In this document: in pieces, positions 1 through 64,000 of the stretch | Position numbering within the stretch: the stretch's first letter is position 1 | Layout: the number at the start of each line of letters is the position of its first letter | Origin: a virus | Reading direction: 5' to 3' (one strand) | IMG/VR virus record: IMGVR_UViG_3300038696_000205 | Coordinates: 55,323 to 119,322 of that record | DNA: 64,000 bases | Position numbers and translations under genes: made by a program | The notes under the pieces: model-generated | What the model was told of the DNA's origin: nothing | Database searches by the model: none | What the model saw: the letters and a program-made list of their open reading frames with translations, nothing else

Positions 1-269
1 TCAATCATGAATTTGGCACCTTTAATTTTTATATCCCTGATTTTTGTGTCGGTATTGCCCCATTCTTTTAATCGGTTATCGTCCGCTGTATTAGTAAATT
101 CCTTTCTAAATTTATCGAATATTTTAATGTATTGTTCGTCCGTAAGATTAGTGTCCGATTTCCTATTTATTATGTCAAGACATTTTTCAATAATCACTTC
201 CTCACGACCCGTAATATGGGTAGGTTTTTCAGTGCCAGTTAATTCAAAATATAATTCTTCTTTTGTCAT
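1..269 (-). CDS. Hypothetical protein, cut by the window edge
   Basis: The reading frame opens with MTKEELYFELTGT and stays open to the left edge, so the C-terminus is missing. It is acidic and Lys/Glu-rich with no motif I recognise. It lies just downstream of the 73-aa gene on the same strand and is probably co-transcribed with it. Function unknown. Confidence 0.6.
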   Translation of the reverse strand, partial: MTKEELYFELTGTEKPTHITGREEVIIEKCLDIINRKSDTNLTDEQYIKIFDKFRKEFTNTADDNRLKEWGNTDTKIRDIKIKGAKFMI

Positions 270-287
270 GTTACCTGATTTATAGGA

Positions 288-509
288 TTATTCCAAATTT
301 TTTGATAAATTAAGTTCGGTTTCCAACCTATTTACTAATTCTTCAAGTTCTTCTTCATTACCTAACCATTGGAAGGCAATATCGTAATATACGTTATTAC
401 TCCATTTGCGACTTGGATTTTTATTTTCGGAGCAAATTTGTAGCCTATCGATTAAGGAATAAAACTTATCGTTAGTTCCAGCTATGTTAGGTTTTTTTAT
501 ATTTTCCAT
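288..509 (-). CDS. Small hypothetical protein (73 aa)
   Basis: Soluble, charged protein with a Glu/Leu-rich, probably helical C-terminal half. No cysteine motif, signal peptide or membrane segment. It follows the HNH gene and precedes the partial gene, all on the minus strand. Not recognised. Confidence 0.6.
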   Translation of the reverse strand: MENIKKPNIAGTNDKFYSLIDRLQICSENKNPSRKWSNNVYYDIAFQWLGNEEELEELVNRLETELNLSKNLE

Positions 510-547
510 ATTAAATAATTATTTAAGAAAATATAGCGAATATTTTA

Positions 548-1066
548 TTAAAAAACTAATTTTTTATTTAATAATTTTTCATTACCGTACACATGTAAGT
601 ATTTTAGGGTATCTAAAGACCAGATTAGATTACTTTTTCTTTTATTACACGTTTGACATGATACCACCAAATTATCTTTATCCCTTGCGGCACCTCCCTT
701 TGATTTCGGGTTGAAGTGGTCAGCGGTAGCCATCTTTTTAAGGTCTTTATTCGGGTGGTCACATTGATAGATTATTAGGTCTTCCTTGCCACAATACACA
801 CAAGTTAACTTATGGTGTTCGTCTAACATTTCCTGTAGAAACGTCATGTTGAATAAGGTTTGGGCAAGACCATCCATTCGTTTTTTTGATTTCGGTATAA
901 AGTGAATGCCTATTGACTTGAAACCAGATAATAAACTATTTATTTCATCTTGTAATAATTCATCTTTAATTAAGAGATAATCACCATACGGGGTTGACCC
1001 GTATATTTGGTGTTGCTCTATTATATTAGCTGACTTATTTTTCGATGTTACAATTGTTTGACACAT
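548..1066 (-). CDS. HNH endonuclease
   Basis: 172 aa. Residues ~88-150 hold an HNH nuclease: a CVYC zinc pair, then DHFNPKSKGG and DNLVVSCQTCNKRKS, the classic DH...N...CxxCN layout. The N-terminal ~85 residues are unassigned. It has its own promoter just upstream. It could be a free-standing homing nuclease or a nuclease that degrades host DNA; the sequence does not decide. Confidence 0.85.
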   Translation of the reverse strand: MCQTIVTSKNKSANIIEQHQIYGSTPYGDYLLIKDELLQDEINSLLSGFKSIGIHFIPKSKKRMDGLAQTLFNMTFLQEMLDEHHKLTCVYCGKEDLIIYQCDHPNKDLKKMATADHFNPKSKGGAARDKDNLVVSCQTCNKRKSNLIWSLDTLKYLHVYGNEKLLNKKLVF

Positions 1067-1089
1067 ATTATTATTGTTTTTGTTCCTTA

Positions 1090-1097
1090 CAAAGATA
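1090..1097 (-). promoter_or_regulatory. Bacteroidota-type -7 promoter element (TATCTTTG)
   Basis: On the minus strand this reads TATCTTTG, a match to the Bacteroidota TAnnTTTG -7 element, about 25 bases upstream of the HNH gene start. The same motif recurs in most promoter-sized gaps of the window. Confidence 0.7.
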
Positions 1098-1123
1098 CGT
1101 AAAATATTTTAGACCACCAAATA

Positions 1124-1657
1124 TTATATATTAATAACTATACCCCCATTAATATAAGCAGGATTTATCACTATTAATGGTGATATTTTACCAAATTCGT
1201 ATGATAGGGCTAGAGTAATTATCGGTAAGATACCATTATTGCGAATCCATGTAGGTAGATTATTTGTAAGTGGGTTTGTTACCCCGTGTTCTTTGTAATT
1301 ACCATTTCTGGTAAAGTGCGCATCAAATAGATTATTATAGCCACTAATTATTCCCATATTCAAGGAAATGTCAAAATCACCTATACTTCTACCCACACCA
1401 TATTGTGTTAAAATTGATAATTTATGATAACTATTCGCTAGTACTCCTACTTGAATATCGTTGAACCAAATTTTATTGGTTTTTCTATATATGCCCACAA
1501 TACCATGTCCACCCTCTGTATTGTGATATGGTAAGTCTGGTGTCCTGTCAAAGTGATAGGTCTTTAGCGGAATATATAATTTAAATTCCGTTAACCTATC
1601 CTGTGATATTAGATTGATAGAGAAAATACAAAATAAAATTATTATAAATTGTTTCAT
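1124..1657 (-). CDS. Secreted outer-membrane barrel-like protein, PagP-like?
   Basis: 177 aa from the preferred start, which gives a clean signal peptide (MKQFIIILFCIFSINLIS, cleaved near SQ); a longer in-frame start at 1732 would bury it. The mature part has alternating aromatic/glycine strands and an early YIPLKTYHFDR segment, reminiscent of the lipid A palmitoyltransferase PagP and its phage relatives. The family call is tentative. It may alter the infected cell's outer membrane. Confidence 0.5.
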   Translation of the reverse strand: MKQFIIILFCIFSINLISQDRLTEFKLYIPLKTYHFDRTPDLPYHNTEGGHGIVGIYRKTNKIWFNDIQVGVLANSYHKLSILTQYGVGRSIGDFDISLNMGIISGYNNLFDAHFTRNGNYKEHGVTNPLTNNLPTWIRNNGILPIITLALSYEFGKISPLIVINPAYINGGIVINI

Positions 1658-1659
1658 AA

Positions 1660-2034
1660 TTAATTGGATAAATATATGACCAAAGAGTTTATTATAATAT
1701 GAAATGTGTTGTCCACTATAAATAATAACCACATTGAAAGGTAGATGGGTGTTTCCATTGGGTAGCCGAAATTCTTTAGGTTCTGAGTTCTATTTATAAA
1801 TTGAATCCAATATCTAGCCAACCTATATCTATCTATGAAATAGTGCGTAATAAAGATTATTAACCAGTACCAATTTAGGTTGATTAATAAAAATGGTAAC
1901 GAGTACACTAGGGCGTGTATTAGAGCCACATAACTCTTGGTGGTCTTTTTATTAGCCATCCAACTAGTTTGTAATAAATAGTCACCTACAAAGTGTAATA
2001 GCAACCCGATAAATAATTTTAATTCTATACTCAT
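1660..2034 (-). CDS. DUF3307 membrane protein
   Basis: 124 aa, 3-4 hydrophobic segments. N-terminal LLLHFVGDYLLQ and central THYFIDRYR match the DUF3307 pattern seen in many phage and bacterial proteins. Function of the family is unknown; likely inner membrane. It starts its transcript, with a promoter ~25 bases upstream, and ends just before the signal-peptide gene. Confidence 0.75.
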   Translation of the reverse strand: MSIELKLFIGLLLHFVGDYLLQTSWMANKKTTKSYVALIHALVYSLPFLLINLNWYWLIIFITHYFIDRYRLARYWIQFINRTQNLKNFGYPMETPIYLSMWLLFIVDNTFHIIINSLVIYLSN

Positions 2035-2056
2035 GATATTAAGGTTTTATTTACAA

Positions 2057-2064
2057 CAAAGATA
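2057..2064 (-). promoter_or_regulatory. Bacteroidota-type -7 promoter element (TATCTTTG)
   Basis: Minus-strand TATCTTTG about 25 bases before the DUF3307 gene, inside the gap that also carries the terminator of the preceding transcript. Confidence 0.65.
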
Positions 2065-2068
2065 CAAT

Positions 2069-2102
2069 AAAAAATCCTAACTATCAAAGATAATTAGGAT
2101 TT
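2069..2102 (-). terminator. Rho-independent terminator
   Basis: Minus strand: AAATCCTAA, a 12-base loop, TTAGGATTT, then a T run. It lies downstream of the 116-aa gene at 2138-2488. A partly identical stretch recurs at ~7036-7078. Confidence 0.7.
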
Positions 2103-2137
2103 AATGAACAAACTAACAAACTAACAAACAAATTATA

Positions 2138-2488
2138 TTAAGATTTTCTTTTTAAGCCAAGTTCAGCCGCTGAATAGTGGATATTGAACCACATGGATTC
2201 CATCAGGGATTCGCTTTGTGATGCATCGTCCAATACATCCATTGCTTCTTCTTCCGAGCAATCGTAATGACCCGTTACATCTTCTATTGACCACATATTA
2301 CTTGCACATATACCAAGGTCTGTTAGAACCTCTTTGGCTTCTTTTTCCTGTGCATATTCGGAATCATTGATTTCTTCTAATGTATCGGCTATGTTGAACC
2401 TTTCATCACCAACGATAACAAACTCGTTAGACGAATACTCTTGAAGTTGTAATAATGCCAATTTTAAAAGTGCTTTTGAATTTTTCAT
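2138..2488 (-). CDS. Acidic hypothetical protein (116 aa)
   Basis: Strongly acidic, Glu/Asp/Ser-rich, probably all-helical, with no cysteine motifs or membrane segments. It is a single-gene transcript: promoter upstream (2525-2532) and terminator downstream. Strong negative charge could suggest DNA mimicry, but nothing else supports that. Not recognised. Confidence 0.65.
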   Translation of the reverse strand: MKNSKALLKLALLQLQEYSSNEFVIVGDERFNIADTLEEINDSEYAQEKEAKEVLTDLGICASNMWSIEDVTGHYDCSEEEAMDVLDDASQSESLMESMWFNIHYSAAELGLKRKS

Positions 2489-2524
2489 AATTTAGGTTTT
2501 TAATGTTGTTATTATTTCTTTTGT

Positions 2525-2532
2525 CAAAGATA
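2525..2532 (-). promoter_or_regulatory. Bacteroidota-type -7 promoter element (TATCTTTG)
   Basis: Minus-strand TATCTTTG ~35 bases upstream of the 116-aa gene; also the 3' flank of the first LRR-like gene. Confidence 0.65.
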
Positions 2533-2558
2533 CGTAACTTAATTCGTTATACCAAATA

Positions 2559-3584
2559 TTATTTAAAGAAATATTTGAAATTTTCTCCACCATAAGCATC
2601 CTTGGTCAAATTAATCATTTCGCCAACACTATAATCTCGTTCCTCAATCTTAAATTCATTAACGAAATCCTTGACTCCGAACGAACATGCGCCAGTAATT
2701 ATCCTGTAACATTCTATCGCATCACCAAATGACAATACGTTATCCAACGTTAACCCTTTGTAATCTTCCACACACTTATTACTTATCTTAAATAATAAAT
2801 CAAGTTTAGCTTCTTTAATGGTTTCACCGTGCGCCCATCTATCCTCACCATCGGTAACTAAATAAAGTTTATTCTCATCGCTTAATTTCTTCACCTCATA
2901 TACATTACCCCGTTTATGTAGCACTTCGGTGAACACCCCATCAACCTTTACGTATTTCCCATCTTGCCAAAATATTGCCTTTGGGGGTAGACTTTTTTGA
3001 ATCGATGTAACCTTATCCAAATATAAGTGACCACCCACCGTAGGGTTAAATCCTTCTGGAATCATTGTAAGTGAGTTTAAGTCTAAACTACCCCCAACCG
3101 TAGGATTAAATCCTTCTGGAATATTTTTAAGTGACCTTAAGTATAAACTACCATCCACCATAGGATTAAACCCCCCTGGAATCGATTTTAGACTACTTAA
3201 ATCTAAAGTACCACCAACGGTGGGATTGAATCCTTCTGGAATCGATGTAAGTTTATATAAATCTAAATCACCACCAACGGTGGGGTTGAATCCATCTGGA
3301 ATAGAGATGAGATTTTCTAAAAATAAACCCCCACTAACGATTGGGTTAAATCCTTCTGGAATCGATGTTAGGTAACCTAAATATAAACTACCACCAACAA
3401 TTGGGTTAAAGCTATCTGGAATCGCCGTGATATTATTTAAGAATAAATGATTTCTGACTTTAGGATTAAACCCATCTGGAATCGATGTGAGTAAATTTAA
3501 GAATAAATTATCGTTAATTATATCAATTCCTAAGAATTGATTTTCCGTTATATTTGCATATTGCATTAATTCTTCTTTAGTCAT
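2559..3584 (-). CDS. LRR-like 20-residue repeat protein (paralog A)
   Basis: 341 aa. A ~15-residue N-terminal piece (MTKEELMQYANITENQFLG) is followed by nine to ten 20-residue repeats of the type LTSIPEGFNPTVGGDLYL, a leucine-rich-repeat-like solenoid. The last ~120 residues form a non-repetitive domain (WAHG, ECYRIITGACSFGVK, YGG) shared with the 562-aa paralog at 5325. No signal peptide, so probably cytoplasmic or virion-borne. A protein-binding role is an inference from the fold. Confidence 0.8.
   Translation of the reverse strand: MTKEELMQYANITENQFLGIDIINDNLFLNLLTSIPDGFNPKVRNHLFLNNITAIPDSFNPIVGGSLYLGYLTSIPEGFNPIVSGGLFLENLISIPDGFNPTVGGDLDLYKLTSIPEGFNPTVGGTLDLSSLKSIPGGFNPMVDGSLYLRSLKNIPEGFNPTVGGSLDLNSLTMIPEGFNPTVGGHLYLDKVTSIQKSLPPKAIFWQDGKYVKVDGVFTEVLHKRGNVYEVKKLSDENKLYLVTDGEDRWAHGETIKEAKLDLLFKISNKCVEDYKGLTLDNVLSFGDAIECYRIITGACSFGVKDFVNEFKIEERDYSVGEMINLTKDAYGGENFKYFFK
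3000..3540 (-). repeat. Tandem 60-bp repeats inside paralog A
   Basis: About nine consecutive 60-bp units, each encoding one 20-residue repeat and marked by the recurring TCCAGA(A/T)GG segment. Several units are nearly identical to units in the paralog 3 kb away. Confidence 0.9.
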
Positions 3585-3604
3585 TTCAAGTATTTTTAAG
3601 TATT

Positions 3605-3739
3605 TTAACCAAGTGATTTTCTATAACCCATTACCCATCGTTCAAAATCTTGAACTTCATCGTGTGCTATTAAATATTCCCAAAGTCCAGATTCACTAAT
3701 CAAAGCTTGTTTTCTACTGTCTTTTATCGCTTGTGACAT
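3605..3739 (-). CDS. Small hypothetical protein (44 aa)
   Basis: Reads MSQAIKDSRKQALISESGLW and ends WVMGYRKSLG before TAA. Amphipathic, with no motif recognised. It fills most of the gap between the LRR-like gene and the membrane gene, and codon use matches its neighbours. Confidence 0.55.
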   Translation of the reverse strand: MSQAIKDSRKQALISESGLWEYLIAHDEVQDFERWVMGYRKSLG

Positions 3740-3756
3740 AAAGTTTTTATTTTAAA

Positions 3757-4080
3757 TTATTGTAGACCAACTGCCCTAAACCAATTCAATATTCTATTAT
3801 TTTCGCTTAAAGGGTAACTCCAACGCCCCGTAATAAGAAAAATAAAAGGTAATGATAACAACATTAACATCATTAATACAAACGCAAATGGCATCGTTAA
3901 TCTTAACCAAAAGGTTACTGGTGTTTTAATTTCAGAGAAAAATTCAACATTTAATTCTATAAACCTATTACAAAGTTCCTGACTATCTAATTTAGATAAT
4001 TCTGGGAATGTTTTCTTAAAATTGGGTATATGGTTTAAATAACCATGTGACCAAGTTCTTTTTAATTTTCTATACAACAT
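3757..4080 (-). CDS. Hypothetical membrane protein (107 aa)
   Basis: Soluble N-terminal ~60 residues (KTFPELSKLD) followed by a long hydrophobic stretch (residues ~62-87) that forms one or two transmembrane helices and a short tail. No family recognised. Starts a few bases from the 68-aa gene, so probably co-transcribed. Confidence 0.65.
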   Translation of the reverse strand: MLYRKLKRTWSHGYLNHIPNFKKTFPELSKLDSQELCNRFIELNVEFFSEIKTPVTFWLRLTMPFAFVLMMLMLLSLPFIFLITGRWSYPLSENNRILNWFRAVGLQ

Positions 4081-4085
4081 ATTAT

Positions 4086-4292
4086 TTAATATTTTTCCAA
4101 TTCTTTTTCTTCAAATTCAATACTGGCACTTATTTTTTCATCAGTATCTACAATAAGGTAATTACCCCTAACTAGAACAACAAACTTGGTATTGGTCTTA
4201 ATTACGTCATAGACCTCACCTTTTATAAACGCCAATTGACCGTGTAAGGTCAACTGGTTAATTTTTCCATTTAAGTTATTTAGTCGTATCAT
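4086..4292 (-). CDS. Small hypothetical protein (68 aa)
   Basis: Beta-rich small soluble protein with a charged C-terminus (EEKELEKY). Its start overlaps the end of the upstream gene, consistent with coupled translation. Not recognised. Confidence 0.6.
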   Translation of the reverse strand: MIRLNNLNGKINQLTLHGQLAFIKGEVYDVIKTNTKFVVLVRGNYLIVDTDEKISASIEFEEKELEKY

Positions 4293-4497
4293 CCTGTAAT
4301 AGTTTTTCTAAGGTTTCAAAATCTTCATCCCTACTTTTTTTATCCTCATAATATGTAAAGGATGCTATTGAGTTGGTGGCCTCTACAACCAATATAGAGT
4401 AACCGCTAACATGACTTTTTTTAACCTCAAAGTCATTTTCCTTAGCATCCTCAACTATATTTTTTATAGAACTATTATTAAATTTAGATTTTATCAT
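4276..4497 (-). CDS. Small hypothetical protein (73 aa)
   Basis: I prefer the second ATG (MIKSKFNNS) because it follows the A-rich leader typical here; an upstream ATG at 4524 would add nine residues. The acidic C-terminus overlaps the next gene by 17 bases. A promoter lies at 4576-4583. Confidence 0.55.
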   Translation of the reverse strand: MIKSKFNNSSIKNIVEDAKENDFEVKKSHVSGYSILVVEATNSIASFTYYEDKKSRDEDFETLEKLLQDDTTK

Positions 4498-4575
4498 AGT
4501 TTTAATTTTAAATTTAGTTTGCAATTACTATTAAATAGTGTAAGACATCGCAAACTAAATTTTAACAATGTCTTA

Positions 4576-4583
4576 CAAATATA
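4576..4583 (-). promoter_or_regulatory. Promoter element TATATTTG
   Basis: Minus strand CAGTATATTTGTAAGA, directly after the TAG stop of the 91-aa gene. Its position shows that this TAG is a true stop despite the amber tRNA further on. Confidence 0.6.
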
Positions 4584-4597
4584 CTGAAAATAATCGA

Positions 4598-4873
4598 CTA
4601 TTCCAAATCGTTTGTTAGGATTTTATCGATTCTATCGATTCTATCCATAATTTCATCAATCTTTAAAAACCACATATTTTCATAGTAACCTCCATCACTA
4701 TCCATACCCTCTTGAAATTCCTTATTTTCGTAGCACCAACTTTTTAATTCTTTTAATTGGTCAAGATGAAATTTAATTGATTTTTCAGCACAAAGTTCAG
4801 CAAATATTTGAGTAGGTTGATTTTTATCTATTAGTTTTTTAAAGCTAACTATTAATTCTTCTTTTGTTTTCAT
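4598..4873 (-). CDS. Hypothetical protein (91 aa)
   Basis: Charged helical protein ending ILTNDLE before TAG. No recognised domain. One base downstream of the 130-aa gene and so part of the same transcript. Confidence 0.6.
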   Translation of the reverse strand: MKTKEELIVSFKKLIDKNQPTQIFAELCAEKSIKFHLDQLKELKSWCYENKEFQEGMDSDGGYYENMWFLKIDEIMDRIDRIDKILTNDLE

Positions 4874-4874
4874 A

Positions 4875-5267
4875 TTATTTATTATTTGTGTAAATTTCCT
4901 TAACCAATGACATCAAAGATTCTTCGGTAATTATAACCTCATCAGGGTTTTCATAACAATCGTCCATTTCATGCGTCTGTGTATGAACCCTACCATCGGG
5001 TAAATTTGTTACCCTTGGCTCATCAAGTTCGATAAGACCGCAGTATTGTACACCGTAATTAATTTCCTGTGGGTCACTTGGTTTTGTCTTTGGTATGTCG
5101 TCAGCCCACGCATTCATATCGAATAATGGTTTACCATCATTACCTATAATCGTATCCCAACCCTCAAACTCAAAATTTCTGATTGTTTGTACGGGAATAC
5201 CCTTACCTATAACTAATGCTAATTTTTCTTTTTCGTTGATAAAAACTTGTTTGATTCTTACTTCCAT
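4875..5267 (-). CDS. Hypothetical protein (130 aa)
   Basis: Acidic soluble protein with a mixed alpha/beta look. Contains a central LPDGRVHTQTHEMDDC segment but no motif I can name. First gene of its transcript, promoter at 5291-5298. Confidence 0.6.
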   Translation of the reverse strand: MEVRIKQVFINEKEKLALVIGKGIPVQTIRNFEFEGWDTIIGNDGKPLFDMNAWADDIPKTKPSDPQEINYGVQYCGLIELDEPRVTNLPDGRVHTQTHEMDDCYENPDEVIITEESLMSLVKEIYTNNK

Positions 5268-5290
5268 AATATTGTTATTTTTGTTCCCTA

Positions 5291-5298
5291 CAAAGATA
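5291..5298 (-). promoter_or_regulatory. Bacteroidota-type -7 promoter element (TATCTTTG)
   Basis: Minus-strand TATCTTTG 24 bases upstream of the 130-aa gene. Confidence 0.65.
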
Positions 5299-5324
5299 CA
5301 TAATTTATTTCATTATACCAAATA

Positions 5325-7013
5325 TTATTGAAAGAAATGTTTAAATTGCTGACCACCATAGCTATCTTTGGTTAAATCAATCATTTCCTCAATCGTATAG
5401 TCCTTATGCTCGACCTTAAATTTCTTAACGAAATGCTTAACACCGAATGAACATGCACCAGTTATCACCCTGTAACACTCGATTGCTTCCTCAAAGGGAA
5501 ACACGCTATCTAGCGATAAGTCCTCATAATCCTTTTTGTTTCTGTTACTTATCTTGTAGATTAAATCTTCTTTTGCATCGTTTAATGTATCACCATGCGC
5601 CCACTTACCCTGACCATCGGTGATAAGATAAAATTCTATAGGGTTGTTTAATCTCTTAACCCTATGGACATTACCCCTTTTCTTAACCACCTCAACGAAT
5701 ATTCCATCGACCGATATATATTTACCATCTTGCCAAAATAACGGTTGCCCGTTTAGTTTGGTGTGATTAATATATTTAAGATTTTCTAAATATAAATTAC
5801 CACCAACAATTGGGTTAAAGCTATCTGGAATCGATGTAATCTTACATAAAATTAAACGACCACCAACGATTGGATTAAATCCTTCTGGAATCGATTTTAG
5901 ACTACTTAAATCTAAAGTACCACCAACGGTGGGATTGAATCCTTTTGGAATCGATATTAGACTACTTAAATCTAAATCACCACCAACGGTGGGATTGAAT
6001 CCTTCTGGAATCGATGTAAGTTTATATAAATCTAAATCACCACCAACGGTGGGGTTGAATCCATCTGGAATAGAGATGAGATTATTTAAAAATAAATTAC
6101 GACCAACGTTCGGATTAAATCCTTCTGGAATCGATGTGAGATTATTTAAAAATAAACTACCACCAACAATTGGGTTAAAGCTATCTGGAATCGATGTGGG
6201 ATTATTTAAAAATAAATCACCACCAACGGTGGGGTTGAATCCATCTGGAATAGAGATGAGATTATTTAAAAATAAATTACGACCAACGTTCGGATTAAAT
6301 CCTTCTGGAATCGATGTAAGTTTATATAAATCTAAATCACCACCAACGGTGGGATTGAATCCTTCTGGAATCGATGTAAGTTTATATAAATCTAAATCAC
6401 CACCAACGGTGGGGTTAAATCCTTCTGGAATTGATGTAAGCTTACTTAAATCTAAAGTAGAACCCACCGTAGGATTAACCCCCTTTGGAATCGATGTGAG
6501 TGAATCTAAATATAAACTACCCCCGACCGTGGGGTTAAAATCCTCTTGCATTGTTGTGACTGAATCTAAATATAAACTACCTCCAACCGTAGGGCTAAAC
6601 CCCTTTGGAATCGATTTAAGCTTACTTAAATGTAAGCTTAGACCCACCGTGGGTTTGAACCCATCTGGAATTGATGTAAGCTTATTTAAATATAAAGTAC
6701 CCCCGACTGTAAGGTTAAACCCTTCTTGCATTGATGTGATATTATCTAAGTATAAATCACGACCAACCTTAAGATTAAATCCTTCTGGAATCGATGTAAG
6801 TGAACTTAAATATAAATTACCCCCAACTGTGGGGTTAAACCCTTCTGGAATCGATGTAAGTGAATCTAAGTATAAATCACGACCGACTTTAAGGTTAAAT
6901 CCCTCTGGAATCGATGTGAGATTATTTAAAAATAAATTCCCGATAATTGCATCAATACCTAAGAATTCATTTTCGGTTATATCTGCATATTCTAATAAAT
7001 TTTCTTTAGTCAT
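5325..7013 (-). CDS. LRR-like 20-residue repeat protein (paralog B)
   Basis: 562 aa. Same plan as paralog A: N-terminal MTKENLLEYADITENEFLG, then ~20 repeats of the type LTSIPEGFNPTVGGDLDLYK, then the shared ~120-residue C-terminal domain (WAHG, ECYRVITGACSFGVK). Repeat number is about double that of paralog A. The opposite strand stays open through the array only because of the 60-base period. A role in binding a variable partner is inferred, not shown. Confidence 0.8.
   Translation of the reverse strand: MTKENLLEYADITENEFLGIDAIIGNLFLNNLTSIPEGFNLKVGRDLYLDSLTSIPEGFNPTVGGNLYLSSLTSIPEGFNLKVGRDLYLDNITSMQEGFNLTVGGTLYLNKLTSIPDGFKPTVGLSLHLSKLKSIPKGFSPTVGGSLYLDSVTTMQEDFNPTVGGSLYLDSLTSIPKGVNPTVGSTLDLSKLTSIPEGFNPTVGGDLDLYKLTSIPEGFNPTVGGDLDLYKLTSIPEGFNPNVGRNLFLNNLISIPDGFNPTVGGDLFLNNPTSIPDSFNPIVGGSLFLNNLTSIPEGFNPNVGRNLFLNNLISIPDGFNPTVGGDLDLYKLTSIPEGFNPTVGGDLDLSSLISIPKGFNPTVGGTLDLSSLKSIPEGFNPIVGGRLILCKITSIPDSFNPIVGGNLYLENLKYINHTKLNGQPLFWQDGKYISVDGIFVEVVKKRGNVHRVKRLNNPIEFYLITDGQGKWAHGDTLNDAKEDLIYKISNRNKKDYEDLSLDSVFPFEEAIECYRVITGACSFGVKHFVKKFKVEHKDYTIEEMIDLTKDSYGGQQFKHFFQ
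5800..6940 (-). repeat. Tandem 60-bp repeats inside paralog B
   Basis: About nineteen 60-bp units. Blocks of two to three units recur almost exactly within the array (~6000-6080 and ~6240-6320) and in paralog A (~3180-3310), pointing to recent recombination. Confidence 0.9.
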
Positions 7014-7081
7014 TTTAAATATTTTTATATTATCTACTCAAAGATAATTAGGGTTTAATGAACAAATTAACAAACAAAATT

Positions 7082-7909
7082 TTATATTTCTACTCTCATT
7101 ACATCACGTAGCTTACTGGCATAACCATAATTTTCATTGCTTATAGCAACCTCCAATAGATAAGCTATTAATTTTTTAGGGTATTTTTCATTAACCACTT
7201 CACGGTTATATATCATTTTAACCACAATGGCTTCATACGATTCTACACCATTTTTAACGTCCTCTAATATTTTATCTAATTCCCCATCGGCATTATCGAC
7301 TATATCGTATATTAAATCACTAAAAATATAACAATCTAAATCACCGTTTAACCTAACGGACATATCGAACGCTTCATAACTACCACCAACTGGGTCGAAT
7401 TGTTTTATACATTCACCATTTTTTATGTTATAAGTACCCACATTATAACCCAAATCTTCATCGGCATATTGAACTTCAATTTCCACCTCTGGAAATTTAA
7501 CACTAGCCTTTATAAATAACATGAACGGGGTAGACCAAGCAGTTATAAATTCATATTTTCCATTCTCCACCATAACACATTCAGATGCATTCCACTTAAC
7601 ACCCCAATTTAAAATACACCAATCATACCAATTATCAGCCCCAAATCTAACAATAAGGTCTTTACTCATTTTTTTGGTAATACCTCTGGACATAAAAGGG
7701 TTCTTGGGGTTATCCAATGATTCTTGTTCATCATATTTCTTTTGTGATATAATGGTGGTCGGTGCCGATGTACCCTTTAGTTCATCGGGTAATTCAATTA
7801 TCTTATTAAAGTCGATAACCCTTTCCTCACTTTGGATGGATTCAACCACTTCTTTAATTTTTTCGTCAGAACCTTTTAAGGTTAAAATATTCGTAATGTA
7901 ATTTGGCAT
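7082..7909 (-). CDS. Api92-like / DUF1281 protein
   Basis: 275 aa from MPNYITNILTLKGSDE; a longer start at 7936 adds nine residues. The N-terminal 'xNxxTNxLTIxG' pattern and NWYDWCILNWGVKWNA are hallmarks of the Api92-like, ferredoxin-fold phage family (DUF1281). That family is uncharacterised. The C-terminal ~90 residues look like a separate helical domain. Promoter at 7934-7941. Confidence 0.7.
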   Translation of the reverse strand: MPNYITNILTLKGSDEKIKEVVESIQSEERVIDFNKIIELPDELKGTSAPTTIISQKKYDEQESLDNPKNPFMSRGITKKMSKDLIVRFGADNWYDWCILNWGVKWNASECVMVENGKYEFITAWSTPFMLFIKASVKFPEVEIEVQYADEDLGYNVGTYNIKNGECIKQFDPVGGSYEAFDMSVRLNGDLDCYIFSDLIYDIVDNADGELDKILEDVKNGVESYEAIVVKMIYNREVVNEKYPKKLIAYLLEVAISNENYGYASKLRDVMRVEI

Positions 7910-7933
7910 AATATTTACTTTAATATGTTTATA

Positions 7934-7941
7934 CAAAGATA
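7934..7941 (-). promoter_or_regulatory. Bacteroidota-type -7 promoter element (TATCTTTG)
   Basis: Minus-strand TTTTTGTATCTTTGTA upstream of the Api92-like gene and immediately after the TAG stop of the 223-aa gene. Confidence 0.65.
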
Positions 7942-7961
7942 CAAAAAGTTATTCTAATTGT

Positions 7962-8633
7962 CTAATCTTTTTCCTTAAATTTTTTATCTAATTTATTCTT
8001 GACTTCTTCCCAAGTGTAAAACCACTTCATCTTACCCTGTGCTATACCCACCAATAGCTTGAATAACTCTTCTCCGTGCATTACATCGTGCTTATCACTA
8101 TGTATGAACTTGCCATCCACTATTTCATCAATACCCACTTTAAAGTCCTTAAAATAGCTATAGTACGTATATTTGAAAGGAATCTCTAGGTAAAATCTTA
8201 ACCTCCATAATTTACCCAATGGTTTTAGGTCTTGATATCTTACACCTTTATTATCACTTAAATAGTTATTTTTAAATAATAACTTCTTATCGTCTAGCTT
8301 TGGGGTGTAATCACTATTTAATTTCACCCATATTTTACTTTTACCATCGGTATAGAAATTTGATATTAAATCTTTTGGAATGTACGTCATATTAAGTTCG
8401 GGGTCAGTAGATGCTATAACCTTACCTAAATTTTTAACAGTACCTAATGTACTATTAGCGAACGATACATCGAATTTATCCTCTATTAAATGAATACTAG
8501 ATGATTCGCCATTAACGATATAGTCACCGATTTTTACGGCACGTTTTATAACAATATACAAATCATGTCTATCCACGGTATGATTTTGTATTCGATTTGT
8601 TCTTATTCTAACTATTCTAGCTTTTTTATACAT
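7962..8633 (-). CDS. Hypothetical protein (223 aa)
   Basis: Basic, beta-rich N-terminal half and a Lys-rich C-terminus (KKFKEKD) ending in TAG. No family recognised. Lies 9 bases from the 115-aa gene, so the two are one unit. Confidence 0.6.
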   Translation of the reverse strand: MYKKARIVRIRTNRIQNHTVDRHDLYIVIKRAVKIGDYIVNGESSSIHLIEDKFDVSFANSTLGTVKNLGKVIASTDPELNMTYIPKDLISNFYTDGKSKIWVKLNSDYTPKLDDKKLLFKNNYLSDNKGVRYQDLKPLGKLWRLRFYLEIPFKYTYYSYFKDFKVGIDEIVDGKFIHSDKHDVMHGEELFKLLVGIAQGKMKWFYTWEEVKNKLDKKFKEKD

Positions 8634-8642
8634 TTTTTATTT

Positions 8643-8990
8643 TTAGATTGTACCAAGATAGCTATGTGGTAATGAACCATACTCCTCTACATAGCCTTTG
8701 GCTCTATCTTCGGACGTACCCTCGGAAATATATTGTTTAATAACTTCTACTTTAAACCCGTCCAACATTTGTTTTGCAACTTTATGGCTTGTCTCGTTTC
8801 TAGCATCGGTTGTGTATTCCTCACTAGCAACCCTCTCTATCAACTTAAATATTAATCTTAGACCAGATTGTTGTAATGTTCTATGTTCACGGCAGAAAGC
8901 ATCTATGAACTCCGTATGGTTATCTTGGTTATAACCGTTTACAAAGTTTGTTAATTCGTTGGCTAATTCTTTCCCAGTTAATTTTGACAT
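8643..8990 (-). CDS. Hypothetical protein (115 aa)
   Basis: Helical soluble protein with no cysteine motif and no membrane segment. First gene of a two-gene unit; TATATTTG promoter at 9017-9024. Not recognised. Confidence 0.6.
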   Translation of the reverse strand: MSKLTGKELANELTNFVNGYNQDNHTEFIDAFCREHRTLQQSGLRLIFKLIERVASEEYTTDARNETSHKVAKQMLDGFKVEVIKQYISEGTSEDRAKGYVEEYGSLPHSYLGTI

Positions 8991-9016
8991 GATGTTTATA
9001 TTTAATATTAGTTTAG

Positions 9017-9024
9017 CAAATATA
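9017..9024 (-). promoter_or_regulatory. Promoter element TATATTTG
   Basis: Minus strand CTATATTTGC about 30 bases upstream of the 115-aa gene. Confidence 0.6.
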
Positions 9025-9049
9025 GTTAAATTAATCTAAGATACCAAAT

Positions 9050-9316
9050 TTAATTCAAGAAAAATGGTGCGTACTCGTAATTTAAGATTATTTTATTCTC
9101 ATGGATTTCCATGACTCTGTTGACCACCGAGATATTATGTTCGACAACCTCTATTGTATCATTACATTTTTCAATCATAGAGTAAATACCCTTTACCATT
9201 GAATCATCTTTGATAAACCTTTGTAGGCTCAATAATCTTTCCAACTCTATTGATATTGCGATTAACTCACTATAATTATCAATTTGTTTAATAACTTTAA
9301 ATTCAAGACGTAGCAT
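9050..9316 (-). CDS. Hypothetical helical protein (88 aa)
   Basis: Long amphipathic helices with heptad-like leucines, probably coiled coil. No motif recognised. It has its own promoter, and the TnpB element has inserted directly upstream of that promoter. Confidence 0.55.
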   Translation of the reverse strand: MLRLEFKVIKQIDNYSELIAISIELERLLSLQRFIKDDSMVKGIYSMIEKCNDTIEVVEHNISVVNRVMEIHENKIILNYEYAPFFLN

Positions 9317-9342
9317 AATTTATATATTTTATTTGTTCATAG

Positions 9343-9350
9343 CAAAGATA
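9343..9350 (-). promoter_or_regulatory. Bacteroidota-type -7 promoter element (TATCTTTG)
   Basis: Minus strand GTATCTTTGC, only a few bases outside the right end of the TnpB element. Confidence 0.6.
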
Positions 9351-9355
9351 CAACC

Positions 9356-9402
9356 AGTGAACTACCCACCCACGCCAGAGGCGATGGGATGGGCTTCGGG
9401 TT
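9356..9402 (-). mobile_element. Right end of TnpB element 1
   Basis: Minus strand: CCCA-T-CGCC-TCT-GGCG-TGGG hairpin, then TGGGTAGTTCAC. The TGGGTAGTTCAC segment is repeated exactly beyond TnpB element 2 (~62755), which marks the shared right boundary. In IS200/IS605 elements this end also supplies the guide (omega) RNA, so an RNA here is expected from family knowledge. Confidence 0.65.
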
Positions 9403-10558
9403 TCATAGAGTGTGCGTTATTACTAACGTCTAATTTCCTCTCCACCTTTGTAATCGCCAGTTCCTGACGATATATTTTTAATCCTTCATTTAAAATGTTC
9501 TTTGCAGCGTTTAAATCACGGTCTAATTTATGACCATTCTTGCAAGTCCATTCTCTAATTGAAAGATTTAAGTCTTGGTTTATCCAACCACATTCACAAC
9601 ACGTTTTCGATGATGGATACCAGCGATTGATTTTAACGACTTCTTTGTCATTCCAATCTGCTTTGTATTCAAGTAACCGAACAAATGTTCCCCAACTTGC
9701 ATCTGATATGTGTTTGGCAAGTTTATGGTTCTTTACCATACCTTTAACATCCAAATCTTCTAATGCGATTATATCATAATCAGATACTAATTGGTGAGAT
9801 ACTTTATGCAAGTTATCCATTCGTGAATTGGTTATCTTCTCGTGAATAAGTGCAGTTTTTCGTCTTTGTTTTTCAAACGAACCACTACCTTTTGTTTTAC
9901 GAGAAAGATGTTTTTGTGCTTTCGCTAACTTTCTTTCATATTGCTTCGTGTATTTATTATTCTTAAATTTTATTCCATCTGATGTAATTGCAAAATCCTT
10001 TAAACCCAAATCAATTCCGCAAACTTTGCCAGTTTTTTCTTTTGGAATATATTGTTCCTCTGAAAGAATACTTACAAAGTATTTTCCAGTTGGAGTTTTG
10101 GAAAACGTGCATTTACCAATTTCACCTTTTACTTCACGATGAACATTTATTTTAATCCCTTCCTTAAATTTTGGTATGTAAAGTGTTTTATTTTCCAGTT
10201 TTGCAAATTGTGGAACAGTAAAAGTATTTTTCTTTTTTCTTGACTTAAATCTCGGAAACTTCGCTGTACCACGAAAGAAGTTCACATAGGCAGTATCCAA
10301 ACATCTTAAAGAGAACTGTAATGATTGACTATTCACTTCTTTAAGCCAAATAGTTTCTTCTTTTTTCTTTAATCCAGTTAAAGTTGCCGCTTGTTTGTAA
10401 TAATTATCAGACTTCTTATCTACTTGATATTGTTCTTTACGCTCATTTAAAAAGTGATTATAGACGAAACGGATACAACCGAAATGCTTATCCAATAGCG
10501 TTTTCTGCTCTTGGTTAGGCTGTAATTCAAATTGATATGTCCGAAATATTGTTTTCAC
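9362..10558 (-). CDS. tnpB: TnpB (IS200/IS605 OrfB) RNA-guided nuclease
   Basis: 398 aa, normal family length. N-terminal FRTYQFELQPNQEQ and FVYNHFLNER are the TnpB helical region; RuvC residues appear as GIDLG (~185), ALEDLD (~275) and DRDLNAAKN (~350). A zinc ribbon lies between the last two (CCECG...CKNGH). Known family role: nuclease guided by RNA from the element's right end. No tnpA is present, so movement would need a transposase in trans. Ends in TAG. Confidence 0.9.
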   Translation of the reverse strand: MKTIFRTYQFELQPNQEQKTLLDKHFGCIRFVYNHFLNERKEQYQVDKKSDNYYKQAATLTGLKKKEETIWLKEVNSQSLQFSLRCLDTAYVNFFRGTAKFPRFKSRKKKNTFTVPQFAKLENKTLYIPKFKEGIKINVHREVKGEIGKCTFSKTPTGKYFVSILSEEQYIPKEKTGKVCGIDLGLKDFAITSDGIKFKNNKYTKQYERKLAKAQKHLSRKTKGSGSFEKQRRKTALIHEKITNSRMDNLHKVSHQLVSDYDIIALEDLDVKGMVKNHKLAKHISDASWGTFVRLLEYKADWNDKEVVKINRWYPSSKTCCECGWINQDLNLSIREWTCKNGHKLDRDLNAAKNILNEGLKIYRQELAITKVERKLDVSNNAHSMKPEAHPIASGVGG

Positions 10559-10611
10559 TCTATTATTAAATAGTCTAGTATTTTGTAAATATATTTTAAG
10601 TCAATGGTAAT
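10559..10611 (-). mobile_element. Left end / leader of TnpB element 1
   Basis: The leader TAGACTATTTAATAATA just before the TnpB start is repeated before TnpB element 2 (63930-63950). This shared left-end sequence shows the two are members of one element family. Confidence 0.6.
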
Positions 10612-10740
10612 TTAACTACATTTGTCGCTTACATCCCATCCACGCAAAAGCGATGAATGGGTTTTACGCTCCGTTTTATAAAATTCACCCTGAAAGCTTA
10701 CATAAATACTTACACCCTTATAATCTTTTACTAAACTCAT
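10612..10740 (-). pseudogene. Short ORF (42 aa), probably a gene 5' end cut by an insertion
   Basis: MSLVKDYKGVSIYVSFQGEF looks like normal coding sequence. Codons after ~residue 27 run through a transposon-like hairpin (~10633-10662) that resembles the TnpB right end. A good promoter lies upstream. Most likely a phage gene truncated by an element; the natural C-terminus is unknown. Confidence 0.45.
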
Positions 10741-10766
10741 ATCTATTATTTTTAATTAGTACAATA

Positions 10767-10774
10767 CAAATATA
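10767..10774 (-). promoter_or_regulatory. Promoter element TATATTTG
   Basis: Minus strand CACTATATTTGTATTG ~30 bases before the 42-aa ORF. The remaining bases up to 10909 are AT-rich, and I see no gene there. Confidence 0.6.
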
Positions 10775-10909
10775 GTGATTTATTTCCGAATAAAAAAACA
10801 TTTTAATAATATTTTTTTAAACCGAATATTTGTTGTAATTTTGCAATAATGAAAAGGGCCACCCGAATTGAGTGACCCTAATTAATATAAATGTAAATAT
10901 ATGGTAAAT

Positions 10910-11260
10910 TTATGCTAAACCAACAATACCCCTGATAGTCGCTGCGTCCTTGTCATCGAATTGGTATAAGCCACCTTCCGAGTTCTTATCTTGGTGGACT
11001 TTTTTACCGAATAATGACCTGTTCACGCCAGCCTCGTCATCTTCAATACCCATTGACTTCATTACACCTACGTGCGATGGAGCTGTCGGGTTCTTGTCTT
11101 TATTCAAGGCGTTCTGAATATCACTATAATCCTTCTTAGTGGTAGATTCAACTTTCTTATCACCCCTGGCGTTACCCTTTGAGTTTGGGTCAGGCTTAGA
11201 TTCAGGCTTCTCCCTAAGTAGGGATTCTCTGACCATTTGTTTAATTTTATTTTTATCCAT
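10910..11260 (-). CDS. Hypothetical protein with a capsid-targeting-like N-terminus (116 aa)
   Basis: Begins MDKNKIKQMVRESLLREKP, an amphipathic 'IKxxIRExLxxE' helix that recurs at the ends of several other proteins here. The rest is Lys/Asp/Gly-rich and probably disordered. Packaging into the virion is an inference by analogy with T4 internal proteins. Confidence 0.6.
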   Translation of the reverse strand: MDKNKIKQMVRESLLREKPESKPDPNSKGNARGDKKVESTTKKDYSDIQNALNKDKNPTAPSHVGVMKSMGIEDDEAGVNRSLFGKKVHQDKNSEGGLYQFDDKDAATIRGIVGLA

Positions 11261-11313
11261 TGTAGTTAACTTTAATTATAAATATGCGAGATTACCTTAA
11301 AATCACACTTACA

Positions 11314-11331
11314 TGTACACAAATGTGTACA
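11314..11331. promoter_or_regulatory. Perfect palindrome, operator-like
   Basis: TGTACACA-AA-TGTGTACA, an 8-bp inverted repeat with a 2-base spacer, upstream of the 116-aa gene. A near copy lies at 11726-11743 before the next gene. Spacing and repetition suggest a dimeric repressor site. Confidence 0.45.
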
Positions 11332-11342
11332 CTGACACACAT

Positions 11343-11382
11343 AAATGCTGGATGAATGTATCACACTATTCATCCAGCATTT
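11343..11382. terminator. Strong inverted repeat (15-bp arms), transcript end
   Basis: AAATGCTGGATGAAT and its exact complement, separated by ten bases, lie downstream of the 90-aa gene. There is no long T run, so it may act as an RNA 3'-end stabiliser instead of a classic terminator. Confidence 0.5.
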
Positions 11383-11434
11383 CTATTACTATTTTTTTGG
11401 TTGACTCATCCATATTTGCTTCCCACCATTTACC

Positions 11435-11707
11435 CTATAAATTTAGGGTTAACCCAGTCTTTTCATATACGGAATATTTAATATCCACTAACTTGTTCTC
11501 AAATTTAACTATCTCTGGTTTAAACCAGCTATCCCATATTTCATCGATAACATCATCTTCCATAACGAATATTGTCTTGATATCAACAAATATATGTTGT
11601 AAATACTCGTCATCACCACTTATCTTATTGCGTAGTTTGTAACTGGTGTAGGTATCCAAACTTAATTGATACGAGAACATTAAATAATTTTTAATTACTT
11701 CTTCCAT
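11435..11707 (-). CDS. Hypothetical protein (90 aa), TAG-terminated
   Basis: Helical, acidic protein. The stop codon is TAG, and the frame continues for 22 protein-like codons (GKWWEAN...MLDE) to a second TAG, so amber readthrough would give ~113 aa. An operator-like palindrome lies upstream. No family recognised. Confidence 0.55.
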   Translation of the reverse strand: MEEVIKNYLMFSYQLSLDTYTSYKLRNKISGDDEYLQHIFVDIKTIFVMEDDVIDEIWDSWFKPEIVKFENKLVDIKYSVYEKTGLTLNL

Positions 11708-11725
11708 CTTTGTTAATTATTAACA

Positions 11726-11743
11726 TGTACACAAATGCGTACA
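11726..11743. promoter_or_regulatory. Imperfect palindrome, operator-like (copy 2)
   Basis: TGTACACA-AA-TGCGTACA, one base different from the copy at 11314-11331. Just upstream of the 90-aa gene. Confidence 0.4.
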
Positions 11744-11768
11744 TAATCACACATTATATCTTATGTCG

Positions 11769-12097
11769 TTAACACCTATATAACTCATCACCAGTATTCT
11801 TTGGTGGGGTTTCTCTAACAGCTTTCGCCTCTTCTGCCAATATTTTTAATTGCTCCCCTATTGGTTTTGAACCAAAATCAAGCTCATCCATTTCTAATTG
11901 TTCCTCATCCTTTTCTTTGAAATTATGAATGTCATTCATTAGGCCCTGTACCTCTTCATCTTCTGAATAAGATGGGTCTATCTCATGTAAAAATACTAAA
12001 GCCAGATGGTTTTTAACCATCTGGGTTTGTTTAGCGTTAAGTTCTTTAGGTTCACCAAGTTCAAAAAATCCATTAATCCAAAATCCCTACTAGTCAT
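11769..12097 (-). pseudogene. Downstream part of a gene split by a GIY-YIG insertion
   Basis: An open frame from 12020 reads MVKNHLALVFLHEIDPSYSE. The sequence upstream (GFFELGEPKELNAKQTQ) is in the same frame but lacks a start. At 12097 a second copy of the gene's first codons (ATGACTAGTAGGGATTTTG) is out of frame by a 7-base deletion. The intact gene would read MTSRDFAYW-INGFFELGEP. Function of the acidic ~110-aa product is unknown. Confidence 0.6.
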
Positions 12098-12113
12098 AAT
12101 TTTTTATTTTTAT

Positions 12114-12914
12114 TTAATTTTTATATTTCCACTGATATCCACCAGCAGTTTTGCTTCTATTTGTTAAACAATTACTAATATTAGTAATCCTAACCCCAGT
12201 CTTATTGTACGCACATGTTAAACTATCATATTCACATAATAATTTACCGCATTTAGTAAATTGTAATACACTTTTTTCGCTATGCTTTGTTTTCTCATGT
12301 TTACTAACTTTAATATCTTCATAAGCCCACATAAAACCATTTGAAGTTGTATTAGATTTTTTACACGCCCTAGTAATATTACTATGGTTAAGGCCCAATT
12401 CATTAGCAGCGTCAACCGCTGAGGCCCATTTTTTAATAAAATTACCATTTAAATCATATTGTAACACACATTTTTTAATTGAGTCAAAATACTTCCTAAC
12501 ACCCTTTTTTCGATTAGCATTACCTTTTGGTGTGTGTTTAACTGAAACACCAAGCCTAGATTTTCTATTATTGACTCTATGCTCGTCTGTCCAAGGTTTA
12601 CCCAATCTACCATATGTTGCACAACCTTCACCCCCATCTAATGTGTTGGTTAGATTATAAATTTTACGATATTCTTTAATCCAATAACGCTCACGCTCTT
12701 GCCAGTTATCCTCGGTACATTCTTCAATCTTTTCTATTAAGGGTCTAAGCCCCCGTTTGACTAAAGATTGTACCCAACACGCTGTATGGTACTTATTATT
12801 TTTACTCCTTGTAATATGCGCTTGTAATCTACGAGCTATATTTGTTGTTTTACCTACATAACGTATTTCATTAGTTATAGGGTCAATTAATTTATATATG
12901 TATATTTTCTTCAT
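12114..12914 (-). CDS. GIY-YIG homing endonuclease with NUMOD1 repeats
   Basis: 266 aa from MKKIYIYKLIDP. Residues 1-95 are a GIY-YIG nuclease (IYIYKL...IRYVGKT, then catalytic Arg and Glu). Two NUMOD1 DNA-binding repeats follow (VLQYDLNGNFIKKW and VLQFTKCGKLLCEY). It sits inside the MTSRDF gene, with partial duplication of that gene's start on both sides, the mark of a homing invasion. Confidence 0.85.
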   Translation of the reverse strand: MKKIYIYKLIDPITNEIRYVGKTTNIARRLQAHITRSKNNKYHTACWVQSLVKRGLRPLIEKIEECTEDNWQERERYWIKEYRKIYNLTNTLDGGEGCATYGRLGKPWTDEHRVNNRKSRLGVSVKHTPKGNANRKKGVRKYFDSIKKCVLQYDLNGNFIKKWASAVDAANELGLNHSNITRACKKSNTTSNGFMWAYEDIKVSKHEKTKHSEKSVLQFTKCGKLLCEYDSLTCAYNKTGVRITNISNCLTNRSKTAGGYQWKYKN

Positions 12915-12942
12915 GCCAATATGCAAAATCTCTACTAGTCAT
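12892..12942 (-). pseudogene. Upstream remnant of the gene split by the GIY-YIG nuclease
   Basis: MTSRDFAYW is preserved, then the frame runs into the nuclease gene's leader and stops. The same start sequence recurs 850 bases downstream. Confidence 0.55.
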
Positions 12943-12952
12943 TTTTTTATTT

Positions 12953-13828
12953 TTAAAAAGTTAATTCATTAAAATCATATCCATTAGCCGTTTCATTTAG
13001 CTTTAAAAGGGTTGCATCTTTAATTTGCCTAACCCTCTCACGGCTTAGGTTGAATATATCACCAATCTCCAATAGGTTCATTCTATAGTGATAACCGATA
13101 CCATAATACATTCTTAACATGGTAGCACTATTCTTATCCAATGTACCTAATAGTTGGTCCAACCTCTTGTAACTTTCACCATTGGTGAGGTTAAAATCAT
13201 TATCCTCGAACTCGGATGATTCCATAAGTTCTACCATAGTAGAACCATCTTCATTTATAGGGGTGTCGATTGATTGTGCGTGTCCATTGGAGACCTCGAT
13301 TAGTGTAATGAGTTCCTTATCGGTTATACTATTACTACCATCAGTGCCCAATACATCGTACATGGATATAGGTCTGGATAACGTCTGTTCCATTTCAGAT
13401 ACGACTTTCCTAAGACTATTCAGGTCGTTCAACTTATTGTTCGGAACCCTAACTTGTCTTTCGTTGATATAAAGATATTTTAATATATCCTTTCTTATAT
13501 ACCACACGGCATAAGTGATGAATTTAGTACCCTGTGAAGGGTCGAATTTAGTTGCGGCTTCCATTAGACCGATGTTACCCTCGTTGACTAAATCTTCAAG
13601 CGTTACGTTGGGTTTAATGTACTGTTTGGCAACACTGATAACAAACCTTAGGTTGCGCATAACTAATTCATCCTGGGCATCCAAATCACCGTTTATGGCC
13701 CTATGTGCACACTCGGCTTCAACCTCAGGTGATTCGAATAGGTCAATATTGGATACATCCCTTAAATACTTCTTAAAGGATTCGGTTTCTCTAGTTGTAA
13801 TCACTTCACTTATTTTAAGTCCTCTCAT
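12953..13828 (-). CDS. RNA polymerase sigma factor, RpoD-like
   Basis: 291 aa. Opens MRGLKISEVITTRETESFKKYL, closely following the start of Bacteroidota RpoD. Region 2 (LRFVISVAKQY, LEDLVNEGNIGLMEAATKFDP, FITYAVWYIRKDI), region 3 and region 4 with a helix-turn-helix (MNLLEIGDIFNLSRERVRQI) are all present. It would direct host polymerase to TAnnTTTG-like promoters, perhaps phage variants. Acquisition from a host primary sigma is likely. Confidence 0.9.
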   Translation of the reverse strand: MRGLKISEVITTRETESFKKYLRDVSNIDLFESPEVEAECAHRAINGDLDAQDELVMRNLRFVISVAKQYIKPNVTLEDLVNEGNIGLMEAATKFDPSQGTKFITYAVWYIRKDILKYLYINERQVRVPNNKLNDLNSLRKVVSEMEQTLSRPISMYDVLGTDGSNSITDKELITLIEVSNGHAQSIDTPINEDGSTMVELMESSEFEDNDFNLTNGESYKRLDQLLGTLDKNSATMLRMYYGIGYHYRMNLLEIGDIFNLSRERVRQIKDATLLKLNETANGYDFNELTF

Positions 13829-13840
13829 ATTCTTTTGGGT

Positions 13841-14149
13841 TTATCTTAATAGGTTAAAAATTTTCTCTGCTTGTGTTTTTGAATCGATGTATTCATGAAT
13901 CCAACCGTTTAATTCCCTTAAACCTTTGCTGGTCATTTTGTCCAGCTCAACTCTAAGTTTATCAAAATCATCACACTTAAACTCAACAACTTTTTGGTCA
14001 TTCTTCATATACGCATTAGGCTGAATGTGTTGTCTAATGATAGATTCAGCGTGAGTAGTCAATAAATATATTATTTGTTTATTGGAATCATTTATTTCTT
14101 TAAGTAATTCGATTTGCGTTTTTAGACTCCTAATTTCTATATCTGTCAT
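13841..14149 (-). CDS. Hypothetical coiled-coil protein (102 aa)
   Basis: N-terminal ~45 residues (LKTQIELLKEINDSNKQ) are heptad-rich, likely coiled coil; the rest is charged. It is one base from smpB and 12 bases from the sigma gene, so the three are one operon. Confidence 0.6.
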   Translation of the reverse strand: MTDIEIRSLKTQIELLKEINDSNKQIIYLLTTHAESIIRQHIQPNAYMKNDQKVVEFKCDDFDKLRVELDKMTSKGLRELNGWIHEYIDSKTQAEKIFNLLR

Positions 14150-14150
14150 A

Positions 14151-14591
14151 TTACACTATTGTTTTACGGTTAATTTCCATGGTTAAATCTTTCTCCCTTA
14201 ATGAATTTCGTTTATCATAAAGTTTTTTACCCTTACCTAACCCAAGTTTGACCTTAATAAGACCAGTCCTGGTTAGATTAATTGATAATGGCACAAGGGT
14301 TAAGCCGTCTTGCGCTATTAGTTTACCTATCTTGATGATTTCGGATTTGTTCAATAATAGTTTCCTATCCCTAGATGGTTCGTGCGACCAGGCGTTTATC
14401 AACTTAACTGGAACATGCATACCCTTTAGGAATATTTCGTTGTTTTTAATATAACAGAACGAATCCTTTATGGTGGCCATATTCCCCTTAATGGGTTTTA
14501 TTTCCGAACCTATAAGTTTAATACCCGACACATACTCTTGAAGTATGTCGTATTCAAAATAAGCTATTTTATTTTTTGTTAGTGTTTTCAT
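14151..14591 (-). CDS. smpB: SsrA-binding protein SmpB
   Basis: 146 aa, normal SmpB length. NKIAYFEYDILQEYVSGIKLIGSEIKPIKG at the start (given in parts: the FEYDI and GSEIK motifs are diagnostic) and a basic C-terminal tail (RNSLREKDLTMEINRK) match SmpB. It binds tmRNA for rescue of stalled ribosomes. I find no tmRNA in this window, so it would act with host tmRNA or one elsewhere. Promoter at 14596-14603. Confidence 0.9.
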   Translation of the reverse strand: MKTLTKNKIAYFEYDILQEYVSGIKLIGSEIKPIKGNMATIKDSFCYIKNNEIFLKGMHVPVKLINAWSHEPSRDRKLLLNKSEIIKIGKLIAQDGLTLVPLSINLTRTGLIKVKLGLGKGKKLYDKRNSLREKDLTMEINRKTIV

Positions 14592-14595
14592 ACTG

Positions 14596-14603
14596 CAAAG
14601 ATA
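14596..14603 (-). promoter_or_regulatory. Bacteroidota-type -7 promoter element (TATCTTTG)
   Basis: Minus strand ATATCTTTGCAGTATG ends at the smpB start codon, giving a very short leader for smpB and the downstream sigma gene. Confidence 0.65.
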
Positions 14604-14636
14604 TAAATTTTATATTGTTTCGCCAAATATATTAAC

Positions 14637-15134
14637 TTAAAAATTCATCATTCTTTCCGACACCTTTATGATTTCTTCATTATACCAGTTTTCATAAAAT
14701 CGATTAATTATTTTCTTGTTAATCCATTTAATATCCATTTTATAAAAAACATTGGTGATGTCATCCAAAGACATTACTTTACCAGATTTATCCCTAATGA
14801 GCCAATCCCTAGGACCTAACGAAATAGTTAATTCAGTATTAAAATACCGTTTAATATCGCTAACCGTTGAGTCAAAGCTTATTTTTATAGTATAGAACTC
14901 ATGATAATACCAATCATTTATGTGTTTATTGATTAAATCATCTTCATCAATACCAAAAATTAATTGTATTTCATTTAAAAATTCCTTTATGTAGGTGGAT
15001 GATTTATACTGGTCCGAAACTATTACCACAGAATCTTCACTTATGGTTTCACCCATTAGTCTAACTTCGGATAACCTTAAATGGTAATAAGTCTTAATAT
15101 AATCATCTAAAACAATATTATCAAATGTTTTCAT
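14637..15134 (-). CDS. Hypothetical protein (165 aa)
   Basis: Mixed alpha/beta, acidic, with tyrosine and tryptophan scattered through it. Start overlaps the 98-aa gene by 14 bases. No motif recognised. Confidence 0.55.
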   Translation of the reverse strand: MKTFDNIVLDDYIKTYYHLRLSEVRLMGETISEDSVVIVSDQYKSSTYIKEFLNEIQLIFGIDEDDLINKHINDWYYHEFYTIKISFDSTVSDIKRYFNTELTISLGPRDWLIRDKSGKVMSLDDITNVFYKMDIKWINKKIINRFYENWYNEEIIKVSERMMNF

Positions 15135-15417
15135 TTATTTCTTTTAATAACTCCCTTATTTGTATGCATCTTTCAAAATCATTAATCGATGAAAAATATT
15201 CCAATGATAAATTTAAAGCATCATTCCAATATTTTGGTGCCATGTTGATTCTAATAGTAGAGTCATTGTTGGTCACTGAGAACTCCATCACAACCCTATC
15301 ATGGTCACCACTGATTATAGAATCGATAATAGTATTAACCACAAGAGTATGTACTAGTAATCGTTCATTTACCAAAAATTCGGAAACCTCTTCCATGGTT
15401 TCAAATGTCTTCTTCAT
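15121..15417 (-). CDS. Hypothetical protein (98 aa)
   Basis: Small soluble protein; both ends overlap neighbouring genes, as in tightly packed phage operons. Not recognised. Confidence 0.55.
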   Translation of the reverse strand: MKKTFETMEEVSEFLVNERLLVHTLVVNTIIDSIISGDHDRVVMEFSVTNNDSTIRINMAPKYWNDALNLSLEYFSSINDFERCIQIRELLKEINENI

Positions 15418-15787
15418 CGTGATTTGGATTAAATATTATATCCCAATTTTTATTATATATCTCACTTAATGTTTCTGATAATTTTTCATCTTTTGAAATC
15501 AGATTGTATAAATCCTCAAACATTAGGTAACCAAATTTTAACTCATTTAAATTACCACGACAATACATACCATTTGGGTCCTGTTGGCAAGCTAATGGTG
15601 AACAACACCCAGTCTCGCCACAACTTGTACACATTGGACAGTATACACTTTCATTGTCATCTTTATTTGTGGCTAATGTCCACACCCTTAATGCCGCCTC
15701 AAATTCGTTAAATTCAGATGTGGAAGGTCCTCTTGGGTCGTCTATATTGTAAAAATCTTCAAATAATGGTTTTTTAATTTCAGACAT
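15401..15787 (-). CDS. Cysteine-cluster hypothetical protein (128 aa)
   Basis: Acidic protein with a dense cysteine block at residues ~46-72 (CPMCTSCGETGCC...C), likely a zinc or Fe-S binding knuckle. Family unknown. Confidence 0.55.
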   Translation of the reverse strand: MSEIKKPLFEDFYNIDDPRGPSTSEFNEFEAALRVWTLATNKDDNESVYCPMCTSCGETGCCSPLACQQDPNGMYCRGNLNELKFGYLMFEDLYNLISKDEKLSETLSEIYNKNWDIIFNPNHDEEDI

Positions 15788-15792
15788 AATTT

Positions 15793-15939
15793 TTAATTTA
15801 TTTCGGATAATATGTCATTACATTTTGCAACGACATAAAAAGGAATCATTATTAATATTTTAAGAATGGCTATCAACCAAAAAAATGGTAACAATAGAAT
15901 AAGTAATATAAACGGATAATCTTTTATATTTTCGGGCAT
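15793..15939 (-). CDS. Small membrane protein (48 aa)
   Basis: MPENIKDYPFILLILLLPFF continues to a hydrophobic stretch of ~35 residues, so one or two transmembrane helices. It fills the gap between two clear genes on the same strand. Confidence 0.6.
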   Translation of the reverse strand: MPENIKDYPFILLILLLPFFWLIAILKILIMIPFYVVAKCNDILSEIN

Positions 15940-15944
15940 AAAGT

Positions 15945-16217
15945 TTATTTTTTAACTAATATACCTGGGTTTGTTTTTAAACCTAGAGCTGAATGTAGTT
16001 TTTCACTTACATCTTTAATACAAGTATTTGATGGTAGCTCTAGAAAATATAAATAGGTAGCATGTCCATCGGATATTGTGGCCTCGAAATTAACCTTTGG
16101 TTTAAGGGTTTCAATTTTATCTTCAAGAAATTGAGCATATCTAATCATTTCATTTGCAAACTTTAGAGTTTGAAATTCATCATTGAAATCGTAATCTTTT
16201 TTACTTGGCTTATTCAT
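15945..16217 (-). CDS. Hypothetical protein (90 aa)
   Basis: Starts MNKPSKKDYDFNDEFQ; helical middle, no motif. Part of the run of small genes between 14.6 and 17.9 kb. Confidence 0.55.
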   Translation of the reverse strand: MNKPSKKDYDFNDEFQTLKFANEMIRYAQFLEDKIETLKPKVNFEATISDGHATYLYFLELPSNTCIKDVSEKLHSALGLKTNPGILVKK

Positions 16218-16234
16218 AACTTTATTTATTTATA

Positions 16235-16540
16235 TTATTCTTCTCTTTCGTAATTACAAATTTTACACGTTTCCTCATATTGAGTGTAGCCACCATCATG
16301 GGTTTCAACTTCATCTGTATAGTGATTTACATACGTTGAAATATCGGATACCCAGTAACTAGAATCCTCGAACGCTGATTCACCATTTTCATCAATATGG
16401 TCACATGAAGCTTCATGTCCTTTTAACTCATTATTTAATTTGTATATCTTTTGTTTAAGTTTAGAAATCTTAGCTTCCTTTAATCTAATCAACTCCAAAT
16501 ACCTATCTATTTTAAAGTAATACTCTTTTTTATCCGTCAT
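16235..16540 (-). CDS. Hypothetical coiled-coil/zinc-pair protein (101 aa)
   Basis: Residues 10-45 form a charged coiled coil (LKQKIYKLNNELKGHE). CDH near residue 46 and a C-terminal CKIC pair could bind a metal. Not recognised. Confidence 0.55.
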   Translation of the reverse strand: MTDKKEYYFKIDRYLELIRLKEAKISKLKQKIYKLNNELKGHEASCDHIDENGESAFEDSSYWVSDISTYVNHYTDEVETHDGGYTQYEETCKICNYEREE

Positions 16541-16546
16541 GTTATT

Positions 16547-16867
16547 TTAATCCTTTTGATTTTTTAACTTTTTTATTGGTTTCTTCCAACATTGGACCCA
16601 TATGTTTAACCAAGCGATTTGGAAATCGACTGCAAAGTAATAACTACTTGATTTGATTTGTGTATTGATTTTTAAGGTTATCCCAAAATCAAGCCAATCC
16701 CAGAAGACTGATGGTTTGATAAAATTATAGAGTTTGTATTCCATATTACAATAGCATTTATTTTTTGTTTTGCCACAACATGGCATATTTGGGCAATATT
16801 CATTCTCACATTTAGTACTTGTACTAACTCCATTACATAAGGTGCAATGGTAATATTTTTCACTCAT
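16547..16867 (-). CDS. Cysteine-rich N-terminal domain protein (106 aa)
   Basis: The first 45 residues carry four CxxC-type pairs (CTLC, CENEYC, CCG, CYC), consistent with a zinc-ribbon. The C-terminal half is Trp-rich and basic. Unknown function. Confidence 0.6.
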   Translation of the reverse strand: MSEKYYHCTLCNGVSTSTKCENEYCPNMPCCGKTKNKCYCNMEYKLYNFIKPSVFWDWLDFGITLKINTQIKSSSYYFAVDFQIAWLNIWVQCWKKPIKKLKNQKD

Positions 16868-16893
16868 TATAGGAAAGGTCTTTAACCGTTAAT

Positions 16894-16919
16894 GGGGGAT
16901 GCTCCTAAGAACATCCCCC
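16894..16919 (-). terminator. GC-rich hairpin after the OmpA-like gene
   Basis: Minus strand GGGGGATG-10 bases-CATCCCCC, unusually GC-rich for this genome, directly downstream of the OmpA-domain gene. No T run, so attenuator or 3'-end stabiliser are alternatives. Confidence 0.5.
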
Positions 16920-16939
16920 TGATTAACTTTAAAATGTGA

Positions 16940-17446
16940 TTACTTTACTTCAAGTCTAACTCTTCTAGACAAATCAACATTCTTACCATCGGTGGTATCA
17001 ACCTCACCAACGTAGTCTAATACTATTTGGCTAAGACTAACTCCATTACTTAAAAGCTTTGCAACTACTGCTTCTGCTCTGTCCTCTGACAACGTTAAGT
17101 TGTAATCAACACTTGCTGGAGGTGAAGCATAACCAGTTACATATACTCTGGTATCTTCGGTTAAAGCATCCGTGATTTTTTGAATTGCCTTACCAGCCTT
17201 AGAATTTAACTTTGGCATGTATTCACCCATGAGGGTTTCCTTCCATAACTTTGAATCTACTTCTACACTCTTTTTAAACTCTATAGAGGAAAAATCACCA
17301 GCGACATGAAAACCTAATGCACGCCATGATTTTATTTTATATTTTTTGGCCATTTCATCTTGGGCACCAAAGGCTAAATCAAGCTTTTCAACCACTTCCT
17401 TGAATTTTAGACCAGTTTTACTATCTTTTTTTGTTATAAAATACAT
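16940..17446 (-). CDS. OmpA-like C-terminal domain protein (168 aa)
   Basis: The C-terminal ~70 residues match the OmpA peptidoglycan-binding pattern: NLTLSEDRAEAVVAKLLSNG, then YVGE, then DLSRRVRLEV. There is no signal peptide, so it may be a virion or tail protein or a cytoplasmic adaptation. A GC-rich hairpin follows. Confidence 0.65.
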   Translation of the reverse strand: MYFITKKDSKTGLKFKEVVEKLDLAFGAQDEMAKKYKIKSWRALGFHVAGDFSSIEFKKSVEVDSKLWKETLMGEYMPKLNSKAGKAIQKITDALTEDTRVYVTGYASPPASVDYNLTLSEDRAEAVVAKLLSNGVSLSQIVLDYVGEVDTTDGKNVDLSRRVRLEVK

Positions 17447-17462
17447 ATTATATTTTTTTAAG

Positions 17463-17711
17463 TTATTTTAAAAATGGACTTGTAAATCCACGCAAATCCT
17501 TACCACACTCAGGACAAAAGTTATTTAAAAATTCTTTTACCCTTTCCACATGCACATAGTCATGACATTCAGCTTCTAACTTTTCCATTTCGTTAACTAT
17601 CTCCACTATGTTTGTGGTGTCGATGTCATACTGCCAATCCTTATACTCTTCATCCGCATCTTTACTAGTTGCGTTTAAGTATATTTCCAATTTTTTTAAT
17701 CTACTGAGCAT
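17463..17711 (-). CDS. Hypothetical protein with a C-terminal zinc pair (82 aa)
   Basis: Acidic helical N-terminal part, then CPECGKDLRGF near the C-terminus, a half zinc knuckle. Not recognised. Confidence 0.55.
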   Translation of the reverse strand: MLSRLKKLEIYLNATSKDADEEYKDWQYDIDTTNIVEIVNEMEKLEAECHDYVHVERVKEFLNNFCPECGKDLRGFTSPFLK

Positions 17712-17879
17712 TTAATTATTTCTGTAGTGTTTATTGTAGTAGTCTTCCCCGACTTGTTTTTTTAAATATTCTTCACCAGACATACCATATAATTCATAAT
17801 CACTAATTCTCTTACCCCGATACATTGAGATACCCAAAATGATAAAGACTAATAGGATAGTAAATGTGGTTATGAACAT
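17712..17879 (-). CDS. Small membrane protein (55 aa)
   Basis: MFITTFTILLVFIILGIS is a single transmembrane helix, followed by a charged tail (YRGKRISDYELYGMSGEEY). Stop abuts the next gene's start. Orientation and role unknown. Confidence 0.65.
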   Translation of the reverse strand: MFITTFTILLVFIILGISMYRGKRISDYELYGMSGEEYLKKQVGEDYYNKHYRNN

Positions 17880-17892
17880 TGTGAAACTCACG

Positions 17893-18414
17893 TTAATTTA
17901 TATAATTTTGAATAAATAATTTATACTTTTCGATATCGTTATCGACTTGACCAAATAAGTTTTTACATTTATCCCTATATTTTTCCTGATTACTTTTTAA
18001 GTGTAATTCTTGTGTCATGTATCTAGGGTATGTTACCCGATTTAACTTATAATACATAATTGATGCCCACCTATCGGCAAATATTTCTTCTTCGATTATT
18101 CCTTGGAAAAAGTGTTCAAAGTCTGGTCTTGACATTTTATCAAGTATGTTATCTTCACCAAGCTTTTTCATTCTAACGTAATGACCAATTTCATGTAAGA
18201 TTATATACATCCTGATTTCATCGGTCAACCTATAGTCGGATTCCAATTTATCAATATCAATATATATTCCGAAGATTGTTGCTAATCCGAGACCAAAACT
18301 TAGCTTGTTTGATTTAACGCTTATGTTTTTTTCTCGGATTATATCCAACACCCCCCTGAAATTATAATTTGTATCGGCATCTTTCTCTAAGAGATAGTTC
18401 TTAAAATTTTTCAT
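17893..18414 (-). CDS. Zinc metalloprotease-like protein (HEIGH)
   Basis: 173 aa. Residues ~75-80 read LHEIGH, the HExxH zinc site, with a downstream EEIFADRWA that may give the third ligand, as in ImmA/SprT-like proteases. The N-terminus MKNFKNYLLEKD resembles the T4 capsid-targeting pattern MKxxxxFLxE. It may be packaged and cleave a host or prohead protein; that is inference. Confidence 0.7.
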   Translation of the reverse strand: MKNFKNYLLEKDADTNYNFRGVLDIIREKNISVKSNKLSFGLGLATIFGIYIDIDKLESDYRLTDEIRMYIILHEIGHYVRMKKLGEDNILDKMSRPDFEHFFQGIIEEEIFADRWASIMYYKLNRVTYPRYMTQELHLKSNQEKYRDKCKNLFGQVDNDIEKYKLFIQNYIN

Positions 18415-18415
18415 A

Positions 18416-18943
18416 TTAAATTATTTTAATAGTTTCACCGATAACATGGTTAATCTGAAATGATTTAATAAAACCATTCCCGACCATACTTTCGAAATAT
18501 TGCTTAAAGGTAACAATATGTTCTATCCTATCCTCGAACATGTTTACATGGTCGATAGGTTTGTTCTTACTCAACACATCGGCAATCTGCTCTATCTTGT
18601 TGGTAAGGGTGTCGCCACCGTAGTTGTATCTATATTCATCAAACACTAATTTATGTTTTTCTAATATAGCTTCAACCTCCTTATGTAATTTAGTCCGTCT
18701 ACCAGTAAGCATGATATTGTGAGAGTTTGGTTTTGAGGACAAACTCTTGTATTCTTCAATAACCGCTTCGATTACTGGTTGTTCGAATACTTCACAATCA
18801 AGAGATTCTGGTTTACTCCACCATCCAATATGAGGCCATTTCTTACCAGTTTTTTCAAGCCAGATGGCTTTACCAGTCTCTGGGATTTGTGTGTCTACCA
18901 AGGTAGAATCAAAATCAAAAATATTTAAAACTTTTGCACTCAT
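18416..18943 (-). CDS. HAD phosphatase, Swiss-Army-Knife RNA-repair type
   Basis: 175 aa. Motif I FDFDSTLVDT, then GWWSKPESL, then motif II LTGRRTKLHKEV and a late MFEDR. This layout matches the HAD_SAK family, named for phosphatase domains of predicted RNA-repair proteins. Such an enzyme could remove terminal phosphates from RNA. It would fit the other RNA-end enzymes here (KptA, 2H, Thg1-like), although it sits ~13-36 kb from them. Confidence 0.65.
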   Translation of the reverse strand: MSAKVLNIFDFDSTLVDTQIPETGKAIWLEKTGKKWPHIGWWSKPESLDCEVFEQPVIEAVIEEYKSLSSKPNSHNIMLTGRRTKLHKEVEAILEKHKLVFDEYRYNYGGDTLTNKIEQIADVLSKNKPIDHVNMFEDRIEHIVTFKQYFESMVGNGFIKSFQINHVIGETIKII

Positions 18944-18961
18944 ATTATTATTGTTTTTTAA

Positions 18962-19342
18962 TTAGAACGGTAAATCATCATCTTCGTAAGACCCATCAGT
19001 TGAATCCGACATAGCTGGCATTTTAGGTGTTACGTTCGCTTGTGCGGTCTGACCAGCAGCTGCGTTTTGTCCAACTTGGATTCTCCAACCTTGAAGGGAG
19101 TTAAAATATTTAACCTCACCTTGTGGGTTGGTCCATTCTCTACCTCTGATGTTGATGTGGACGATTACATCCTGGCCAACTTGGAAATTATTCAATTCTT
19201 CAACCTTATCCTGGATGAATTCGATTTGAATTGATTGTGGATATTGTTCCGCTGTTACAATAACCAACTCCCTTTTTCTAAAATTGTTAGTCCCAATCGT
19301 TTGGGTGTCTCCAATTAACTTAATTTTTCCTTGTACTTCCAT
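18962..19342 (-). CDS. DUF3127 protein, SSB-like
   Basis: 126 aa. An OB-like beta-rich core (KIKLIGDTQTIGTNNFRKRE, then VIVHINIRGREW) and a glycine/alanine linker ending YEDDDLPF. That acidic tip copies the C-terminal tip of bacterial SSB. DUF3127 is common in Bacteroidota. Likely binds single-stranded DNA during phage replication and recruits partners through the tail. Confidence 0.75.
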   Translation of the reverse strand: MEVQGKIKLIGDTQTIGTNNFRKRELVIVTAEQYPQSIQIEFIQDKVEELNNFQVGQDVIVHINIRGREWTNPQGEVKYFNSLQGWRIQVGQNAAAGQTAQANVTPKMPAMSDSTDGSYEDDDLPF

Positions 19343-19394
19343 TTAATTTAAATTTTAATTATTTATTATTTAGGCAAATATATTACTTTTTTAT

Positions 19395-19640
19395 TTAAGA
19401 ATCAACTTCTGATATAATTTTAACAACTACTATTTGCATTGCATCGGAATCCTTTGACCATAGTTTATCCCAAATTTTACCTAGGAACCCCTTTTCGGAA
19501 ACAATGATTACGTATTGATTCATTTCGGTTTGTTGTTCTTTGGATATTTTACCATGCCTGACCATTTCTTTTAAGAAAACTTCCTTAAACTGGTTTGCTG
19601 ATTCCGTTAGTGCTCTAGCACCCATTGTATATGCTACCAT
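19395..19640 (-). CDS. Hypothetical protein (81 aa)
   Basis: MVAYTMGARALTESANQFKE; helical, soluble, no cysteines. Own short gene between the SSB-like gene and a tail-anchored protein. Not recognised. Confidence 0.55.
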   Translation of the reverse strand: MVAYTMGARALTESANQFKEVFLKEMVRHGKISKEQQTEMNQYVIIVSEKGFLGKIWDKLWSKDSDAMQIVVVKIISEVDS

Positions 19641-19651
19641 ATTTCATTCTT

Positions 19652-20017
19652 TTATTTTAACAAAGATAGTAATAATCTAACACATATGCAAGTTAAAATA
19701 CCGATAAAATAATATTTTATTTTAATCTTCGTGATTTTATCTCTTTCTACACTAATTAAACTACCATAAATCCGTTTGGTTGCACTACCCAATAAATTCT
19801 TTGTAATTGGGCCGTGAGCATTAATGACCTGTTTGAGTGCACCACTTATACCGTTGGTGTATATTCTTTTGGTTTTCTTTAATTTCTCAATAGTCTTTAA
19901 GTTTACGGTTTCGTACTTATTAACAATGTTGACCATATTATTGATAGTGGGTTCGGGCTTATTCAATTCAAGTTCGATTGCATCTTTAAGTTTCTCTTCC
20001 CTACTTTTATATCTCAT
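19652..20017 (-). CDS. Tail-anchored hypothetical protein (121 aa)
   Basis: Charged helical N-terminal 100 residues with a C-terminal hydrophobic segment (YFIGILTCICVRLLLSLL), so probably anchored in the inner membrane with its bulk in the cytoplasm. Unknown function. Confidence 0.6.
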   Translation of the reverse strand: MRYKSREEKLKDAIELELNKPEPTINNMVNIVNKYETVNLKTIEKLKKTKRIYTNGISGALKQVINAHGPITKNLLGSATKRIYGSLISVERDKITKIKIKYYFIGILTCICVRLLLSLLK

Positions 20018-20034
20018 GTGATAAATTTATTAAT

Positions 20035-20066
20035 AAAAAACCCCATAATTTAATTATGGGGTTTTT
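20035..20066. terminator. Rho-independent terminator
   Basis: AAAAAACCCCATAATT-TAATTATGGGGTTTTT: a perfect stem with A and T runs on both sides. It ends the transcript of the A1-like gene. Confidence 0.85.
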
Positions 20067-20082
20067 AGTTGTTATTTAAAAT

Positions 20083-22758
20083 TTAGTCGAAGGTGGTATA
20101 ACAAACCTTACCATATTTATCCCTAGAGAACGTAATGTGTTGTGCTTTACCGTCCTTATGAATCAATACATGTGATTGTGCCCATGAACTTGGTCCCTCA
20201 TTGTATCCAACCCTTAACTTAGTTGTAGTTCCAACCGCTATTGCACCATCTTTTCTCCCAGGTGAGTTTCCAGTTAAAGATACAGTACCATCTTTTGCTG
20301 ATTGTACCCAAAAACATTGATTATCAACAGATACACAATAAACTTTAGTCTTTGTGGTTTGATATGAATTAAAACCCCACCCATTAAACCTAGAATCATG
20401 ATTCATTTTCTTACTATTTCTAATAAAATTCCTATCACTAGACCAAGTAATTATATTTAATGTTTTATGATTATCATTTTCATGTTCTCTTTTATTTATT
20501 CTATGAGAATACCCTAATCTATTTAAGGCTGATGATACAACATTTGCTTCAACTTTATTTGTTGTAGAATATTGGTTACCATTATTACCAGTATCATATG
20601 TACCATCCCAATACTTAAGTTCATCAACTAAGACTTCTAATGATTTATTATCCCATTCCAATATTTCAACTGAAATATTTTTAACCGATTTTAAATTATA
20701 TTTATATTCCATTAAAGTTTTATACAAGTCACCTCTAGTTGATATATAACCATCAAAATGTTCTTCAATGTCAGTGTATGTAACTAATTCAGAACCAAAT
20801 AATTCTTTTAGTCGTTCTATTTTCCTGGCTTTTTTTAAATTAAACCTAATTCTATAACCATTTTGTGAACCATCGGCAGCGATAGAAACTATTTGTCTTA
20901 TATGTTTTTCTGGAATACTTTTTCCGTAAATTTCTTCTGGTAATGCAGATATAGGTAATTCCGAAGACGACCTAGTACATATTGCCTGACTAGCTGGTAT
21001 ATAATCACCCCCATTCATCATTAACATATGTTTATCAGTAAAGGTTTGTTCAAAACCATTACCCTTTATTTGTAACATAACCCCATCATAATCAGTTTCA
21101 ATAAATTCATTAACTCTATTCCAGACATTTCTGTTAGTATTTGGGTCATAACTTAATATTTCATCACCAACACTAATAGCTCTTATTTCTTTCCAACCAC
21201 TATTTTTGGTTTGTACCTTATATTCGGCTGGTAAGCAGTGATAATGTCCTACTATAATCTTGGTATTTAACTTCCTAAACTGCACTAGGGAGCCTCTGGA
21301 GCCGTTGGCTCCTGAATCCCCATGTTGCCCAAGTTCCCAATCTAAAACCCTATAGCTATCACTCCTATCAAGTGTAATGAACTTTGGAAATTTCCTATTG
21401 ATTAGTTCTGGAATAACACCCATTACTTTTTCTGGTGTTTCACCGTGTTGTTTCAATAGTATTGCGCTATATTCCATATAAAGCGGTGAGTTCTTATAGG
21501 TCGGTTGTTTCTTCCAGTCACCGTTTTTCAGCCATCTATCCAAGAAATCGTCATGATTACTTCTAACTATGACCACATTCTCAAATTTATTGAATGGTTT
21601 AAGTCCGACCATTAATTCATCAATCTCCTTACCTAGGTCGTTGGTGTTGTTTATTTCTTTACCGTATTGGATAAACGGGTCTTTCATTGCGTGATGTGAA
21701 ATACTATAACCATCGAACACATCATGTAATACCACATGTTTAGGTGTTAACCTTTTCATAAGTTTAAAGGTTTTCTTCAATACCTTAGGGTCATGATGCC
21801 CATAGTGTAAATCGCCCAATATACAAGCCTCTACTTCGGTTATCTTCTTAATTCTTGATTCACCCACCCATTCAAAAGGTTCGGCACCACAATTTGCCTT
21901 TACCCACATAGGTTTGTCCAATGGGTCATCGAATACGATTGGTTGTCTTTTACCCTTGAACTTTACATTATAGTAAAGGTCGGTGAAATCACCATCATCA
22001 TCAGCGGTAACTTGTCTTAAATGGAATGTTTTATCATCCTGTATTTCTACAACGACAAAACCTAACATGTGGTGGAACTCACCTTTTTTACCAGCTTTTG
22101 AATCGGTATAATTACCTTGGGTACAGGCACCAGTGGACAACATCATCTTTGGTTTATTTGACTCCAATACTGAAATCATTTCCATTTGCACCTTTGGGTG
22201 TCCGAATACGCATGAGTTTATACCAGACATACCTTGTAACCCAGTTAATGGGTTTACAGCCGTTGGTTGTATCTTAACATCAGACATAATGGATACAAAC
22301 TCGTGTACGTCATGTCTAGCGGCATCCAAGTATTCCTTTATGGAAGGATGCCAAAAATCCTGACCCTTATCTACGAATACGGACGTAGGGTTTCTATATC
22401 TACCAGCGATTACATGAAAGTCTGCATTAATTTCAGCCGCATACGCTAACATGTTTTTAATAAAACGTTCTTCGACTGGTGTGTTGTTCTGTGCCCAGGT
22501 AATAATAAATCTAGTTACATTTCTATTATATTGTCTACCCTTGGCTTTGATTAGTTCTGGTGATTCAATTTCATTTTTTTCGGAAAGTTTTAACTTTTCC
22601 GATACCCATTTCCTGATGGTTCTTTCACTTACACCAAACTTTTTGCCGAGATTGAAAGCTCTGGTTTCCCATGGGTCACCACTTTTATCATGATAGACAC
22701 TTTTTATTAAATCAATGTCACCTTCGGTTAATGTTTTAAACTTTTTTTTGTTCTTCAT
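20083..22758 (-). CDS. T5 A1-like metallophosphoesterase with an intein
   Basis: 891 aa including a 324-residue intein. The N-terminus has a helix-turn-helix (FGVSERTIRKWVSEKLK). The enzyme domain shows metallophosphoesterase motifs: CILGDLHYGHHD, VVLHDVFDGY, VVIVRSNHDDF and GHYH. The layout resembles phage T5 pre-early A1, tied to host DNA degradation; that role is by analogy. The intein interrupts the last metal motif (GHYH/SPG), so the enzyme is probably inactive until splicing. A terminator follows. Confidence 0.75.
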   Translation of the reverse strand: MKNKKKFKTLTEGDIDLIKSVYHDKSGDPWETRAFNLGKKFGVSERTIRKWVSEKLKLSEKNEIESPELIKAKGRQYNRNVTRFIITWAQNNTPVEERFIKNMLAYAAEINADFHVIAGRYRNPTSVFVDKGQDFWHPSIKEYLDAARHDVHEFVSIMSDVKIQPTAVNPLTGLQGMSGINSCVFGHPKVQMEMISVLESNKPKMMLSTGACTQGNYTDSKAGKKGEFHHMLGFVVVEIQDDKTFHLRQVTADDDGDFTDLYYNVKFKGKRQPIVFDDPLDKPMWVKANCGAEPFEWVGESRIKKITEVEACILGDLHYGHHDPKVLKKTFKLMKRLTPKHVVLHDVFDGYSISHHAMKDPFIQYGKEINNTNDLGKEIDELMVGLKPFNKFENVVIVRSNHDDFLDRWLKNGDWKKQPTYKNSPLYMEYSAILLKQHGETPEKVMGVIPELINRKFPKFITLDRSDSYRVLDWELGQHGDSGANGSRGSLVQFRKLNTKIIVGHYHCLPAEYKVQTKNSGWKEIRAISVGDEILSYDPNTNRNVWNRVNEFIETDYDGVMLQIKGNGFEQTFTDKHMLMMNGGDYIPASQAICTRSSSELPISALPEEIYGKSIPEKHIRQIVSIAADGSQNGYRIRFNLKKARKIERLKELFGSELVTYTDIEEHFDGYISTRGDLYKTLMEYKYNLKSVKNISVEILEWDNKSLEVLVDELKYWDGTYDTGNNGNQYSTTNKVEANVVSSALNRLGYSHRINKREHENDNHKTLNIITWSSDRNFIRNSKKMNHDSRFNGWGFNSYQTTKTKVYCVSVDNQCFWVQSAKDGTVSLTGNSPGRKDGAIAVGTTTKLRVGYNEGPSSWAQSHVLIHKDGKAQHITFSRDKYGKVCYTTFD
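20266..21237 (-). other. Intein in the A1-like gene
   Basis: Block A is CLPAEYKVQTKNSGW with Cys1; block B is FTDKHMLM; block F is KVYCVSVDNQCFWV; block G is VSLTGN followed by Ser+1. The penultimate residue is Gly where His is usual. A middle segment with YWDGTYDTG and NRLGY resembles a LAGLIDADG-type homing domain. Insertion is exactly after GHYH, a catalytic motif. Confidence 0.85.
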
Positions 22759-22808
22759 TCTTTAATTTTTATATTTAGGGTTAAAGCCCCATCGTTATAT
22801 TGGACCAG

Positions 22809-23342
22809 TTAAGTAGTTTTTAATAATATTTCCTTAACTTTCTTTTTAGCTTTAAAAAGTGTAGCTTTTGAGGTCCCTGGGTTCAACCCAAGTTCTTTGG
22901 TTATTTCATTGTGTGAATAACCGTCTAACACAAACATGTTAAATATAGTTTTATATTTTGGACTTAATAAGTGAATCGCATTAAATATTTCACTTAAGGT
23001 ATATTGACTTTCCAAATCATATTCGGAATCATCTGATTCAAATTTAGATAAGTCCGTATTCTCCGAATACTTAATCTTCAAGGCCCTTGTTTGGTCAACA
23101 CAATAATGAATGCATAAACCTTTGACCCAAGCACCTAGTTCGGCAACCGTATCACCTATAAATAAATCTATTTTATCGAATATTTTTATAAAGCATTCCT
23201 GAATATAATCTTTACCAGTAGCTTCGTTCGGTACATATCTCATACACGTATTAAATACGGTTGAATACATCATATTATATAATTCATCCTGTGCCTTACT
23301 ATCCTTAATAAGACATAATTCTATTGTTTTTCTAAACGCCAT
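22809..23342 (-). CDS. ECF-type sigma factor
   Basis: 177 aa. Region 2: AQDELYNMMYSTVFNTCMRY and DYIQECFIKIFDKI. Region 4: LSPKYKTIFNMFVLDGYSHN followed by EITKELGLNPGTSKATL. This is the arrangement of Bacteroidota ECF sigmas. Its start overlaps the prs stop. It is the second sigma factor in the window and may switch transcription to a gene class. Confidence 0.85.
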   Translation of the reverse strand: MAFRKTIELCLIKDSKAQDELYNMMYSTVFNTCMRYVPNEATGKDYIQECFIKIFDKIDLFIGDTVAELGAWVKGLCIHYCVDQTRALKIKYSENTDLSKFESDDSEYDLESQYTLSEIFNAIHLLSPKYKTIFNMFVLDGYSHNEITKELGLNPGTSKATLFKAKKKVKEILLKTT

Positions 23343-24340
23343 TATTTTCCAACTTTTAATAATTCAATACTAATACTTTTACTAATCCCCTTTATAGCTT
23401 TGGCTATTTGGTCAGCTATACTGACCTCTGTTACAATTTCATCTATATCGATATATAAGTCACCTAAAACGAATCCCTCGCCTATCGGTAACGAATCGGT
23501 ACAGTAGAATTTTTCCAAACCAGAATTAAATAACCTCTCCAACGCTGAACCACTTAACACACCGTGAGTTATAATTGCACTAACACTCTTTGCCCCCATT
23601 TCCAATAAATGGTCGGCAGCTTTGACCAAAGTACCGCATGTGTCGGCCATATCATCGATAATCATAACGTCCTTATCGGTAACATCACCTATCAGGACCA
23701 TCCTGTCAATTTCATTTGCCCTGATTCTAGTCTTATCTATCATAACCATTGGTAGGTCATAATCATATAAGCTGGCAACCCTATCTCTAAACCCCTTAAC
23801 CCTTTTGGTGGCCCCAGCATCTGGACTACATAGAATTAAGTTATGGTTTGTTGCTTCATGATAATCCGCTATGATTTCATCGAACATATATTTACCCTCC
23901 ATGTGTATAACTGGAATATTGAAAAAGCCTTGTGTTTGGTTGGCATGTAAGTCAAATAGGATAACCGATGTTGCCCCTCTATTTTCTAACATCTCGGCAA
24001 TTATTTTACCACCTATGGCCCCTCTTGGTTGGTTCCTTTTGTCACTTCTCCCATATGGGTAGTAGGTGATTATTGGTATGATTTCCTTGGCACCAGCCCT
24101 TTTTGCGGCATCTATCGCTAGGTTCAACATCATAATCTTATCTGAATCGTTAGGTGATGTGACTATGTAAATAGTTCTACCTCTAATCGATGTCAGATAG
24201 TCAGCCGACATTTCCATATCTGAAAATATTTCCGTATTGATTTCACCCTCTACAAATGCAACTTCTTCTTTCCTTAATTCGGAGAATAATTTACTTTTTA
24301 AAGTTTTTCTTTTTTCTAAAAAAAATATGATTGGTTCCAT
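23342..24340 (-). CDS. prs: Ribose-phosphate pyrophosphokinase (PRPP synthetase)
   Basis: 332 aa, usual length. Key parts: YYPYGRSDKRNQPRGAIGGK (catalytic flexible loop), FDLHANQTQGFF (ATP/metal His), CSPDAGATKRV and VMIIDDMADTCGTLVKA (PRPP loop). Makes PRPP from ribose-5-phosphate and ATP. PRPP is the co-substrate of the phage NAMPT, so the gene fits the NAD+ module. Follows ECF sigma with a 1-base overlap. Confidence 0.95.
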   Translation of the reverse strand: MEPIIFFLEKRKTLKSKLFSELRKEEVAFVEGEINTEIFSDMEMSADYLTSIRGRTIYIVTSPNDSDKIMMLNLAIDAAKRAGAKEIIPIITYYPYGRSDKRNQPRGAIGGKIIAEMLENRGATSVILFDLHANQTQGFFNIPVIHMEGKYMFDEIIADYHEATNHNLILCSPDAGATKRVKGFRDRVASLYDYDLPMVMIDKTRIRANEIDRMVLIGDVTDKDVMIIDDMADTCGTLVKAADHLLEMGAKSVSAIITHGVLSGSALERLFNSGLEKFYCTDSLPIGEGFVLGDLYIDIDEIVTEVSIADQIAKAIKGISKSISIELLKVGK

Positions 24341-24345
24341 GTGGT

Positions 24346-24693
24346 TTATTTTTTAATTAGTTTCCACTCCCTAATGTGGAACTTGGTTTTATACTCACCA
24401 AGTTCGAATGTTTGTGCATTTAAAATAATTTCGATTGCTAACGGTAATTCGATAAGTAATTTATCCATCTCCGTTTTTTGTTCCTCGGTCCAATCAAATG
24501 GGTCACCCTCGAACGGGTCGAAGTCTTCTGGTTGCCCATATAATATAACCCCCATATCCTCATGGTGATTAAGTCCACCAAATGGGGTTCCCCCAAATGT
24601 TGATATTGTAGTAAAATCCTCTATATCGGCCCAAGTTAGGTGTTTAACCAATTTTAAATGTTCTTCTTTTAATTCAAATTTTATAATGCTCAT
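24346..24693 (-). CDS. Hypothetical protein (115 aa)
   Basis: Acidic, aromatic-rich protein (FGGTPFGGLNHHEDMGVILY, DFDPFEGDPFDWTEEQ). Five bases from prs, so co-transcribed. The acidic middle might mimic a nucleic-acid surface, but no family is recognised. Confidence 0.6.
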   Translation of the reverse strand: MSIIKFELKEEHLKLVKHLTWADIEDFTTISTFGGTPFGGLNHHEDMGVILYGQPEDFDPFEGDPFDWTEEQKTEMDKLLIELPLAIEIILNAQTFELGEYKTKFHIREWKLIKK

Positions 24694-24743
24694 ATTATTG
24701 TTTTATTGTTACAAATATAGTATATTATATATTATGATTCAAC

Positions 24744-24998
24744 CTATTTATAAATTTCTTTTATTATTTCTATTGGTAAACCCCATTTTTTCATTAATCT
24801 ATGTGGATGTTCATTTTTACATACTTCCGTAAAATTATGATATTTAGATTTATTTAAGTGTTTTATATAATCATCTATATTTTTAAATTTATTTTTAGTT
24901 CTTAAATCATTTAAAATTTTATAATCTATATTTTCAAATAATTTATATTTTTTTATTCTTTTAAATAATTCAAAATTTAATTTTTTAATATCGCTCAT
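24744..24998 (-). CDS. Very AT-rich hypothetical protein (84 aa), start uncertain
   Basis: Lys/Asn/Ile-rich and more AT-rich than its neighbours. The open frame extends upstream to ~25115 without an ATG (ITQEQILKYKIKLKFPNLL), so either a non-ATG start is used or a frameshift has removed the natural N-terminus (a short MNNKIIKTTN lies out of frame). The base composition suggests homing-nuclease-like mobile DNA. Confidence 0.45.
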   Translation of the reverse strand: MSDIKKLNFELFKRIKKYKLFENIDYKILNDLRTKNKFKNIDDYIKHLNKSKYHNFTEVCKNEHPHRLMKKWGLPIEIIKEIYK

Positions 24999-25118
24999 TT
25001 TTTTATTTTCAACAAATTTTAACTCATCAGCGGTTAATAAATTTGGGAATTTTAATTTAATTTTATATTTTAATATTTGTTCCTGAGTGATATTCTTATT
25101 TGTAATTAAATTAATTGT

Positions 25119-25244
25119 AGTTAGTTGTTTTTATAATTTTATTGTTCATAGTTATTATTTTAATTATTACTTATTATTTTAACAAAAGTACTCAAATAAT
25201 AAGTAATAATCAAGTTTTCAGACATATTTATATAGAAAGAAAAT
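25119..25244. promoter_or_regulatory. Divergent AT-rich intergenic region
   Basis: Separates the minus-strand AT-rich gene from the plus-strand lysozyme. Contains repeated ACTTATTATT stretches (inverted AATAATAAGTAATAATCAAG on the other side) that could be promoter or regulator sites for the lysozyme; no clean TAnnTTTG is seen on the plus strand. Confidence 0.3.
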
Positions 25245-26192
25245 ATGGAGAATAACCATAAACCATTTATAGTTAATACATTAAGGAATTTAAAATCAAA
25301 TAGTTTTGGTAGCACATCTTCTATAAATTATATTAATAAGGTAGTTAGCTCGATTAATATATTAAAAGAGGATATTAACTATGACGATGATACTGAATAT
25401 GAGTATGATTGGGGTAATATTGAATCCGATGTTAAGAATTCTACTAGAGGTATCAAGACCTTGGAGAACGCAAAGGAATATTTCAATATGTTACATGGTA
25501 AGGTCAAGAACTTACCAAAGTTAGCTAGAAAAAGAGTGTTCAATATAGCATTGCTTAGTTTAACAGGTCTTATGTTGAGTAATTTAAGTAAGACCAAAGA
25601 AGAGGTAATCGATGAACTACCAGAAGATGTTGTCGTAGACATTATGTCTGCCGATGTTGCCGCAGCTAAATTACTTAAGGCTGCAACGGTTAAAAAAGAA
25701 TTCCCAAAGGTTAGGGATGTCAGTAGTTCTTTTATTGAATTTTTAAAGTATGAGGAAGGTTCCCCTATTAAAAAGGGTCAACCTATATTGACCGCCTATG
25801 ATTTAGGTGACGGACACGTAACTATTGGTTACGGTCATGCTGAATCCAAGAGTTACACCAAGATGATTCCTGGTGAGACAAAGATAAGTTATGCTAGAGC
25901 CGAAAAGCTTTTGAAAAAGGATGTTGAGTGGGCCAGTAACTCTCTAAATAGAATTTTAGAGGATTGGGGTGAAGAAGGAATTAAAGTTAACGTAACTCAG
26001 GGAATGTATGATTCAATGGTATCGTTAATATACAATATGGGTATCGGTAACTTTAAAAAAAGCAAGGTTTTAAGATTGGTAAAAGCTAACAAACTTAAAA
26101 GAGCTAAGAAATTAATTAAAAATACCCATATTACATATCCAGGTCATGTTACACGTAGGAGCAAGGAGGCCGAAATGTTCGACTTACCTTAA
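25245..26192 (+). CDS. T4-type lysozyme (GH24) with a 155-residue N-terminal extension
   Basis: 315 aa. The C-terminal ~160 residues are a GH24 muramidase: Glu in FLKYEEGSPIKK, Asp/Thr in TAYDLGDGHVTIGYGH, then NMGIGNFKKSKVLRL and TRRSKEAEMF. It cleaves peptidoglycan. The first 155 residues have a charged start (MENNHKPFIVNTLRNLK) and one hydrophobic stretch (IALLSLTGLMLSNLSK), perhaps a targeting or anchoring region; a virion lysozyme is possible. One of only four plus-strand genes. Confidence 0.85.
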   Translation: MENNHKPFIVNTLRNLKSNSFGSTSSINYINKVVSSINILKEDINYDDDTEYEYDWGNIESDVKNSTRGIKTLENAKEYFNMLHGKVKNLPKLARKRVFNIALLSLTGLMLSNLSKTKEEVIDELPEDVVVDIMSADVAAAKLLKAATVKKEFPKVRDVSSSFIEFLKYEEGSPIKKGQPILTAYDLGDGHVTIGYGHAESKSYTKMIPGETKISYARAEKLLKKDVEWASNSLNRILEDWGEEGIKVNVTQGMYDSMVSLIYNMGIGNFKKSKVLRLVKANKLKRAKKLIKNTHITYPGHVTRRSKEAEMFDLP

Positions 26193-26194
26193 TT

Positions 26195-26395
26195 TCATTT
26201 ATTATAACTCCTTAACTGGTCCAACATTATCTGATGTTGCTTAATTAAGCGTTTTCTAATAGTTTCAATAACCTCTATTTGATTGTGGTTATTCAGATTG
26301 AATATTCTATCGGCTATTTCCTCACCCATAATAATATGGTCAGGTTTTGTCATTTCGTCTATTGTTGTTGAAATCTTATTTTTTAATAAGTTCAT
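26195..26395 (-). CDS. Small hypothetical protein (66 aa)
   Basis: Helical, charged protein, convergent with the lysozyme gene and two bases from its stop. Not recognised. Confidence 0.55.
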   Translation of the reverse strand: MNLLKNKISTTIDEMTKPDHIIMGEEIADRIFNLNNHNQIEVIETIRKRLIKQHQIMLDQLRSYNK

Positions 26396-26429
26396 ATTTT
26401 TTATTTTTGAGGTTAGTTATTATTGTTTA

Positions 26430-26975
26430 TTATCCAAAAAGTGTTATCCAAATTGATGTGTCTGCTTGACCTATAATACCTACAATAGCACTTAAGATAG
26501 GGTTACCGAAGTATAGAAATAGACCGAATAGTGACCAGGATATAAGAAATGGTAGTCTAGACTCATACAAGCCCTCATATATTTCATCGTCCCACGTTAT
26601 TAATACGGCAGATATAACTATCAACCCTAACATAAAGCCAGCTAATGATTCGTAAAATTCTGGGAATCCACTAAATAGAAAGTAACCATATATCCCAAAG
26701 AAATAATCCAATAGGGTAAATATGCAAATTACTATTACACCCTTTAGGTCCTTAATTCTTACATCTTTATGTGTTGGGAATACGTATGCAAATACCACAA
26801 ATATGGGTACTAATATATATGTTATGGCACCGAAGGCTATCATGGCAAGGTTTCCAACCATGTATGAACCTATTTCTTTGTCTAACGACCACTTGAACGA
26901 ATCATAACTACCATCACTATTTTGAATGGTTTTTGTCCAATTATTACCCGAATTACTCTTTTTATTATCTATCAT
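26430..26975 (-). CDS. Polytopic membrane protein (181 aa)
   Basis: Polar N-terminus (MIDNKKSNSGNNWTKTIQNS) followed by about five hydrophobic helices. No family recognised. Upstream gap carries AT-rich promoter-like sequence (CGTATATTTGTA near 27010). Confidence 0.65.
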   Translation of the reverse strand: MIDNKKSNSGNNWTKTIQNSDGSYDSFKWSLDKEIGSYMVGNLAMIAFGAITYILVPIFVVFAYVFPTHKDVRIKDLKGVIVICIFTLLDYFFGIYGYFLFSGFPEFYESLAGFMLGLIVISAVLITWDDEIYEGLYESRLPFLISWSLFGLFLYFGNPILSAIVGIIGQADTSIWITLFG

Positions 26976-27028
26976 AATTTATGTTATTTAATTATTATGA
27001 TACAAATATACGAATAATATTTAGTTTA

Positions 27029-27742
27029 TTATAATATTTTTGAATAAAGTTCGTCAAATACTTCTTTTACTCCTTTTGTTGCGGTCTTTTTTATGTATTT
27101 AATACCAGTACCCAACTGAGGACCTTCCTCGAAATAATCAACTGGGTCTGGGTCTATGTAGTAAACTTTAGTGTTTGGTCCCACCATATCCATCATACCA
27201 ACAGTGTAATGTATTTGGAATGATGTTCCCACCATAATTAAATAATCCGCTTTTGATAGTGCCCTAGTAGACTCTTCCATATTAAATGGATACTCACCAA
27301 AAAATACGGTATGTGGCCTTAACTGTGACCCCTTGATACATTTATCACCTAAATTTAATGAACCCCTACAATCATAATATAATTCTGGGTCTAAGGTACT
27401 TCTACACTTCATTAATTCACCGTGTAGATGTAGTATGTTCTTGCAACCAGCCTTTTCCAATAAATCGGATACGTTTTGGGTAACATGGGTGACATCAAAA
27501 TGCGTATCAAGTTCGGCCAATAATTTATGTGCCGAATTGGGTTTGGTCTTATGTAGGGCTTCCCTAAGCATGTTATGAAAATCTAATACCTTACTCTTAT
27601 CTTTTTTCCAACCCTCAGTGGTCGCAACTTCATCTATCTTGTAATTATACCAAAGTCCGTTGTCGGTATCCCTGAACGTATCTACGCCAGATTCTTTATC
27701 TAATCCAGCACCGCTGAATACTACTATTTTTTTTCTGCTCAT
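27029..27742 (-). CDS. Sirtuin (Sir2-family NAD+-dependent deacylase)
   Basis: 237 aa. VVFSGAGLDKESGVDTFR is the GAG NAD+-binding motif; VTQNVSDLLEKAG replaces the usual TQNIDxLHxxAG, with Ser where Asp is common; HLHGEL supplies the catalytic His; late VGTSFQIH fits the NAD+ pocket. Only a CRS...DCRG pair remains of the zinc site. It consumes NAD+ and releases nicotinamide, feeding the NAMPT step. The target is unknown. Confidence 0.85.
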   Translation of the reverse strand: MSRKKIVVFSGAGLDKESGVDTFRDTDNGLWYNYKIDEVATTEGWKKDKSKVLDFHNMLREALHKTKPNSAHKLLAELDTHFDVTHVTQNVSDLLEKAGCKNILHLHGELMKCRSTLDPELYYDCRGSLNLGDKCIKGSQLRPHTVFFGEYPFNMEESTRALSKADYLIMVGTSFQIHYTVGMMDMVGPNTKVYYIDPDPVDYFEEGPQLGTGIKYIKKTATKGVKEVFDELYSKIL

Positions 27743-27753
27743 AATATTTTTAT

Positions 27754-28179
27754 TTATAACGTTATGTTGAAATGATTAATTAGGTCCAACCATTCGGTTT
27801 CTGGGTTAAAACCAGCCTTATCATCCATTAACACATTCATGTATGGTTTTTTATCGTAGCACCCATAACTACCGATTTTAGTTTCTACTTCTGGGTTTTC
27901 ATTTATATAATTAAAAGTAATCCCATGTTTCTTGAAAAATTCAACATATTGCAATATTTCTTCTGGGTGCGAACACGTATACATGATAAGCACTATAGAA
28001 GTGTTTAGGGTTAAATGTTGCAAAACCTCTTTTGCATACGGATAAAATTCCGTTGGGATATCACCGACTTTATAGTTCGGCTTTATTACCGTACTATGTA
28101 AATCTATGAAATAATAAACTCTGTCCCAACCTCGTTCGGACATAATCTTCTCTGAATTTTTTACGGCATCTATTATCAT
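27754..28179 (-). CDS. HAD-like hydrolase, BT0820-type (141 aa)
   Basis: FIDLHSTVIKPNY is HAD motif I in a variant form (DLHST); IVLIMYTCSH is motif II; VLMDDKAGFNPETEW holds the acidic motif IV. It resembles small phage and Bacteroidetes HAD proteins of unknown substrate. Adjacent to sirtuin (11 bases) and RmlC. Confidence 0.6.
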   Translation of the reverse strand: MIIDAVKNSEKIMSERGWDRVYYFIDLHSTVIKPNYKVGDIPTEFYPYAKEVLQHLTLNTSIVLIMYTCSHPEEILQYVEFFKKHGITFNYINENPEVETKIGSYGCYDKKPYMNVLMDDKAGFNPETEWLDLINHFNITL

Positions 28180-28189
28180 AATTTATTCT

Positions 28190-28759
28190 TTAACTGTTTT
28201 TAATATCTCTAAAAGTTGGTAGTTCTAAATCTTTTTCACTCACCACTATTAGTTCACTTGGAATTTTCCAATCAATATCTAAATCTTTATCGTTGAATAT
28301 AATTCCAGACTCGGATTCCTTATTGTAATAGTTGTCACATTTATACGTGAATATAGAACCCATTTCCAACGATATGAATCCATGGGCAAACCCCTTAGGT
28401 ACGAATACTTGTTTTCTATTCGATTCGGTAAGGTGTACCGAAACATGTTCCCCATAAGTGGGTGAACCAACCCTAATATCTACAACGACATCTAGAACCG
28501 AACCCTTGACAACACTGACCAATTTGGCCTGGGCATGTTCCCCAGTTTGGAAATGTAATCCACGTAATACATACATATTAGATACCGATAGGTTGTCTTG
28601 GACATATGTTACATTAAGTTCTGAGTGGTCCTTATAAAAAAATTTATTATATGTTTCCATAAACGAACCTCTTTCATCATTATATCTATCTAACTGTATA
28701 ATATAACAACCCTTTAATTTAGTTTCTCTTACCCACATATTTTTTTGTTTTATCTGCAT
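28190..28759 (-). CDS. rmlC: dTDP-4-dehydrorhamnose 3,5-epimerase
   Basis: 189 aa. Cupin fold with [17 protein letters not shown] and VPKGFAHGF, all diagnostic for RmlC. With RmlA (overlap of 10 bases) it belongs to dTDP-rhamnose synthesis; RmlB and RmlD are not in this window. Likely used for glycan decoration of host surface or phage parts. Confidence 0.92.
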
Positions 28760-29613
28760 ATTAATTTCTTTAAATATAGGCCGTAACCACTCTTAATCAA
28801 TGGTTCTGCCAATAACTCTAACTCACTTTTATTTATATATCCCATATTGAACGCCATTTCCTCTATACAACCTATTTTTAAACCTTGTCGTTCTTCAATG
28901 ACCTCAACAAATTGACTTGCTTGATTCAGCGATTTAAACGTGCCAGTGTCCAACCAAGCTGTACCCCTATCCAAAATACTTACCTTTAACTTACCGAATC
29001 TTAAGTATTCCTTATTAATGTCGGTTATCTCATATTCACCCCTAGGGCTGGGTTTTATGTTTTCAGCAATCCAAACTACATTATTATCATAAAAATATAT
29101 ACCAGGAACCGCATAACTTGATTTCGGGTTTTCTGGTTTTTCCTCAATAGATATGGCTTCCCCATCATTATTAAATTCGACCACCCCATATCTTTCTGGG
29201 TCATGTACATGGTAACCATATACAACACCACCATTTGGGTCATAATTAGACTGTAAGAGCGTATCTAAACCAGTACCATAGAAGATGTTATCCCCAAGTA
29301 TTAAAGCTACAGAATCGCCTCCAATGAACTCTTTACCGATTATAAAGGCTTGTGCCAAACCATTTGGTTCTATTTGTGCGGCATATTTAAAACTACACCC
29401 CAATTTACTACCATCACCCAATAGATTCTCGAATAATGGTAAATCATGTGGGGTCGATATAATAAGGATTTCATTGATACCCGAACTCATTAATGTTGAT
29501 AACGGATAATAAATCATCGGCTTATCGTAAATCGGCATCAGTTGTTTACTAATGCTAAGTGTCAATGGATATAATCTAGTTCCTGAACCGCCAGCTAATA
29601 TAATTCCTTTCAT
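28750..29613 (-). CDS. rmlA: Glucose-1-phosphate thymidylyltransferase
   Basis: 287 aa. N-terminal [17 protein letters not shown] signature, [30 protein letters not shown] and a DTGTFKSL segment; full family length. Makes dTDP-glucose from dTTP and glucose-1-phosphate, first step to dTDP-rhamnose. Confidence 0.95.
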
Positions 29614-29626
29614 ATTACTATTTTAT

Positions 29627-30025
29627 TTATTCTTCCTCGTCTTCATCTTTAAAATCAACTGGGTAATATAACTCATATAAAGAATTTTCAGTCTTAAACT
29701 TTACATAACCTGGTGATTCTTCAATTACCTCGGTAACCATTGTTGTTTGCCAAGTGTAAAAATGATTAAATGGACTCATTATTAGACATCTACCTACCGA
29801 AATTTTTTCAAATTTATTCTTAAATGTTCCATCCTCGTTATATTCAAGCCAAAGAACATCTGGGGATGCCTTTATGAACCTAGTAGAATCTGATTTGAGT
29901 AAACGACATTTAATGTTCATGTGGTCGCACTCATTGCACACGCCAAAACCCTCTTTGAAGGCATCCATTTTCTCCCTATGTTTTGTAACCTTTTCACATT
30001 GGTCACAATATATTAATTTACCCAT
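29627..30025 (-). CDS. Zinc-ribbon hypothetical protein (132 aa)
   Basis: Starts MGKLIYCDQCEKVTKH, with a second CNEC pair at ~residue 35, forming a treble-clef-like zinc ribbon; the rest is beta-rich and ends acidic (DFKDEDEEE). Overlaps the phosphoesterase gene by 8 bases. Unknown role. Confidence 0.6.
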   Translation of the reverse strand: MGKLIYCDQCEKVTKHREKMDAFKEGFGVCNECDHMNIKCRLLKSDSTRFIKASPDVLWLEYNEDGTFKNKFEKISVGRCLIMSPFNHFYTWQTTMVTEVIEESPGYVKFKTENSLYELYYPVDFKDEDEEE

Positions 30026-30547
30026 TGTTCCTAACCCTTTCTAAATTTTTCAACGTTATGATTTCCTTTACCCTTTCATATGATATTGGGGTGAAGTTAT
30101 GTGAATCAACACCCACATCAAATTGGTTGGGTGATAATACTAAATCTTGAAATTCATCGGACACTTCCTGGTCCATAACTCGTATATCTAAACGTTCATA
30201 TATTCCACCACGAAATTCATCGATATTATAACTTTTTTTAAGGACTGTCTTTTCGTGATTACCTTTAATCAAAACCTTATGTCCATTTAATTTTTTTAAT
30301 ATTTTTAAACAATCCTGTTCTTTACCTAAAGCAAAATCACCCAGACAAAAAATTAGGTCTTCGTCTTTTACAACGCTGTTCCAGTTTTCAATTATTTTTT
30401 TATCCATTTCACCTATATCACTAAATGGTCTTTTACAATATTTAATAATATTTGCATGCATGAAGTGACAATCTGAGGTGAAATAAACCCCCTATTAGGT
30501 AAACTTTTAAAATTAAATGGGAAAGTGTCTTTTTCCTTATATTCCAT
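30018..30547 (-). pseudogene. Metallophosphoesterase, frameshifted at a G run
   Basis: The main frame from MHANIIKYC to the end carries FCLGDFALG and IKGNHEKT, motifs of small calcineurin-like phosphoesterases. The missing N-terminus is upstream in two frames: MEYKEKDTFPFNFKSLPNR, then VYFTSDCHFMHAN. One extra G in the run near 30496 would join them into a normal ~175-aa enzyme. Either a consensus error or a real lesion. Confidence 0.7.
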
Positions 30548-30549
30548 AT

Positions 30550-31095
30550 TTATTTTTTAATTAATTTTAAAATTTCTGACCATTCTTTTTTCTTAAATTC
30601 TGGATTTAAATATAAAATAGAATTCCATAAGTTTTCATTTTTCTCTCGCAAATAACCTATTCCACGATTACAAATATCACATAATAACCCCCTAACCTCA
30701 CCAGTTTCATGGTCATGGTCAACAACTAATTTACTTTCAAGGTTACATATTAAACATTTATTATCCTGTTCTAATATCATTTTATTTTTACCATCAATAT
30801 CAAGATTATAATAACGTTTTAAATTGCATTCTTGCATTTGTATTCTGTGACATTCTTTACATTGTCGTCTAAAACCAAATTTATTTTTATTTGAAATATG
30901 AAAATTATTTTCGTTCATATCTTTTAAAAAATCACATTTAGTGCATCGTAATTGTTTTGGGGAATAATTAATTTTACTTTTATTTTTTCGACAACTTTTA
31001 CAATCACCCCTATAACCATCTGGTCTATCTTTAGCTTTATGAAATTCAACCACTGATTTAATTTCATCACAGTAAATACATCTTTTTTCTTTCAT
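30550..31095 (-). CDS. Endonuclease VII-like HNH nuclease
   Basis: 181 aa. Two N-terminal zinc-finger pairs (CIYC...CKSC and CTKC...CKEC), then CLIC...VVDHDHETGEVRGLLCD, the recombination endonuclease VII signature. Probably a mobile free-standing nuclease between the phosphoesterase and the Thg1-like gene; a Holliday-junction role is less likely given the fingers. Confidence 0.8.
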   Translation of the reverse strand: MKEKRCIYCDEIKSVVEFHKAKDRPDGYRGDCKSCRKNKSKINYSPKQLRCTKCDFLKDMNENNFHISNKNKFGFRRQCKECHRIQMQECNLKRYYNLDIDGKNKMILEQDNKCLICNLESKLVVDHDHETGEVRGLLCDICNRGIGYLREKNENLWNSILYLNPEFKKKEWSEILKLIKK

Positions 31096-31215
31096 ACGTT
31101 TCTTTAATAATAAATATAATTAAAATGTATTTTATTCCAAAAATATGTATTTGATTCCAAATTAACTATTTTAATACACTCTTCTAGATTTGGATTATTA
31201 ATTTAATATTCCATT

Positions 31216-31971
31216 TTATTTTTTGGGTATTAAGTTTGTAAATAATTCTCTTTCTTTTGTTATCCAGATTGCTGGGTTAATGGCCCACCTACTTCTTAGA
31301 GCTTCCGTATTTTCTTTTTGGAATTCATTATTTGTTGCCGCAATCTTATATATCTCCTTTGTAATCATCCTACCCCTTTTAAAACCATCGGGTTGGTCGT
31401 TCCAGTTAACGCCTTTGGTCATACATAAATCTTGCATACCACTTGTGTTAACACCATTAAGTTCTTTATGGCTAAATAGGGATTGTGCGGTCATACTAAT
31501 TGAATTTCTAACACAATCTTGTTGTGTCCATATAAAATAGTTTTCAACCTCAACAGCTTCTGATATTGTGAATACCCTACTATCAAAAATAGCTAATTTA
31601 TCGGTTATGTTATGGGTTCTCATATAATCGTTAAAATATGTACTGGCCATTGATGCTGTAACACTAACAATTTTCTGTATAGCACCATCAAAAAATGCGG
31701 ATGTACCAATTTTTTCAAAATCCGTTAACAATATACTGATTTCATCTGATTGCGTATACCCCAATCTTGCACCTTGGATATTGGCACATAGCATTGAGGT
31801 CGTGTAATCCATGGCATCCATTAACCTGGTATCATACGGTATTTCAAATCCCTTGGTGAAGGTATGAAAAGCTTTACCGTCCATTCTTATAATAGAATAG
31901 GTACGTCTAGGTAAGTAACTTTTTGACCTAGATTCGTACATTTTCATTCTATCACCTAATTCATCTTTCAT
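31216..31971 (-). CDS. Thg1-like 3'-5' RNA polymerase
   Basis: 251 aa. YSIIRMDGKAFHTFTKGF and LGYTQSDEISILL are the two catalytic carboxylate motifs of the tRNA-His guanylyltransferase family. Bacterial and phage members (TLPs) add nucleotides at the 5' end of truncated tRNAs in a template-directed 3'-5' direction. Placed near the tRNA territory and RNA-end enzymes, a tRNA 5'-end repair role is the natural reading. Confidence 0.9.
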   Translation of the reverse strand: MKDELGDRMKMYESRSKSYLPRRTYSIIRMDGKAFHTFTKGFEIPYDTRLMDAMDYTTSMLCANIQGARLGYTQSDEISILLTDFEKIGTSAFFDGAIQKIVSVTASMASTYFNDYMRTHNITDKLAIFDSRVFTISEAVEVENYFIWTQQDCVRNSISMTAQSLFSHKELNGVNTSGMQDLCMTKGVNWNDQPDGFKRGRMITKEIYKIAATNNEFQKENTEALRSRWAINPAIWITKERELFTNLIPKK

Positions 31972-31981
31972 ATTGTTTTAT

Positions 31982-32626
31982 TTAAAATTTTAAAACTTTC
32001 ATAATACAAGTTATCGATATCCTGTATTCATCACTTAAGTTGGGTGATGAAAAGTGCATGCAATTTTTATCGTGCACAAGTATTTGACCCTTTTTCATTG
32101 GAACCATTGTAAAATCCTTATTCTGATAAACATCGGAATATAGGGAAACGCCCTTTTTACCTGTTCTAACCCTAACGTTGGTCCCAATCGCCTTATGTTC
32201 GACCAGACCACCTAAATGACTTCCAGGTACATAGAACATACAGGAATTTATTAAATCAACATCCTGTAATGGAATCCAAAATGTAAAAACATCTTCATCC
32301 GTTTCAAAGTATGCGTTATCCTGATGTGCGGAGGTCATTTTATAGTTTGGGGGTTTACAGAAATATTGGTTATTCAATATTTCATATTCTTCCGCACCTA
32401 TTAAATTGGCCAATAATGGATTTAGATGTTTAAAATTTAAATTCTGGATTTGTTTTATATCCCCTAATTTGGTCCTAAACACATTGTTATTATCTACACT
32501 ACTACCTATGCTTTCAAGATTGGTGGAAAACTTATTTATTAAATTTAGCACCTTACTTGAATCTATAACTTGGAAACCATCCTTACCTAGATTTTCACTA
32601 CCGTTTACTTTATTGAATTTAAACAC
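31982..32626 (-). CDS. Phytanoyl-CoA dioxygenase-like 2OG-Fe(II) oxygenase
   Basis: 214 aa. AHQDNAYF gives the HxD iron ligands, FYVPGSHLGG is the family core, and HDKNCMHFSSPN plus EYRISIT gives the distal His and 2-oxoglutarate Arg. Substrate unknown; PhyH-like enzymes in phages can hydroxylate small molecules or sugars. Ten bases downstream of the Thg1-like gene. Confidence 0.8.
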   Translation of the reverse strand: MFKFNKVNGSENLGKDGFQVIDSSKVLNLINKFSTNLESIGSSVDNNNVFRTKLGDIKQIQNLNFKHLNPLLANLIGAEEYEILNNQYFCKPPNYKMTSAHQDNAYFETDEDVFTFWIPLQDVDLINSCMFYVPGSHLGGLVEHKAIGTNVRVRTGKKGVSLYSDVYQNKDFTMVPMKKGQILVHDKNCMHFSSPNLSDEYRISITCIMKVLKF

Positions 32627-32828
32627 GTTTCTTTTCTTTTTTTAGATTAGCCTTTACTTCAACACCAGAGAATACATAGCTTGGTGAGTAATCACCATAA
32701 TTAGATTCAGCTTTAACATTAAATCTAACATCTTCAACCGTGTAACCACTGTCTGTTAAGAATTTAATAATTATTTTTTGAACACTGTTCGGGTCCAGAT
32801 TTATAGTTGTTTCAGTTTTTATATCCAT
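32619..32828 (-). CDS. Small hypothetical protein (69 aa)
   Basis: Starts MDIKTETTINLDPNSVQKII; beta-rich with Lys-rich C-terminus, resembling the short 'NxNLxPxxVxxII' proteins found in many large phages. Overlaps the PhyH gene start. Confidence 0.55.
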   Translation of the reverse strand: MDIKTETTINLDPNSVQKIIIKFLTDSGYTVEDVRFNVKAESNYGDYSPSYVFSGVEVKANLKKEKKRV

Positions 32829-32831
32829 AAT

Positions 32832-33185
32832 TTATTGCACGTTTTTTAATAATATACACTTCTTGTGATTGTAAAGATAAGTAATTTCATTTGCATTTGC
32901 AAGGAAATGAGATAATTCTTCACACCAAATATCTAAAATTAGGTACTGACCTAACTTAAATTTAAACCCACCATAGTTATTTATAGTATAGTTTGAGTCC
33001 GTTAAATGCATCAACGATACAATCGTATTATGGTATAATCCCCTATCAGGTACTATAATATCATAATCACTTATTAACCCATCATTTACTATTTGATTTA
33101 CGGACCCACCCACCAACCAACCTTCACTTGAAAGTAAAATTGATTTTATTCTATTGTTTAACTTTGAATATACTACACTTTTCAT
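32832..33185 (-). CDS. Minimal polymerase-beta-type nucleotidyltransferase
   Basis: 117 aa. GWLVGGSVNQIVNDG followed by SDYDIIVP is the GG-S...DxD head signature of CCA-adding/poly(A) polymerases and related NTases; LILDIWC could hold the third carboxylate. Far shorter than a complete CCA enzyme. Since nearly all tRNAs here lack an encoded CCA, tRNA end addition is an attractive but unproven idea. Immediately upstream of NAMPT in the sequence order and co-directional. Confidence 0.6.
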   Translation of the reverse strand: MKSVVYSKLNNRIKSILLSSEGWLVGGSVNQIVNDGLISDYDIIVPDRGLYHNTIVSLMHLTDSNYTINNYGGFKFKLGQYLILDIWCEELSHFLANANEITYLYNHKKCILLKNVQ

Positions 33186-33187
33186 GA

Positions 33188-35779
33188 TTAGTAGTTATTA
33201 GAATCCTTATTAGGTGCGTAAACACTTAATAATCTTAATCTTTCATCCAATATTGCCTCACTAGCTGGGTAGTAATTATCACCTCTATTTAAACACTTGG
33301 GCATGTTAGCCATTTGCTCCTTAATTCTACGTCTAATTTGTATAAAATCATCATCCTGACCAGGACCAAAAGGTTTATTAAGATTAGTACCATCAAAATA
33401 AAGAACCATGGCATCTTCACCCATTTCATTTTCAAAGACAATCGTAGTCTTTTTGGATAAAGCTTCTGGTGAACGTAATACCTTGAATGGACCTGGTAAT
33501 GTAGTTTTACCTAGTGTCTCGGAAAACTTAACTACACCTATATTAGCAAAACCCATTGCAGCCAGAGCATACTTTGCGGATAGATTATCTCTCTTTAGAC
33601 CATTTCTACCGCCACCACCTTGACCGAATAGACCCCAAGCGAAGGGTGCATAACCTTTTTCAATCATAGCCATCATAATATCCCACATATTTTTATGTGT
33701 CATACCATCACCCTCTATGAACCTTAAGGTGGTCCCAAAATACCATGTTTTCCCATCAATTATTTCAGTGGTACAAAGGTTGTTTTTAATGGCCAACTCA
33801 ATAGTCCATAATACTTGTTCAAGCGCATCACCAGAATTACCACAAACCATAGTAGACCTATTACGTTTAACCATAATCTTACCAGATGGTACTTGGACAC
33901 AATACACCTTTCCCACATAATTTATATTATTCTTTTTAATTGATTGACCACCGATTAAATTATTTCTAGTTATGTGTAATGTCCAAACATTATTAAATTT
34001 ATCACTTCTAGTATCCTCATATTCTGAAATCAAACAACCATACCCACAAGATAATACAATTAATTCAACAATATACACTATTTCTTTATTAGTTGTGTCA
34101 AATTTAATTTTATTTTCGTTTCTAACACAAGAGTCCCAATTACTTAATTCATCGATAAATTGTTTACACCAAGTTAATGATAAAGACGTTAAATCTACCC
34201 ATTCAAAATTTTTAGTTACGTTTATACTTATATCTAACCATATATAAATGGTGTAATTATTTGGTCGTTTAGGTTCAATTTTTTCAGAATATTCAAATCC
34301 ACCATTTTCGCAAATTTCTATAAGTTTATCTCTTTTTCTTTTTTTAGTGAAATTAAACCTATATACTTTTTTACCGCTAATTAACCCTTCATTCACTCTT
34401 TCATGTTTTGATGTAAATGACCCATCAGCTTGAAATGCAATTAAAAATCTTTCAAAATTAGTTAATCTTTTATTGGTTTCCTTAACTTTTGCACTTCTAA
34501 CCATATATTTACCATGATAACCAATATTTCCAACTTCTTTAGCGTATTGTGATAAAAATTTATTATTTTTCTTATAAATCATTTTATGTTCTGGAGTCAC
34601 TAATAAATCCACTTTTCCTTTATTCCCACTAAAATGACACATTTCTCCATTATAATCATAAATTTGTTTTTTTAATGGTTGAATAAATTCATAGGAACCA
34701 TCATCTAAAACTTGTGCAACTAATGTTTCATCTGTTAAATCCTTAAATAAAACCCATCCATCATTACTTAAAATAAGTGTATCATCAGAATAACAATCTG
34801 GTCTGCCAACAACTATCTTATCGTTCTTAAGAGTTTCACTTAACTTTGCAAGCGGTAATAACATTTGTTCGACCGCAACGAAATAGTCGTTACAATCGGC
34901 AACCATCGAAATAAAAGAACCATCCGTACATGAGTTATAAATAGCCTCATAACAATCATTCTCAAATTCATAACCTTGGACATTTCTATGTGCTAATGCA
35001 TTAACTGAATTACCGACTGGTTGCTCGCTAGCATTTTTCCAGGCTTGGTAGGCTCCAGAGCACGTATCGGTTCCAGGGAATGTATATAGTTGGGCCATAC
35101 TCAACACTTCGGATTCCTCGGCTGTAATGCCAGCTCTATCACCGAAATCGGTTAACATAATAGATGCTAGGAATATTGCTTTTTCTTCTTCAATATTTGG
35201 ATATACCATTCGAACCATTGATTTTAGTTTAAGCATCCAATGTTCGTTCTGGGTTATTTTTTCGGATACGGCCCAAGTTTGAAGTAATTTGGATTCAAAC
35301 CAAGCAGCAAGAACCCCCATACCATCGATATCGCACACGATTTGCATATTGGGTTCGTTAGGATAACAAACGGAACCTTCTGGTAACGCCTTTATCTTGA
35401 TTGGTGGTCTACCGTTGAATTCGTCAACAACTCTTCGCCATATTTCTTCTGGGAATTCATATTCGGATAGACCACGAGGTCCAACTTTAAATGTTTTTAA
35501 GAATTCCTTGGCCTCATCAATTTCTTCATGGGTAATTGGTTCGAAGAATAATTTTTCAAGTATAATCTGTAACCCACCGAATATAATTCTATTATCATCG
35601 GCAGTGTAAATTGTTGGGTCAATCGTTATTAATTGTTTTCTAAAAACATTATAATATGTAGATTTTTGCTTAACTAAATCACTCTCGAATTTATTAGACC
35701 CCACCGTATAGGCATCGGCCATTAACAATCTGGGCGTTTTATGAATTTTATTCTTGGGTAATATTAACTCTTTTTCCAT
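33188..35779 (-). CDS. nadV: Nicotinamide phosphoribosyltransferase with an intein
   Basis: 863 aa from MEKELILPKNKIH (a start at 35824 would overlap the upstream gene). Without the 320-residue intein it is ~543 aa, close to NAMPT length. Extein motifs include LLMADAYTVGSNKFE, FGDRAG, LPEGSV, VGRPD/SGDAL (active site) and FGQGGGG. Makes NMN from nicotinamide and PRPP. Lies 22 bases after NadM-Nudix in the same transcript. Confidence 0.93.
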   Translation of the reverse strand: MEKELILPKNKIHKTPRLLMADAYTVGSNKFESDLVKQKSTYYNVFRKQLITIDPTIYTADDNRIIFGGLQIILEKLFFEPITHEEIDEAKEFLKTFKVGPRGLSEYEFPEEIWRRVVDEFNGRPPIKIKALPEGSVCYPNEPNMQIVCDIDGMGVLAAWFESKLLQTWAVSEKITQNEHWMLKLKSMVRMVYPNIEEEKAIFLASIMLTDFGDRAGITAEESEVLSMAQLYTFPGTDTCSGAYQAWKNASEQPVGNSVNALAHRNVQGYEFENDCYEAIYNSCTDGSFISMVADCNDYFVAVEQMLLPLAKLSETLKNDKIVVGRPDCYSDDTLILSNDGWVLFKDLTDETLVAQVLDDGSYEFIQPLKKQIYDYNGEMCHFSGNKGKVDLLVTPEHKMIYKKNNKFLSQYAKEVGNIGYHGKYMVRSAKVKETNKRLTNFERFLIAFQADGSFTSKHERVNEGLISGKKVYRFNFTKKRKRDKLIEICENGGFEYSEKIEPKRPNNYTIYIWLDISINVTKNFEWVDLTSLSLTWCKQFIDELSNWDSCVRNENKIKFDTTNKEIVYIVELIVLSCGYGCLISEYEDTRSDKFNNVWTLHITRNNLIGGQSIKKNNINYVGKVYCVQVPSGKIMVKRNRSTMVCGNSGDALEQVLWTIELAIKNNLCTTEIIDGKTWYFGTTLRFIEGDGMTHKNMWDIMMAMIEKGYAPFAWGLFGQGGGGRNGLKRDNLSAKYALAAMGFANIGVVKFSETLGKTTLPGPFKVLRSPEALSKKTTIVFENEMGEDAMVLYFDGTNLNKPFGPGQDDDFIQIRRRIKEQMANMPKCLNRGDNYYPASEAILDERLRLLSVYAPNKDSNNY
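33836..34795 (-). other. Intein in NAMPT
   Basis: Cys1 starts block A (CYSDDTLILSNDGWVLF), block B has LLVTPEHKM, block F is GKVYCVQVPSG, block G ends MVCGN with Ser+1. Middle part (FLIAFQADGSFTSK) is a LAGLIDADG/DOD homing-endonuclease core. It splits VGRPD from SGD, the PRPP-binding active-site motif, so NAMPT needs splicing to work. Confidence 0.88.
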
Positions 35780-35801
35780 ACTCTTATATTTAAAATTTAT
35801 A

Positions 35802-36788
35802 CTATGCTTCACTACCTTCCGCAATTAACTTTGACCTTAATATTTTAATATCAAGAGTAGTATCGGTAATCTTTTTTATTAACTCTTGCATAAGTTCAAC
35901 ATGTTCTTCCATAATCCTATACTTGATTTGGCTTTCGGTCGCAAATTCAGTTATACTTACCCACTTAAGTTCGGCTATATCATCGGATGCTTTTGCCAAT
36001 CCCCAACTACGTGGTGCAATGAACAAGGTTGTCATAATACCAGATTCTTCTTTTCTATAACGCCAATCGTCAATTTGTTTGGAGGTAACATATGTTAATG
36101 GCCCCATTTCGAAATTACCACCAGTTTCTTCCATGAATTCACGTCTAGCAGCAGTTTCGTATGAGGAATCATTTCTATCAACGAACCCACCAATAAACCT
36201 TAAATTTTTCTCACTTGCTTTCCTGGCCAATAACAATTCGGCATCTTCATTATATACCACTATATCAACTGTGGGATATGTAACCGCCCTTTGCGCATAG
36301 TTTGCGTGTATGACACCAGCTCTAAAATCTCTTGACTCACGTATTTCTTTTGAAATCTCATTCCTAATCTGCGTACCACTAACTGGTCCATTGGAGATTA
36401 GTTCCGTAGTTGCGTGTCTGCCGTGGTAATGTGGTATAAAAGAATCCCTACTACCATATAACAATGCGGAAGCTTCACCAAACACCATATTAATCTGTGA
36501 ATCCAAACTGTTACTCCAAGTAATGTCGCATCTATTATCCTTTTGTGGTAATACTATGGCATTGGGAACATATTCTTGAATCATCGCTTTTCTAGTTGCA
36601 AAATCAAGTGGATTTATCTTAGTGTTTGGAGTATTGGATACCCCAAGGAAAATCAATATTTTTCTATGGTGTTTAGCAACCATATCAATTAACCCTTTAT
36701 GGGCATCATGTAATTCATCAACTTGGAAACGGGCCACAAGTACACCGCAAGTGTAATCCTGAGGGTCAATTATTGTTCTTATATTCAT
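35802..36788 (-). CDS. nadM: Bifunctional NMN adenylyltransferase / Nudix hydrolase
   Basis: 328 aa from MNIRTIIDPQDY. N-terminal ~170 residues: nucleotidyltransferase with VARFQVDELHDAH in place of GxFxPxHxGH and VSGTQIRNE as the ISSTxxR element. C-terminal half: Nudix box GFVDRNDSSYETAARREF-MEETG. Relatives (for example Synechocystis slr0787) make NAD+ from NMN and hydrolyse ADP-ribose. First gene of the NAD+ unit, promoter at 36806. Confidence 0.92.
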   Translation of the reverse strand: MNIRTIIDPQDYTCGVLVARFQVDELHDAHKGLIDMVAKHHRKILIFLGVSNTPNTKINPLDFATRKAMIQEYVPNAIVLPQKDNRCDITWSNSLDSQINMVFGEASALLYGSRDSFIPHYHGRHATTELISNGPVSGTQIRNEISKEIRESRDFRAGVIHANYAQRAVTYPTVDIVVYNEDAELLLARKASEKNLRFIGGFVDRNDSSYETAARREFMEETGGNFEMGPLTYVTSKQIDDWRYRKEESGIMTTLFIAPRSWGLAKASDDIAELKWVSITEFATESQIKYRIMEEHVELMQELIKKITDTTLDIKILRSKLIAEGSEA

Positions 36789-36805
36789 AGTATATTTATT
36801 TAATG

Positions 36806-36813
36806 CAAATGTA
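36806..36813 (-). promoter_or_regulatory. Promoter element TACATTTG for the NAD+ genes
   Basis: Minus strand CACTACATTTGCATT with TTTG ~20 bases further upstream. It lies between the terminator of the upstream transcript and nadM. Confidence 0.6.
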
Positions 36814-36835
36814 GTGAATTTATTTAACATCTGCA

Positions 36836-36866
36836 AATAAAAAAAGGGTAATTTTATTTACCCTTT
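36836..36866 (-). terminator. Rho-independent terminator
   Basis: Minus strand AAAGGGTAA-ATAAAA-TTACCCTTTTTTT, overlapping the last codons of the 184-aa gene, just before the NAD+ promoter. Confidence 0.8.
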
Positions 36867-37408
36867 AGTTTATCCCTTAATTTTTGAAGTTCTGGGTTAT
36901 CCCCTAAACTATGTGTTGCACCTATTTTCTTTACGGTTGGACTTTTGGATGGCCTTTCTTTTTTAGGTATAAATGGATTGTCACCCTTAAGTAACCAGGT
37001 AATGTGTTTATCACCAACCAATACTTTGTTTATAACCCAATCCTGAAATAAATGATATGTCGGTAACGCCATAAACGTGGTTGTATTAGTCCCTTGTACC
37101 GCTAGCTTTCTATCACCGAACAAACTTTTAATAGGTGTTTCAACCTCAACATCTTGGTCCATCATATTGTGTAGGAATTTAAAAAAATTCTCTTTATATT
37201 CTTCACTATGCATTCCACTGATTACCTCGTCTATAGAGATTAATTGCTGGTTTGTAATGGCGCATTTAAAGTCACCCTTTGGAGGTAGGAATACTTTACC
37301 CACAGTATTAACTGGCAAATATGATTTAACCAAATGGCTTATGAACCCACGGGTTTTCTTATTAGCTAAAAGGTCATCGAATTTCTTAATTATTTCTTTT
37401 GGTTCCAT
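36854..37408 (-). CDS. Conserved-looking phage protein (184 aa)
   Basis: Soluble, mixed fold, with a basic disordered C-terminal ~45 residues (KKERPSKSPTVKKIG). The core (GFISHLVKSYLP, FKCAITNQQLISI) resembles uncharacterised large-phage proteins but I cannot name it. Confidence 0.55.
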   Translation of the reverse strand: MEPKEIIKKFDDLLANKKTRGFISHLVKSYLPVNTVGKVFLPPKGDFKCAITNQQLISIDEVISGMHSEEYKENFFKFLHNMMDQDVEVETPIKSLFGDRKLAVQGTNTTTFMALPTYHLFQDWVINKVLVGDKHITWLLKGDNPFIPKKERPSKSPTVKKIGATHSLGDNPELQKLRDKLKGK

Positions 37409-37412
37409 AAAT

Positions 37413-37802
37413 TTATGCTTTTAATATTTCTTTAGTTAATTCAGATGCCATTTTACCATCATACTCACCAGCGTAATTTTCTCTTAAATATTTCATGATA
37501 GAACCCATATTTTTATTTATTCCATCGATAATACCAGTTGTTATTACGGTTTCCAATTCATCACTTGTCATTTGCCTTGGGACATATTTATTGAGTATGT
37601 CCAACTCTAATGAATTAAGGGAATTTGTTTCTAACGAATTTTTAATCATCGCCTTAAACTTCCCAACGATATATGCATCGTCTGGTGTCTTGGTTTCTTT
37701 GGTGACCTCGGACTTTAAAAAGCCTAGATAATTTTTGGTTTCCATATCCCTATTTTTATAAGCGGACATGAAGTCTTTATTAATTTTCTCTAATAATTCC
37801 AT
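37413..37802 (-). CDS. YqeY/GatB C-terminal-like protein
   Basis: 129 aa. MELLEKINKDFMSAYKNRDM, then NYLGFLKSEVTKETK, YVPRQMTSDEL and MGSIMKYLRENYAGEYDGK, the full YqeY pattern. YqeY proteins share the tail domain of GatB (tRNA-dependent amidotransferase) and may bind tRNA. In a tRNA-rich phage this could be relevant; the biochemical role is not known. Confidence 0.85.
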   Translation of the reverse strand: MELLEKINKDFMSAYKNRDMETKNYLGFLKSEVTKETKTPDDAYIVGKFKAMIKNSLETNSLNSLELDILNKYVPRQMTSDELETVITTGIIDGINKNMGSIMKYLRENYAGEYDGKMASELTKEILKA

Positions 37803-38246
37803 TTATTTTAATTTTAAGTAATAATGATACCCGATATTGTTTTCCATTGTATAATATACCCACTTAACCTCACCTCTTTGAATCTTATCACCCATTTCAA
37901 TAAATTTAACAGATTTGGAATTAGTACTTATTTTAATATATTTTGTACTATCAACAATTCTGTGTTTATTTGGTTTAGCCTTTACAACAGTTAAATTATC
38001 AACTGGTGACTTAACTGGCATCTCCACAACTTTTTTAGGTGTGCTTCTTTTCCTACTTAAAGAGGCCGTTACCTTTTTTTTAGGTGCAACCTTTGTTGTC
38101 TTTTTAGTCGGAGGACTTGGTTTAGGTTTCTGTTTGACCACTTTGGTAGTGACCGTTTTACTCTGGTTAACCTTCTTAGGGGCTTTTTTTAAAGTGGGCT
38201 TTATTGCCTCACTCATTTTTTTTGTTTTAGTTACTCTCTTCGCCAT
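37803..38246 (-). CDS. Lys/Pro-rich histone-H1-like protein (147 aa)
   Basis: First ~95 residues are almost only Lys, Pro, Thr, Val and Ser (KQKPKPSPPTKKTTKVAPKK), typical of a disordered DNA-binding tail. The last ~45 residues form a small folded part (YIKISTNSKSVKFIEMGD). It may condense or coat DNA. Two bases from the YqeY gene. Confidence 0.65.
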   Translation of the reverse strand: MAKRVTKTKKMSEAIKPTLKKAPKKVNQSKTVTTKVVKQKPKPSPPTKKTTKVAPKKKVTASLSRKRSTPKKVVEMPVKSPVDNLTVVKAKPNKHRIVDSTKYIKISTNSKSVKFIEMGDKIQRGEVKWVYYTMENNIGYHYYLKLK

Positions 38247-38341
38247 AGTTAATATTCTATGACTAATAGTAGTAATTTATTATGAAAAGTAAAGTTTAAT
38301 AGTATACACCATCTAAATAATCACTTCTACACCCCATATAT

Positions 38342-38693
38342 TTATTTTTTAATTAAATTTTCAAGTTCCGAACAAGTCGATGTGCTATTGTATAAATTGA
38401 TTAAAAGTTCTAATTTCATTTGGTCATCTAACGATTCGACCACAATCTCATCAAATTCTTTTATAGAAATACTATCGAAGGCTCTCCTTAACGCTGACCA
38501 TTCGTAGGGTTCGCAAGTTCTAATATAATTTAAAGTGTCGCTGAACTCATCCCTATCATCTTCATAAAATGGGTGGCTTTTTATCTTATTAACTAATATC
38601 TCAAAATCTTTTTGAGTTATATTTGTTTTATAATTCAACGTTACCGATAATGAATTAAGTACTGTTACTAAGGGGGGTGTTTTCTTTAGCCAT
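38342..38693 (-). pseudogene. Hypothetical gene, frameshifted at a C run
   Basis: A 98-aa frame with no ATG (best start TTG at 38638) continues upstream out of frame to ATG at 38693: MAKENTP, a run of six C, then LVTVLNSLSVTLNYKTNITQ if one C is removed. With that correction it is a ~116-aa helical protein. Real lesion or consensus error. The gap 38247-38341 holds no gene. Confidence 0.5.
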
Positions 38694-38747
38694 AATTTTT
38701 TTTATATTAACAAATATAGTAAAAATTTGTTTAACAAACCAAATAAT

Positions 38748-39518
38748 TTAGTATATTTTTTTATTTTTAATTGATAAATTTCTAAAACATGTTACTATTC
38801 CCACCGTTAAGGCCACGAATAAGATGTAAATTCCACTAATGCCGTTGGGGTCGTTTAATACTATCTCTAGGTTATATATCCCGTGTAAAATGCTGGATAT
38901 GATTAAACCACACACAATAAAAAATGTAAATTTTACCCTTGGAAATCTTTCAACGAACCACCCGAATAAGGATTTTGGCCTTATATTTACGATTTTTGCC
39001 TTAGCTATAAAGTAACCCATGTAAAGACCAAAGAACAGATGTGCAACTACGGCACTTATTGACCTCCACCCTAGTGTTACAAATGGTGATTCGGACCTAA
39101 TGGCGTGGAATATATTTTCAACAGAAGCGAACCCAAGTGATACCATACCCATATAAACCATAAGTGCTATTGGTGATTCACCTTTAATTTTAAAATTAAA
39201 TTTAAGATAATAATAAATTAGAATAAAAGCCAATAATTTAAAAAACTCTTCTATAAAGCCTACCTGAATAAAATATTTAATATGTAAGTGTAGGGTTTCA
39301 TCCAACACTGGATTAACATATGATGCCGCCAGTATTCCCCATTGTAGGAATAAGTCAAAGAAGGTAAATAAAGGGCCGACCGAAAGGGTTCCAAAAAGCA
39401 AATAAACTAAAGCAATATTTAACTTAAAAGATTTAAAAGGTAAATTGATGAACAATATCGAACAATAAAATAGTGCTGGCAATATTGAAAAAATGATTAT
39501 TAATATTTTTTGTTCCAT
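38748..39518 (-). CDS. PrsW-family membrane protease
   Basis: 256 aa, about seven membrane helices. FIEEFFKLLAFIL carries the EExxK motif, LGFASVENIFH the second conserved region, and AHLFFGLYMG and ILHGIYN the conserved histidines of the PrsW/CAAX-protease group. In Bacillus PrsW cleaves an anti-sigma factor; here a role in releasing a sigma factor or in host takeover is speculative. Confidence 0.8.
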   Translation of the reverse strand: MEQKILIIIFSILPALFYCSILFINLPFKSFKLNIALVYLLFGTLSVGPLFTFFDLFLQWGILAASYVNPVLDETLHLHIKYFIQVGFIEEFFKLLAFILIYYYLKFNFKIKGESPIALMVYMGMVSLGFASVENIFHAIRSESPFVTLGWRSISAVVAHLFFGLYMGYFIAKAKIVNIRPKSLFGWFVERFPRVKFTFFIVCGLIISSILHGIYNLEIVLNDPNGISGIYILFVALTVGIVTCFRNLSIKNKKIY

Positions 39519-39535
39519 ATCGGTTACTTGATAAT

Positions 39536-39775
39536 TTATTCGTCACTAGTCACATCTATCACTTCAACTCCCCAATCAACAGAATCTAGCTCACCAACAT
39601 TTTTACAAAGCCAACCGTATGCTAGGGGATACTTGGATGTGTCGTTTAATTTTCTAGAGTCAGAATCAATTTCAGCGGACACTAATTCATTATAAACATC
39701 TTCTGGTATTTCTAAATCTTTTAAATCAACCTCATACGTTACCTTGACACTTAGATTATTAACTTTTTTTAACAT
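39536..39775 (-). CDS. Hypothetical acidic protein (79 aa)
   Basis: Beta-start (LSVKVTYEVDLKDLEIPEDV) and acidic end (DVTSDE). Located between PrsW and the fragment of the 2H gene. Not recognised. Confidence 0.55.
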   Translation of the reverse strand: MLKKVNNLSVKVTYEVDLKDLEIPEDVYNELVSAEIDSDSRKLNDTSKYPLAYGWLCKNVGELDSVDWGVEVIDVTSDE

Positions 39776-39781
39776 GTTATC

Positions 39782-39901
39782 TTATTTAAATTTATAATTC
39801 TTTTTTTCACCATTAGCCTTGCTGTAAACTATTTTCTTTGGTGTAATCATTATTGGGTCCTCTAGTGACTGAATATATTTTTTACCCTCACCAGCCTTAA
39901 C
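39782..39901 (-). pseudogene. Orphan 3' end of the 2H phosphoesterase gene
   Basis: Encodes VKAGEGKKYIQSLEDPIM and YSKANGEKKNYKFK, nearly identical to the last 38 residues of the intact 2H protein at 40880, but without the rest of the gene. The plus-strand RHH/homing module lies between the two copies. Probably the displaced original 3' end left after the module invaded with its own replacement end. Confidence 0.75.
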
Positions 39902-39998
39902 GACCCTATTATTTACACAAAAATACACATTTTTTTGGTCGTATGCAACTTTCACACATATTTATTATTATAATGTAATACATAAATTTTGTAACACA

Positions 39999-40151
39999 AT
40001 GAAAGATAAACACCTAAGTATTCGTATACCATATGAATTATATCAAAAATACGTTAAAGAAACAATAAAAAGAACCAATCAAGAAAATAGATTAGTTAAG
40101 GTAAGTGAAATAATAAGAGAAATATTAGAAAAAGGTGTTAAAGGTGAATAA
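39999..40151 (+). CDS. Ribbon-helix-helix regulator (50 aa)
   Basis: MKDKHLSIRIPYELYQKYVK followed by VKVSEIIREILEKGVKGE is a complete RHH (Arc/CopG-like) fold: one beta strand (LSIRI) and two helices. Overlaps the downstream homing nuclease by 17 bases in another frame, so it probably regulates or assists that nuclease. Confidence 0.7.
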   Translation: MKDKHLSIRIPYELYQKYVKETIKRTNQENRLVKVSEIIREILEKGVKGE

Positions 40152-40887
40152 AGAATTTAATAAACAATGTCCTAAATGTGATATTACACTCACATATTCT
40201 AGAAAAGACTCTTTAAAAGAATCGATAGATAAAGGTAGACTATGTAAATCATGTTCTAAAAAAGGTAAGCAACCAGCGTTCTATGTTGATGGAAAGATAC
40301 CAGAAGATATATTAGTTAAAATTAGTAAAAACTGGTTCATTAAAGGACATAGGCCAGTTAATGCTGACCAAAGAAAGGGTAAAACAATAGAGGAAATATA
40401 TGGTACAGAAAAATCAAAAGAAATTAGAGAAAAATATTCGAAATGGGAAAGAACGAGGGAAAGTAATATTAAAAGAACAAAAACACTAATTAAACAATGG
40501 GAGAACGGTGCCTTTGATAATGTAAATAGAGAAGTGAGTGAAGAAACTAGACGTAAACATAGGTTAAATATGTTTAAAAGATTAAAAGCCACTGGTAAGA
40601 ATTTCCACCCAGGTTATAATAGAGATGCGTGTTATTATTTTAATGAATTAATGAAAGAAACCAATACAAATATTCAACATGCTTTAAATGGTGGTGAATT
40701 TCAGATTGAAGAACTTGGATTTTGGGTAGATGGTTACGATTTAAAAAATAATATAGTTTACGAATTCGATGAAAAACGACATTTTAATAAAAAAAATAAA
40801 TTAAAGAAAAAAGATGTTCATAGACAAAAACTTATCACTGAACACCTTAATTGTAAATTTATTAGGATTAGATGGGATACTATTTAA
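40135..40887 (+). CDS. Homing endonuclease, EDxHD/Vsr-like
   Basis: 250 aa with a GTG start. CPKC...CKSC zinc pair at the start, NUMOD3-like basic repeats in the middle (RRKHRLNMFKRLKATGKNF), and a C-terminal nuclease core: FWVDGYDLKNNIVYEFDEKR, HFNKK, HRQKLITEHLNCKFIRIRW. It opposes the surrounding genes and interrupts the 3' end of the 2H gene region. Confidence 0.8.
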   Translation: MLKVNKEFNKQCPKCDITLTYSRKDSLKESIDKGRLCKSCSKKGKQPAFYVDGKIPEDILVKISKNWFIKGHRPVNADQRKGKTIEEIYGTEKSKEIREKYSKWERTRESNIKRTKTLIKQWENGAFDNVNREVSEETRRKHRLNMFKRLKATGKNFHPGYNRDACYYFNELMKETNTNIQHALNGGEFQIEELGFWVDGYDLKNNIVYEFDEKRHFNKKNKLKKKDVHRQKLITEHLNCKFIRIRWDTI

Positions 40888-41434
40888 ATTTATAACTCTT
40901 TTTTTCACCATTTGCTTTACTGTAAACAATTTTATTGGGTTTGATAACTATAGGTTCATCTAGGGTTTGGGTATATTTCTTACCCTTACCAGCCTTAACA
41001 TAAAATAAAGTTACGTGAGCGTGATAATCTGGATAATTACTAGTAAATGGAAGTTTTTTAAATTTATCGTTCATCTTAACAAGCTCCTTGTTTTCCACAT
41101 CGAACTTAACAACATCAAATCCCTTATCCGCATTATCAAAAATACTGATTTTATCTAACATTAATTCTGGTGCAACTAGTGCATCGATTAATTCTTCAAC
41201 ATCCTCGTCTGGCACATCACTATGGATACCACATAAAACCGTTACATGTGGTTCTGTTTCCCTACCATATCCAGGGTCTTCTTTTGTACCCAGGTACAAG
41301 TCTTCTTCCTCGACTAACCCCTGAATTTCTTTTTGTTTTTCATTATTTAATTCTAGATAAAGCATAACACAACCATATTTATGTTTTTCCTTACCCTCGG
41401 TAATCAATTCTGTGTAAATTTTATTTAATTTCAT
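40880..41434 (-). CDS. 2H phosphoesterase (LigT/cyclic phosphodiesterase-like)
   Basis: 184 aa. Two HxT motifs, PHVTVLCGI and AHVTLFYV, define the 2H fold. Members open 2',3'-cyclic phosphates on RNA or convert ADP-ribose 1'',2''-cyclic phosphate to the 1''-phosphate. N-terminus MKLNKIYTELITEGKEK resembles the recurring targeting helix. It would act between KptA and the macro protein in the proposed cycle. Confidence 0.82.
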   Translation of the reverse strand: MKLNKIYTELITEGKEKHKYGCVMLYLELNNEKQKEIQGLVEEEDLYLGTKEDPGYGRETEPHVTVLCGIHSDVPDEDVEELIDALVAPELMLDKISIFDNADKGFDVVKFDVENKELVKMNDKFKKLPFTSNYPDYHAHVTLFYVKAGKGKKYTQTLDEPIVIKPNKIVYSKANGEKKSYKFK

Positions 41435-41445
41435 CTTATTATTTT

Positions 41446-41715
41446 TTATTTTTGTTTTTTAACCCAAACAATAAAGTCATTTATCTTATCATTGGTTAAT
41501 AATTTATCTACGGTATTGTAGGTTTCACCTAATTCTCTATGTGTAAAAAATTTATGGATAGTCTTATGACACATCCTACATAACTCGGCCCTTCTCTTAG
41601 TCATATCCAACCTAGTGAACATGCGCTTACACCAACTCTTACTGTGCACTTGTTTTGGTATAAGGTGGTGAGAGGTCAAGGTTTGTTCCCTATTGCACAA
41701 TTCACACTTATCCAT
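41446..41715 (-). CDS. Small HNH protein (89 aa)
   Basis: CELCNREQTLTSHHLIPK then LCRMCHKTIHKFF: zinc pair, HH, and CxxCHxxIH, an McrA-like compact HNH widespread in bacteria. Overlaps the next gene by one base. Nuclease activity likely; target unknown. Confidence 0.75.
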   Translation of the reverse strand: MDKCELCNREQTLTSHHLIPKQVHSKSWCKRMFTRLDMTKRRAELCRMCHKTIHKFFTHRELGETYNTVDKLLTNDKINDFIVWVKKQK

Positions 41716-42236
41716 TAAAACCCCCTATATATTAAAACATCATTTTCCCAATCAAAGGATTTTAAAATCCTAACAAGTTCAAAAACCTCATATTCGTATT
41801 TCCAACTCGAAACTATTGTTTTATTTTTTTCGTCTATATCATAAGGCCAAATTTCCCAACTAGAACCACCCCACTCGTTAATCATTGTTTTAGTGTGGAT
41901 TATGTGCTTATCCAGTGGTTCGTCTTTTAAATTCTGATACCAAGATAAAACTTTAACCCTATAATCCTCTATTAGGGCCAATAACAACTCTTTTTTAGCT
42001 ATCGAACATTCACAATCGGAATCTTTATATTTGGTAAAAAAATCTGACTTTAAGTCATCAATTGGGAAATCACAATATTTGCCTAGTTCATGAATATCCT
42101 CTAACTCTGGTATATCAAAAACTGAAAAATAGTTATCTTCTCCATCATATTTTTTACATAACTCAGCCGTACTTAGGTCTTTAATTTCTTCATAAACCGA
42201 TTTTGGGATTCTGGATAAATAATTTCTATAACCCAT
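41715..42236 (-). CDS. Acidic hypothetical protein (173 aa)
   Basis: Glu/Asp/Tyr/Trp-rich, soluble. Contains GGSSWEIWPYDIDEKN and SSWKYEYEVFELV. No family recognised; operon with the small HNH gene. Confidence 0.55.
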   Translation of the reverse strand: MGYRNYLSRIPKSVYEEIKDLSTAELCKKYDGEDNYFSVFDIPELEDIHELGKYCDFPIDDLKSDFFTKYKDSDCECSIAKKELLLALIEDYRVKVLSWYQNLKDEPLDKHIIHTKTMINEWGGSSWEIWPYDIDEKNKTIVSSWKYEYEVFELVRILKSFDWENDVLIYRGF

Positions 42237-42239
42237 CGA

Positions 42240-42626
42240 TTAATCTTTTATTATTTGTTTCAACTTTTTTTCCTTAACTTTTTTTCTTTTCTTTTCCTTC
42301 TCTTCTTTTTCTTTTCTTTTCTTTTCCACCTCAACTTGAATTAAGAATTCTGCCTGAACAGCTTCTTTAAATTTAGTTAATGTCGAGATTAGGGTATCCA
42401 GCTTATACAAGGAATTTTCCCTATCATATTCCCCATCACTAGAAATAGTTAATTTAACGATTTCAGAACAATCGGTAATAATCAAATTATAATCGACCAT
42501 TCTTTCCGTTTCTGTTATTTCATGCCATTCACTTCTGATAATATCAGTAAGTATGGAGGCAATTGTCTCTTGCCCTGGTAAATTTAAAAACTCTTTTTTT
42601 GAGTATATAACGTCTTTTCTTTTCAT
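42240..42626 (-). CDS. Hypothetical protein with a Lys/Glu helix (128 aa)
   Basis: The C-terminal ~40 residues are an unbroken charged helix (EVEKKRKEKEEKEKKRKK). The folded N-terminal part is unrecognised. Confidence 0.55.
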   Translation of the reverse strand: MKRKDVIYSKKEFLNLPGQETIASILTDIIRSEWHEITETERMVDYNLIITDCSEIVKLTISSDGEYDRENSLYKLDTLISTLTKFKEAVQAEFLIQVEVEKKRKEKEEKEKKRKKVKEKKLKQIIKD

Positions 42627-42627
42627 A

Positions 42628-42882
42628 TCATTTATTAGTTATAAAGTTATCATCCAAGTATTTGATACATAACTTTGTTAGTTCTTCACCATCAAAATAA
42701 TCATTATCTGAACCTAATTGAATTAACGCACCCAAGCCATTACATAATGTAGTAATGTCCAACATTACCATTTCCTTAGCGGTACCATTTCCATCCACAC
42801 CTAAAACTTTATTTTATGGTTTGGATATTTTAATAGATGGCTCTCTATCACTATCTAAATCTATTAATATAATATTTTTCAT
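42628..42882 (-). pseudogene. Hypothetical gene with an in-frame TAA
   Basis: MKNIILIDLDSDREPSIKIS KP, then TAA, then the same frame continues protein-like to a TGA: NKVLGVDGNGTAKEMVML and EELTKLCIKYLDDNF. Without the TAA it would be an ~84-aa acidic protein. Either a decayed gene or a sequence error; no ochre suppressor tRNA is seen. Confidence 0.55.
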
Positions 42883-42907
42883 AATCAAATATAGTATTTT
42901 ATTATTA

Positions 42908-43293
42908 TTAAATCAAGTTATCAGTAGTGAATTTTAGGTCACTAATGATATTATCAACTATTTCAACTGAAATTAATTGTTCGAAAAAACCACACCAAAA
43001 ATTACGATGTTGCATTAAATTACCATTATCGGCTTTAAGTTTCATACAGGTATCCTTGTACTCATCAACAAACCACCATTTATTTGAATATTTTATCAAT
43101 TTTAACTCAAGTTCCGAATTGGTTAAAAATATGAACCCAAATCTATATTTAAAAACCAATGTTCTTTGATTGCTAATAAATTTTCTTTTGCTATTTCTAA
43201 ATTATCCCAAGATAATGTAATTACATCGCTAGTATCCTCCGATGTAAACGAATTACCAGTGGTATATTCTATTTTTATTGTATATCTACCCAT
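42908..43293 (-). pseudogene. Conserved-type phage gene, frameshifted at a T run
   Basis: Frame 1 starts MGRYTIKIEYTTGNSF and runs to LLAIKEHW; frame 2 resumes FKYRFGFIFLTNSELELK and ends with CGFFEQLISVEI. One more T in the run near 43158 would join them into a ~128-aa protein with the WCGxFE signature seen in other large phages. Function unknown. Confidence 0.6.
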
Positions 43294-43295
43294 TT

Positions 43296-43823
43296 CTATG
43301 TTTTAAAATTATAATTCAATGATTGCATATCAACATGTTGTTTAATATTTTTATCCACATGTTCGGCTGACCATATAATATCCGTATCTCTCCAACTTTT
43401 TTGTAAATCAGATTTACTGTATTTATGTGCCTTTGTTATATCGGTCGTATAACCGTTACCACCCTTGGCCCACCACAATATTGAATTACCAACGTAGCTT
43501 CGCCTGTCTTGTACATAATATGTATCATCCTCTGGCAAGTTTTTAATGGCAACACGTCTCTCTATATTAACTATTTGACTTCTTTTGACCACTTCCCCAT
43601 TGGTGTATCTGATAACATCGGATTCTTTACGTCTACGGACCTTAACCGTTAAGTAATCAATATTCTCACCATTACTTAATAAGGTGCAACTATCGTAATC
43701 AACAATAGCCCTACTCTTAGCATGACCCCTTGTACCATAATAAATGCAATCATCTTCGTCAACAAAGTAAGGTTCATCTAGATTAGACTTATTTATGCTC
43801 CATGCTTTTTCTAATATTTCCAT
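43296..43823 (-). CDS. Conserved-type hypothetical protein (175 aa)
   Basis: Contains YVQDRRSYVGNSILWWAKGG and NGYTTDITKAHKYS, a WW...GNGYTTD pattern I associate with uncharacterised phage proteins. Soluble, mixed alpha/beta. First gene after the tRNA territory in transcript order. Confidence 0.6.
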   Translation of the reverse strand: MEILEKAWSINKSNLDEPYFVDEDDCIYYGTRGHAKSRAIVDYDSCTLLSNGENIDYLTVKVRRRKESDVIRYTNGEVVKRSQIVNIERRVAIKNLPEDDTYYVQDRRSYVGNSILWWAKGGNGYTTDITKAHKYSKSDLQKSWRDTDIIWSAEHVDKNIKQHVDMQSLNYNFKT

Positions 43824-43901
43824 AAAACTTATTTAGATTACAAATATACGACTTTTAAATTATATATGCAATAAAAAAAGTCATAACTTTCGTCATGACT
43901 T

Positions 43902-43976
43902 TGGAGCGGAAAATGAGATTCGAACTCACAACCTTTGAATCGGCAATCCAATACTCTACCGTTGAGCTACTTCCGC
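43902..43976 (-). tRNA. tRNA-Gly(GCC)
   Basis: Full cloverleaf: acceptor GCGGAAG/TTTCCGC-like pairing, D stem GCTC/GAGT, anticodon loop TTGCCGA, T arm with TTCGAAT. CCA is encoded, unusual for this array. Discriminator T. Confidence 0.92.
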
Positions 43977-43986
43977 ATTATTTATT

Positions 43987-44634
43987 CTAATAGCTTTTAC
44001 CCCCTTTATATCTTTCTCTCCTACTGTACCTACCATTACCACTATTTAACGCTTTATAAGTAGGGGTCAATGAATGACAATTAGGGCAAAGTAATTTTAA
44101 ATTATCTAATGAATTATTACTTGAGTTACCATCAATATGTTCTAATTCAATTGGCACCTTACCACTATGGGGGTTAACTTCACGCCAACCACAACCCATA
44201 CATTTTTTACCATTCTTATAAATTAAATATTTTCTATATTGCCCGACAAATAATGTAGTATCACCTTCTTCAATTTTTTCAAATATTATTTTTCTATTAT
44301 AATTTTGCTGACAAGTATTATCGCAAAATTTATTTAATACTAAATTGCCACAACCCAAACATTCATTAAGTGATTTTAACCTTAACTTATTATTATAAGT
44401 CGCACTACAAGAACGTGAACAAAATTTTTCACCTTTATTTTTTATTTCATTTCCACATTTAATGCAAATTTTAGATTCTTTAAATTTGTATTTGGATAAT
44501 GTTTCACCCATCTTACCTAATTTATTTCTAATTGCATTATTACCCCTTCCCGTTATTTCACTTATTTCATCGTAAGTTTTACCCTCTTTAAGTAATTTAA
44601 TACTAAATTTAATTTCCTTTTTACACCATTTCAT
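43987..44634 (-). CDS. HNH homing endonuclease in the tRNA array
   Basis: 215 aa. N-terminal helix-turn-helix-like part (GKTYDEISEITGRGNNAIRN), three zinc pairs (CIKCG, CLGCG, CMGCG), then the HNH core PIELEHIDGNSSNNSLDNLK and LCPNCHSLT. Inserted between two tRNA genes, typical of selfish nucleases in tRNA arrays. Confidence 0.85.
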   Translation of the reverse strand: MKWCKKEIKFSIKLLKEGKTYDEISEITGRGNNAIRNKLGKMGETLSKYKFKESKICIKCGNEIKNKGEKFCSRSCSATYNNKLRLKSLNECLGCGNLVLNKFCDNTCQQNYNRKIIFEKIEEGDTTLFVGQYRKYLIYKNGKKCMGCGWREVNPHSGKVPIELEHIDGNSSNNSLDNLKLLCPNCHSLTPTYKALNSGNGRYSRRERYKGGKSY

Positions 44635-44695
44635 ATTTTATATATAATAAAATGAGCGGAAAAGTCAAGTCGAAATTATAATTAATTTCATTTTG

Positions 44696-44767
44696 AGCAC
44701 AAAATCAGATTCGAACTGATGACTAAGCTTTACAAGGGCCTTATTTTTCCAACTAAACTATGTGTGC
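44696..44767 (-). tRNA. tRNA-Thr(TGT)
   Basis: Acceptor GCACACA/TTTGTGC, D stem GTTT/AAAT, anticodon loop CTTGTAA, T arm TTCGAAT. One mismatch in the anticodon stem (31-39). CCA not encoded. Confidence 0.82.
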
Positions 44768-44817
44768 ATTTATAGTCTTTCCTATCGTCAACCTTTGAAA
44801 GAGTAGTTATCTCCTAG

Positions 44818-44890
44818 TGCGAAAGAAGAGATTCGAACTCTCACTGTGGACTTGGAAGGCCCCTGTGCTAACCGTTAACACCACTCTCGC
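44818..44890 (-). tRNA. tRNA-Gly(TCC)
   Basis: Acceptor GCGAGAG/CTTTCGC fully paired, D stem GTGT/GCAC, anticodon loop CTTCCAA, T arm TTCGAAT. CCA not encoded. Confidence 0.85.
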
Positions 44891-44972
44891 AATTTATGTG
44901 TCTCTCCACATCGTCACCCATTCCTTGAATTTCAACCACGCACAGTTATAGGTATCCTTGCGCTAATATTAA

Positions 44973-45431
44973 TTAATTTATATATTTACCATAATTTTTA
45001 CCAGCGTATGTATCAGTTTGAGAATGACAATTAGGACATAAAAAACGTAAATTATTTAACCGATTATCGTTTCTAATACCATTTATGTGGTCTAACTGTA
45101 ATTTTATTACTCTATCCATCCACTCACCTTCGTTACCACACCCACAACATTTATATTCTACTATATTTTCACTTATAATTCTTTTCTTTAAACTAGTGTT
45201 ATTAGTGTATTTTGAATCTTTAACTAAAATTTCAACCATTGGTGTTTTATTTTTAACATTCCTCAAATGTTTACTATTCAACCTTAGCATATGGTCAACA
45301 TTCAACCCCTCATTATCAATACGCTCTTTAATGCTTTTATGTATTGCACCACTTTTATTTTTATACCCTAATTTACGTAAAATATCCGTAATAGAATCAC
45401 TATTTTTCACTAACTTTTTAAACTCACTCAA
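44973..45431 (-). CDS. HNH homing endonuclease next to a tRNA half
   Basis: 152 aa. KSDSITDILRKLGYKNKSGA-type N-terminus (NUMOD-like), zinc pair CCGCGNEG, HNH core LQLDHINGIRNDNRLNNL and LCPNCHSQTDTYAG. It follows directly after the 5' half of a Tyr-like tRNA, so it may have inserted into that tRNA. Confidence 0.85.
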   Translation of the reverse strand: MSEFKKLVKNSDSITDILRKLGYKNKSGAIHKSIKERIDNEGLNVDHMLRLNSKHLRNVKNKTPMVEILVKDSKYTNNTSLKKRIISENIVEYKCCGCGNEGEWMDRVIKLQLDHINGIRNDNRLNNLRFLCPNCHSQTDTYAGKNYGKYIN

Positions 45432-45520
45432 TTCAATAGAATTAATTCTATTTTTTTTTTAACATTTTTAATATTTAATTATAAATATGATAATAAAAGT
45501 AAAAGACCTAATATCTTATA

Positions 45521-45561
45521 CTTTACAGTCCCGCTGCCGTATCCGAACGACTTTCACCCCC
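45521..45561 (-). pseudogene. 5' half of a tRNA (Tyr-like)
   Basis: Starts GGGGGTGAAAGTCG, has a D loop with GG and ends in an anticodon-like ACTGTAAAG (GTA). No T arm or matching CACCCCC follows within 700 bases; an HNH gene is there instead. Confidence 0.5.
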
Positions 45562-45568
45562 AATTTAG

Positions 45569-45640
45569 TACCCCCAGAGAATTTTGAAATCTCGACTCCC
45601 CCGTTAAAAGCGGGGTGCTCTGCCTCTGAGCTATGAGGGC
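45569..45640 (-). tRNA. tRNA-Lys(TTT), weak T arm
   Basis: Acceptor GCCCTCA pairs with TGGGGGT using wobble, D stem GCTC/GAGC, anticodon stem CCCCG/CGGGG with loop CTTTTAA. T loop is TTCAAAA with one stem mismatch. A second, better Lys gene lies at 46115. Confidence 0.75.
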
Positions 45641-45645
45641 GTTTT

Positions 45646-45710
45646 GAATGTGTCCACTTTCCACCTATCGGGTCTTTCACCTGTCAAAACGGGTGGTGCG
45701 TTACACATTC
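45646..45710 (-). ncRNA. Structured spacer RNA with an 8-bp closing stem
   Basis: GAATGTGT pairs with ACACATTC 65 bases apart, enclosing CACC/GGTG hairpin options. No T-arm or anticodon features, so not a tRNA. May be a processing element between tRNAs. Confidence 0.4.
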
Positions 45711-45722
45711 AATTTTTATTTG

Positions 45723-45793
45723 AGCACAATGTGGGAATCAAACCCCGTCCTCTGCTTGGAAGGCAAATGCTTTATCATTAAGCTACATCATGC
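45723..45793 (-). tRNA. tRNA-Gly(TCC), second copy, irregular T arm
   Basis: Acceptor GCATGAT/ATTGTGC, D stem GCTT/AAGC, anticodon stem TTTGC/GCAGA with loop CTTCCAA. T stem has only three clear pairs, with loop TTTGATT. CCA absent. Confidence 0.72.
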
Positions 45794-45911
45794 ATTAAAT
45801 GATTTCAATAAATAGATGTATCATGAATTTACTATTTATTTCAAACGCAACTATCCCAAGTCTCACCGAGGCGTTACAGACGTGCTTGTACATTGCACGA
45901 ATAATCATTTG
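45794..45911 (-). ncRNA. Four-way-junction-like spacer RNA
   Basis: AAATGATT near one end pairs with AATCATTT at the other; inside are three hairpins: CGTGC/GCACG, AACGC/GCGTT and AATAAATAG/CTATTTATT. Seen by eye only. Confidence 0.4.
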
Positions 45912-45982
45912 AACCACCACACGGAAACGAGCCGAGATTTTATCCCTACCAAGGACACGTAATACCATTATACCATGGCGGC
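45912..45982 (-). tRNA. tRNA-Thr(GGT), unusual T loop
   Basis: Acceptor GCCGCCA/TGGTGGT fully paired, D stem GTAT/TTAC, anticodon stem TGTCC/GGATA with loop TTGGTAG. T loop reads CTCGTTT where TTCGAAT is usual. Confidence 0.75.
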
Positions 45983-45990
45983 AATTTGTT

Positions 45991-46072
45991 GGGTAATGAG
46001 GATTTGAACCTCTCAGTCAATAAACAACACCCTTACGTATGGTGCTATCGATTCACACATCGATTAGTTACC
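45991..46072 (-). tRNA. tRNA-like gene, identity unclear (Arg ACG?)
   Basis: Acceptor GGTAA/TTACC and a normal T arm GAGG-TTCAAAT-CCTC. The D arm is ATCGAT-GTGTGA-ATCGAT without GG, and the anticodon region CACC-ATACGTAAG-GGTG has a 9-base loop. Long variable part. Possibly degenerate. Confidence 0.45.
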
Positions 46073-46114
46073 TGTGATAGTTTTTATTAAGTTCAGTTCT
46101 ATCAACTGACACAG

Positions 46115-46189
46115 TTCCCCCAGTCGGGTTCGAACCGACATTGATGCCTAGTTAAAAGCTAGGTGCTTTACCCAGTCAGCCATGGGGGA
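46115..46189 (-). tRNA. tRNA-Lys(TTT)
   Basis: TCCCCCA/TGGGGGA acceptor, D stem GCTG/AAGC, anticodon stem CCTAG/CTAGG with loop CTTTTAA, T arm GTCGG-TTCGAAC-CCGAC. Discriminator A, no CCA. Confidence 0.9.
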
Positions 46190-46195
46190 ATATTG

Positions 46196-46277
46196 TGGGG
46201 GTAGAGGGATTCGAACCCCCAATGTCGTAAGACCACAGATTTACAGTCTGCTGAGCAACCAGTTGCTCAATACCCCC
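46196..46277 (-). tRNA. tRNA-Tyr(GTA)
   Basis: GGGGGTA/TACCCCC acceptor, anticodon stem GCAGA/TCTGT with loop CTGTAAA, long variable arm (GGTCTTACGACATT), T arm TTCGAAT. Standard class II Tyr. Confidence 0.92.
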
Positions 46278-46286
46278 ATTAATTTG

Positions 46287-46357
46287 TCGATAGACCAAGA
46301 ATCGAACTCAGTCCTTAACCCCCAATGGGTCACATGCTTTCATTACACCATCTACCG
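46287..46357 (-). tRNA. Pro-like tRNA with shifted anticodon loop CATTGGG
   Basis: Acceptor CGGTAGA/TCTATCG with the C1-G72 pair typical of Pro, D stem GTGT/GCAT, anticodon stem TGACC/GGTTA. The seven-base loop is CATTGGG, placing UGG one position later than normal (U33 is A). The same loop occurs at 47304. Gln(TTG) by strict position. Confidence 0.6.
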
Positions 46358-46361
46358 TTAG

Positions 46362-46435
46362 TTGGGGTGGAGGGATTTGAACCCCCAATCTGAAATGGCT
46401 CAAAACCACCCGTAATACCATTATACCACACCCCA
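46362..46435 (-). tRNA. tRNA-Gln(TTG)
   Basis: TGGGGTG/CACCCCA acceptor, D stem GTAT/TTAC, anticodon stem GGTGG/CCATT, loop TTTTGAG, T arm GGGGG-TTCAAAT-CCCTC. Confidence 0.9.
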
Positions 46436-46444
46436 ATATACTTG

Positions 46445-46515
46445 TTACTCCACCAAGGTTCGAACTTGGGATACGAGAATCAAAATCTCGTGTCTTACCA
46501 CTACACCATGGAGCA
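46445..46515 (-). tRNA. tRNA-Gln(TTG), second copy
   Basis: TGCTCCA/TGGAGTA acceptor, anticodon stem CGAGA/TCTCG with loop TTTTGAT, T arm CCAAG-TTCGAAC-CTTGG. Sequence differs widely from the first Gln gene, so not a recent copy. Confidence 0.87.
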
Positions 46516-46523
46516 AAAACTTG

Positions 46524-46597
46524 TAAGGAGAATGGGATTCGAACCCACGACCTCGCCCGTCCAAGGGGCGTAAACAACCTGACCGTTATCTCTCCTT
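46524..46597 (-). tRNA. tRNA-Pro(TGG)
   Basis: AAGGAGA/TCTCCTT acceptor, perfect anticodon stem CGCCC/GGGCG with loop CTTGGAC, T arm GTGGG-TTCGAAT-CCCAT. D arm slightly long. Confidence 0.85.
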
Positions 46598-46911
46598 ATA
46601 TAAACTTTTATTAATAATAAAACTAATAGTACCTTTAGATGATATATTATGTTTATCCATTATTTCACTATATGTCTTACCACAATCCCCCCTTCAAATA
46701 TCTTATCTCCAAATTTCTGATAAGCTTGTAGTCTATGGGTCATTACAACTGACCTTAAACCTTTATATCTTATCGTAAAAAAATGATACCCACCAGTACT
46801 TATAGTATTCCTTGATAATTCATGTCCACGCAATCCAATAACATTACCCTTACTTGTGACCCTGTAACCTTTTTTATGTGCTTCTTTTAAAATCAATGAC
46901 ATTCCATTCAT
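46586..46911 (-). pseudogene. Degenerate HNH homing nuclease
   Basis: N-terminal RVTSKGNVIGLRGHELSR and VMTHRLQAYQKFGDKIFEGG are the usual start of NUMOD4/HNH proteins, but the HNH core is missing: the frame stops after VRHIVK. A second frame gives the common C-terminal piece TYSEIMDKHNISSKGTIS up to ~46586, overlapping the Pro tRNA. A G6 run lies at the break. Confidence 0.6.
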
Positions 46912-46943
46912 ATTATTCCTTATTTTTATTAACTTTCGGGCAT

Positions 46944-46982
46944 AAAAAAAGCCCAGTTAAAATCGGTTGATTAAACTGGGCC
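46944..46982 (-). terminator. Rho-independent terminator of micro-ORF 1
   Basis: Minus strand GCCCAGTTTAA, loop, TTAACTGGGC, then TTTTTTT. It separates the micro-ORF from the downstream HNH remnant and tRNA genes. Confidence 0.85.
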
Positions 46983-47010
46983 TGTTGTATTAGATTTAAG
47001 TATATGTATC

Positions 47011-47121
47011 TTATATTCCTGTTTCGGTTTTAGATGACGTTATACACAACATTCCCAGTCTGCTCGGCTTTTGGCCTTGCGGATACTGCTTCCCTTGATA
47101 TGTAGTTGTATAATTTTTCAT
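47011..47121 (-). CDS. Micro-ORF 1 at the head of a tRNA cluster (36 aa)
   Basis: MKNYTTTYQGKQYPQGQKPS, ends KTETGI before TAA. It has a strong promoter and an A-rich leader containing AATAACAAAGGGTT, shared with micro-ORF 3, and a terminator follows. Gln/Lys/Tyr-rich. Function unknown. Confidence 0.6.
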   Translation of the reverse strand: MKNYTTTYQGKQYPQGQKPSRLGMLCITSSKTETGI

Positions 47122-47166
47122 CTTATTTTTCTTTGTGGGTTTTAACCCTTTGTTATTAAATATACA

Positions 47167-47200
47167 CAAATATACTAAAAAGTACATTAATGTGCAACTA
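47167..47200 (-). promoter_or_regulatory. Strong promoter, micro-ORF 1 / tRNA cluster
   Basis: Minus strand GTTG, 20 bases, TATATTTG. Followed by a leader ATTTAATAACAAAGGGTT that is also found downstream of the promoter at 61053. Confidence 0.7.
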
Positions 47201-47303
47201 TTTTTATTATTTTTTTTTAATTAACTGATAATCAGTTATTTTTATAATTCAGAATGGTCTTTTTTCTACATTTGAGAGTTTAGATGCTGAAATCATTCTT
47301 TAG

Positions 47304-47372
47304 TCAGGCCAGGAGAATCGACACTCCATCTTCATCCCCAATGGATGATATCTTCAATTAGACCATGGCCCG
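47304..47372 (-). tRNA. Pro-like tRNA-like gene, loop CATTGGG
   Basis: Acceptor CGGGCCA/TGGCCTG (C1-G72), D stem GTCT/AGAT with loop AATTGA, anticodon stem TCATC/GATGA with loop CATTGGG as at 46287. T arm is one base short (loop GTCGAT). May be non-functional. Confidence 0.5.
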
Positions 47373-47377
47373 TTGCA

Positions 47378-47443
47378 GTTGAACTAGTGGGATTCGATAC
47401 CACATTACCTAATTAAGGTGACTTCAATTAGTCGATAGTTCAA
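47378..47443 (-). tRNA. Shrunken tRNA-like RNA (66 nt)
   Basis: Perfect acceptor TTGAACT/AGTTCAA, D arm GACT-AATTGA-AGTC, T arm GTGG...CCAC with ATCGAAT. The anticodon arm is only ACCT-TAATT-AGGT with a five-base loop, so decoding is unlikely. D loop is shared with the neighbour at 47304. Confidence 0.5.
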
Positions 47444-48243
47444 GATGAATGCTTGAGTGGTGGGCATATATGTTAAAATTTAATAGGGTTTCCCCTCTTA
47501 CACACACCTTTCATTTCTGTCAGGTAGTCAACATTAAGGTAGCATTAGAGTTGCTATTACTCACTACACACGTTAATATAAACTTTCTTCAACACCCAGT
47601 CTCCTTGCGAGAGTTCAGAGGGGCAAACCTCTTACTAATGACATTTACTAGAAGTTTCAGTCTTGGCCTTGTGAGCTTACTAACTGCCTATATATTTCAA
47701 TAGGATAACTTAATTTTCAACGTATGTTCAACAGAACTTTTACTTTTGTTATCATTTAAAGATATTTTTTTGTTATTCTCTTAAATCCAGGATGTGTCTG
47801 TTGATTGACAATCGTACTACCTTTTGAGTAGGTTAGATTACGACACCCCAATGTACCTTTTTACAGCTACGTCAATAAATTCACTTCAAACCTTATTGTA
47901 AGCCCCAACCGAAGTCAGGTAACTTACTAGTTATCCCATGAACTTTCATGATGAATTAAGCCTCTAGGATTTTTAATCCCCTTGACCCAATTCTAACTAT
48001 TCATTTATTTGTATTTCTACATCAACACCCAACGAGAAAATTGAATGTAGCACCTCCGAGCAGTGCTCTCTTAGTGCCGTAAATAGCTTGCTTACACGGA
48101 TTACATAAATGTAACGCAATAGCTGTTTCCGAAACTACTGCTTTATCCCATCACTGGATTATCCTTAATTACCCGAAGGTAAATGGAGCATAAGCACCCC
48201 AATTTTTTAATATTTTAAAGAACGTTTGTTTTTTATTACTCTG
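47444..48243 (-). ncRNA. Candidate large structured RNA (~0.8 kb)
   Basis: Promoter at 48244-48280, then ~800 bases without a convincing ORF on the minus strand but with many hairpins: TTACC-TTCG-GGTAA (UUCG tetraloop), GCAGTAG/CTATTGC, TTACAT-TT-ATGTAA, GAGCA-C-TGCTC inside GCAC/GTGC, GGATT-AAA-AATCC, CATGAA-AG-TTCATG, TCTC-GCAA-GGAGA (GNRA-like). It runs into two tRNA-like genes. Size, density and tRNA linkage recall GOLLD/ROOL RNAs of phages; homology not tested. Confidence 0.55.
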
Positions 48244-48280
48244 CAAATATACTACTTTAATTTGATACTTGCAAGATTTT
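48244..48280 (-). promoter_or_regulatory. Strong promoter for the large RNA
   Basis: Minus strand: A tract, CTTG, 20 bases, TATATTTGC. Same layout as the promoters at 50356, 56934, 57399 and 61053. Confidence 0.75.
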
Positions 48281-48299
48281 TTTAAAAAACTTTTTGTAG

Positions 48300-48375
48300 A
48301 GTCAGAAGATTTGATACTTCATTTCCAAGCTTCACGCCAGGTGTCCTAACTTAGATGATAACTCCGTTTTTAATA
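48300..48375 (-). ncRNA. Small RNA with tRNA-like ends
   Basis: Starts just after the promoter at 48381; GGAGTTA near the start can pair with TGACTC near the end and a GAAG/CTTC hairpin resembles a T arm. It ends in T-rich sequence. Possibly a degenerate tRNA (a GTG lies in the loop region). Confidence 0.35.
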
Positions 48376-48380
48376 CTCGA

Positions 48381-48415
48381 CAAATATAATACTTTATTTT
48401 TAAATAGTCAAGCTT
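48381..48415 (-). promoter_or_regulatory. Strong promoter
   Basis: Minus strand A tract, CTTG, spacer, TATATTTG. Drives the small RNA at 48300-48375. Confidence 0.65.
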
Positions 48416-48740
48416 TTTTGAAAATATTTTTAATAAAAATAAAAATCCTTTCTTTTAATGATGCTTTATATAATTTATACTCTTCATCTTGGATACTATA
48501 ATTAGTGTCGTACTTTTTAATATACAGTAAACTTTTTCGTTTTCTGAATACACTTAGGTATTCGTAATTTTCACTAACTTCAAAAGTTTCTACCCATTCA
48601 TTGATTAGATTTATTTGAAGGTCTATATCTAGGTTGAGCTTATTAACTTCAAACTCAAACTTTAAAAGTAAAGCCTTTATTTGGTCGTTAACTAAATCAT
48701 CCTTTGAATATCTTATGTATTTGTATTTATTTAAATTCAT
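48408..48740 (-). CDS. Hypothetical protein (110 aa)
   Basis: Lys/Leu/Tyr-rich helical protein with a hydrophobic C-terminal helix (ERIFIFIKNIFKK). Its last codons overlap the promoter of the small RNA. Not recognised. Confidence 0.55.
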   Translation of the reverse strand: MNLNKYKYIRYSKDDLVNDQIKALLLKFEFEVNKLNLDIDLQINLINEWVETFEVSENYEYLSVFRKRKSLLYIKKYDTNYSIQDEEYKLYKASLKERIFIFIKNIFKKA

Positions 48741-48789
48741 AATACAAATATAATAATTTTTAATTCAATAAACAAGTTATAAATAACTT

Positions 48790-49266
48790 TTATTTGATTT
48801 TATTTCTGGCACCTAACTTAAAGACATACTCGAATAACTTATCAAAACGATTGTATAAGAAATTCATTATATCATTTAATAAGTCGGATAATACCCAGTT
48901 AATAAATGATAATGGAAAGAGAACCCACCATTTAATTATTTTATCTTTTATACCATATTTTTTATTATCAAAATCTTTTTTACTGGTTATTTTATTACCA
49001 TGAAAATATGTTCTAATCAGGGCATAAATAAATCCAATAATTAAATAGTATAAAAGATACCAAGGACTAAATGATTCCCTTATATCAAAATTAGAACCAC
49101 CTTGTATAAGTACTAAATACCCCAAAATTATAAATATTAACCAGAACCAACTATTATGTTTTTCACTAATTAGTAATACTATGGCCGAACCCACTGTGAG
49201 AAACCAAAAATTTAAAATACTCCCAAATAATGTAAACCCCACTAATATTTCTAAAAAATTTTCCAT
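48790..49266 (-). CDS. Polytopic membrane protein (158 aa)
   Basis: Four hydrophobic segments, including FTLFGSILNFWFLTVGSAIV and WFWLIFIILGYLVLIQ, then a Lys-rich cytoplasmic loop. No family recognised. Sits between the large-RNA and next tRNA cluster. Confidence 0.6.
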   Translation of the reverse strand: MENFLEILVGFTLFGSILNFWFLTVGSAIVLLISEKHNSWFWLIFIILGYLVLIQGGSNFDIRESFSPWYLLYYLIIGFIYALIRTYFHGNKITSKKDFDNKKYGIKDKIIKWWVLFPLSFINWVLSDLLNDIMNFLYNRFDKLFEYVFKLGARNKIK

Positions 49267-49289
49267 ATTTATTTAAGTTAATTTTAAAA

Positions 49290-49421
49290 TGATTGACATA
49301 CAGAGGCCACACGGGGTCCAAACATTAGGCTTTTTATTAATCCACCTCACATCATTGCTGACGGGTCTCATTTCCGTATCTTTTCCTAACTTACAACCTT
49401 TTACGCATGTATGTCAAATCA
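49290..49421 (-). ncRNA. Structured RNA with a long closing stem
   Basis: GATTTGACATACA at the 5' end pairs with TGTATGTCAATC at the 3' end (12 pairs, one bulge). Inside, TTAGG/CCTAA encloses ACGG/CCGT. About 130 nt, no ORF, not a tRNA. 49422-49511 is AT-rich spacer with a short ATTAT/ATAAT hairpin. Confidence 0.45.
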
Positions 49422-49511
49422 TTAAGCTAATTGGTATTTTTCGGTAGCAGAAATTATCTTTAAATAATCTCCCCCTTACTCATATTTAGCAAAAGAGTCA
49501 CTTCTTATTGG

Positions 49512-49599
49512 TTGGATTGTTAGGACTCGAACCTACGACCTTGGTTACTCCAACCGTAATCGGATGTTTTACCACGCTCTCCCACTGAGCTACAACCCA
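49512..49599 (-). tRNA. tRNA with an extended anticodon arm (Val TAC?)
   Basis: Normal acceptor TGGGTTG/CAATCCA, D stem GCTC/GAGC and T arm GTAGG-TTCGAGT-CCTAA. The anticodon region is ~16 bases too long: TGGT/ACCA, internal loop, then TCCGA-TTACGG-TTGGA. TAC in the tip suggests Val, but the arm may hold an insertion. Confidence 0.6.
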
Positions 49600-49617
49600 A
49601 TATTAAACTAATACTTG

Positions 49618-49689
49618 TTATCTAGGTTGGGTTCGAACCAACAACCGAGCAGACAATGCCACCCACTCTACCAATTGAGCTACTAGATA
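49618..49689 (-). tRNA. tRNA with weak anticodon stem (Thr TGT or Asp GTC)
   Basis: Acceptor TATCTAG/CTAGATA, D stem GCTC/GAGT and T arm GTTGG-TTCGAAC-CCAAC are good. Around the anticodon (GTGGC-ATTGTCT-GCTCG) only three pairs form, so identity is uncertain. Confidence 0.6.
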
Positions 49690-49695
49690 ATTTTG

Positions 49696-49769
49696 TGGTG
49701 GAGACTCGATTCGAACGAGTGACACCAAGGCGTTCGGTCCCTGTGCTCTACCAACTGAGCTACCCCACC
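49696..49769 (-). tRNA. tRNA with an 8-base anticodon loop (Phe GAA?)
   Basis: GGTGGGG/CTCCACC acceptor, D stem GCTC/GAGC, T arm ACTCG-TTCGAAT-CGAGT. Anticodon stem CAGGG/CCTTG encloses ACCGAACG, eight bases. GAA in the loop and variable loop GTGTC suggest Phe. One-base sequence error is possible. Confidence 0.6.
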
Positions 49770-49780
49770 ATTAAATTAGC

Positions 49781-49865
49781 ACGGAACAATCAGATTCGAA
49801 CTGACATCTTAGCCATAGCTAAAAGCTTCGATTCATTTATAGCTATACCAATGAATCATATTCCG
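49781..49865 (-). tRNA. Lys(TTT)-like tRNA with an enlarged D arm
   Basis: Acceptor CGGAATA/TGTTCCG, T arm GTCAG-TTCGAAT-CTGAT, anticodon loop CTTTTAG. D stem extends to seven pairs (GATTCAT/ATGAATC) around an ATTGGTATAG-type loop. Discriminator T. Confidence 0.55.
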
Positions 49866-49878
49866 TATTTTGATAATC

Positions 49879-49997
49879 AGAATGGACTATTACGGGCTCT
49901 ATCCAGTTGAGCTATAAGGTAGTCAAACTACCCTAGTAGGATTCGAACCTACAACCACGAGCTTACAAGGCTTAGTTTTTATTGCTGGAGCCATTCT
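49879..49997 (-). tRNA. Candidate circularly permuted tRNA-Thr(TGT)
   Basis: In transcript order: anticodon arm AAGC-CTTGTAA-GCTC, T arm GTAGG-TTCGAAT-CCTAC, 3' acceptor TAGGGTAGT, three bases TTG, 5' acceptor ACTACCTTA, TA, D arm GCTC-AACTGGATA-GAGC. The two acceptor strands pair over nine bases across the three-base loop. Flanks AGAATGG (49991-49997) and CCATTCT (49879-49885) also pair. This is the gene order of permuted tRNAs; two degenerate neighbours are the alternative. Confidence 0.6.
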
Positions 49998-50350
49998 TTA
50001 ATATCATCAATATGTCAATAATTAATTACAGATTCAACGTGAATTAGATTTAGACAAAATCAACACCACATGATACGGTCTCCGTACATTACATTTTTTA
50101 GGGCCGAGCGTCTAACCTCGTTTAACCAACCCACATATGTAACACTGGGAACTTCATACTTTCGTAACGCCTAGGGGCCTTACCTACCACCGAACTAAAT
50201 CGGTTAATACAAATATCGCTCGAACGCTTTCACGTTTGTTACTACCTTAGGACCATTTTTCAGTTTATTGCTGAAATGAATCTTTAAATTAATTTTGTAA
50301 AACTATCGGTAGTGTTTTCTCTTAGTCCAAATCGGATATCGATAATTTTA
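49998..50350 (-). ncRNA. Leader RNA with hairpins upstream of the permuted tRNA
   Basis: About 350 ORF-free bases after the promoter at 50356. Hairpins: TTTCAG/CTGAAA, AACG/CGTT, ACCGA/TCGGT, TACGG-AGA-CCGTA. It contains GGTCCTAAGGTAG (50242-50254), identical to a highly conserved 23S rRNA segment. Confidence 0.45.
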
Positions 50351-50355
50351 CATTG

Positions 50356-50390
50356 CAAATATACTACTTATTTTTCAATACTGCAAGCTT
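50356..50390 (-). promoter_or_regulatory. Strong promoter of the 49.5-50.4 kb RNA cluster
   Basis: Minus strand: A tract, GCTTG, 20 bases, TATATTTGC. Confidence 0.72.
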
Positions 50391-50409
50391 TTTTAAAAAA
50401 ATATTAATA

Positions 50410-50545
50410 TTAGTTGTAAATTTTATCCTTGCCTCTCCTTATTAGGACACCCCACATAATAGTGAGTTTAGCTAATATATCATCAATTCCGTGGGGAAGG
50501 CTTTTACAATTAAGTTTAACCCTATTATACCAACACTAATATAAA
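50410..50545 (-). ncRNA. Structured spacer RNA
   Basis: TATTAGTGTTG near the 5' side pairs with CAACTAATA near the 3' side; within it CCCCAC/GTGGGG and GCCT/AGGC stems form. No ORF. Reads into the promoter region of the next cluster. Confidence 0.4.
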
Positions 50546-50552
50546 TATTTTT

Positions 50553-50735
50553 GAGCCAGCGGTAGGTACTCGAACCCTTAAAACCTATGCTTGTGTTTAT
50601 AACCACTAAGCTACCTAACTTCGGTGTAGACTTACAATTCCATTATTCTTTTTAATAACTAGAATATTTCAAATGACACTCATGAATATCAAGGGATATC
50701 TAGATTAAAAACCATCTACTTTTGACCGCTGGCAT
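50553..50735 (-). tRNA. Degenerate tRNA with a ~100-nt insertion after the 5' acceptor strand?
   Basis: 3' end ACCGCTGGC pairs exactly with GCCAGCGGT 170 bases upstream. Between them lies a hairpin-rich insert (CTAGATAT/ATATTCTAG), then D-arm-like GTAGCTTAGTGGTTATAAAC and T-loop-like GGGTTCGAGTACC. Whether it folds into a working tRNA is doubtful. Confidence 0.4.
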
Positions 50736-50741
50736 ATTAAT

Positions 50742-51275
50742 TTAATTCTTATTCAAAATTACATTACTAAATGTTGAATCAATCTGCATTTGCTTGATTA
50801 ATTCATCGGCTGTCATTTCTTTAGCTCTATCCAATATTTTTTGTTTACTATCGGCAACACCCAGGTCTACTTTGGCATCTTTGGCCATTTGTCTCAACTC
50901 AATAGATACAAAATTTACCATATCCTTTGGTAGGGTCTTAGCTATAGAATCATTTGTCATAAAATTAAGTGTCTGTCCACCAGCTATAATAAGTAATGCA
51001 TCTTTTTTGTTTGGGGTAAAAATCCATAAAGTTAAAAATAATAACATGAATGGGGTTGAATACCAAGTCCACTTATTACATCTATTTAAAAAATCTTTAT
51101 GTCTTGACCCACCAGCAGTATAAAGTGATGGTGTATCTTCACCTGGTATATAACTAAAAATTCTAACTAACGTTACAATTATAAATACCAAAATAAATAT
51201 GATGGCAAACCAACCAAAGAATGTTTTTGCATTATCTGCAACCGTTAACCAATAAAAAACTTTTGTCCAATCCAT
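50742..51275 (-). CDS. Membrane protein (177 aa)
   Basis: Start MDWTKVFYWLTVADN preferred over 51305 because of the leader. Two membrane helices (WFAIIFILVFIIVTLV and FMLLFLTLWIF), then a soluble helical C-terminal ~85 residues. Promoter TATCTTTG near 51305. Not recognised. Confidence 0.65.
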   Translation of the reverse strand: MDWTKVFYWLTVADNAKTFFGWFAIIFILVFIIVTLVRIFSYIPGEDTPSLYTAGGSRHKDFLNRCNKWTWYSTPFMLLFLTLWIFTPNKKDALLIIAGGQTLNFMTNDSIAKTLPKDMVNFVSIELRQMAKDAKVDLGVADSKQKILDRAKEMTADELIKQMQIDSTFSNVILNKN

Positions 51276-51334
51276 AGTATTATTTTTAATTATTCTACAC
51301 AACAAAGATAGTGCTTTTATATTTAGTAATCAAA

Positions 51335-51620
51335 TATTTTTAAACTTTTTTAAAACTATTTTATGGTGTAAGTATGTCTTAATCTCTAGGTAATTACTCC
51401 CGTCTTTAAACCTCTAACTTCTTGAACGAACATACAACATTAAGTTGCACCAAAAAAATAGTTAATGTAATTATTATGGGTATTTGCATTTCTACTTTGG
51501 CAAGCTAATCCTGTTTCCAGTGCTACTTAGACCCTGAGTCTTTAACCTTCATCCCACATCGTCCACACGTCTATTTCGGAAACTGGTTTCTGCGTTTCCA
51601 CGATTAACAATTACAATGTT
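51335..51620 (-). ncRNA. ORF-free structured region after the macro gene
   Basis: AACTATTTT..TGGTG near 51475 pairs with CACCA.AAAATAGTT near 51365 (about 14 pairs), enclosing CAAC-TTAAT-GTTG and TGTATGT/ACATACT. Upstream of it GGAAAC/GTTTCC and AGAC/GTCT hairpins. No tRNA found. Confidence 0.4.
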
Positions 51621-52145
51621 TTATTTACCATCAAAATTTACCAGAGTGACATAACAGTCACGCATTTCATTTTTAATGATTCCCTTTATTACCTCCCAGT
51701 CACCACCAGCTAAATCGGACCCAATTTTAGGTAAACCAAGACGACTACCCTTAAAGGTGTGATTAATTTTTCGCAGACATAAGGTCAACGCTTCATAATC
51801 GATTGGTTTATCTATACCGCTCATATGATTTCTACCGTAATGGAATTGAGAGTATGCATTAACCACATATAAACTAACTTCACTATCACGATATTCGTTA
51901 TAAGGTTGTAAAAATCCATCTTCATCAAAAAGGTAAGCTTCATAATCTATCGTACCCAATTTATTGATATCACCCTTAAATTCGTGACCCTCCATTTTAA
52001 ATTTATCACAACCAAATGCCTTTGCCATTTGTGGGGCCAAACCAGCACCCATGGTACAAAAACAATTCACCCCGTGGCATATTACATCAAATACACCTTC
52101 GTTTGCCAACGTTATTAAATTTCCAGTAACTTCTACGTATTTCAT
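51621..52145 (-). CDS. Macro-domain protein, Poa1-like ADP-ribose-1''-phosphatase
   Basis: 174 aa, a single macro domain. VICHGVNCFCTMGAGLAPQM matches the Poa1-type NC.G.mG.GiA loop; LGLPKIGSDLAGGDW is the second phosphate-binding loop. Yeast Poa1 dephosphorylates ADP-ribose-1''-phosphate, the by-product of Tpt1/KptA chemistry. KptA is encoded 2.2 kb away. De-ADP-ribosylation of proteins or RNA is an alternative. Confidence 0.85.
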   Translation of the reverse strand: MKYVEVTGNLITLANEGVFDVICHGVNCFCTMGAGLAPQMAKAFGCDKFKMEGHEFKGDINKLGTIDYEAYLFDEDGFLQPYNEYRDSEVSLYVVNAYSQFHYGRNHMSGIDKPIDYEALTLCLRKINHTFKGSRLGLPKIGSDLAGGDWEVIKGIIKNEMRDCYVTLVNFDGK

Positions 52146-52225
52146 ATTTTTTTATAATAGTGATTCTAATGGGGGTCGAAAGTTATTTTTCGAAATATTT
52201 TTATATTTATTAATAAATATTAATT

Positions 52226-52909
52226 ATGAGACCAATGTATACTGAAAATGAATTTAACTTAGCTAAACCAATTGATGAACTTCCATGTGAATGTTACAAT
52301 TGTAATAACATTTTTTATATTACAAAACACAAAATTCAAAGGTCGTTAAACAAAAATCATGTTAGCACTAGTCACTTTTGTTCTAATAAGTGTAAATTTA
52401 TAGCACAAAAAACAAAACAAAAAATAAACTGCACAAATTGTAATTTAGAATTTGAAAAATTTCCTAGTCAAATAAAAAAATCAAGCAATCATTATTGTAA
52501 TAAATCTTGTGCCGCCACCTATAACAATAAAAATAAAAAACACGGTACAAAACGCTCTAAACTTGAAATCTGGTTAGAAGAACAGTTAACAATTCTTTAC
52601 CCTAATTTAGTTATTCATTTTAATAGAAAAGATACAATCGGTTCTGAATTAGATATTTATTTCCCAACACTTAATTTAGCTATTGAACTTAATGGGATAT
52701 TCCATTATGAGCCAATATTTGGTATAGATAAATTAAGTAAAATACAAAAAAATGATAAATCTAAATCAAAAACTTGTATCGATGCAAAGATTGATTTATG
52801 TATAATCGATACATCAGCACAAAAATACTTTAAACCAAAGACATCACAAAAATATTTTGATATCATAATTAAAATTGTCAATGAACGTGTTAATATTTTA
52901 GTCACCTAA
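52226..52909 (+). CDS. Homing endonuclease, PD-(D/E)xK/Vsr-like with zinc fingers
   Basis: 227 aa on the plus strand. Three CxxC/CxxxC pairs (CYNC, CSNKC, CTNC, CNKSC) then a nuclease core: KLEIWLEEQLTILYP, GSELDIYFPTLNLAIELNG, FHYEP, QKNDKSKSKTC. Inserted between the macro gene and the amber tRNA. Confidence 0.8.
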   Translation: MRPMYTENEFNLAKPIDELPCECYNCNNIFYITKHKIQRSLNKNHVSTSHFCSNKCKFIAQKTKQKINCTNCNLEFEKFPSQIKKSSNHYCNKSCAATYNNKNKKHGTKRSKLEIWLEEQLTILYPNLVIHFNRKDTIGSELDIYFPTLNLAIELNGIFHYEPIFGIDKLSKIQKNDKSKSKTCIDAKIDLCIIDTSAQKYFKPKTSQKYFDIIIKIVNERVNILVT

Positions 52910-52914
52910 ATTAG

Positions 52915-52958
52915 GTGTGCGATAACCACTACGTGCAAGTAGATTAACTTTGGTTATC
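52915..52958 (-). ncRNA. Hairpin spacer beside the amber tRNA
   Basis: GATAACC pairs with GGTTATC and encloses CTAC-TTGCAC-GTAG. The convergent homing gene ends in its own small CACCTAA/TTAGGTG inverted repeat. Confidence 0.4.
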
Positions 52959-53031
52959 TGATTCTAATGGGGGTCGAACCCATAACCGTCATTTTTAGAG
53001 AATGCAGCTCTGCCAGTTGAGCTATAGAACC
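52959..53031 (-). tRNA. Amber suppressor tRNA (anticodon CTA)
   Basis: GGTTCTA/TAGAATC acceptor, D stem GCTC/GAGC, T arm ATGGG-TTCGACC-CCCAT, normal spacing. Anticodon loop is CTCTAAA with T33, so positions 34-36 are CTA, which reads UAG. Anticodon stem GCATT/AATGA has one mismatch at 27-43. Promoter directly upstream at 53058. The amino acid cannot be told from sequence. Confidence 0.82.
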
Positions 53032-53057
53032 GAATCGTCTTATCTTTATTAACAGGG

Positions 53058-53090
53058 CAAATATACAACTTATTATTTAAATATGCAAGA
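53058..53090 (-). promoter_or_regulatory. Strong promoter of the amber tRNA
   Basis: Minus strand CTTG, 20 bases, TATATTTGCCC. It starts ~25 bases before the tRNA, which is the only RNA it serves before the convergent gene. Confidence 0.72.
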
Positions 53091-53124
53091 GTTAATTAAA
53101 AATAATCAAAAATTAATTTTAAAT

Positions 53125-53385
53125 CTACCGAGTTAAATCACATTCCTGTGCATCTTTACAATCCCGACATACTGAGCGTTCATCCATATGGGTGCCACGG
53201 TCACAATCACCACATAGTAAATTTTCACAACTAGAGCAACTATACTCGTGTCTATTTCCACAAGTACATTCACGCCTTTCCTCGTGCACATTTATCATTA
53301 TCGCTAACGCTTCATGTATTCTAACATCGCTTTCGTCCTTAAGGCTACTAGTTAGATACCTTATCGATTTAAGTAATTTCGTCAT
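53125..53385 (-). CDS. Zinc-binding RING/B-box-like protein (86 aa)
   Basis: Helical N-terminus, then CTCGNRHEYSCSSCENLLCG and CDRGTHMDERSVCRDCKDAQ, eight or more Cys/His in a cross-brace-like order. Unknown partner. Ends near the 67-aa gene's TAG. Confidence 0.6.
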   Translation of the reverse strand: MTKLLKSIRYLTSSLKDESDVRIHEALAIMINVHEERRECTCGNRHEYSCSSCENLLCGDCDRGTHMDERSVCRDCKDAQECDLTR

Positions 53386-53387
53386 GA

Positions 53388-53591
53388 CTAGCGATAATCT
53401 TCGTGATTACATATCCCACACCTAAAATAATCTTTGTTGTGACCATTTCCATACCACTCCATAGCATCCTCACCGCCTTCACGTTTATGTTGACAAAGAT
53501 TCTGTAACGCTTTAATGGCAGTTTCAACTAATTTAAGTTGTTTTTTTAATTCTGATTTTTGATTTAATAAATTCGTAATAGTATTTTTCAT
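53388..53591 (-). CDS. Coiled-coil plus zinc-finger protein (67 aa)
   Basis: N-terminal coiled coil (LLNQKSELKKQLKLVETAIK) and a C-terminal C-x2-H...CGIC finger. The TAG stop overlaps the next start (ATGACTAG), so TAG is a stop here, unless read through. Confidence 0.6.
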   Translation of the reverse strand: MKNTITNLLNQKSELKKQLKLVETAIKALQNLCQHKREGGEDAMEWYGNGHNKDYFRCGICNHEDYR

Positions 53592-53607
53592 AATTGTTCT
53601 TATTTTA

Positions 53608-53946
53608 TTATTTAAAATTCTTGCTAGTTATATGAATTGCACCACATTCTGGGAGGTATTCCCCTATTAGCTCTATTTCAATTTCATCATCATCAAAGAA
53701 TAAATCAAAACCCTTTAAAAAAGAATGTTTATCGCTACCCTCGGTAAATATAACATTATTTCTGGGTATATTTAATTCATCAACAATTTTAAATAATAGT
53801 TTATTATTCCAGGATAATGTTACACTTGGGTTGGCCTGTCTGGTCGTTACTACCCACACTTCATGCCCATCAGCTATGAATTTCTTCGCAACTTTCTGAA
53901 TTCTACGTGTGGCCAGTGTGCTATCAAAATCGAAACCTACTTTCAT
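53608..53946 (-). CDS. HAD-like phosphatase (112 aa)
   Basis: MKVGFDFDSTLATRRIQKVA: motif I FDFDST; VWVVTTRQ is motif II and LFFDDDEIEIE the acidic end. An earlier start at 54003 is less likely, because the promoter TATATTTGC lies at ~53973. Small HADs of this type may act on nucleotides or polynucleotide ends; substrate unknown. Confidence 0.65.
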   Translation of the reverse strand: MKVGFDFDSTLATRRIQKVAKKFIADGHEVWVVTTRQANPSVTLSWNNKLLFKIVDELNIPRNNVIFTEGSDKHSFLKGFDLFFDDDEIEIELIGEYLPECGAIHITSKNFK

Positions 53947-53984
53947 AATATGATTATTTAATTGATTTATCGCAAATATAGGTA

Positions 53985-54022
53985 AAAAAAATAAGACTAA
54001 CAAGTAAATGTCAGTCTTATTT
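53985..54022 (-). terminator. Rho-independent terminator of micro-ORF 4
   Basis: Minus strand AATAAGACT, 14-base loop, AGTCTTATT, then TTTTTTT. Confidence 0.82.
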
Positions 54023-54025
54023 TAA

Positions 54026-54133
54026 TTAGGCAACGTGCCTACTCTTTGTTTTCCAAACAACCCTACTGGTTGTTGCGTGTATACTACGTCTTCTTCGGTT
54101 AGCATACTGCGTTCTTAAATTTCCTTGTAACAT
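54026..54133 (-). CDS. Micro-ORF 4, Arg-rich (35 aa)
   Basis: MLQGNLRTQYANRRRRSIHA continues to SRHVA and TAA, directly followed by a terminator. Very basic. It resembles the other micro-ORF plus terminator units of this region but follows two protein genes. Confidence 0.45.
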   Translation of the reverse strand: MLQGNLRTQYANRRRRSIHATTSRVVWKTKSRHVA

Positions 54134-54179
54134 CTGTTCATCATTTTTATTTATTAATCATTATTTATTTACTCATTAT

Positions 54180-54356
54180 TTATATTTCACTCAATCTATT
54201 GGTCATTACGTCCCAATTATTCTCACCATTACTAGTTACCGTAGTAAAAAGTTTTTGGGGTGTCTGTCTGACTACCGTTACTTCACTACCATTGGCGTGG
54301 TCCTTATCCAACTTAACAACTTGCCCAACATTAAATGATTTACGAAGGTTACTCAT
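54180..54356 (-). CDS. Small hypothetical protein (58 aa)
   Basis: MSNLRKSFNVGQVVKLDKDH then TVVRQTPQKLFTTV: a small beta-barrel-like (KOW/SH3-like) pattern. One base after the kptA stop. Confidence 0.55.
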   Translation of the reverse strand: MSNLRKSFNVGQVVKLDKDHANGSEVTVVRQTPQKLFTTVTSNGENNWDVMTNRLSEI

Positions 54357-54357
54357 G

Positions 54358-54885
54358 TTATTTTATATATTTAGGTAAAACTTTATCCGTTAACCAAACA
54401 CCATTTTTTGATTTATAGAACTTGACCCCATCAGCATTCATGCTAGCCGAATCTATTGTTAGTATAATAGCCTTACCTCTTCTATTCGCAACTTTTGTCG
54501 CTGTTTCTATTTCATCACTTAAATGAACGTGTTGCCTATTCATTTTATTGAGGCCAACTTTTCTAATATCTATCGTAAACCTTTCAACTGTTCCATGATA
54601 TAATTCAATTGGTGGCCTTTCAGCTATTAACTTTAAATCTACCTTTAATGAATGACCCTGATTGGCCCTGATTTTGGTTATATCATCATTAAAGGCAAAT
54701 CTTTGTTTATCATTACCATCAACAATACTGATTAACTCCGTTAAATTAATATCGTTACCGTTCTCATTTAATTTGGTTAATAATATATCAACCTCGGTCC
54801 AACCATTTTTATCTAACTTAATACCAATAGTTTCTGGTTTATGCCTTAACACTAAACTTAATAATCTACTTATATTGTACCCCAT
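54358..54885 (-). CDS. kptA: RNA 2'-phosphotransferase KptA/Tpt1
   Basis: 175 aa, usual length. Conserved parts: ISRLLSLVLRHKPETIGI, GWTEVDILL, NDKQRFAFND, IRANQGHS, LYHGT, and MNRQHVHLS. Catalytic Arg-His-Arg-Arg set is consistent with LRH, RANQGH and RQHVH. It transfers an internal RNA 2'-phosphate to NAD+, giving nicotinamide and ADP-ribose 1'',2''-cyclic phosphate. It lies inside the tRNA territory, beside a tRNA with a D-loop insertion. Confidence 0.95.
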   Translation of the reverse strand: MGYNISRLLSLVLRHKPETIGIKLDKNGWTEVDILLTKLNENGNDINLTELISIVDGNDKQRFAFNDDITKIRANQGHSLKVDLKLIAERPPIELYHGTVERFTIDIRKVGLNKMNRQHVHLSDEIETATKVANRRGKAIILTIDSASMNADGVKFYKSKNGVWLTDKVLPKYIK

Positions 54886-55139
54886 TATTGAAATCTAATA
54901 GTAACACCCTTTAAAACACCACTACATATACAACCCTCGACCATGTTACCTTCTTTGTCCTTAGCTGTGAAACCAGTTGAGAAAGTATCTTCCTCACCAC
55001 AACAGAATAAGTCATAACCAGTGCTTTGTATTTCGGTAAATCCCTGATTTTCCAATATTGCCTGACCTTTATCAAAATCATTACTACTGGTACAGCTCAT
55101 TAATAAAATGGTAAGTAACGTAAACATTAATTTTTTCAT
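54885..55139 (-). CDS. Lipoprotein (84 aa)
   Basis: Signal peptide with lipobox: MKKLMFTLLTILLMSC|TSS. Mature part has three more Cys pairs and is small. Overlaps the kptA start by one base. Promoter TATCTTTG at ~55165. A phage lipoprotein could block superinfection; inferred only. Confidence 0.75.
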   Translation of the reverse strand: MKKLMFTLLTILLMSCTSSNDFDKGQAILENQGFTEIQSTGYDLFCCGEEDTFSTGFTAKDKEGNMVEGCICSGVLKGVTIRFQ

Positions 55140-55204
55140 ATCTTTGTATTTTTATAATTAAATACAAAGATAATATAAATATTTCAATAAAGCAAGTATT
55201 TTTG

Positions 55205-55242
55205 AGATATAGTAGGAATCGAATCCTAATAAACCCATCTCA
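55205..55242 (-). pseudogene. tRNA minihelix remnant (acceptor plus T arm)
   Basis: GAGAT/ATCTC ends enclose TAGG-ATTCGATT-CCTA. D and anticodon arms are absent. Either a relic of a tRNA or a genuine minihelix RNA. Confidence 0.45.
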
Positions 55243-55254
55243 GTGCAAATTTTG

Positions 55255-55393
55255 TGGAGACGACAGGGTTCGAACCTGTGGCGCACCCTTCCTTCTAGGC
55301 CGCTCTACCTTAAGGTTAATTAATACCAATTTTATAGTTTTATGTACAATCATTCTATAAAATTCTCTATGCGACCCTCTGAGCTACATCTCC
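55255..55393 (-). tRNA. tRNA with a ~70-nt insertion in the D loop
   Basis: Acceptor GGAGATG/CGTCTCC, D stem GCTC/GAGC and T arm ACAGG-TTCGAAC-CCTGT are normal. Between D-loop parts AGAGG and GTA lies ~70 bases with a perfect AATTTTATAG/CTATAAAATT stem. Removing it restores AGAGGGTA. The anticodon region (GGCCT-AGAAGGA-AGGGT) is odd, so identity (Phe/Leu/Ser) is open. Confidence 0.65.
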
Positions 55394-55412
55394 GTTTTTA
55401 ATCTTAATCTAG

Positions 55413-55484
55413 TAACCCCAACGGGATTCGAACCCGTGACTTCACCGTGAAAGGGTGATGACTTAACCGCTTGTCGATAGGGCT
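55413..55484 (-). tRNA. tRNA-Glu(TTC)
   Basis: Acceptor AGCCCTA/TGGGGTT, D stem GAC/GTC, perfect anticodon stem TCACC/GGTGA with loop CTTTCAC, T arm ACGGG-TTCGAAT-CCCGT. Confidence 0.92.
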
Positions 55485-55485
55485 A

Positions 55486-55578
55486 GTTGGGTAGAATCAT
55501 GATGCACCATGTCTACCGTGTCCAAGTTGCATGTTCTAAAACTTCACAGAACAGAGGCTTACTTGACCCAATTATTTA
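55486..55578 (-). ncRNA. Structured leader before the Glu tRNA
   Basis: TTGGGT pairs with ACCCAA across ~80 bases; inside are GTTCT/AGAAC and ATGCA/TGCAT hairpins. Transcribed from the promoter at 55587. Confidence 0.4.
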
Positions 55579-55586
55579 TTATGATA

Positions 55587-55615
55587 CAAATATAACACTT
55601 TTATTTAACCTAATT
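55587..55615 (-). promoter_or_regulatory. Promoter of the Glu tRNA cluster
   Basis: Minus strand GTTATATTTGTATC, 100 bases upstream of the Glu tRNA. Confidence 0.6.
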
Positions 55616-55618
55616 ATT

Positions 55619-56251
55619 TTAAATTATTTTTCTGCCCAATCTCCAACCATCTGGTATTAAATCACCTTTCATTATCTTTTTACTCTCGATTTCATTGGTT
55701 ATCCAACATGTACCAAATTGAGAATTTATCCCCCCCTTACCTTGGCCAGTCTTGATTTTACTAATTTTTAATTTAGTTTCTTCAGAATGTTGTTTACCAG
55801 TGAAAGTATCATATTTAATTTTACCATTTTTGTGATTATCTTTCATAGTGTTAGATGATATTTTACTAATTTTAGCTCTGTGGTCCAAGTCATTTTTTAA
55901 TTTTAAAGCATTTGCTAAACCACCAGCCTTTGAACATCTAAAATGATGGTCATCTAACATGAATCCTCCCCCACCAACAACTAAATTCATACAATCAATC
56001 TTAACTACCTCATTTAGAGTGACTAATTCCTCTTCTCGTTTCTTTAATTCTTCCCTAGAAACACAATATTCAAGTATTTCTCTAATAAAATTCTCTTTAC
56101 CATGTTTTCTTACAGCTAACCTTAATCTATTTCCACTACCTAAATAACCATCATCTAAATTTGATGTACTATGCATCCCTATATAATAACGACCACTTAA
56201 TACATTTGTGGTCTTATATATGAAATGATATTTTTTTTCTTTTCTCGCCAT
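55619..56251 (-). CDS. GIY-YIG homing endonuclease (Seg-like)
   Basis: 210 aa. KYHFIYKTTNVLSGRYYIGM is the GIY-YIG core, with the Arg in SGNRLRLAVRKHG and Glu in KKREEELVT. NUMOD3 repeats follow (KISSNTMKDNHKNG, GKQHSEETKLKIS). Inserted in the tRNA array between Glu and Asp genes. Confidence 0.87.
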   Translation of the reverse strand: MARKEKKYHFIYKTTNVLSGRYYIGMHSTSNLDDGYLGSGNRLRLAVRKHGKENFIREILEYCVSREELKKREEELVTLNEVVKIDCMNLVVGGGGFMLDDHHFRCSKAGGLANALKLKNDLDHRAKISKISSNTMKDNHKNGKIKYDTFTGKQHSEETKLKISKIKTGQGKGGINSQFGTCWITNEIESKKIMKGDLIPDGWRLGRKII

Positions 56252-56311
56252 ATCTATATCTTTTTAATATAAATATCCAGAAAAACGTTAAAGTACAAAA
56301 ACGTGTCCAGG

Positions 56312-56386
56312 CGGTTTAGACGGGACTCGAACCCGCAAATCTCGCACCGTGACAGGGTGGAACATACGCCAATATGCTGCTAAACC
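56312..56386 (-). tRNA. tRNA-Asp(GTC)
   Basis: GGTTTAG/CTAAACC acceptor, D stem GCAT/ATGT, loop CTGTCAC, T arm GCGGG-TTCGAGT-CCCGT. One anticodon-stem mismatch. Discriminator G, as in Asp. Confidence 0.88.
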
Positions 56387-56414
56387 GTTTAATAGTCTTT
56401 CCTATTAGTCTTTG

Positions 56415-56487
56415 TACTCCCGAAGGGAATCGAACCCTCATTTGGTGATAGAAAGTCACCCGTACTGAGCCATTATACGACAGGAGC
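56415..56487 (-). tRNA. tRNA-Glu(TTC), second copy
   Basis: GCTCCTG/CGGGAGT acceptor, perfect anticodon stem GGTGA/TCACC with loop CTTTCTA, T arm GAGGG-TTCGATT-CCCTT. Confidence 0.88.
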
Positions 56488-56491
56488 AAAT

Positions 56492-56566
56492 TGGTGGGGA
56501 GAGAGGGAGTCGAACCCTCGACGCTTGCCGCTTCAAGACAACGCTCTACCACTGAGCTACCTCCCC
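56492..56566 (-). tRNA. tRNA-Phe(GAA)
   Basis: GGGGAGG/TCTCCCC acceptor, D stem GCTC/GAGC, anticodon stem TTGTC/GGCAA with loop TTGAAGC, T arm GAGGG-TTCGACT-CCCTC. CCA is encoded. Confidence 0.92.
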
Positions 56567-56605
56567 AATTATAATACTAACAAAATGTCAAAAAACTATT
56601 TCCAG

Positions 56606-56679
56606 TGGAGGTAAACGGTATCGAACCGTCCTCAGGTTGGTTGCAAACCAATCTCGCCTTGCCTTGGACATGTACCCCC
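56606..56679 (-). tRNA. tRNA-Ala(TGC)
   Basis: Acceptor GGGGGTA/TACCTCC gives a G3-T70 pair, the hallmark of Ala. Loop TTTGCAA, T arm GACGG-TTCGATA-CCGTT. The D arm resembles Cys but the acceptor settles the identity. Confidence 0.85.
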
Positions 56680-56692
56680 AATTATTAATAAC

Positions 56693-56723
56693 AAAAAAGC
56701 CCGAATCTTTCGAGTCGGGCTTG
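56693..56723 (-). terminator. Rho-independent terminator of micro-ORF 2
   Basis: Minus strand AAGCCCGA, loop, TCGGGCTT, T run, between the micro-ORF and the Ala tRNA. Confidence 0.85.
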
Positions 56724-56749
56724 CTATTTAGTTTAGTTGTTATGAACAC

Positions 56750-56839
56750 TTAACTTATATCAATACTCGACCTTCCCAGGCTAAAATCCGCCTCGGCTGC
56801 TTCTATAGCAAAATCAAATATGTTGTTAAATGTTTTCAT
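56750..56839 (-). CDS. Micro-ORF 2 at the head of a tRNA cluster (29 aa)
   Basis: MKTFNNIFDFAIEAAEADFS then LGRSSIDIS and TAA. An amphipathic acidic helix. Begins MKTxNNI like micro-ORF 3. Strong promoter upstream, terminator downstream. Confidence 0.6.
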   Translation of the reverse strand: MKTFNNIFDFAIEAAEADFSLGRSSIDIS

Positions 56840-56933
56840 AATTTCTATTATTTATTCGTTAATGGATATTAATATCCTTTTTAATTAAATATGTGCTTTT
56901 TCTTTAAAAGTACATTTATTTTTTAATACACTG

Positions 56934-56968
56934 CAAATATACTACATTAAAATGTAATAATCAAGCTT
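56934..56968 (-). promoter_or_regulatory. Strong promoter, micro-ORF 2 / tRNA cluster
   Basis: Minus strand: A tract, CTTG, 20 bases, TATATTTGC. Confidence 0.75.
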
Positions 56969-56987
56969 TTTTGAAATTATTTTTAAT

Positions 56988-57107
56988 TTATTTCAATGCT
57001 CTAATAAGAAGTTTGGATGTTGTCCAAGTTAATTCTCCGTTTGTTTCCATTTCCACTTCGGCAGAGTCTATGATTCTATTAATTTGTTTTTCCGATAATT
57101 CCTTCAT
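56988..57107 (-). CDS. Small hypothetical protein (39 aa)
   Basis: MKELSEKQINRIIDSAEVEM then TNGELTWTTSKLLIR; start overlaps the upstream stop as ATGA. Looks like a real coupled gene. Confidence 0.55.
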   Translation of the reverse strand: MKELSEKQINRIIDSAEVEMETNGELTWTTSKLLIRALK

Positions 57108-57379
57108 TTTCTGATTTTAATTTCTTTTGCATTGGTATAGTCTACGACAACTAACTCACCAGAGTTATTTACGTGTGGCTTTTGCTCCACTTCATCTAAG
57201 TTAACCTCAACACCTCTTTCATTTAAAATTTCAAGACAAACCTTTTCGATTTCAGCCTTATCACTTCTATCACACTTATTAGCGTAATCTATAATGTTAA
57301 TCAAGTGGTCACTTTCCAATTCGCTTAACGGGGCAACGTTACCTTCGTAATTCTGCCATAATGTATCTTTTGTTATCAT
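57104..57379 (-). CDS. Hypothetical protein (91 aa)
   Basis: Acidic helical protein, residues 1-91, with EVNLDEVEQKPHVNNSGEL near the end. Not recognised. Strong promoter at 57399 directly upstream. Confidence 0.6.
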   Translation of the reverse strand: MITKDTLWQNYEGNVAPLSELESDHLINIIDYANKCDRSDKAEIEKVCLEILNERGVEVNLDEVEQKPHVNNSGELVVVDYTNAKEIKIRK

Positions 57380-57398
57380 ACTATTTTATTTTATACTG

Positions 57399-57432
57399 CA
57401 AATATACATCAAATAAATGTAACTCACAAGTT
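57399..57432 (-). promoter_or_regulatory. Strong promoter
   Basis: Minus strand: A tract, CTTG, 20 bases, TATATTTGC, upstream of the 91-aa gene. Confidence 0.72.
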
Positions 57433-57439
57433 TTTTTAT

Positions 57440-57622
57440 TTAAAATTCTATTTTAACTGGAAATTTATCCCCATCATCACCATAATACCATGTATCAAAA
57501 CTATCAACCAACCTTGTTGCGATTTGCTCGTTGGTCCATGAGGACCTGATATCAAAACCATCGGATACTGATTCAATAAAGTTTAAATAAACGGTAAAAC
57601 CAAATAATTTTGAATAAAGTTT
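57440..57622 (-). CDS. Protein-like frame without an ATG (60 aa)
   Basis: KLYSKLFGFTVYLNFIESV and SSWTNEQIATRLVDSFDTWY read like a real protein. The frame follows directly, in the same frame, after ATG-TAA that ends the ParB-like gene. AAA changed to TAA at codon 2 of its own start, or readthrough of TAA, would explain this. Confidence 0.45.
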   Translation of the reverse strand, partial: KLYSKLFGFTVYLNFIESVSDGFDIRSSWTNEQIATRLVDSFDTWYYGDDGDKFPVKIEF

Positions 57623-58189
57623 TTACATATTGTACTCTACAAAACGTTTTAGGTCATTGTAACCCAACTTACTGATACCGTTTGGATATCCAACAGCCAT
57701 AAGGTCTTGGTTCAATTCATCGTAGTCCATGTCCTTGAACTGGTTTACATATTCTAAGAACTCATCATTGTTCAAGTGTTTAATCTTAACAACTGGAATA
57801 AGACTACAATCGTTCATCATTGCCGCCATAGCTCTGTGTCTACCTTCCTGACTTGAGTTATCGTGAGTGTAGAAACCAACTGGGGCCTTCTCACCGTTTC
57901 TCATTCTCTCGGCATACTTAGCAGCTCTTTCCTTATCATAACCACCACCTAAGGCATCCTCATAAGATATTCCGAAACCGTTTGCTATTCTATATATGTA
58001 TTGTTTTGGTGATATGTATTCAATGATACCAACCCTTCTTTTAGCCACAATGGAGTAAAGTGGTTTTTCAATTTCAATATAATCGTTTACTGTGTTCATA
58101 TCAAAGTACTTACAACAGTCACAATCGTTTGACAGGTTTTCCCTGATTAACTTTTTAATTAATGTTTTTGTTTCTGATAGCTGTTTCAT
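57623..58189 (-). CDS. ParB/Srx-like nuclease-fold protein with targeting helix
   Basis: 188 aa. N-terminus TKTLIKKLIRENLSND is the recurring amphipathic helix. The core APVGFYTHDNSSQEGRHRAM carries the ParB/sulfiredoxin-like 'G(R/H)HR' site. C-terminal part helical. It may bind or cut DNA, or phosphorylate, as seen in the superfamily. Possibly virion-packaged. Confidence 0.65.
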   Translation of the reverse strand: MKQLSETKTLIKKLIRENLSNDCDCCKYFDMNTVNDYIEIEKPLYSIVAKRRVGIIEYISPKQYIYRIANGFGISYEDALGGGYDKERAAKYAERMRNGEKAPVGFYTHDNSSQEGRHRAMAAMMNDCSLIPVVKIKHLNNDEFLEYVNQFKDMDYDELNQDLMAVGYPNGISKLGYNDLKRFVEYNM

Positions 58190-58193
58190 ATTT

Positions 58194-58862
58194 TTAAGAA
58201 TAATATGAGGTATATGTATTTTTATCTAATCCATAATCTATTATTACAATAGTATCTTCACCATTTCTTTGTACAATACCATATGAATTTAATCTAACTA
58301 AATCGCCAACGGGTAAGTCGTAATTACCCACATAATCCAAAATACCGCTAACAAACTCATCGTCCCACATGGCATCAGATAATTCTGGGTCTACCTTAGG
58401 ATATGTGGGTCTAGGTTTATCCCTATCACTATAACTAAGTAATAGTGTTGAGTAATCTTTGAAATCAAAACCAGTTATACGTTTAAAATCACTAATTCTA
58501 ACCTTTCTAGCTAATTCCATTTCACTCCATAAGTTATCTGGGTGATAATCAAATACCCGTGCGACCACATCTTCTATATCGTTATATCGTGAATGCGATA
58601 TTTCTATTTCGTTCTGGGCCAGACCTTTTGAGTTCTTAGCTAATTTTAAAACTTTTTCATCATCTATTTTATATACTATTCTAGCTGAACCAGATGATAT
58701 TCTCTGTAAATTTTCTTGACAATATCTTATCCTAGCATTAAAAGAGTTTAGTTTTTTAAACTCATCCATATTAAAGCTAGATGGGTAATCTTCACCTATC
58801 ATGTTTTCTAGTACTTCAAAAACCAAGGATTCACTTAGTAACTTTTTTATATTATCTTTCAT
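58194..58862 (-). CDS. Protein-kinase-like protein with targeting helix
   Basis: 222 aa. Starts MKDNIKKLLSESLVFE. ISSGSARIVYKIDDEKVLKL gives a glycine loop and a VLK lysine; later IVIIDYGLDKNTY resembles the DFG site; HRD-like motif is not obvious (YDLPVGDLVRLNSYG). Small atypical kinases are known in virions of large phages. Co-transcribed with the ParB-like and ART-like genes. Confidence 0.6.
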   Translation of the reverse strand: MKDNIKKLLSESLVFEVLENMIGEDYPSSFNMDEFKKLNSFNARIRYCQENLQRISSGSARIVYKIDDEKVLKLAKNSKGLAQNEIEISHSRYNDIEDVVARVFDYHPDNLWSEMELARKVRISDFKRITGFDFKDYSTLLLSYSDRDKPRPTYPKVDPELSDAMWDDEFVSGILDYVGNYDLPVGDLVRLNSYGIVQRNGEDTIVIIDYGLDKNTYTSYYS

Positions 58863-59265
58863 ATAAATTAGATTCTTTGAGCAATTTTATAATTATTGAT
58901 TTACCCTCACCTATATCCAACATAAATTTTGAATTAGGAAATAATACTATTTCCCCAGTGCCATACTTTTTATCTCTAGTTATAATTGAATCATAACCTT
59001 GTGACATTAATTTTTTAGTTAAATTTGCACCCTTTGCCTTAAATTTAGTGGATAAATCCATCTTATAGTCAATTGGGTTATTGTATTCATCTAAGTCAAT
59101 GTATAATGGTTTGGTTAAATTGGCCATACCACCTATCCAACCTGGAAATAGTTTGATGTTTCGGTCCCATTCTAACACATATGTACCCTTAGGTTCCACA
59201 TCCTGTCCAAATTCGGAACCGTGGTATTCAGCGGCTTCCATATTTTTCATTATACTTAACTGCAT
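58852..59265 (-). CDS. ADP-ribosyltransferase-like fragment/protein (137 aa)
   Basis: The C-terminal half has MSQGYDSIITRDKKYGTGEI then VLFPNSKFML, typical of the end of phage ADP-ribosyltransferase (ART) domains where the catalytic Glu sits in a GEIVxF segment. N-terminal half is short, so it may be a minimal or truncated ART. The final residues IIIKLLKESNLYE repeat the targeting-helix pattern. Confidence 0.5.
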   Translation of the reverse strand: MQLSIMKNMEAAEYHGSEFGQDVEPKGTYVLEWDRNIKLFPGWIGGMANLTKPLYIDLDEYNNPIDYKMDLSTKFKAKGANLTKKLMSQGYDSIITRDKKYGTGEIVLFPNSKFMLDIGEGKSIIIKLLKESNLYER

Positions 59266-59293
59266 TTGTTTTATTTATAAATACTTTATAAAA

Positions 59294-59323
59294 CAAAAAA
59301 GGCTGGTAAATACCAACCTTTTA
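59294..59323 (-). terminator. Rho-independent terminator after the Leu-type tRNA
   Basis: Minus strand AAGGTTGGT-ATTT-ACCAGCCTTTTTT, closing the 59.3-61 kb tRNA transcript. Confidence 0.8.
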
Positions 59324-59326
59324 ATG

Positions 59327-59409
59327 TAACTCAGAAGGGATTCGAACCCTTAAAGGTCTGGCCTTCTTAGGGCCAATGCTCTGCCATTCGCTTTTTTACC
59401 CACTGAGCA
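59327..59409 (-). tRNA. Leu-type tRNA (anticodon AAG), duplicate of the copy at 60058
   Basis: Anticodon stem TGGCC/GGCCA with loop CTAAGAA, T arm AAGGG-TTCGAAT-CCCTT, acceptor TGCTCAG/CTGAGTT with a T1-T72 mismatch. D region is long with an A run (GTAAAAAAGCGAATGG). 83 nt, almost identical to 60058-60140. Confidence 0.6.
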
Positions 59410-59415
59410 ATATAA

Positions 59416-59502
59416 CAGGATGAGATTGTTAGTGGGTTTGAACCACCGAAAATAGAGTATAAGTCTAGTTTTTTATCCGTTTTCTTTTGCTGTAATCATC
59501 CT
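59416..59502 (-). tRNA. Irregular tRNA, Ile(TAT)-like
   Basis: Acceptor AGGATGA/TCATCCT perfect, T arm GGTGG-TTCAAAC-CCACT. Anticodon arm TAGA-CTTATAC-TCTA gives TAT. Seven extra bases sit between T stem and acceptor, and the D region is A-rich (GCAAAAGAAAACGG) without a clear stem. Confidence 0.5.
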
Positions 59503-59504
59503 TT

Positions 59505-59549
59505 GTAACCTAGGTGAGATTCGAACTCACACGCCCTTTCGAGCATTGG
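59505..59549 (-). pseudogene. 3' half of a tRNA after an HNH gene (Ser CGA-like)
   Basis: Has CTCGAAA (CGA), T arm GTGAG-TTCGAAT-CTCAC and 3' acceptor CTAGGTT, but no 5' half. The HNH gene lies directly upstream in the transcript. Confidence 0.5.
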
Positions 59550-59553
59550 TTTC

Positions 59554-60003
59554 TTATTTATTATAGTTTCCTTTATTTTTACCAGAATTATTTTCTGTTA
59601 ATGAATGACAATTAGGACATAAAATCTGTAAATTAGTAAAATTATTGTTATATTTATTACCATCAATGTGGTGTAATTCTATAGGTATTAATTTACCCAT
59701 CCACATATGTAAGTCACAATTTTCACATTTATGTTTTTTTACATTATCTTCTATTAACTTATTTTTTAATAAATTACTTTTAACACATGTTGACTTTGAA
59801 TATTCTAGAGCTGTTTTTCTATCGTTACTAATTTTAATATTTTTACCACCTTTATTACCACCATAAATAATACCCATTTTATCTAAATAAGAATTTAATG
59901 TTTCTGGTTTACACTTTAATTCTCTACATATAAACGCTTTAGATTGATTAATATCAATCCACCCATTAATTTCATCTTTTCTTTCTAATATATCTATTCT
60001 CAT
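59554..60003 (-). CDS. HNH homing endonuclease beside a tRNA half
   Basis: 149 aa from MRIDILERKDEINGW. Helix-turn-helix-like N-terminal part, zinc pair CENCDLHMW, HNH core PIELHHIDGNKYNNNFTNLQ and LCPNCHSLTENNSGK. Close in plan to the nucleases at 43987 and 44973. Confidence 0.85.
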   Translation of the reverse strand: MRIDILERKDEINGWIDINQSKAFICRELKCKPETLNSYLDKMGIIYGGNKGGKNIKISNDRKTALEYSKSTCVKSNLLKNKLIEDNVKKHKCENCDLHMWMGKLIPIELHHIDGNKYNNNFTNLQILCPNCHSLTENNSGKNKGNYNK

Positions 60004-60057
60004 ATTAATAAATACGGTACACATTAATGAAAGGCTACTTTAGTGTATAATAATTTG

Positions 60058-60140
60058 TAACTCAGAAGGGATTCGAACCCTTAAAGGTCTGGCCTTCTAA
60101 GGACCAATGCTCTGCCGTTCGCTTTTTTACCCACTGAGCT
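60058..60140 (-). tRNA. Leu-type tRNA (anticodon TAG)
   Basis: Acceptor AGCTCAG/CTGAGTT all paired, anticodon stem TGGTC/GGCCA with loop CTTAGAA, T arm AAGGG-TTCGAAT-CCCTT. D region extended by an A-rich stretch as in its duplicate. Short variable loop, unusual for Leu. Confidence 0.65.
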
Positions 60141-60144
60141 ATTT

Positions 60145-60180
60145 TAAACGTGTCTACCATTCCACCACTAAGCCATAATA
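60145..60180 (-). pseudogene. 5' half of a class II (Leu-type) tRNA
   Basis: GGCTTAG-TG-GTGG-AATGGTAGACAC is a Leu-type acceptor strand and D arm, but the sequence then runs straight into the Leu(TAG) gene. It looks like a recombination scar. Confidence 0.5.
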
Positions 60181-60182
60181 TG

Positions 60183-60268
60183 TGGGCCAGAAGGGAGTCG
60201 AACCCTCACGCCCCTTACGAGGCACAGGGGCTTAAACCCTGTGTGTCTACCAGTTCCACCACTAGGGC
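60183..60268 (-). tRNA. tRNA-Leu(TAA), acceptor mismatched
   Basis: Class II with long variable arm (TGCCTCGTAAGGGGCGT), anticodon stem CAGGG/CCCTG, loop TTTAAGC, T arm GAGGG-TTCGACT-CCCTT. Acceptor GCCCTAG/CTGGCCC has two C-C mismatches, so it may be a damaged copy of 60600-60685. Confidence 0.75.
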
Positions 60269-60280
60269 AATTTGTGGGGG

Positions 60281-60454
60281 TTAACCCCACTGTTTATTTT
60301 TATAATTCTTCCAGTTATCATCTATACCATATTTCTTTCCATTACACCCTTTATTAGGTGGACAAAAATCACAGTGTAAATGTACTTTTCTCATAGTCAT
60401 TTTATACACACGACTATCTGTTGTGTTTTCGACAATTATTTTGTGTCTTCCCAT
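60281..60454 (-). CDS. Small zinc-knuckle-like protein in the tRNA array (57 aa)
   Basis: MGRHKIIVENTTDSRVYKMT, then HLHCDFCPPNKGCNGKKYG. One CxxC plus a further Cys may bind zinc. Basic. A GTGGGGTTAACCCCAC palindrome overlaps its stop. Confidence 0.55.
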   Translation of the reverse strand: MGRHKIIVENTTDSRVYKMTMRKVHLHCDFCPPNKGCNGKKYGIDDNWKNYKNKQWG

Positions 60455-60522
60455 AGTTTTGATGTGCTTTTATTTGCACTAACCAAAACCGTAAATTTTT
60501 ACATACATAATCATTAATTTTG

Positions 60523-60593
60523 TACCCCCAAACAGATTCGAACTGCTGACTCTTGCATGTAAGGCAAGGATGTTCCCATTACACTATAGGGGC
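60523..60593 (-). tRNA. tRNA-Val(TAC)
   Basis: GCCCCTA/TGGGGGT acceptor, D stem GTGT/ACAT, perfect anticodon stem CTTGC/GCAAG with loop CTTACAT, T arm AGCAG-TTCGAAT-CTGTT. Confidence 0.9.
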
Positions 60594-60599
60594 AATTTG

Positions 60600-60685
60600 T
60601 GGGCCAAGAGGGATTCGAACCCTCACGCCCCTTACGGAGCACAGGGGCTTAAACCCTGCGTGTCTACCAGTTCCACCACTGGCCC
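60600..60685 (-). tRNA. tRNA-Leu(TAA)
   Basis: GGGCCAG/TTGGCCC acceptor, Leu-type D arm GTGGAACTGGTAGACAC, loop TTTAAGC, long variable arm, T arm GAGGG-TTCGAAT-CCCTC. Discriminator A. Confidence 0.93.
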
Positions 60686-60691
60686 AATTTG

Positions 60692-60766
60692 TACCTTTAG
60701 AGGGAGTCGAACCCCCGACCTTCACCTTGTAAAAATGTTGCTCTAAACCAACTGAGCTATAAAGGT
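60692..60766 (-). tRNA. tRNA-Val(TAC), second copy
   Basis: ACCTTTA/TAAAGGT acceptor, D stem GCTC/GAGC, loop TTTACAA, T arm GGGGG-TTCGACT-CCCTC. Anticodon stem has wobble pairs and one mismatch. Confidence 0.85.
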
Positions 60767-60779
60767 ATTTCACTATTTG

Positions 60780-60862
60780 AGCCTAATGTTGGATTCGAAC
60801 CAACGTGAGATTTCTCTAGCGGTTTTGCAGACCGCCCCATTCGGCCACTCTGGCAATTAGGC
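60780..60862 (-). tRNA. tRNA-Cys(GCA) with a class II body
   Basis: Acceptor GCCTAAT/ATTAGGC, discriminator T (CysRS identity), anticodon stem GCGGT/ACCGC with loop CTGCAAA. The D arm (CCAGAGTGGCCGAATGG) and the long variable arm with GAGA/TCTC stem are Ser-like. Confidence 0.85.
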
Positions 60863-60863
60863 A

Positions 60864-60900
60864 TAAAAAAAGTCCGATGCTTTACAGTATCGGACTTTGT
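60864..60900 (-). terminator. Rho-independent terminator of micro-ORF 3
   Basis: Minus strand AAAGTCCGATACTG, loop, AGCATCGGACTT, then TTTTTTT. Lies between micro-ORF 3 and the Cys tRNA. Confidence 0.85.
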
Positions 60901-60919
60901 ATATTAATTAAAATTTAGT

Positions 60920-61003
60920 TCAATTAATTCCACAGCCCGACACGCTCACTAAGACTAGTAAACATAAACAAAGGACAGATAGTATGTTATTAATTGTTTT
61001 CAT
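60920..61003 (-). CDS. Micro-ORF 3: 27-aa lipoprotein-like peptide
   Basis: MKTINNILSVLCLCLLVLVS then VSGCGIN: a signal peptide with lipobox VSGC and only four residues after the Cys region. It would give a lipid-anchored mini peptide. Leader AATAACAAAGGGTT and promoter shared with micro-ORF 1; terminator follows. Confidence 0.65.
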   Translation of the reverse strand: MKTINNILSVLCLCLLVLVSVSGCGIN

Positions 61004-61052
61004 TTTTATTTTTATTTTATTAAAGGTTTAACCCTTTGTTATTAAATATAAG

Positions 61053-61086
61053 CAAATATAGTAAAAGTATTCTTATTAGTCAAGTT
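61053..61086 (-). promoter_or_regulatory. Strong promoter, micro-ORF 3 / tRNA cluster
   Basis: Minus strand: A tract, CTTG, 20 bases, TATATTTGC, then ATTTAATAACAAAGGGTT. Confidence 0.75.
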
Positions 61087-61101
61087 TTTTTATAATTATT
61101 T

Positions 61102-61419
61102 TTATTTATTTCTATAATTGGAGTCTAAATGGTGTGTATAATTGCCCCAATGGAACCTATCGGTAACTTCACTCCTGAATTTATCCAAATCACATAGGTC
61201 TATCATATTCAAAGCATCTTCAAGGGCATCTTCATATTCTATAAATGAACCTGAAAATTCACAATTACCATTAAACTCGGAATAACCTAAATCGGTTCCA
61301 CTATCCACCATACACATACTCCAAAGGAATCCTGATGCGTTAGTATAAATAGAGACAATAATATTCTTAGTGTCCATTATCACCTTATGTCTCTTTGTTA
61401 GTTCAATTAATCTTTCCAT
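61102..61419 (-). CDS. Hypothetical protein (105 aa)
   Basis: Mixed fold, soluble; includes FLWSMCMVDSGTDLGYSEF. No motif named. Downstream boundary is the promoter of the tRNA cluster. Confidence 0.55.
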   Translation of the reverse strand: MERLIELTKRHKVIMDTKNIIVSIYTNASGFLWSMCMVDSGTDLGYSEFNGNCEFSGSFIEYEDALEDALNMIDLCDLDKFRSEVTDRFHWGNYTHHLDSNYRNK

Positions 61420-61430
61420 ACATTTATATT

Positions 61431-61553
61431 TTAAAGATGCTTATCGCACCACTCCCATTTTTCTTTTAGCGTTGGATTGTCGTTTGGCTTTCCAGCCAAT
61501 TTGTACTTGTTGCCCCTACATGGGCATTTAAAAATTCTAACTGGTTGTTCCAT
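61431..61553 (-). CDS. Small hypothetical protein (40 aa)
   Basis: MEQPVRIFKCPCRGNKYKLA then WEWCDKHL: a CxC...CxxxH set that may bind zinc. Fits exactly between its neighbours. Confidence 0.55.
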   Translation of the reverse strand: MEQPVRIFKCPCRGNKYKLAGKPNDNPTLKEKWEWCDKHL

Positions 61554-61554
61554 A

Positions 61555-62265
61555 TTATTTTGTTTTTTTAGGTCTGGTCCTGAAACCATATTTAGGGTCA
61601 AAACCCTTGCTGTTAATAATCACTTTATCGTCACCTACTGGCATCTTTGGGGTTGATACGTCAACTAATGTTGAACCTAGAAACATGCTTATCTCTTGGA
61701 ATGCCTGATACGCATCAAGAATCTTATAAAAATCGATATCACTTAATTTTTTGTTAATATTAACTTCCCAAACCCCCGTTTCATAATAATATAGTGTGGG
61801 TGACTGGTATTTAATATGTTCATCAAGAATTACTTTATCAGTTAATGATGAAATAACTAAATTAAATAACTCAACTCTATTCCACTTACTCCAATTTACT
61901 TTGAAATCATATTCTATCTCTTTGAAGAACTCTAAACACTCGTCAACCCCTATTATTCTTTTGGTTATTAACTGGTCATTTACTCTACCACCAACCCTAT
62001 AGTTATAGTTTACTTCTGGATATACTTTACCACAAAAAAATAAGAATCTTGTAAAATATGATTCTATATTTCGAGTGTTATATATCAAGTTTGAGGTAAT
62101 ATAGTTACCACTATTTAGTGTTGTCCACCCTGGGGGTGACAACAAATCGTCTATTTCTTTACTTGCGATTTCGGTATTGGGTATCCTAAGATAATGAATA
62201 GTTTCATCTATACCAAATGAGACACCGATATCATAATAATCCTTAAATTTAGAAATAATTTTCAT
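61555..62265 (-). CDS. Conserved-type phage protein (236 aa)
   Basis: MKIISKFKDYYDIGVSFGID start, FCGKVYPEV in the middle and GDDKVIINSKGFDPKYGFR at the end form a layout I have seen in large myophages; unnamed family. Soluble. Begins a run with the 132-aa gene. Confidence 0.65.
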   Translation of the reverse strand: MKIISKFKDYYDIGVSFGIDETIHYLRIPNTEIASKEIDDLLSPPGWTTLNSGNYITSNLIYNTRNIESYFTRFLFFCGKVYPEVNYNYRVGGRVNDQLITKRIIGVDECLEFFKEIEYDFKVNWSKWNRVELFNLVISSLTDKVILDEHIKYQSPTLYYYETGVWEVNINKKLSDIDFYKILDAYQAFQEISMFLGSTLVDVSTPKMPVGDDKVIINSKGFDPKYGFRTRPKKTK

Positions 62266-62268
62266 GAC

Positions 62269-62667
62269 TTATAATATTTTACTTAATTCACTTAAGCGTT
62301 CTTTTTCCTTAATCGTTAGGTTGTCGATTCCACCTCTATCCACTAACAAGTCCAAAAAGTAATTAATATCTTCGGATATGTTGGCATCTATTGTAAAGTC
62401 CCTAACATCCTCGAATATCCTAGGACTATAACAGAATAGTGTTGTACCTAAGTTGAAGTCATTGATTTCAGTTATTCCGACTAATAGTTTATTCTTAATC
62501 GCTAGAATATCATATATTTCATCAATATTGAATCTGGTATCCACACAAATGATATTGTGATTTATATATTCAACCAAATGGTTCTCATCCAAGCCTTCTA
62601 GGGTTGATAATATCAAACCAGAGCTTACAAGGTCGCCACACTCTATTAAAAACATTCTATAATTCAT
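62269..62667 (-). CDS. Hypothetical protein (132 aa)
   Basis: Acidic, mixed alpha/beta, Asp/Leu/Ile-rich. Three bases from the 236-aa gene, probably co-transcribed. Not recognised. Confidence 0.55.
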   Translation of the reverse strand: MNYRMFLIECGDLVSSGLILSTLEGLDENHLVEYINHNIICVDTRFNIDEIYDILAIKNKLLVGITEINDFNLGTTLFCYSPRIFEDVRDFTIDANISEDINYFLDLLVDRGGIDNLTIKEKERLSELSKIL

Positions 62668-62754
62668 AATATTTACTTTTCAAAAATCCAGACCTATATT
62701 ATGGTCATGGGAATAGTATATTTATTAAGGGCTGATAATGGTGATTGTGATTTA

Positions 62755-62800
62755 TGTGAACTACCCACACACTAAAAAGATGTGTGGGCTTCCTGTACAA
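62755..62800 (-). mobile_element. Right end of TnpB element 2
   Basis: Minus strand CCCACACA-TCTTTTTAG-TGTGTGGG hairpin followed by TAGTTCAC; the TGGGTAGTTCAC part matches TnpB element 1. Confidence 0.65.
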
Positions 62801-62808
62801 CGCATAGC

Positions 62809-63927
62809 CTAATGGCTTACGTTAGCGTACAAAGGGTTGTCCCTAACCCCGAAATTTTTTATATTATACGCAGCGTTAAGGTCTCTATCTATTGAATTAT
62901 TACACTTATCACAATTATATGTCCTATCTGAAAGTTTTAAATCTTTCTTGTGGTTTCCACAATTAGAACATACCTTACTGCTCGGTTCAAATCTACCAAT
63001 TACAACAAGGTTTTTACCTTGCCAATCAGTCTTATATTCAAGCATTGTTCTTAATTGTCGCCAACCCATATCAGATATTGCTTTAGCTAAATTATGGTTC
63101 TTAACCATATTACTAACAGCTAAATCTTCCAAAACAATCGTATCATACGTGTTTATTAATTCAGTAGATATTTTATGCAAGTAATCAGTCCTTTGGTTAC
63201 GGATTTTCTCTTGCAACAATGCTACTTTTAATTTTTGTTTCTCTCTATTTATTGAACCTTTCTGTTTTCTCGCAAGACTTCTTTGTTCGACTCTTAATCT
63301 CTTTTGTTGTGATTTAAAAAAGTTTTTATTTTCATATACCACACCATCGGAAGTTATTGCTAAATCTTTAATACCAAAATCAATACCAACAGACGTTTCT
63401 GTTTTTATACTTTTTTGTTTTGGTTTTTCTGTTTGTGTATCAACCAATATTGAAACAAAGTATTTACCAGTTACTGTCTTTGTTAGTGTAACTCTTTTAG
63501 GTAAACCTTTAAATTCTCTATGGTAGTCAATAGCAACTTCTTTAAGTTTAGGTAATTTTAAAATATTATCCTTAAATGATATTTCAAATCCTTGTGGAAA
63601 TGTAATTGACTGTTTAGAGTACTTATTTTTAAATTTAGGGAATTGACCCCTACCTTTAAAAAAGTTTTGGTACGCAGTATCTAAATTAATTATACTATGC
63701 TGTAAAACTTGACTTGGACACTCTTTAATGTAATCAAACTCTTTTCTTAATTCTGGTAGTTGTTTTATTAAGTCGTATTTAGATATTGATTTTTTGTTTG
63801 AAGCATATGCAACAGTCTTAGTTTCTAAACCAAGATTATACACCAACCTGTTCACACCAAAATACCTTTGTAATTGGTCTTTTTGGTCATCCGTTGGAAA
63901 TATTCTGTATTTGTATCCTTTTAGCAT
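62809..63927 (-). CDS. tnpB: TnpB (IS200/IS605 OrfB) RNA-guided nuclease, copy 2
   Basis: 372 aa. GYKYRIFPTDDQKDQLQRYF start, RuvC residues in GIDFGIKDLAI, VLEDLAVS and DRDLNAAYN, zinc ribbon CSNCGNHKK...CDKC. Clearly diverged from copy 1 in protein sequence but with the same leader (TAGACTATTTAATAATA) and right end. No tnpA. Confidence 0.9.
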   Translation of the reverse strand: MLKGYKYRIFPTDDQKDQLQRYFGVNRLVYNLGLETKTVAYASNKKSISKYDLIKQLPELRKEFDYIKECPSQVLQHSIINLDTAYQNFFKGRGQFPKFKNKYSKQSITFPQGFEISFKDNILKLPKLKEVAIDYHREFKGLPKRVTLTKTVTGKYFVSILVDTQTEKPKQKSIKTETSVGIDFGIKDLAITSDGVVYENKNFFKSQQKRLRVEQRSLARKQKGSINREKQKLKVALLQEKIRNQRTDYLHKISTELINTYDTIVLEDLAVSNMVKNHNLAKAISDMGWRQLRTMLEYKTDWQGKNLVVIGRFEPSSKVCSNCGNHKKDLKLSDRTYNCDKCNNSIDRDLNAAYNIKNFGVRDNPLYANVSH

Positions 63928-63965
63928 ATATTATTAAATAGTCTAAACTTTTGTAAAAGTACAAT
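63928..63965 (-). mobile_element. Left end / leader of TnpB element 2
   Basis: Minus strand TTTACAAAAGTTTAGACTAT then TTAATAATA before the start codon, matching the copy-1 leader (TTTACAAAATACTAGACTAT...). Confidence 0.6.
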
Positions 63966-64000
63966 ATTTTTTATCTAAAATCAAGTTCTGGTTAAAATTT

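Follow-up and report, generated by a model that had tools for sequence, protein, structure and literature searches.

A divergent GOLLD RNA heading the tRNA array of an uncultured phage

What is encoded in the roughly 800 nt that separate an ORF at 48408-48740 from a tRNA array on the minus strand of an uncultured phage genome? The locus belongs to a 64,000-nt stretch of DNA, hereafter the window (positions 55,323 to 119,322 of the IMG/VR record IMGVR_UViG_3300038696_000205), from a 119-kb contig. It occupies the head of the array, which starts at 46597, extends on the minus strand down to 43902 and comprises, according to ARAGORN, tRNAs for Pro, Gln (three copies), Tyr, Lys, Thr and Gly, among others. 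An earlier note had described the locus as a promoter-driven, hairpin-rich RNA, which might be a member of GOLLD or ROOL or represent a new class. We place the gene of a GOLLD-like non-coding RNA of about 800 nt at 47444-48240 (minus strand), with its putative 5' end set by the promoter and its putative 3' end by an adjacent tRNA-like element. For the neighboring protein of 158 aa, a search for relatives found none.

The strong promoter of the earlier note was recovered by motif search on the minus strand as a -33 element TTG at 48274-48272, a 20-nt spacer and a -7 box TATATTTG at 48251-48244. The arrangement TTG-N20-TAT[AC]TTTG is present in all seven homologs, always with a spacer of exactly 20 nt, and lies 39-51 nt 5' of the motif GGGGUGCUUAU in each of them; in two homologs the -7 box reads TATCTTTG. 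Within the window, the minus (coding) strand carries 33 occurrences of TTG-N17-23-TANNTTTG and the plus strand 6, compared with about 12.75 expected for both strands together, and this coding-strand excess fits a transcription signal of the Bacteroidota type. The motif corresponds to the -33/-7 promoter consensus of Bacteroidota and not to an E. coli sigma-70 promoter. Its conservation establishes the promoter upstream of the GOLLD-like RNA (48274-48244), from which transcription presumably proceeds.

The reported lack of a minus-strand ORF over some 800 bases also held, as the longest ones located wholly within the region comprise 31-40 aa and begin with TTG. The opposite strand contains an 84-aa ORF. 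Among the seven homologs, the longest ORFs vary in place, strand and frame, and none of constant length, strand or frame recurs; a hidden protein gene was rejected for lack of such a conserved frame. Since folding of the single sequence was unconvincing and only modestly significant (z of -1.74, with 2/20 shuffles equally good), comparative tests were used.

The Rfam GOLLD model RF02032 matched the window on the minus strand over model positions 1-416 at 47849-47450 with 57.6 bits (E of 1e-13; 1.0e-15 when the 119-kb record is searched by itself). This score is below the curated gathering cut-off of 150 bits, a curation threshold of the model rather than a structural property, and the best member of the clade described below reaches 97.4 bits, whereas canonical phage GOLLDs attain 160-294 bits. 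Eight canonical loci, which the Rfam consensus had retrieved as a blastn query, scored 160-287 bits when scanned. An Rfam scan of the window at gathering thresholds reported tRNAs only, and when isolated phages were searched with the region by distant blastn, chance-level pieces alone were returned. The retrieval cut-off of E <= 1e-5 that was used for GOLLD previously (PMC12286853) is reached with RF02032 by the window, L096, L098, L136 and L139. Because the RF02032 score is low, homology was tested by further means.

A search of related phage contigs with RF02032 yielded one further match (57.1 bits), located on a 73-kb contig, and the other related-phage records searched gave none at E <= 0.01. 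This homolog shares 63% identity with the window across 879 nt, has the same promoter, the same gene order and the same place before the tRNA array, and occurs as a near-identical copy in a second contig. A 5'-domain pattern retrieved a further five window-type loci (L130, L131, L136, L137, and L139) as well as three canonical GOLLDs of 284-294 bits; the pattern had been drawn from both groups, so that recovery of the canonical ones is suggestive but not independent. With RF02032, L136 scores 97.4 bits (E of 2e-24) and L139 32-42 bits, varying by search, and three of the seven clade members (L130, L131 and L137) escape the model entirely at E <= 10, although their identity to the window is 62-73%. 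All seven window-type members stem from uncultured phages, and their pairwise identity is 59-74% with the exception of the L130-L137 pair (94%). The presence of L131 in a record that is negative with RF02032 demonstrates that the Rfam model has false negatives and misses part of the real diversity of GOLLD.

The 3' domain is represented by the full-length RF02032 match (47450-47849, minus strand). When the structure derived from Rfam was imposed on a sequence-only alignment of the seven sequences, 86.4% of the cells were paired, and 34/67 pairs, corresponding to 65 cells, had changed on both sides, compared with 4-13 pairs in slid controls; none of 500 shuffles was as high. In a comparison of the window with the first homolog, aligned by fitting to the GOLLD model, 58/78 comparable GOLLD pairs were standard in both sequences with 23 double changes (0-6 in slid controls), and in a sequence-only counterpart, for which the pairs of the window alone were projected, 56/67 pairs were kept with 15 double changes (0-4 in slid controls). 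The covariation among homologs for which the earlier note had proposed to look is therefore present, and the structure of both domains is secure because it is based on the comparison of homologs and not on single-sequence folding.

Several elements of the 3' domain can be related individually to the known GOLLD structure. The hairpin AGAGG-UUUGCC-CCUCU at 47617-47632 (minus strand), which the Rfam model treats as an insertion, keeps its five pairs in all seven sequences with compensatory changes and is assigned to P21a by its likely equivalence to that of L122; in the cryo-EM GOLLD, P21a bears the intermolecular bridge B8. The neighboring hairpin CUCU-CGCAA-GGAG at 47601-47613 (minus strand) would be equivalent to P21b with the loop of bridge B9, and six of the seven members have the loop CGCAA. 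Comparison of these sequences with L122 thus suggests that both P21a and P21b are present in the clade, under hairpin assignments that are themselves putative, and the palindromic dinucleotide in the loop L21a (B8) is found in some members only. One stem, the P26 equivalent, is not conserved as in the model, with 37% of its cells kept, and P26 appears to be replaced in the clade by a short hairpin with a GAAA loop. By its RF02032 alignment position, an A/U-rich linker of low conservation and varying length lies at 47742-47785 (minus strand); its counterpart in GOLLD is disordered and located inside the cage (PMC12286853). At the 3' terminus, the motif CUCAAGC at 47451-47457 (minus strand; canonical counterpart AAUCUCAGC) is found in 7/7 members.

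The 5' domain at 47850-48240 (minus strand), which corresponds to the cap domain in the cryo-EM GOLLD, is supported by RNAalifold covariation and the match of a dedicated model. Double changes affected 24/64 of its pairs, compared with 2-7 in slid controls, on a structure that RNAalifold had predicted from the same alignment. Since MAFFT misaligned parts of both domains when the clade was combined with canonical GOLLDs, 5' homology was tested with a covariance model (R1) that was built exclusively from the 5'-terminal ~110 nt of six canonical GOLLDs and run over 1.19 Mb. After the training loci, its next six matches were the window-type members except L096, each at the correct place and ranking above every unrelated source in the 1.19 Mb; the match in the window extends from 48202 to 48086 with 28.2 bits (E of 0.0045), and L096 gave no R1 match at E <= 10. 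The first hairpin, GGGG-UGCUUAUG-CUCC at 48185-48200 (minus strand), was aligned by hand for illustration only and also appears in the R1 alignments; its inner pair is G-C in the window, C-G in LR745206 and LR756502, and U-A in Acinetobacter phage Herod. Both tetraloop types of the earlier note were located on the minus strand. An extra hairpin UUACC-UUCG-GGUAA at 48169-48182, between the first and the GNRA hairpins, recurs as a UUCG-type hairpin at the matching place in other window-type members and is absent from the compared canonical 5' domains, and the GNRA-type hairpin CCA-GUGA-UGG at 48148-48157, which covaries and is followed by a UAAAG motif, has the canonical counterpart CCUC-GAAA-GAGG.

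Based on the 3' covariation, the 5' covariation and the R1 matches, sequence comparison indicates that both domains are homologous to those of GOLLD. The location in a phage near a tRNA island, as in GOLLD, also applies to the window. Of the readings left open by the earlier note, our analysis thus selects GOLLD, through the full-length RF02032 match, the 3' covariation and the 5' domain detected with R1: the RNA is a new, divergent GOLLD variant and neither ROOL nor a new class, an assignment that we regard as very probable with respect to membership and fold. A distinct class of large, structured phage RNAs that resembles GOLLD in a few hairpins only and has a fold and a function of its own would be compatible with the score below the Rfam cut-off, the three clade members undetected by Rfam and the differing P26. 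Such a class is nevertheless quite unlikely given a 3' domain that matches collinearly over its full length with 34 covarying pairs, a canonical 5' model that finds six members at the right place, and L136, which at 97 bits is intermediate between the window and the canonical members.

Seven nt after CUCAAGC starts a first tRNA-like element (47379-47443, minus strand), whose position is kept in all homologs and which consists of an 8-bp acceptor-like stem UUGAACUA/UAGUUCAA, a D-like arm and a T-like arm with the loop UAUCGAAU(C). The second element (47305-47372, minus strand) has a 7-bp acceptor stem, the D-like arm GUCU-AAUUGA-AGAU and an 8-nt T-loop UGUCGAUU. The two tRNA-like genes that had been reported here are real folds, but neither 47443-47379 nor 47372-47305 is called as a tRNA by default ARAGORN or Rfam; the second is classified as tRNA-Gln by ARAGORN under relaxed scoring only, and in both the D-loop lacks GG and the T-loop is enlarged. 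A search for the combination of acceptor stem, D-like arm, anticodon-like stem and 8-nt T-loop in 2.2 Mb found ten sequences, all of them on contigs of the GOLLD clade. Most of these elements lack the GG of the D-loop and their anticodon-like loops vary in length, which makes ordinary decoding doubtful. ARAGORN tRNAs were also detected downstream in the stretches examined at L096, L130, L131, L136, and L137.

Throughout the clade, CUCAAGC is followed at a distance of 6-8 nt by the start of a tRNA or tRNA-like element, and in four of the eight canonical loci scanned a normal tRNA is located 8-10 nt past the end of the RF02032 model. Because of the 6-8 nt spacing, we infer that 5' processing of the tRNA type could generate the 3' end of GOLLD, and the constant gap thereby provides a concrete proposal for 3'-end formation. 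That RNase P creates the mature 3' end by cutting at the tRNA-like element is conceivable, with a probability somewhat short of even. The further proposal that the degenerate elements (no GG in the D-loop, T-loop UAUCRAAU, variable anticodon-like loops) serve as cleavage or docking elements of RNase P instead of decoding tRNAs is tentative and rather doubtful; they would then set the 3' end of GOLLD and perhaps dock in the cage. As it always immediately precedes a tRNA or tRNA-like element, the RNA could alternatively be an extended 5' leader or a regulatory part of the tRNA operon, whose structure serves to regulate or process the tRNA transcript and does not act as a free RNA. This is highly improbable, since GOLLD occurs elsewhere without a tRNA directly downstream, e.g., at L123, and the GOLLDs of L133 and L141 are accompanied by an upstream tRNA-Met only.

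Identity with ROOL has next to no probability: it shares the size range and the tRNA linkage, but of the two Rfam models proposed as a check in the earlier note only GOLLD matched (E of 1e-13), whereas the ROOL model gave no match to the window even at E <= 5, and ROOL was ruled out accordingly. Non-functional spacer DNA with chance hairpins, to which the weak z score of single-sequence folding might point, is practically precluded by dozens of compensated pairs in seven sequences with ~60-73% identity between distinct members, a level of compensation that none of 500 shuffles reached.

For a divergent GOLLD, the following scenario can be proposed. The RNA would be expressed at the start of the tRNA array under the control of its own promoter of the Bacteroidota type and folds, as the covariation shows, into a 5' and a 3' domain connected by a variable A/U-rich linker, and an RNase P cut at the tRNA-like element, 6-8 nt past the 3' motif, might then release the mature 3' end. 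Cryo-EM showed that 14 copies of env-38 GOLLD build a cage composed of a 5' cap and a 3' ring (PMC12286853), and by homology the monomers of the window RNA would self-assemble into a similarly hollow, RNA-only cage; this analogy makes cage formation fairly probable. GOLLD binds ribosomes in pull-downs and sometimes contains tRNAs within its linker (PMC12286853), and it is described as accumulating during lytic growth and as dispensable in one prophage (cited in PMC7567579). Speculatively, an abundant cage or scaffold in the infected cell might hold phage tRNAs, parts of ribosomes or other cargo. Cage formation is known for few natural RNAs, GOLLD among them; the clade extends this family into phages with promoters of the Bacteroidota type, and its divergent sequences sharpen covariation tests of both intra- and intermolecular contacts.

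Further tRNA-like structures were observed in these phages. A fold at 48365-48298 (minus strand), upstream of the GOLLD promoter, has its own TATATTTG promoter and the T-loop UAUCAAAU and received no tRNA call from ARAGORN; two folds of this type are located downstream of GOLLD in L096 (~5018-5085 and 5167-5233). Beside the GOLLD of L139, the element at 8664-8734 (plus strand) reaches a tRNA score of 44.6 bits and has an encoded ACCA end, an anticodon-like UCA and an 8-nt T-loop UAUCGAUU. The phage array also has a candidate amber suppressor, the tRNA at 52959-53031 of the window (minus strand; anticodon CUA, 'Pyl' in ARAGORN). A promoter with a short transcribed unit at 47179-47042 (minus strand), including a possible 36-aa ORF MKNYTTTYQGKQYPQG... 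and with a clear intrinsic terminator behind it near 46980-46945, probably represents a conserved small RNA or peptide, because it is 73% identical to L096 5607-5739. The intergenic element at 49434-49296 (minus strand), in which a long inverted repeat UUGACAUAC...GUAUGUCAA closes internal hairpins, is possibly another structured RNA.

With respect to protein-coding genes, the minus strand of the window harbors a set for NAD and tRNA metabolism (23342-24340, 27029-27742, 33188-36836, 31216-31971, and 54358-54885), with PRPP synthetase-like, SIR2-like, NAMPT and NadM-NUDIX proteins, a Thg1-type tRNA-His guanylyltransferase and a KptA/Tpt1 RNA 2'-phosphotransferase; NAMPT, NUDIX and KptA were identified by Pfam and Thg1 by homology. 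The NAMPT gene is apparently interrupted by an intein-like insertion. At 8134-10209 and 11302-18188 of L102, the left part of record G000, a thymidylate synthase contains a long insertion and a Clp-type ATP-dependent protease is split over three ORFs with unrelated ORFs in between, as expected of inteins or homing elements. Two window proteins (2559-3584 and 5325-7013, minus strand) are composed of many near-identical SIPEGFNPTVGG repeats and share a C-terminal domain.

Among known systems, ROOL resembles the window RNA in size and tRNA linkage, and a cryo-EM cage has been reported for it as well (PMC12286853). It differs in the lack of any match in sequence or structure. In MALAT1/mascRNA, a long RNA acquires its 3' end through RNase P cleavage at a tRNA-like element; sequence and organism are unrelated and RNase P cleavage is only presumed for the window RNA, but the proposed cleavage and docking elements would, if real, be the phage counterpart of this arrangement. 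With GOLLD itself (RF02032; env-38, PMC12286853), the RNA shares the two domains, collinearity of the 3' domain over 416 positions, a hairpin loop UCAAAAG, covarying stems, the variable linker, the putative pair of P21a/P21b hairpins, the linkage to tRNAs, the location in phages and the length of ~800 nt. It differs from GOLLD in its score (57.6 bits versus 160-294 bits for canonical phage members), the P26 that is probably shortened to a GAAA tetraloop hairpin, the 3' motif CUCAAGC instead of AAUCUCAGC, the extra UUCG hairpin of the 5' domain, the Bacteroidota-type promoter and, in most clade members, the atypical tRNA-like element that takes the place of a normal tRNA right behind the RNA. 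The GOLLDs of the huge uncultured phages LR745206 and LR756502 (L121 and L122) are ~44% identical overall and, unlike the window, lack a UUCG hairpin after the first hairpin. They show the same succession of hairpins and single-stranded motifs in the 5' domain, with GGGNGNCUUAU, GNRA hairpin, UAAAG, UUGCG and GUAAGCAAG, and R1, which was trained partly on these two loci, finds the window. Both phages also encode a relative of the NadM-NUDIX protein of the window, and LR745206 additionally encodes a relative of Thg1.
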